Positions 1-5,738 of a stretch of 5,738 nt of DNA are shown in pieces. The notes beneath the pieces were generated by a model. That model saw nothing but the letters and a program-made list of their open reading frames with translations. It was not told the DNA's origin and did not search any database. Origin of the DNA: an uncultured Clostridium sp. (GTDB lineage: Bacteria; Bacillota_A; Clostridia; Lachnospirales; Lachnospiraceae); contig CAMWKN010000136.1 of assembly GCA_947174825.1 (NCBI GenBank), positions 1-5,738 on the forward strand, written 5' to 3'. The position numbers were made by a program, and so were the translations under genes. Within the stretch, counting starts at the first letter, position 1. Each line of letters opens with the position of its first letter.

Positions 1-734
1 TCTCTATCTATTTCAAAAGTAATATTTTTATCATCTTTTATTTTCTTTCGAGTTTTCTTTACTCTTGAAAGTGCTTTAGGATACAGATTTTTTATATAAT
101 TATCTATTTTCTCATCTAGCGCTCTTTTAACATACAATTCTTCATGCTTATCTTGCTTAAAACGTCTTAAAAATTTACCAGAACCTTTAACACAAATATC
201 TCTATACCTTTTAATAATGTCTTCAACATGGAAAAACCATTTTTTTATCTCCGCCACACTATAAATCGTTGCCTTATTGTTTACCCTAGAATTAATTAAT
301 AAATATTTAAGTATTAAGTCAAAATCAATTGGATTGCTGTATAACTCATTCCATATATCTCCATATAAAACAAATACGCTGTATCCTTCTCTATTCAACA
401 TTTCACATTGCATGATAATTTTTTCATCCACTTCATACAAGCTTAAAAACAAGCCGACCACAGATTTATTACGCCGACGCACTTTTAATTCAAAATCCTC
501 CCAGTCACTAGAACCTTGCATTATTTTTCCTTCTTTTGCTTTTGCTTCTATTATAAATATCCTTCCGTCCCATTCATATATACCATCCAATTGTTCCCCA
601 TTACCAATAGCACTTATTGGAGGTCTACATGACCATGGCTGAATTTCGCGTATTAAGTGCTCAAATAAATAGCCCCTTTTCTGTTTGTCTTTTTCTTGAT
701 ACAATCCTACTATTTGCTCATATATATTCTCCAT
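1..734 (-). CDS. PD-(D/E)XK restriction-endonuclease-like protein, C-terminus cut off by the window edge
   Basis: I translated this frame by hand; it is open for 244 codons from ATG 734-732 and runs off position 1. Residues ~20-130 look like a PD-(D/E)XK nuclease fold: a helix with E25 (YLFEHLIREI), D50 in GEQLDG, then the catalytic pair E63 and K65 in IIEAKAK. A core strand (VGLFLSLYEV, 93-102) and a strand-like VFVLYGD (120-126) follow. Residues ~170-244 are helical and basic (LYVKRALDEK at 200-209), like a linker before another domain. In Mrr-like nuclease/STAND NTPase fusions of phage defence, such a domain sits N-terminal to a NACHT or AAA module. The NTPase part is inferred because it lies outside the window. 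The start is constrained by an in-frame TAG 30 bases upstream; a weak GGAG lies 12 bases before the ATG. The first 17 bases overlap the end of the CatA remnant, so that remnant's promoter may drive this gene. Confidence 0.8.
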   Translation of the reverse strand, partial: MENIYEQIVGLYQEKDKQKRGYLFEHLIREIQPWSCRPPISAIGNGEQLDGIYEWDGRIFIIEAKAKEGKIMQGSSDWEDFELKVRRRNKSVVGLFLSLYEVDEKIIMQCEMLNREGYSVFVLYGDIWNELYSNPIDFDLILKYLLINSRVNNKATIYSVAEIKKWFFHVEDIIKRYRDICVKGSGKFLRRFKQDKHEELYVKRALDEKIDNYIKNLYPKALSRVKKTRKKIKDDKNITFEIDR

Positions 735-1106
735 ATTTATCTTTATCTCCGAATTTTGGCGCTAATAGGCACCCATCCTCATTTTTATTTAAGACTTTCG
801 TCTTTCTCTTAAATAATCCTGTGTCTTTATTCAAATACATAAAGGCAGTATCAATTTTATCAAACAAAACGATATTACCCTCTAAAAAACGATAACGGAA
901 TGCTTCTATCTCATTTGCACATTTATATATCACATAGACGAACGCAAGCGTAAAGGAAAAATTTTGTTTTCTGACCTGTAGCAGAATATTTGTGATATCT
1001 ACATCAAAAGTTACACAAAATGCAGGCTCCACACTGTTTCTAAAACCATACAGTGTATAGCCCTCTCCCATGTCTTTACATCTATAACCTTTTATGTATT
1101 TGCCAT
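718..1106 (-). pseudogene. CatA-like chloramphenicol O-acetyltransferase remnant, broken three ways
   Basis: Intact relatives are ~210-aa trimeric acetyl-CoA-dependent acetyltransferases with a catalytic HHxxxDG motif near the C-terminus. The original start is probably ATG 1106-1104, preceded by GGAGAGGTG with a 5-base spacer. That frame has a TAA at codon 5 (1094-1092), then reads KVIDVKTWERAIHCMV, the typical CatA N-terminus. At the T-run 1045-1042 the similarity moves to the next frame (FRNSVEPAFCVTFDVDIT), as expected if one T was lost. It continues through AFVYVIYKCANEIEAFRYRF, EGNIVLFDKIDTAF and YLNKDTGLFK, and ends near 808. The final ~29 residues before the TGA at 720-718 do not fit the family. 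The C-terminal half with the catalytic histidine is missing, so no active enzyme is expected. An open frame from 1122 exists but lacks the family N-terminus. Confidence 0.8.
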
Positions 1107-1147
1107 GAAAACACCTCTCCAACGCCTTACTTTCCGAATCATTACCT

Positions 1148-1175
1148 ATTATATCATATTTTTTCTCTATATGAA
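1148..1175 (-). promoter_or_regulatory. Sigma-A-type promoter with extended -10, ahead of the CatA remnant
   Basis: On the minus strand a perfect TATAAT lies at 1153-1148, preceded by TGA (1156-1154), which makes a TGn extended -10. A TTCATA -35-like box (4 of 6) lies at 1175-1170, 16 bases upstream. The start codon of the CatA remnant lies ~42 bases beyond the -10. Since that gene is broken, the promoter may now mainly serve the nuclease gene that begins at 734. Spacing and sequence are seen directly; activity is inferred. Confidence 0.6.
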
Positions 1176-1283
1176 AGCAAAAAAATAATATTTTTCGTTT
1201 AAAACAAAAAATACCTTTATTACATATACCTATGTAACTATTTTCTCCTGGTCTTTTTCTGTGTAATGATATCTCCCTATATC

Positions 1284-1525
1284 TTATATCTTTTCCATAT
1301 ATACCATTATTATATTATATCTACGTGCATTTACAGTAATAACAAAATTATCTAGAATTACATACCAATTCTTTTCTCTTCTTGTAATATTGGCATGAGC
1401 CAAATTGACTTTATCTTGGCACCATACGACAACAACAACTGTATCCAAAGACAAATTTCTTTTTTCCATACAACACCTAACTCTGTAGTGTATAATTTAT
1501 CTAAATGATTTAACAGCTCTAAATC
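1284..1525 (-). pseudogene. DUF3781-family protein, degraded (no start codon, one frameshift)
   Basis: Two adjacent frames together spell a DUF3781 protein, a small (~80-90 aa) family of unknown function. The upstream frame (1525 to ~1470) reads DLELLNHLDKLYTTELGVV, like the family N-terminus with its LDKLHTTELG core. The downstream frame (1469-1284) reads MEKRNLSLDT, then WCQDKV, EKNWYVILD and ITVNARRYNIIM, matching the family's middle and C-terminal motifs. The frames join at 1468-1471 if one base was lost. The upstream frame has no ATG, GTG or TTG; it begins right after the TAG that ends the GNAT remnant. A 61-aa product could still start at the internal ATG 1469, but it would lack the N-terminal third and has no good ribosome binding site. 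The frameshift could be an assembly error, but the missing start points to decay. Confidence 0.7.
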
Positions 1526-1913
1526 CTAATTTGCCCTTTCTATGTGCTGGACAAATAGTTGATCTATGGAATCATATATCATTTCATAATCACCTAATTT
1601 TACGAACCCGTATTTTTCGTATAATCCAACCTCCTGCCGCGAAATTAATTGTTCATCTACAAAAACAAAACCTATAAATGGTGTAAAATCATACTGTACA
1701 GACAATTCATCCTTTTCAGTAAATATGGAAATTCCTGCCACTTTCCCATATACACAGATAATACATAATACACACTCTTTCCCATTCTTGAAACTCATTT
1801 TCTTGCATTTTCCTTGCTAAAAAAGAACCTGCTTTCCAGGAACAATTTTCAGCCAAAGAAATTGTCTCTTTCCAATATGTATGTTCTGCTGTCATCAAAT
1901 GAATTTCTGTCAT
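1526..1913 (-). pseudogene. GNAT-family N-acetyltransferase remnant, frameshifted and internally deleted
   Basis: GNAT enzymes transfer an acetyl group from acetyl-CoA to amines of small molecules or proteins. The start is ATG 1913-1911, with GGGGAG 5 bases upstream. The first frame gives MTEIHLMTAEHTYWKETI, ENCSWKAGSFLARKM and FQEWERV, a recognisable GNAT N-terminus. Similarity then moves to another frame between ~1775 and 1750 and continues as YGKVAGISIFTEKDEL, FTPFIGFVFVDEQ and VGLYEKYGFVKLGDYE. Between VDEQ and VGLYEKYG about 30 expected residues are missing. These would include the RGxR/A acetyl-CoA pyrophosphate-binding loop and the helix after it. Even with the frameshift repaired, cofactor binding should fail. 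The stop TAG (1528-1526) directly abuts the DUF3781 remnant. Confidence 0.82.
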
Positions 1914-2032
1914 ATATTCTCCCCATCTTACTCAATATAGTTGTCAGACAAATATATACCATAAACACTTTTGCTGAGAAACACAACAAAGGTTTTGCAT
2001 GTCTTATGACGTCATGTTTCATCACAGACTTT
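1914..2032. other. Intergenic stretch between kinase and GNAT remnant
   Basis: This short gap carries no gene. It contains the 10-bp perfect palindrome ATGACGTCAT at 2006-2015, and on the minus strand the GGGGAG ribosome binding site of the GNAT remnant close to 1919-1924. I see no stem followed by a T-run that would end transcription after the kinase gene. Confidence 0.5.
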
Positions 2033-2593
2033 CTATTGCTTTATAAACTCTTTAATTTTCGAATCAATATATCCATAATCCACTTTATCTAAATCGGACA
2101 CATCAACTTCGAGCCGTTTATCGCCCAAATCAAACTCTGTCTGATGTATAGCAACTTTCCTATATGTTTCAAAATCATTGTATACACCATAACTTAGCCC
2201 TATATGGCGTTCTTCTGTCTTTTCCCTATTAATAAATCTTTGATGCAGAAGTTCCAAAGGGGCATTCAAAAATATAGTCATAGATTCATAATTATATGTC
2301 TCCAAAAGTGAAAGAATCATATCTTTTCCCTGATTCGTAAAGTTGCTCTCCAAACAAAAGTCAACTCCGCTTTTCATCATACATTCTGCAAAATGAAAGA
2401 ACAGCTTATATGCACATGCACCATAATATTGTGTCTGCTCAACCGTCTCGGCATTGAAATGCAATCCGTCATGCATTACTTCTTTTATGGAATCTTTGCT
2501 TATAACAGGAATTTTCATAGAATTAATGAAATGTTTGGCATATCTTGATTTTCCCGTCGCTGATGCACCTGCAATTAAAATAAGTTTGTTCAT
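2033..2593 (-). CDS. Small P-loop kinase (zeta-toxin / AAA_33-like ATPase)
   Basis: This intact 186-aa protein has the layout of a small soluble phosphotransferase that moves an ATP phosphate onto a small molecule. The Walker A loop GASATGKS is at residues 9-16, after the strand KLILIA. VISKDSIKEV (30-39) fits the substrate-binding strand and helix, and LESNF (81-85) carries the acidic residue expected of zeta-toxin-like kinases. LHQRFINRE (116-124) resembles the arginine-bearing lid. The substrate cannot be read from sequence; relatives phosphorylate antibiotics, nucleotides or UDP-sugars. The start is well supported by GGAAGGTGAT about 9 bases before the ATG. It lies 54 bases after the methyltransferase stop, in the same direction and with no terminator between, so the two are probably co-transcribed. 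No antitoxin-like gene adjoins, so a toxin role is not supported. Confidence 0.85.
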   Translation of the reverse strand: MNKLILIAGASATGKSRYAKHFINSMKIPVISKDSIKEVMHDGLHFNAETVEQTQYYGACAYKLFFHFAECMMKSGVDFCLESNFTNQGKDMILSLLETYNYESMTIFLNAPLELLHQRFINREKTEERHIGLSYGVYNDFETYRKVAIHQTEFDLGDKRLEVDVSDLDKVDYGYIDSKIKEFIKQ

Positions 2594-2647
2594 TCCTATA
2601 AATCACCTTCCCTATATAAATCAGAATTTCCCTCTTATTTCTTTTTA

Positions 2648-3439
2648 TTACTTTTTAAATACATCAACCGCATGGCTTGTAACGCCTAATAAATCTCCAC
2701 GCTCACAAGTGGCAAAATGATATTTCAAATATAGCTGAAAAGTTTCGCTGTCCATAGCGTCGATTGCTTCACGCATAAATAAAGCACATCCATCAGTCGC
2801 AACATAATGAAGCCTGGTTATAGGGAATGCTGACATTAACTTATCTATATCCTCTTTTCGAACAAGTTCAAATAAATCTTTTGGCTCGGATTTAGCAGCA
2901 AATGTTTTGGAATCAAGAAGTCCATTTTTTACATGCTCTGCAACGCTGAAATTGTTTCGTTTGAAACCGTCGTCAAGCAAACAGCCATCCGAAATAACAT
3001 ATGCAGCAAAAATTATGCCTCCCTTTTTTGTCACTCGAATTGCTTCACGAATCGCCTGCTGCTTATCCCTTTCCGTATAAAGATGATAAAGTGGTCCTAA
3101 CAGAAGTGTAATATCATATTTGTCATCTGGAAAAGCAGATAAATCCAAAGCATTACCTTGCACGACGGAAATATTTTCATCTGCTGACGTGTTTTTTTGG
3201 AAAATCTCTATATTATGTTCAATCAATTCTATTGCATCAACAGCATAGCCCTGACGTGCCAGCGCATGAGAATACCGTCCTGTTCCTGCACCGATTTCAA
3301 GCACATGATCTCCAGACTTTAAATATTTCTCTATGTAACGCATAGTAGTAAGAAATTCAACTGTTCCATGTTTTGGTGCAAGACGGCTATCCTCGTCATA
3401 ATTATTATAAAAGTCAATTAAATACTGATTCGTTTCCAC
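2648..3439 (-). CDS. Class I SAM-dependent methyltransferase
   Basis: This 263-aa protein transfers a methyl group from S-adenosylmethionine to an unknown acceptor, probably a small molecule. Numbered from the chosen GTG, motif I EIGAGTGRYS is at 48-57. The acidic end of strand 2 (VDAIEL) follows at 67-72, the motif III region GNALDLS near 95-101, and motif IV YDITLLLGPLYHL at 108-120. Strand 5 (GGIIFAAYV) follows. The LGPLYHL form is common in Firmicute methyltransferases of this size. The C-terminal ~110 residues form the variable, substrate-selecting part. Start choice: AAGGAG directly touches the ATG at 3448, which is too close for initiation, but lies 9 bases before GTG 3439-3437, where the protein begins (V/M)ETNQYLIDFY. 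The kinase follows 54 bases downstream and may act on the same pathway. Confidence 0.88.
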   Translation of the reverse strand: METNQYLIDFYNNYDEDSRLAPKHGTVEFLTTMRYIEKYLKSGDHVLEIGAGTGRYSHALARQGYAVDAIELIEHNIEIFQKNTSADENISVVQGNALDLSAFPDDKYDITLLLGPLYHLYTERDKQQAIREAIRVTKKGGIIFAAYVISDGCLLDDGFKRNNFSVAEHVKNGLLDSKTFAAKSEPKDLFELVRKEDIDKLMSAFPITRLHYVATDGCALFMREAIDAMDSETFQLYLKYHFATCERGDLLGVTSHAVDVFKK

Positions 3440-3474
3440 TTTGAACATCTCCTTTTCTAGCTATTTTATCAAAT

Positions 3475-3625
3475 GATGATTTGTCATTCGCAACAATATT
3501 AACAGTATACCAAGTCACTTTATATAATTCCACATTTTCCACAATCAATAATCCGTACATTCAGCCACTAATGATTTTTATATTTTTCTGGTTAAAACTC
3601 ATTTCTCAATGAATGACAAATTATC
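3475..3625. repeat. Imperfect 15-bp inverted repeats bounding ~151 bp
   Basis: The left arm 3475-3489 (GATGATTTGTCATTC) and right arm 3611-3625 (GAATGACAAATTATC) are reverse complements at 14 of 15 positions, separated by 121 bases. The enclosed DNA is noncoding and holds the putative methyltransferase promoter. The size and layout would suit a small non-autonomous element or a pair of operator half-sites. I see no clear target-site duplication, so the call is only of the repeat itself. Confidence 0.5.
3519..3548 (-). promoter_or_regulatory. Probable promoter of the methyltransferase-kinase pair
   Basis: On the minus strand TTGATT (3548-3543) matches the -35 consensus at 4 of 6 bases. It is followed after 16 bases by TATATA (3526-3521), or after 18 by TATAAA (3524-3519). 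Another -10-like box, TATACT, occurs closer to the gene, so the exact element is uncertain. The site lies ~80 bases upstream of the GTG start and inside the segment bounded by the inverted repeats at 3475-3489 and 3611-3625. Confidence 0.4.
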
Positions 3626-3642
3626 TTCATGTATTTCCAATT

Positions 3643-3671
3643 TATATCCCTTTATTAGATATAGGGATATA
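3643..3671. repeat. Hairpin-forming inverted repeat downstream of the four-gene cassette
   Basis: Arms TATATCCCT (3643-3651) and AGGGATATA (3663-3671) are perfectly complementary over 9 bp around an 11-base loop. It lies ~43 bases past the stop of the 45-aa ORF. No T-run follows on either strand, so it is a poor intrinsic terminator. It could be an operator or an mRNA 3'-end stabiliser. Confidence 0.4.
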
Positions 3672-3713
3672 CCATATCAATATAGGAAATCAAATTATAT
3701 CCAAAATGTGCTA

Positions 3714-3851
3714 TCATACAACAAAATATAGAACTTGTTTTGATATTTTTCTCCAAACTGCCACATCTAAAAATGTGTAAAAAAGCATAATTCCAAAATA
3801 GGCAATTACCAAAAGAAAAGCCGTACCAATTTTTATATTATATTCCTTCAT
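3714..3851 (-). CDS. Small single-pass membrane protein (45 aa), fourth gene of the cassette
   Basis: ATG 3851-3849 opens 45 codons ending in TGA 3716-3714, directly followed by TAG. After a short polar start (MKEYNIK), residues ~8-33 form one hydrophobic span (IGTAFLLVIAYFGIMLF and onward). A basic patch WRKISK (33-38) and a short hydrophobic tail follow, so it should sit in the cytoplasmic membrane as a single helix. A GAGGAG ribosome binding site 11 bases upstream lies inside the last codons of the 228-aa gene, and only 5 bases separate that gene's stop from this ATG, so translation should be coupled. I recognise no family. A six-T run at ~3785-3780 allows a frame that stays open to 3655, so an indel there could have shortened a longer protein. 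Confidence 0.55.
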   Translation of the reverse strand: MKEYNIKIGTAFLLVIAYFGIMLFYTFLDVAVWRKISKQVLYFVV

Positions 3852-3856
3852 AGCCC

Positions 3857-4543
3857 TTAAGACTCCTCTATATTCCTGCCTAAGAGAATTCTCTGCGTTT
3901 CCTTATCTTCAAGCAACCTTCTAATTTTCGCATCCCCAGATAGGAGCTTACCAGTATTACACCTCTTCTTTTCTGCATACCCCAACACGCAGCAATCCCG
4001 ATACCAGCACTCTCCCAGCAATGTTCCTTTCACTGACCATTCCTCATTTTCCGTCAATTCAAATGTAACAGCCTTAATAACACGCTCTGTGGAATATCTC
4101 TTAAATCCCATAAGGTATTCCAAAGTTTTCTTGTCCGTTATGCTGGCAATATCAATCTTATGTTCCTTTATCGCTGATAAAAGAACCTCACGCATAGCAA
4201 TTTTATCCGTTTTGCCAGAGCCTGTCCATTCAATCAATTTTGAAAAGCTCAAAATAATATGTTCAAAACAAATCATATCCAAAATTATAATCTGATCCGG
4301 ATACTTCGCCGCCAATTTCCTTAGCTCCATATATTTATTCATCACATCCATATTATCATATACAATGTCAAAAGCGAGATAGTACTTGTCGCATTCCTGT
4401 GGCATCAACTGCCTGACGGCATCCAGAATCCCCTGGTTGCTGCCTTTACTCTCCACCACGCATTTATTTTGAAAAAGATATTCATTCACCAAATTCCAGT
4501 AATGTAGTCCCGCCCCTGAATCTTCTGTCCAGATATAATTCAT
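3857..4543 (-). CDS. Uncharacterised 228-aa protein, possible TOPRIM-like N-terminus and cysteine cluster
   Basis: I do not recognise a named family. The N-terminus NYIWTEDSGAG (2-12) is a strand ending in an acidic residue, as in the TOPRIM fold. It is followed by WNLVNEYL, VESKGSNQGILDAV (30-43, with a glycine turn) and YYLAFDIVYDN (54-64), with aspartates at 59 and 63. A strand-to-helix segment IIILDMICFEHIILSF runs 85-100. This order resembles DUF4435/OLD-type TOPRIM proteins, but the canonical DxD is absent, so the link is tentative. Near the C-terminus, GECWYRDCC (177-185) plus C195 could bind a metal. The start overlaps the ATPase stop as ATGA (4543-4540), which implies coupled translation and probably a shared complex. 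TOPRIM-plus-ATPase pairs occur in OLD, Gabija and PARIS defence, so a nuclease or effector role is possible but unproven. Confidence 0.75.
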   Translation of the reverse strand: MNYIWTEDSGAGLHYWNLVNEYLFQNKCVVESKGSNQGILDAVRQLMPQECDKYYLAFDIVYDNMDVMNKYMELRKLAAKYPDQIIILDMICFEHIILSFSKLIEWTGSGKTDKIAMREVLLSAIKEHKIDIASITDKKTLEYLMGFKRYSTERVIKAVTFELTENEEWSVKGTLLGECWYRDCCVLGYAEKKRCNTGKLLSGDAKIRRLLEDKETQRILLGRNIEES

Positions 4544-4950
4544 ACTTCCACCAGCTCCCTCTGCAGCGACACTTTATAATCCGTCTCCTCTAAAATCACA
4601 AAACTGCTCGCAGACAAATTCAATCCATCACAATTTCTTGCAAAAAGCATATACTGGTTGCTAGAATCAAAATTTATAAAATTTCTGTCCGCATCATCCA
4701 AAAGCAGATCTGCATTGTCGATCACGATAAATTTATCCCTACACTTTTTCAAAGCGCTATGAAACTCTTCTGATTTATAATTAAAGAGTTTTAGTTTCCG
4801 ATACTCTTTTGTCATTTTTAAATCCTCTAACATTTGGTAAAGATATGTTTTTCCACTGGCACTGTCTCCCCTTACCAAAGTGATTCGGTCAGCAAATGAT
4901 AGGAAATAGTAAAACGGCTCTGCCCGAAATTCTATGGTATTATAAATCAT
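4540..4950 (-). CDS. Very small P-loop ATPase
   Basis: This 136-aa protein binds and probably hydrolyses ATP. From ATG 4950, the Walker A motif GDSASGKT is at residues 28-35 after the strand RITLVR. The Walker B strand FIVIDNAD is at 74-81, and NQYMLFARN (98-106) resembles a sensor strand with R105 as a possible finger. Two features are unusual. The protein is about half the size of most AAA or ABC ATPases and has no visible ABC signature or second domain. The Walker B aspartate (D78) is followed by N79 where a catalytic glutamate is usual, so hydrolysis may be weak or need a partner. Start choice: AGGAGG ends 7 bases before ATG 4950, whereas the longer frame to 4992 has no good site. It overlaps the upstream stop by 11 bases and the downstream start by 4. 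Confidence 0.8.
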   Translation of the reverse strand: MIYNTIEFRAEPFYYFLSFADRITLVRGDSASGKTYLYQMLEDLKMTKEYRKLKLFNYKSEEFHSALKKCRDKFIVIDNADLLLDDADRNFINFDSSNQYMLFARNCDGLNLSASSFVILEETDYKVSLQRELVEV

Positions 4951-5392
4951 CCGCATCCCTCCTCTCATACTCCTTGGACCACCACTGTTCATAGCCGCTG
5001 CGCCCAGTTACTACATCCATATTATTAAAACAGATTTCTACATTGTCAGCAATACAAATCCTCTCTGGCCGAGACATATACAGGTGAATCTCATCCATTG
5101 CAAATAGCATATCCAGCGCATTTTTCCCACATTCATCCGCATTGACCACTTTTCCTGGGTTCTTCATCACATTCAGCACAGTCTTGCACCCGCTGGAAAG
5201 ATTGCGCACTGTACCCAGTCCATATTTTGTCTCAATGTGCTTATTTTCTGTCAATTTTGCATGGTCTATCTGCCAAATAACACTTTTATCTTTTTCCAGA
5301 AAATCTTCATTACTGGTATATATGTTAAAGTACCAGTCATTTTGCAGAATCCAGTTCTCGGAATCCTGCTTATTTGTATAAACATAAATCAT
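4940..5392 (-). CDS. DUF4869-like protein, first gene of the cassette
   Basis: This 150-aa soluble protein has no signal peptide or membrane span. The section LSSGCKTVLNVMKNPGKVVN (65-84), then ADECGKNALDMLF (85-97), a strand-rich IHLYMS and a late VEICFNN resemble DUF4869. That family is common in Clostridia and has no known function. The match is from memory of the pattern and is not certain. The start is ATG 5392-5390, since AGGTGATC, an 8-base match to the 16S rRNA 3' end, lies 3 bases upstream. A GTG at 5401 lies inside that site and is not used. The gene overlaps the ATPase gene by 11 bases, with the ATPase's AGGAGG embedded in its last codons, so the two should be made together. A modulator or sensor role beside the ATPase is inference only. 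Confidence 0.75.
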   Translation of the reverse strand: MIYVYTNKQDSENWILQNDWYFNIYTSNEDFLEKDKSVIWQIDHAKLTENKHIETKYGLGTVRNLSSGCKTVLNVMKNPGKVVNADECGKNALDMLFAMDEIHLYMSRPERICIADNVEICFNNMDVVTGRSGYEQWWSKEYERRDADDL

Positions 5393-5430
5393 TCCGATCA
5401 CCTACCTAAGATAAGATTTAATAATTACTA

Positions 5431-5436
5431 ATTATA
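5431..5436 (-). promoter_or_regulatory. Probable -10 box of the four-gene cassette
   Basis: A perfect TATAAT lies at 5436-5431, 38 bases before the chosen ATG and downstream of the hairpin after guaA. At 17 bases upstream the -35 candidate TAGGAT is poor, so the promoter may be weak or activator-dependent. It fits a cassette transcribed separately from guaA. Confidence 0.4.
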
Positions 5437-5530
5437 TTTTCAATTTCTTAATTATCCTATACTTTTTCTCCAAGTAGCCGATGGAACGATTCATTCGAAT
5501 AATCAAAAATCGCATGCATTTTTCATGCAC

Positions 5531-5571
5531 AAACAGCGCAATATCTTGATTTTACAGATCTTGCGCTGTTT
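5531..5571 (-). terminator. Hairpin terminator after guaA
   Basis: Arms AAACAGCGCAA (5531-5541) and TTGCGCTGTTT (5561-5571) pair over 11 bp; after one mismatch (5542/5560), ATCT/AGAT add 4 bp around a 9-base loop. It starts 5 bases past the guaA stop. On the minus strand only TTT follows directly. A second small hairpin (5511-5528) and a T5 tract (5508-5504) come after it and may complete termination. Confidence 0.65.
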
Positions 5572-5576
5572 TAATC

Positions 5577-5656
5577 TCACTCGAACTCTATCGTCCCCGG
5601 CGGCTTACTCGTCAAATCATAAACCACTCGATTTACCCCCCGCACCTCATTAATTA
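5577..5656 (-). CDS. guaA: GMP synthase (glutamine-hydrolysing), C-terminal end only
   Basis: GMP synthase makes GMP from XMP, ATP and glutamine in the cytoplasm, the last step of de novo guanine nucleotide synthesis. Only the final ~26 codons are present. They read INEVRGVNRVVYDLTSKPP then GTIEFE and TGA (5579-5577). This is the strongly conserved GuaA C-terminus, part of the dimerisation domain, where most homologues end SKPPATIEWE or close to it. The 5' side is lost because adapter-derived sequence takes over somewhere between 5657 and 5663; the few codons before INEV are therefore unreliable. It is a core gene and marks the chromosomal side of the accessory region. Confidence 0.92.
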
Positions 5657-5738
5657 CTTTATCTTATACACATCTGAAGATGACGACGAATAGGCTTGTG
5701 GAGATCTCGGGTGTAGCCGTATCATTAAAAAAAAGTGG
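5657..5738. other. Illumina Nextera P5-side adapter (sequencing artefact)
   Basis: CTTATACACATCT (5663-5675) is the reverse complement of the transposase mosaic end, with two mismatches in the six bases before it. It is followed by a 14-base stretch (5676-5689) matching the P5-side adapter arm with three C-to-A changes. Then come an 8-base index-like slot (5690-5697), then GTGGAGATCTCGG and CCGTATCATT (5698-5726) matching the P5 flow-cell sequence with four mismatches. A run of A and GTGG ends the window, as in reads running off a short insert. No biology should be read here. Confidence 0.95.

What the first reader, a model, noticed from the sequence alone, without database searches (positions are those of the whole stretch)
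3714..5392. Compact four-gene cassette: DUF4869-like, mini P-loop ATPase, 228-aa cysteine-cluster protein, 45-aa membrane peptide
The genes overlap by 11 and 4 bases and then are 5 bases apart, each with its ribosome binding site inside the previous gene. Such coupling suggests fixed stoichiometry and a complex. A small ATPase beside a possible TOPRIM-like protein recalls OLD/Gabija/PARIS defence, but the ATPase is far smaller than AriA or GajA and the first gene has no known function. A membrane peptide as last gene could be an effector or anchor. The layout is seen directly; the system-level role is inference. This is my main candidate for an undescribed system.
Basis: partly seen in the sequence, partly recalled or inferred. 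Interest (0 to 1): 0.72.

Follow-up and report, generated by a model that had tools for sequence, protein, structure and literature searches.

The report
Split ATPase–TOPRIM nuclease cassette, probably defence
Three overlapping genes form a unit that recurs in gut bacteria, an ATPase that seems to be split over two proteins plus a nuclease-like protein; it often sits among known anti-virus genes and may be an undescribed bacterial defence system.

Summary
The layout is real, but the unit has three genes, not four. DUF4869 (A3), a 136-aa P-loop ATPase (A2) and a 228-aa protein (A1) keep the order A3-A2-A1 in 46 of 46 complete cassettes. The 45-aa ORF was found in no other locus held. Related cassettes run A1-A3-A2, or pair A3 with one gene that fuses A2 to an A1-like domain. 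A1 is best read as a TOPRIM nuclease: its confident model matches OLD nucleases best, at weak scores. All 67 A3 examined carry a signature-like LSxGxK-type motif and no P-loop. The A3 model's top 17 PDB matches, all weak, are ABC-type ATPase entries. A2 has Walker A and B but no room for an ABC signature. I infer that A2 and A3 together form one ABC-type ATPase that gates A1. No function was tested. A defence role is suggested by patchy occurrence, neighbours rich in known defence genes (a control set is not), and decay that mostly hits A1 alone. PADLOC gives A1 and A3 no match and A2 only weak partial ones; no paper held mentions DUF4869. Verdict: probably an undescribed OLD/PARIS-like three-component module, a new variant of a known kind.

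The parts
4940..5392 (-). A3: DUF4869 protein, 150 aa, proposed ABC-like half that supplies the signature motif
   Evidence: PF16163 E 7.9e-8; model pLDDT 94.7; top 17 Foldseek rows are ABC-type ATPase entries, all at weak scores
5183..5200 (-). LSSGCK, residues 65-70 of A3, proposed ABC signature
   Evidence: motif [LI][SA]xGxK in 67 of 67 non-redundant A3 proteins, which are homologues of each other
4540..4950 (-). A2: mini P-loop ATPase, 136 aa
   Evidence: AAA_22 E 9.8e-5, below cut-off; invariant P-loop residues in an alignment of 23 sequences
4846..4869 (-). Walker A, GDSASGKT, of A2
   Evidence: GxxxxGK[ST] in 77 of 79 non-redundant A2 sequences
4714..4725 (-). Walker B, VIDN, of A2
   Evidence: a Walker B-like pattern in 77 of 77 A2 with Walker A, median 44 residues after it (range 5-62)
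3857..4543 (-). A1: 228-aa TOPRIM-like putative nuclease
   Evidence: model pLDDT 92.2; best Foldseek and VIA matches are OLD TOPRIM domains
4520..4531 (-). WTED, residues 5-8 of A1; E7 at the end of strand 1, the TOPRIM glutamate position (motif recalled)
   Evidence: invariant in 23 sequences; W5, E7 and D8 invariant in 12 sequences from both gene-order classes
4352..4375 (-). AFDIVYDN, residues 57-64 of A1; D59 and D63 after strand 3, proposed metal ligands
   Evidence: D59, D63, N64 invariant in 104 sequences
3959..4009 (-). Cysteine cluster C179, C184, C185, C195 of A1, possible metal site
   Evidence: invariant in 23 sequences; low model confidence for residues 181-200
3714..3851 (-). 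45-aa membrane ORF: not part of the conserved unit
   Evidence: no homologue in the loci held

Best explanation
The cassette encodes a compact three-component system that works like OLD and PARIS ATPase-TOPRIM systems. A2 binds ATP; A3 (DUF4869) pairs with it and supplies the ABC signature motif that A2 lacks, so that together they form one ABC-type ATP site. This ATPase holds the TOPRIM nuclease A1 in check and activates it on a trigger from an invading phage or other mobile element, damaging nucleic acid (possibly RNA, since AriB of PARIS cleaves tRNA according to the title of PMC12409363) and stopping the infection, at a cost to the cell. Shown: the three genes form one unit; A2 has a P-loop; A1 has a TOPRIM-like fold by model; A2 and an A1-like domain are fused in relatives; neighbourhoods rich in defence genes; A1 is the part most often damaged alone. 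Inferred: A2-A3 pairing, signature in trans, nuclease activity, trigger, target, defence.
Confidence: 0.55

Rival explanations
1. It is a three-gene ATPase-TOPRIM module with a defence-like role, but A3 is a sensor or inhibitor unrelated to ABC proteins; A2 works alone or as a homo-oligomer.
For: A3 fold scores are weak and the lower list is mixed; profile comparison with ABC is not significant; A2 already has both Walker motifs.
Against: The top 17 PDB rows and 47 of 50 realigned rows are ABC-type entries; the motif is in 67 of 67 A3 and A2 has no signature.
Confidence: 0.25
2. It is a toxin-antitoxin-like selfish module: A1 is a toxin kept in check by A2 and A3, without a dedicated anti-phage role.
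For: Selective loss of A1 while A2 and A3 stay intact, tight gene overlap, 13 A3 matches in one genome.
Against: Neighbourhoods rich in known defence genes (against 92); class I A1 not found on 72,556 plasmid records.
Confidence: 0.13
3. It is a housekeeping nucleic-acid processing complex of Lachnospiraceae.
For: Strong sequence conservation and a single A1 match in 22 of the 24 genomes that have one. An archaeal OLD-family ATPase, Cran1, acts in the cell cycle (start of abstract seen).
Against: A2-A3 pairs in only 49 of 299 family genomes, differing neighbourhoods, frequent decay.
Confidence: 0.07

Closest known systems
PARIS (AriA ABC ATPase + AriB TOPRIM), proposed class 4 OLD
   Different: A2 is 136 aa and lacks the signature; a third gene, DUF4869, is in the unit; A1 has no PADLOC match at E <= 1 and no DUF4435 match (DUF4435 as AriB's family is recalled)
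OLD nucleases, class 1 (single gene) and class 2 (Gabija GajA)
   Same: ABC-type ATPase plus C-terminal TOPRIM; the A2-TOPRIM fusion of related cassettes repeats this order
   Different: The fusion is only 317-343 aa, against an OLD layout with a dimerisation domain inserted in the ATPase (review section 4); DUF4869 beside it; no helicase gene among the 10 window ORFs scanned
DUF4869 (PF16163)
   Same: A3 is a member above the curated cut-off
   Different: Pfam describes no function; no paper held mentions DUF4869 or PF16163

Membership tests
PF16163 DUF4869 (A3) | score above curated cut-off | tested here: met
   32.7 bits against 28.9
TOPRIM-fold nucleases (A1) | TOPRIM fold | tested here: inconclusive
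TOPRIM-fold nucleases (A1) | glutamate after strand 1 and DxD after strand 3 (recalled) | tested here: inconclusive
   E7 present; D59 and D63 are spaced DxxxD
TOPRIM-fold nucleases (A1) | metal-dependent nuclease activity | not testable with these tools
   needs an assay
PARIS | AriA match | tested here: not met
   A2 to PDLC02979 only E 0.002, 15.9 bits, partial
PARIS | AriB match (PADLOC or DUF4435) | tested here: not met
   no PADLOC match and no DUF4435 match to A1 at E <= 1
Gabija | GajA plus adjacent GajB helicase | tested here: not met
   window A1 and A2 do not match GajA at E <= 1; no helicase among the 10 window ORFs scanned; one fused relative matches GajA weakly, E 0.025
ABC ATPase (A2+A3) | Walker A and B | tested here: met
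   in A2: Walker A 77 of 79, Walker B-like pattern in those 77
ABC ATPase (A2+A3) | LSGG-type signature in the same complex | tested here: inconclusive
   LSxGxK-type in 67 of 67 A3; homology to ABC not significant by profile

The most novel reading that the evidence does not exclude
A naturally split ABC ATPase: A2 holds Walker A and B, DUF4869 is an ABC half without P-loop that supplies the signature in trans, and the pair has a single composite ATP site that controls a separate TOPRIM effector. It would be a Lachnospiraceae-centred class of immune ATPase-nuclease found in at least three gene arrangements.
Probability: 0.4. Interest if true: 0.75.

Novelty: new variant of a known kind. Interest (0 to 1): 0.6.

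Why it matters
ATPase-TOPRIM pairs are a recurring bacterial immune design (OLD, Gabija, PARIS, retrons; review PMC10568477). A version reduced to 136 + 150 + 228 residues, with the ATPase apparently divided between two proteins, would show how little of an ABC machine is needed to gate a nuclease, give DUF4869 a testable role, and add a defence candidate in a family of gut bacteria.

Tried and rejected
The 45-aa peptide as a component: rejected. Phage origin: pattern scans of viral contigs with class I A1, class II A1 and class II A3 gave 0 relatives. One of 50,697 phage-collection records holds a copy, but it is labelled UNVERIFIED and unannotated and its A1 frame is broken. Plasmids: no match to A1 in 72,556 records. 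Rfam: no match in the window at gathering scores. Solved structures by sequence: nothing better than E 0.11 for A1, A2 or A3. A shared upstream RNA or operator: by eye only ribosome binding sites recur, apart from groups of similar loci. Distribution outside the family: 2 of 398 phylum genomes, one the starting genome and one weak hit, where my broader A2 and A3 profiles then found nothing. ABC homology of A3 by profile alone: six comparisons, P 0.028-0.65; against 300 decoys the 33 ABC proteins score higher as a group (median 15.8 against 12.45) but are homologues of each other, decoys take ranks 1-4, and 7 of the top 20 are ABC.

Rows dropped before counts. PADLOC neighbours: I gave 120 of the 150 listed closest ORFs (of 193 within 2.5 kb at 58 loci) and 120 of the 150 listed farthest (of 194), leaving out 30 each by hand, mostly suspected shadow frames or overlaps, and a random 120 of 179 control ORFs. 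Only the first 25 of the 126 and of the 133 matched models were shown to me. The 20 control regions, in 13 genomes, were picked by me. The fetched stretches were chosen from hit lists, not drawn at random.

Full report
The window is a 5738-base contig. Its minus strand carries, in order, what reads as the 3' end of guaA (tail VNRVVYDLTSKPPGTIEFE, recognised from memory), then DUF4869 (A3), a 136-aa ATPase (A2), a 228-aa protein (A1) and a 45-aa ORF. The overlaps of 11 and 4 bases and the 5-base gap are as reported.

How many genes? Scanning genome contigs with an A1 profile gave 74 loci, titled mostly as Lachnospiraceae or as genera that I recall as belonging there. With the window, 46 of 75 hold complete A3, A2 and A1, 6 are cut by contig ends and 23 are incomplete. 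The order is A3-A2-A1 on one strand in 46 of 46. A1 begins 1 base after A2 ends in 25 of the 46 and overlaps it by 4 in 12. The 45-aa ORF occurs in no other locus held. Flanking genes differ from locus to locus. Pairwise distances of the three proteins correlate at 0.93-0.95 over the 46, as expected for genes that travel together.

Relatives. In 299 genomes of the family, the class I A1 profile matches 24, and profiles spanning classes I and II match A3 in 53 and A2 in 60. Of 87 A3 hits, 69 have an A2 hit within 1.5 kb; of 88 A2 hits, 67 have an A3 hit; 49 genomes hold such a pair. Of the A3 hits without A2, several sit beside a divergent ATPase when looked at closely (for example L154, L155, L157, L158, L160, L161), others do not (L153, L164). 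In 398 genomes of the phylum only the starting genome and one weak hit appear. Three main arrangements exist. Class I: A3-A2-A1. Class II: A1-A3-A2 (L087-L096 of the 12 stretches fetched, and a second set in L014). Class III: A3 and one gene of 317-343 aa that joins A2 to another domain (L100-L110, 11 of the 20 stretches chosen); A3 comes first in 10 of these 11 and last in L106, and also last in L154. The second domain is homologous to A1 (hhalign P 1.7e-8 and probability 95% with the class I+II profile, P 6.9e-5 and 63% with the class I-led one; controls P 0.34 and 0.19). Further sets have a separate, longer TOPRIM-like gene (L111, L112, L115, L116). One genome has 13 A3 matches.

Role. Of 120 ORFs within about 1.8 kb of class I cassettes, PADLOC matches at E <= 1e-10 cover 126 models; those shown include Csm6, QatC, QatD, AbiEi and Aga_SIR2, one ORF each, and mad2 with six. 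For 120 ORFs at 3.2 kb or more there are 133 models; those shown include Cas1, JetA, JetB, AbiLi, AriA, SpbK, ShosA and type I specificity, and mad3 with eight. For 120 ORFs from 20 other regions of 13 genomes there are 4 models: PDC-M43B (3 ORFs), mad2 (2), MzaA (1), mad3 (1). Many models can match one gene, so these are not gene counts, and some loci are related. Near and far do not differ from each other. The result says that cassettes lie in regions with defence genes, not that they defend.

Decay. Among class I loci not cut by contig ends, A1 alone is damaged in 12 (L009, L045, L048 by stops; L054, L055, L058, L069-L074 by deletion or loss of part), A3 alone in 1 (L046), A2 alone in none; the remaining 10 of the 23 have more than one gene damaged or absent. 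In class II, where A1 comes first, A1 alone looks damaged in 3 of 11 sets (the second set of L014, L095, L096). As loci were found through A1, the search does not favour this asymmetry. A costly nuclease held by its partners would explain it; single stops in draft genomes may be errors, and related loci may share one event.

Novelty. PADLOC (2023) has no match to A1 or A3 and only weak, partial ones to A2; NCBIfam has none above cut-off; no paper held mentions DUF4869 or PF16163. Two further searches combining TOPRIM with ABC or Lachnospiraceae terms listed no paper that its title or abstract start shows to describe this unit (listings only). A newer defence catalogue could hold it. Of the review on OLD proteins (PMC10568477) I read the abstract and sections 4 and 7; other papers I saw only as listings.

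Noticed in passing
window 5660-5738: The right end reads like a degraded Nextera adapter (TCTTATACACATCTGA... ending in a run of A), recognised from memory. The contig end is probably an artefact, and guaA is cut there.
   Followed up: partly
window 5578-5656: The guaA 3' end lies directly upstream of the cassette; a guaA-like gene also stands just before it in L002 and L007 and farther upstream in L074. The guaA 3' end is recalled as an integration site for islands.
   Followed up: partly
window 718-1122: A fragment matching chloramphenicol acetyltransferase-type proteins (PF00302 E 1e-9) of 134 aa, apparently incomplete; described only.
   Followed up: no
window 2033-2593: An AAA_33/zeta-toxin-like kinase gene (PF06414 E 2.6e-6) downstream of a methyltransferase gene.
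   Followed up: no
window 3-734: A 244-aa protein, open at the contig end, with no significant family match and a stretch (LDGIYEWDGRIFIIEAKA) that resembles a PD-(D/E)XK nuclease motif, by eye.
   Followed up: no
L014 6156-10091: A class I and a class II cassette about 1 kb apart in the same locus; the second one's A1 looks truncated.
   Followed up: partly
L112-L117, L157-L160, L168, L169 (genome G116): One 4.9 Mb genome with 13 DUF4869 matches and many divergent A3-A2-TOPRIM sets.
   Followed up: partly
L115 1518-2916: Beside a cassette, another small ATPase gene (181 aa) overlaps a 292-aa protein starting MNIWMRFEDS, possibly a further ATPase-TOPRIM pair without DUF4869.
   Followed up: no
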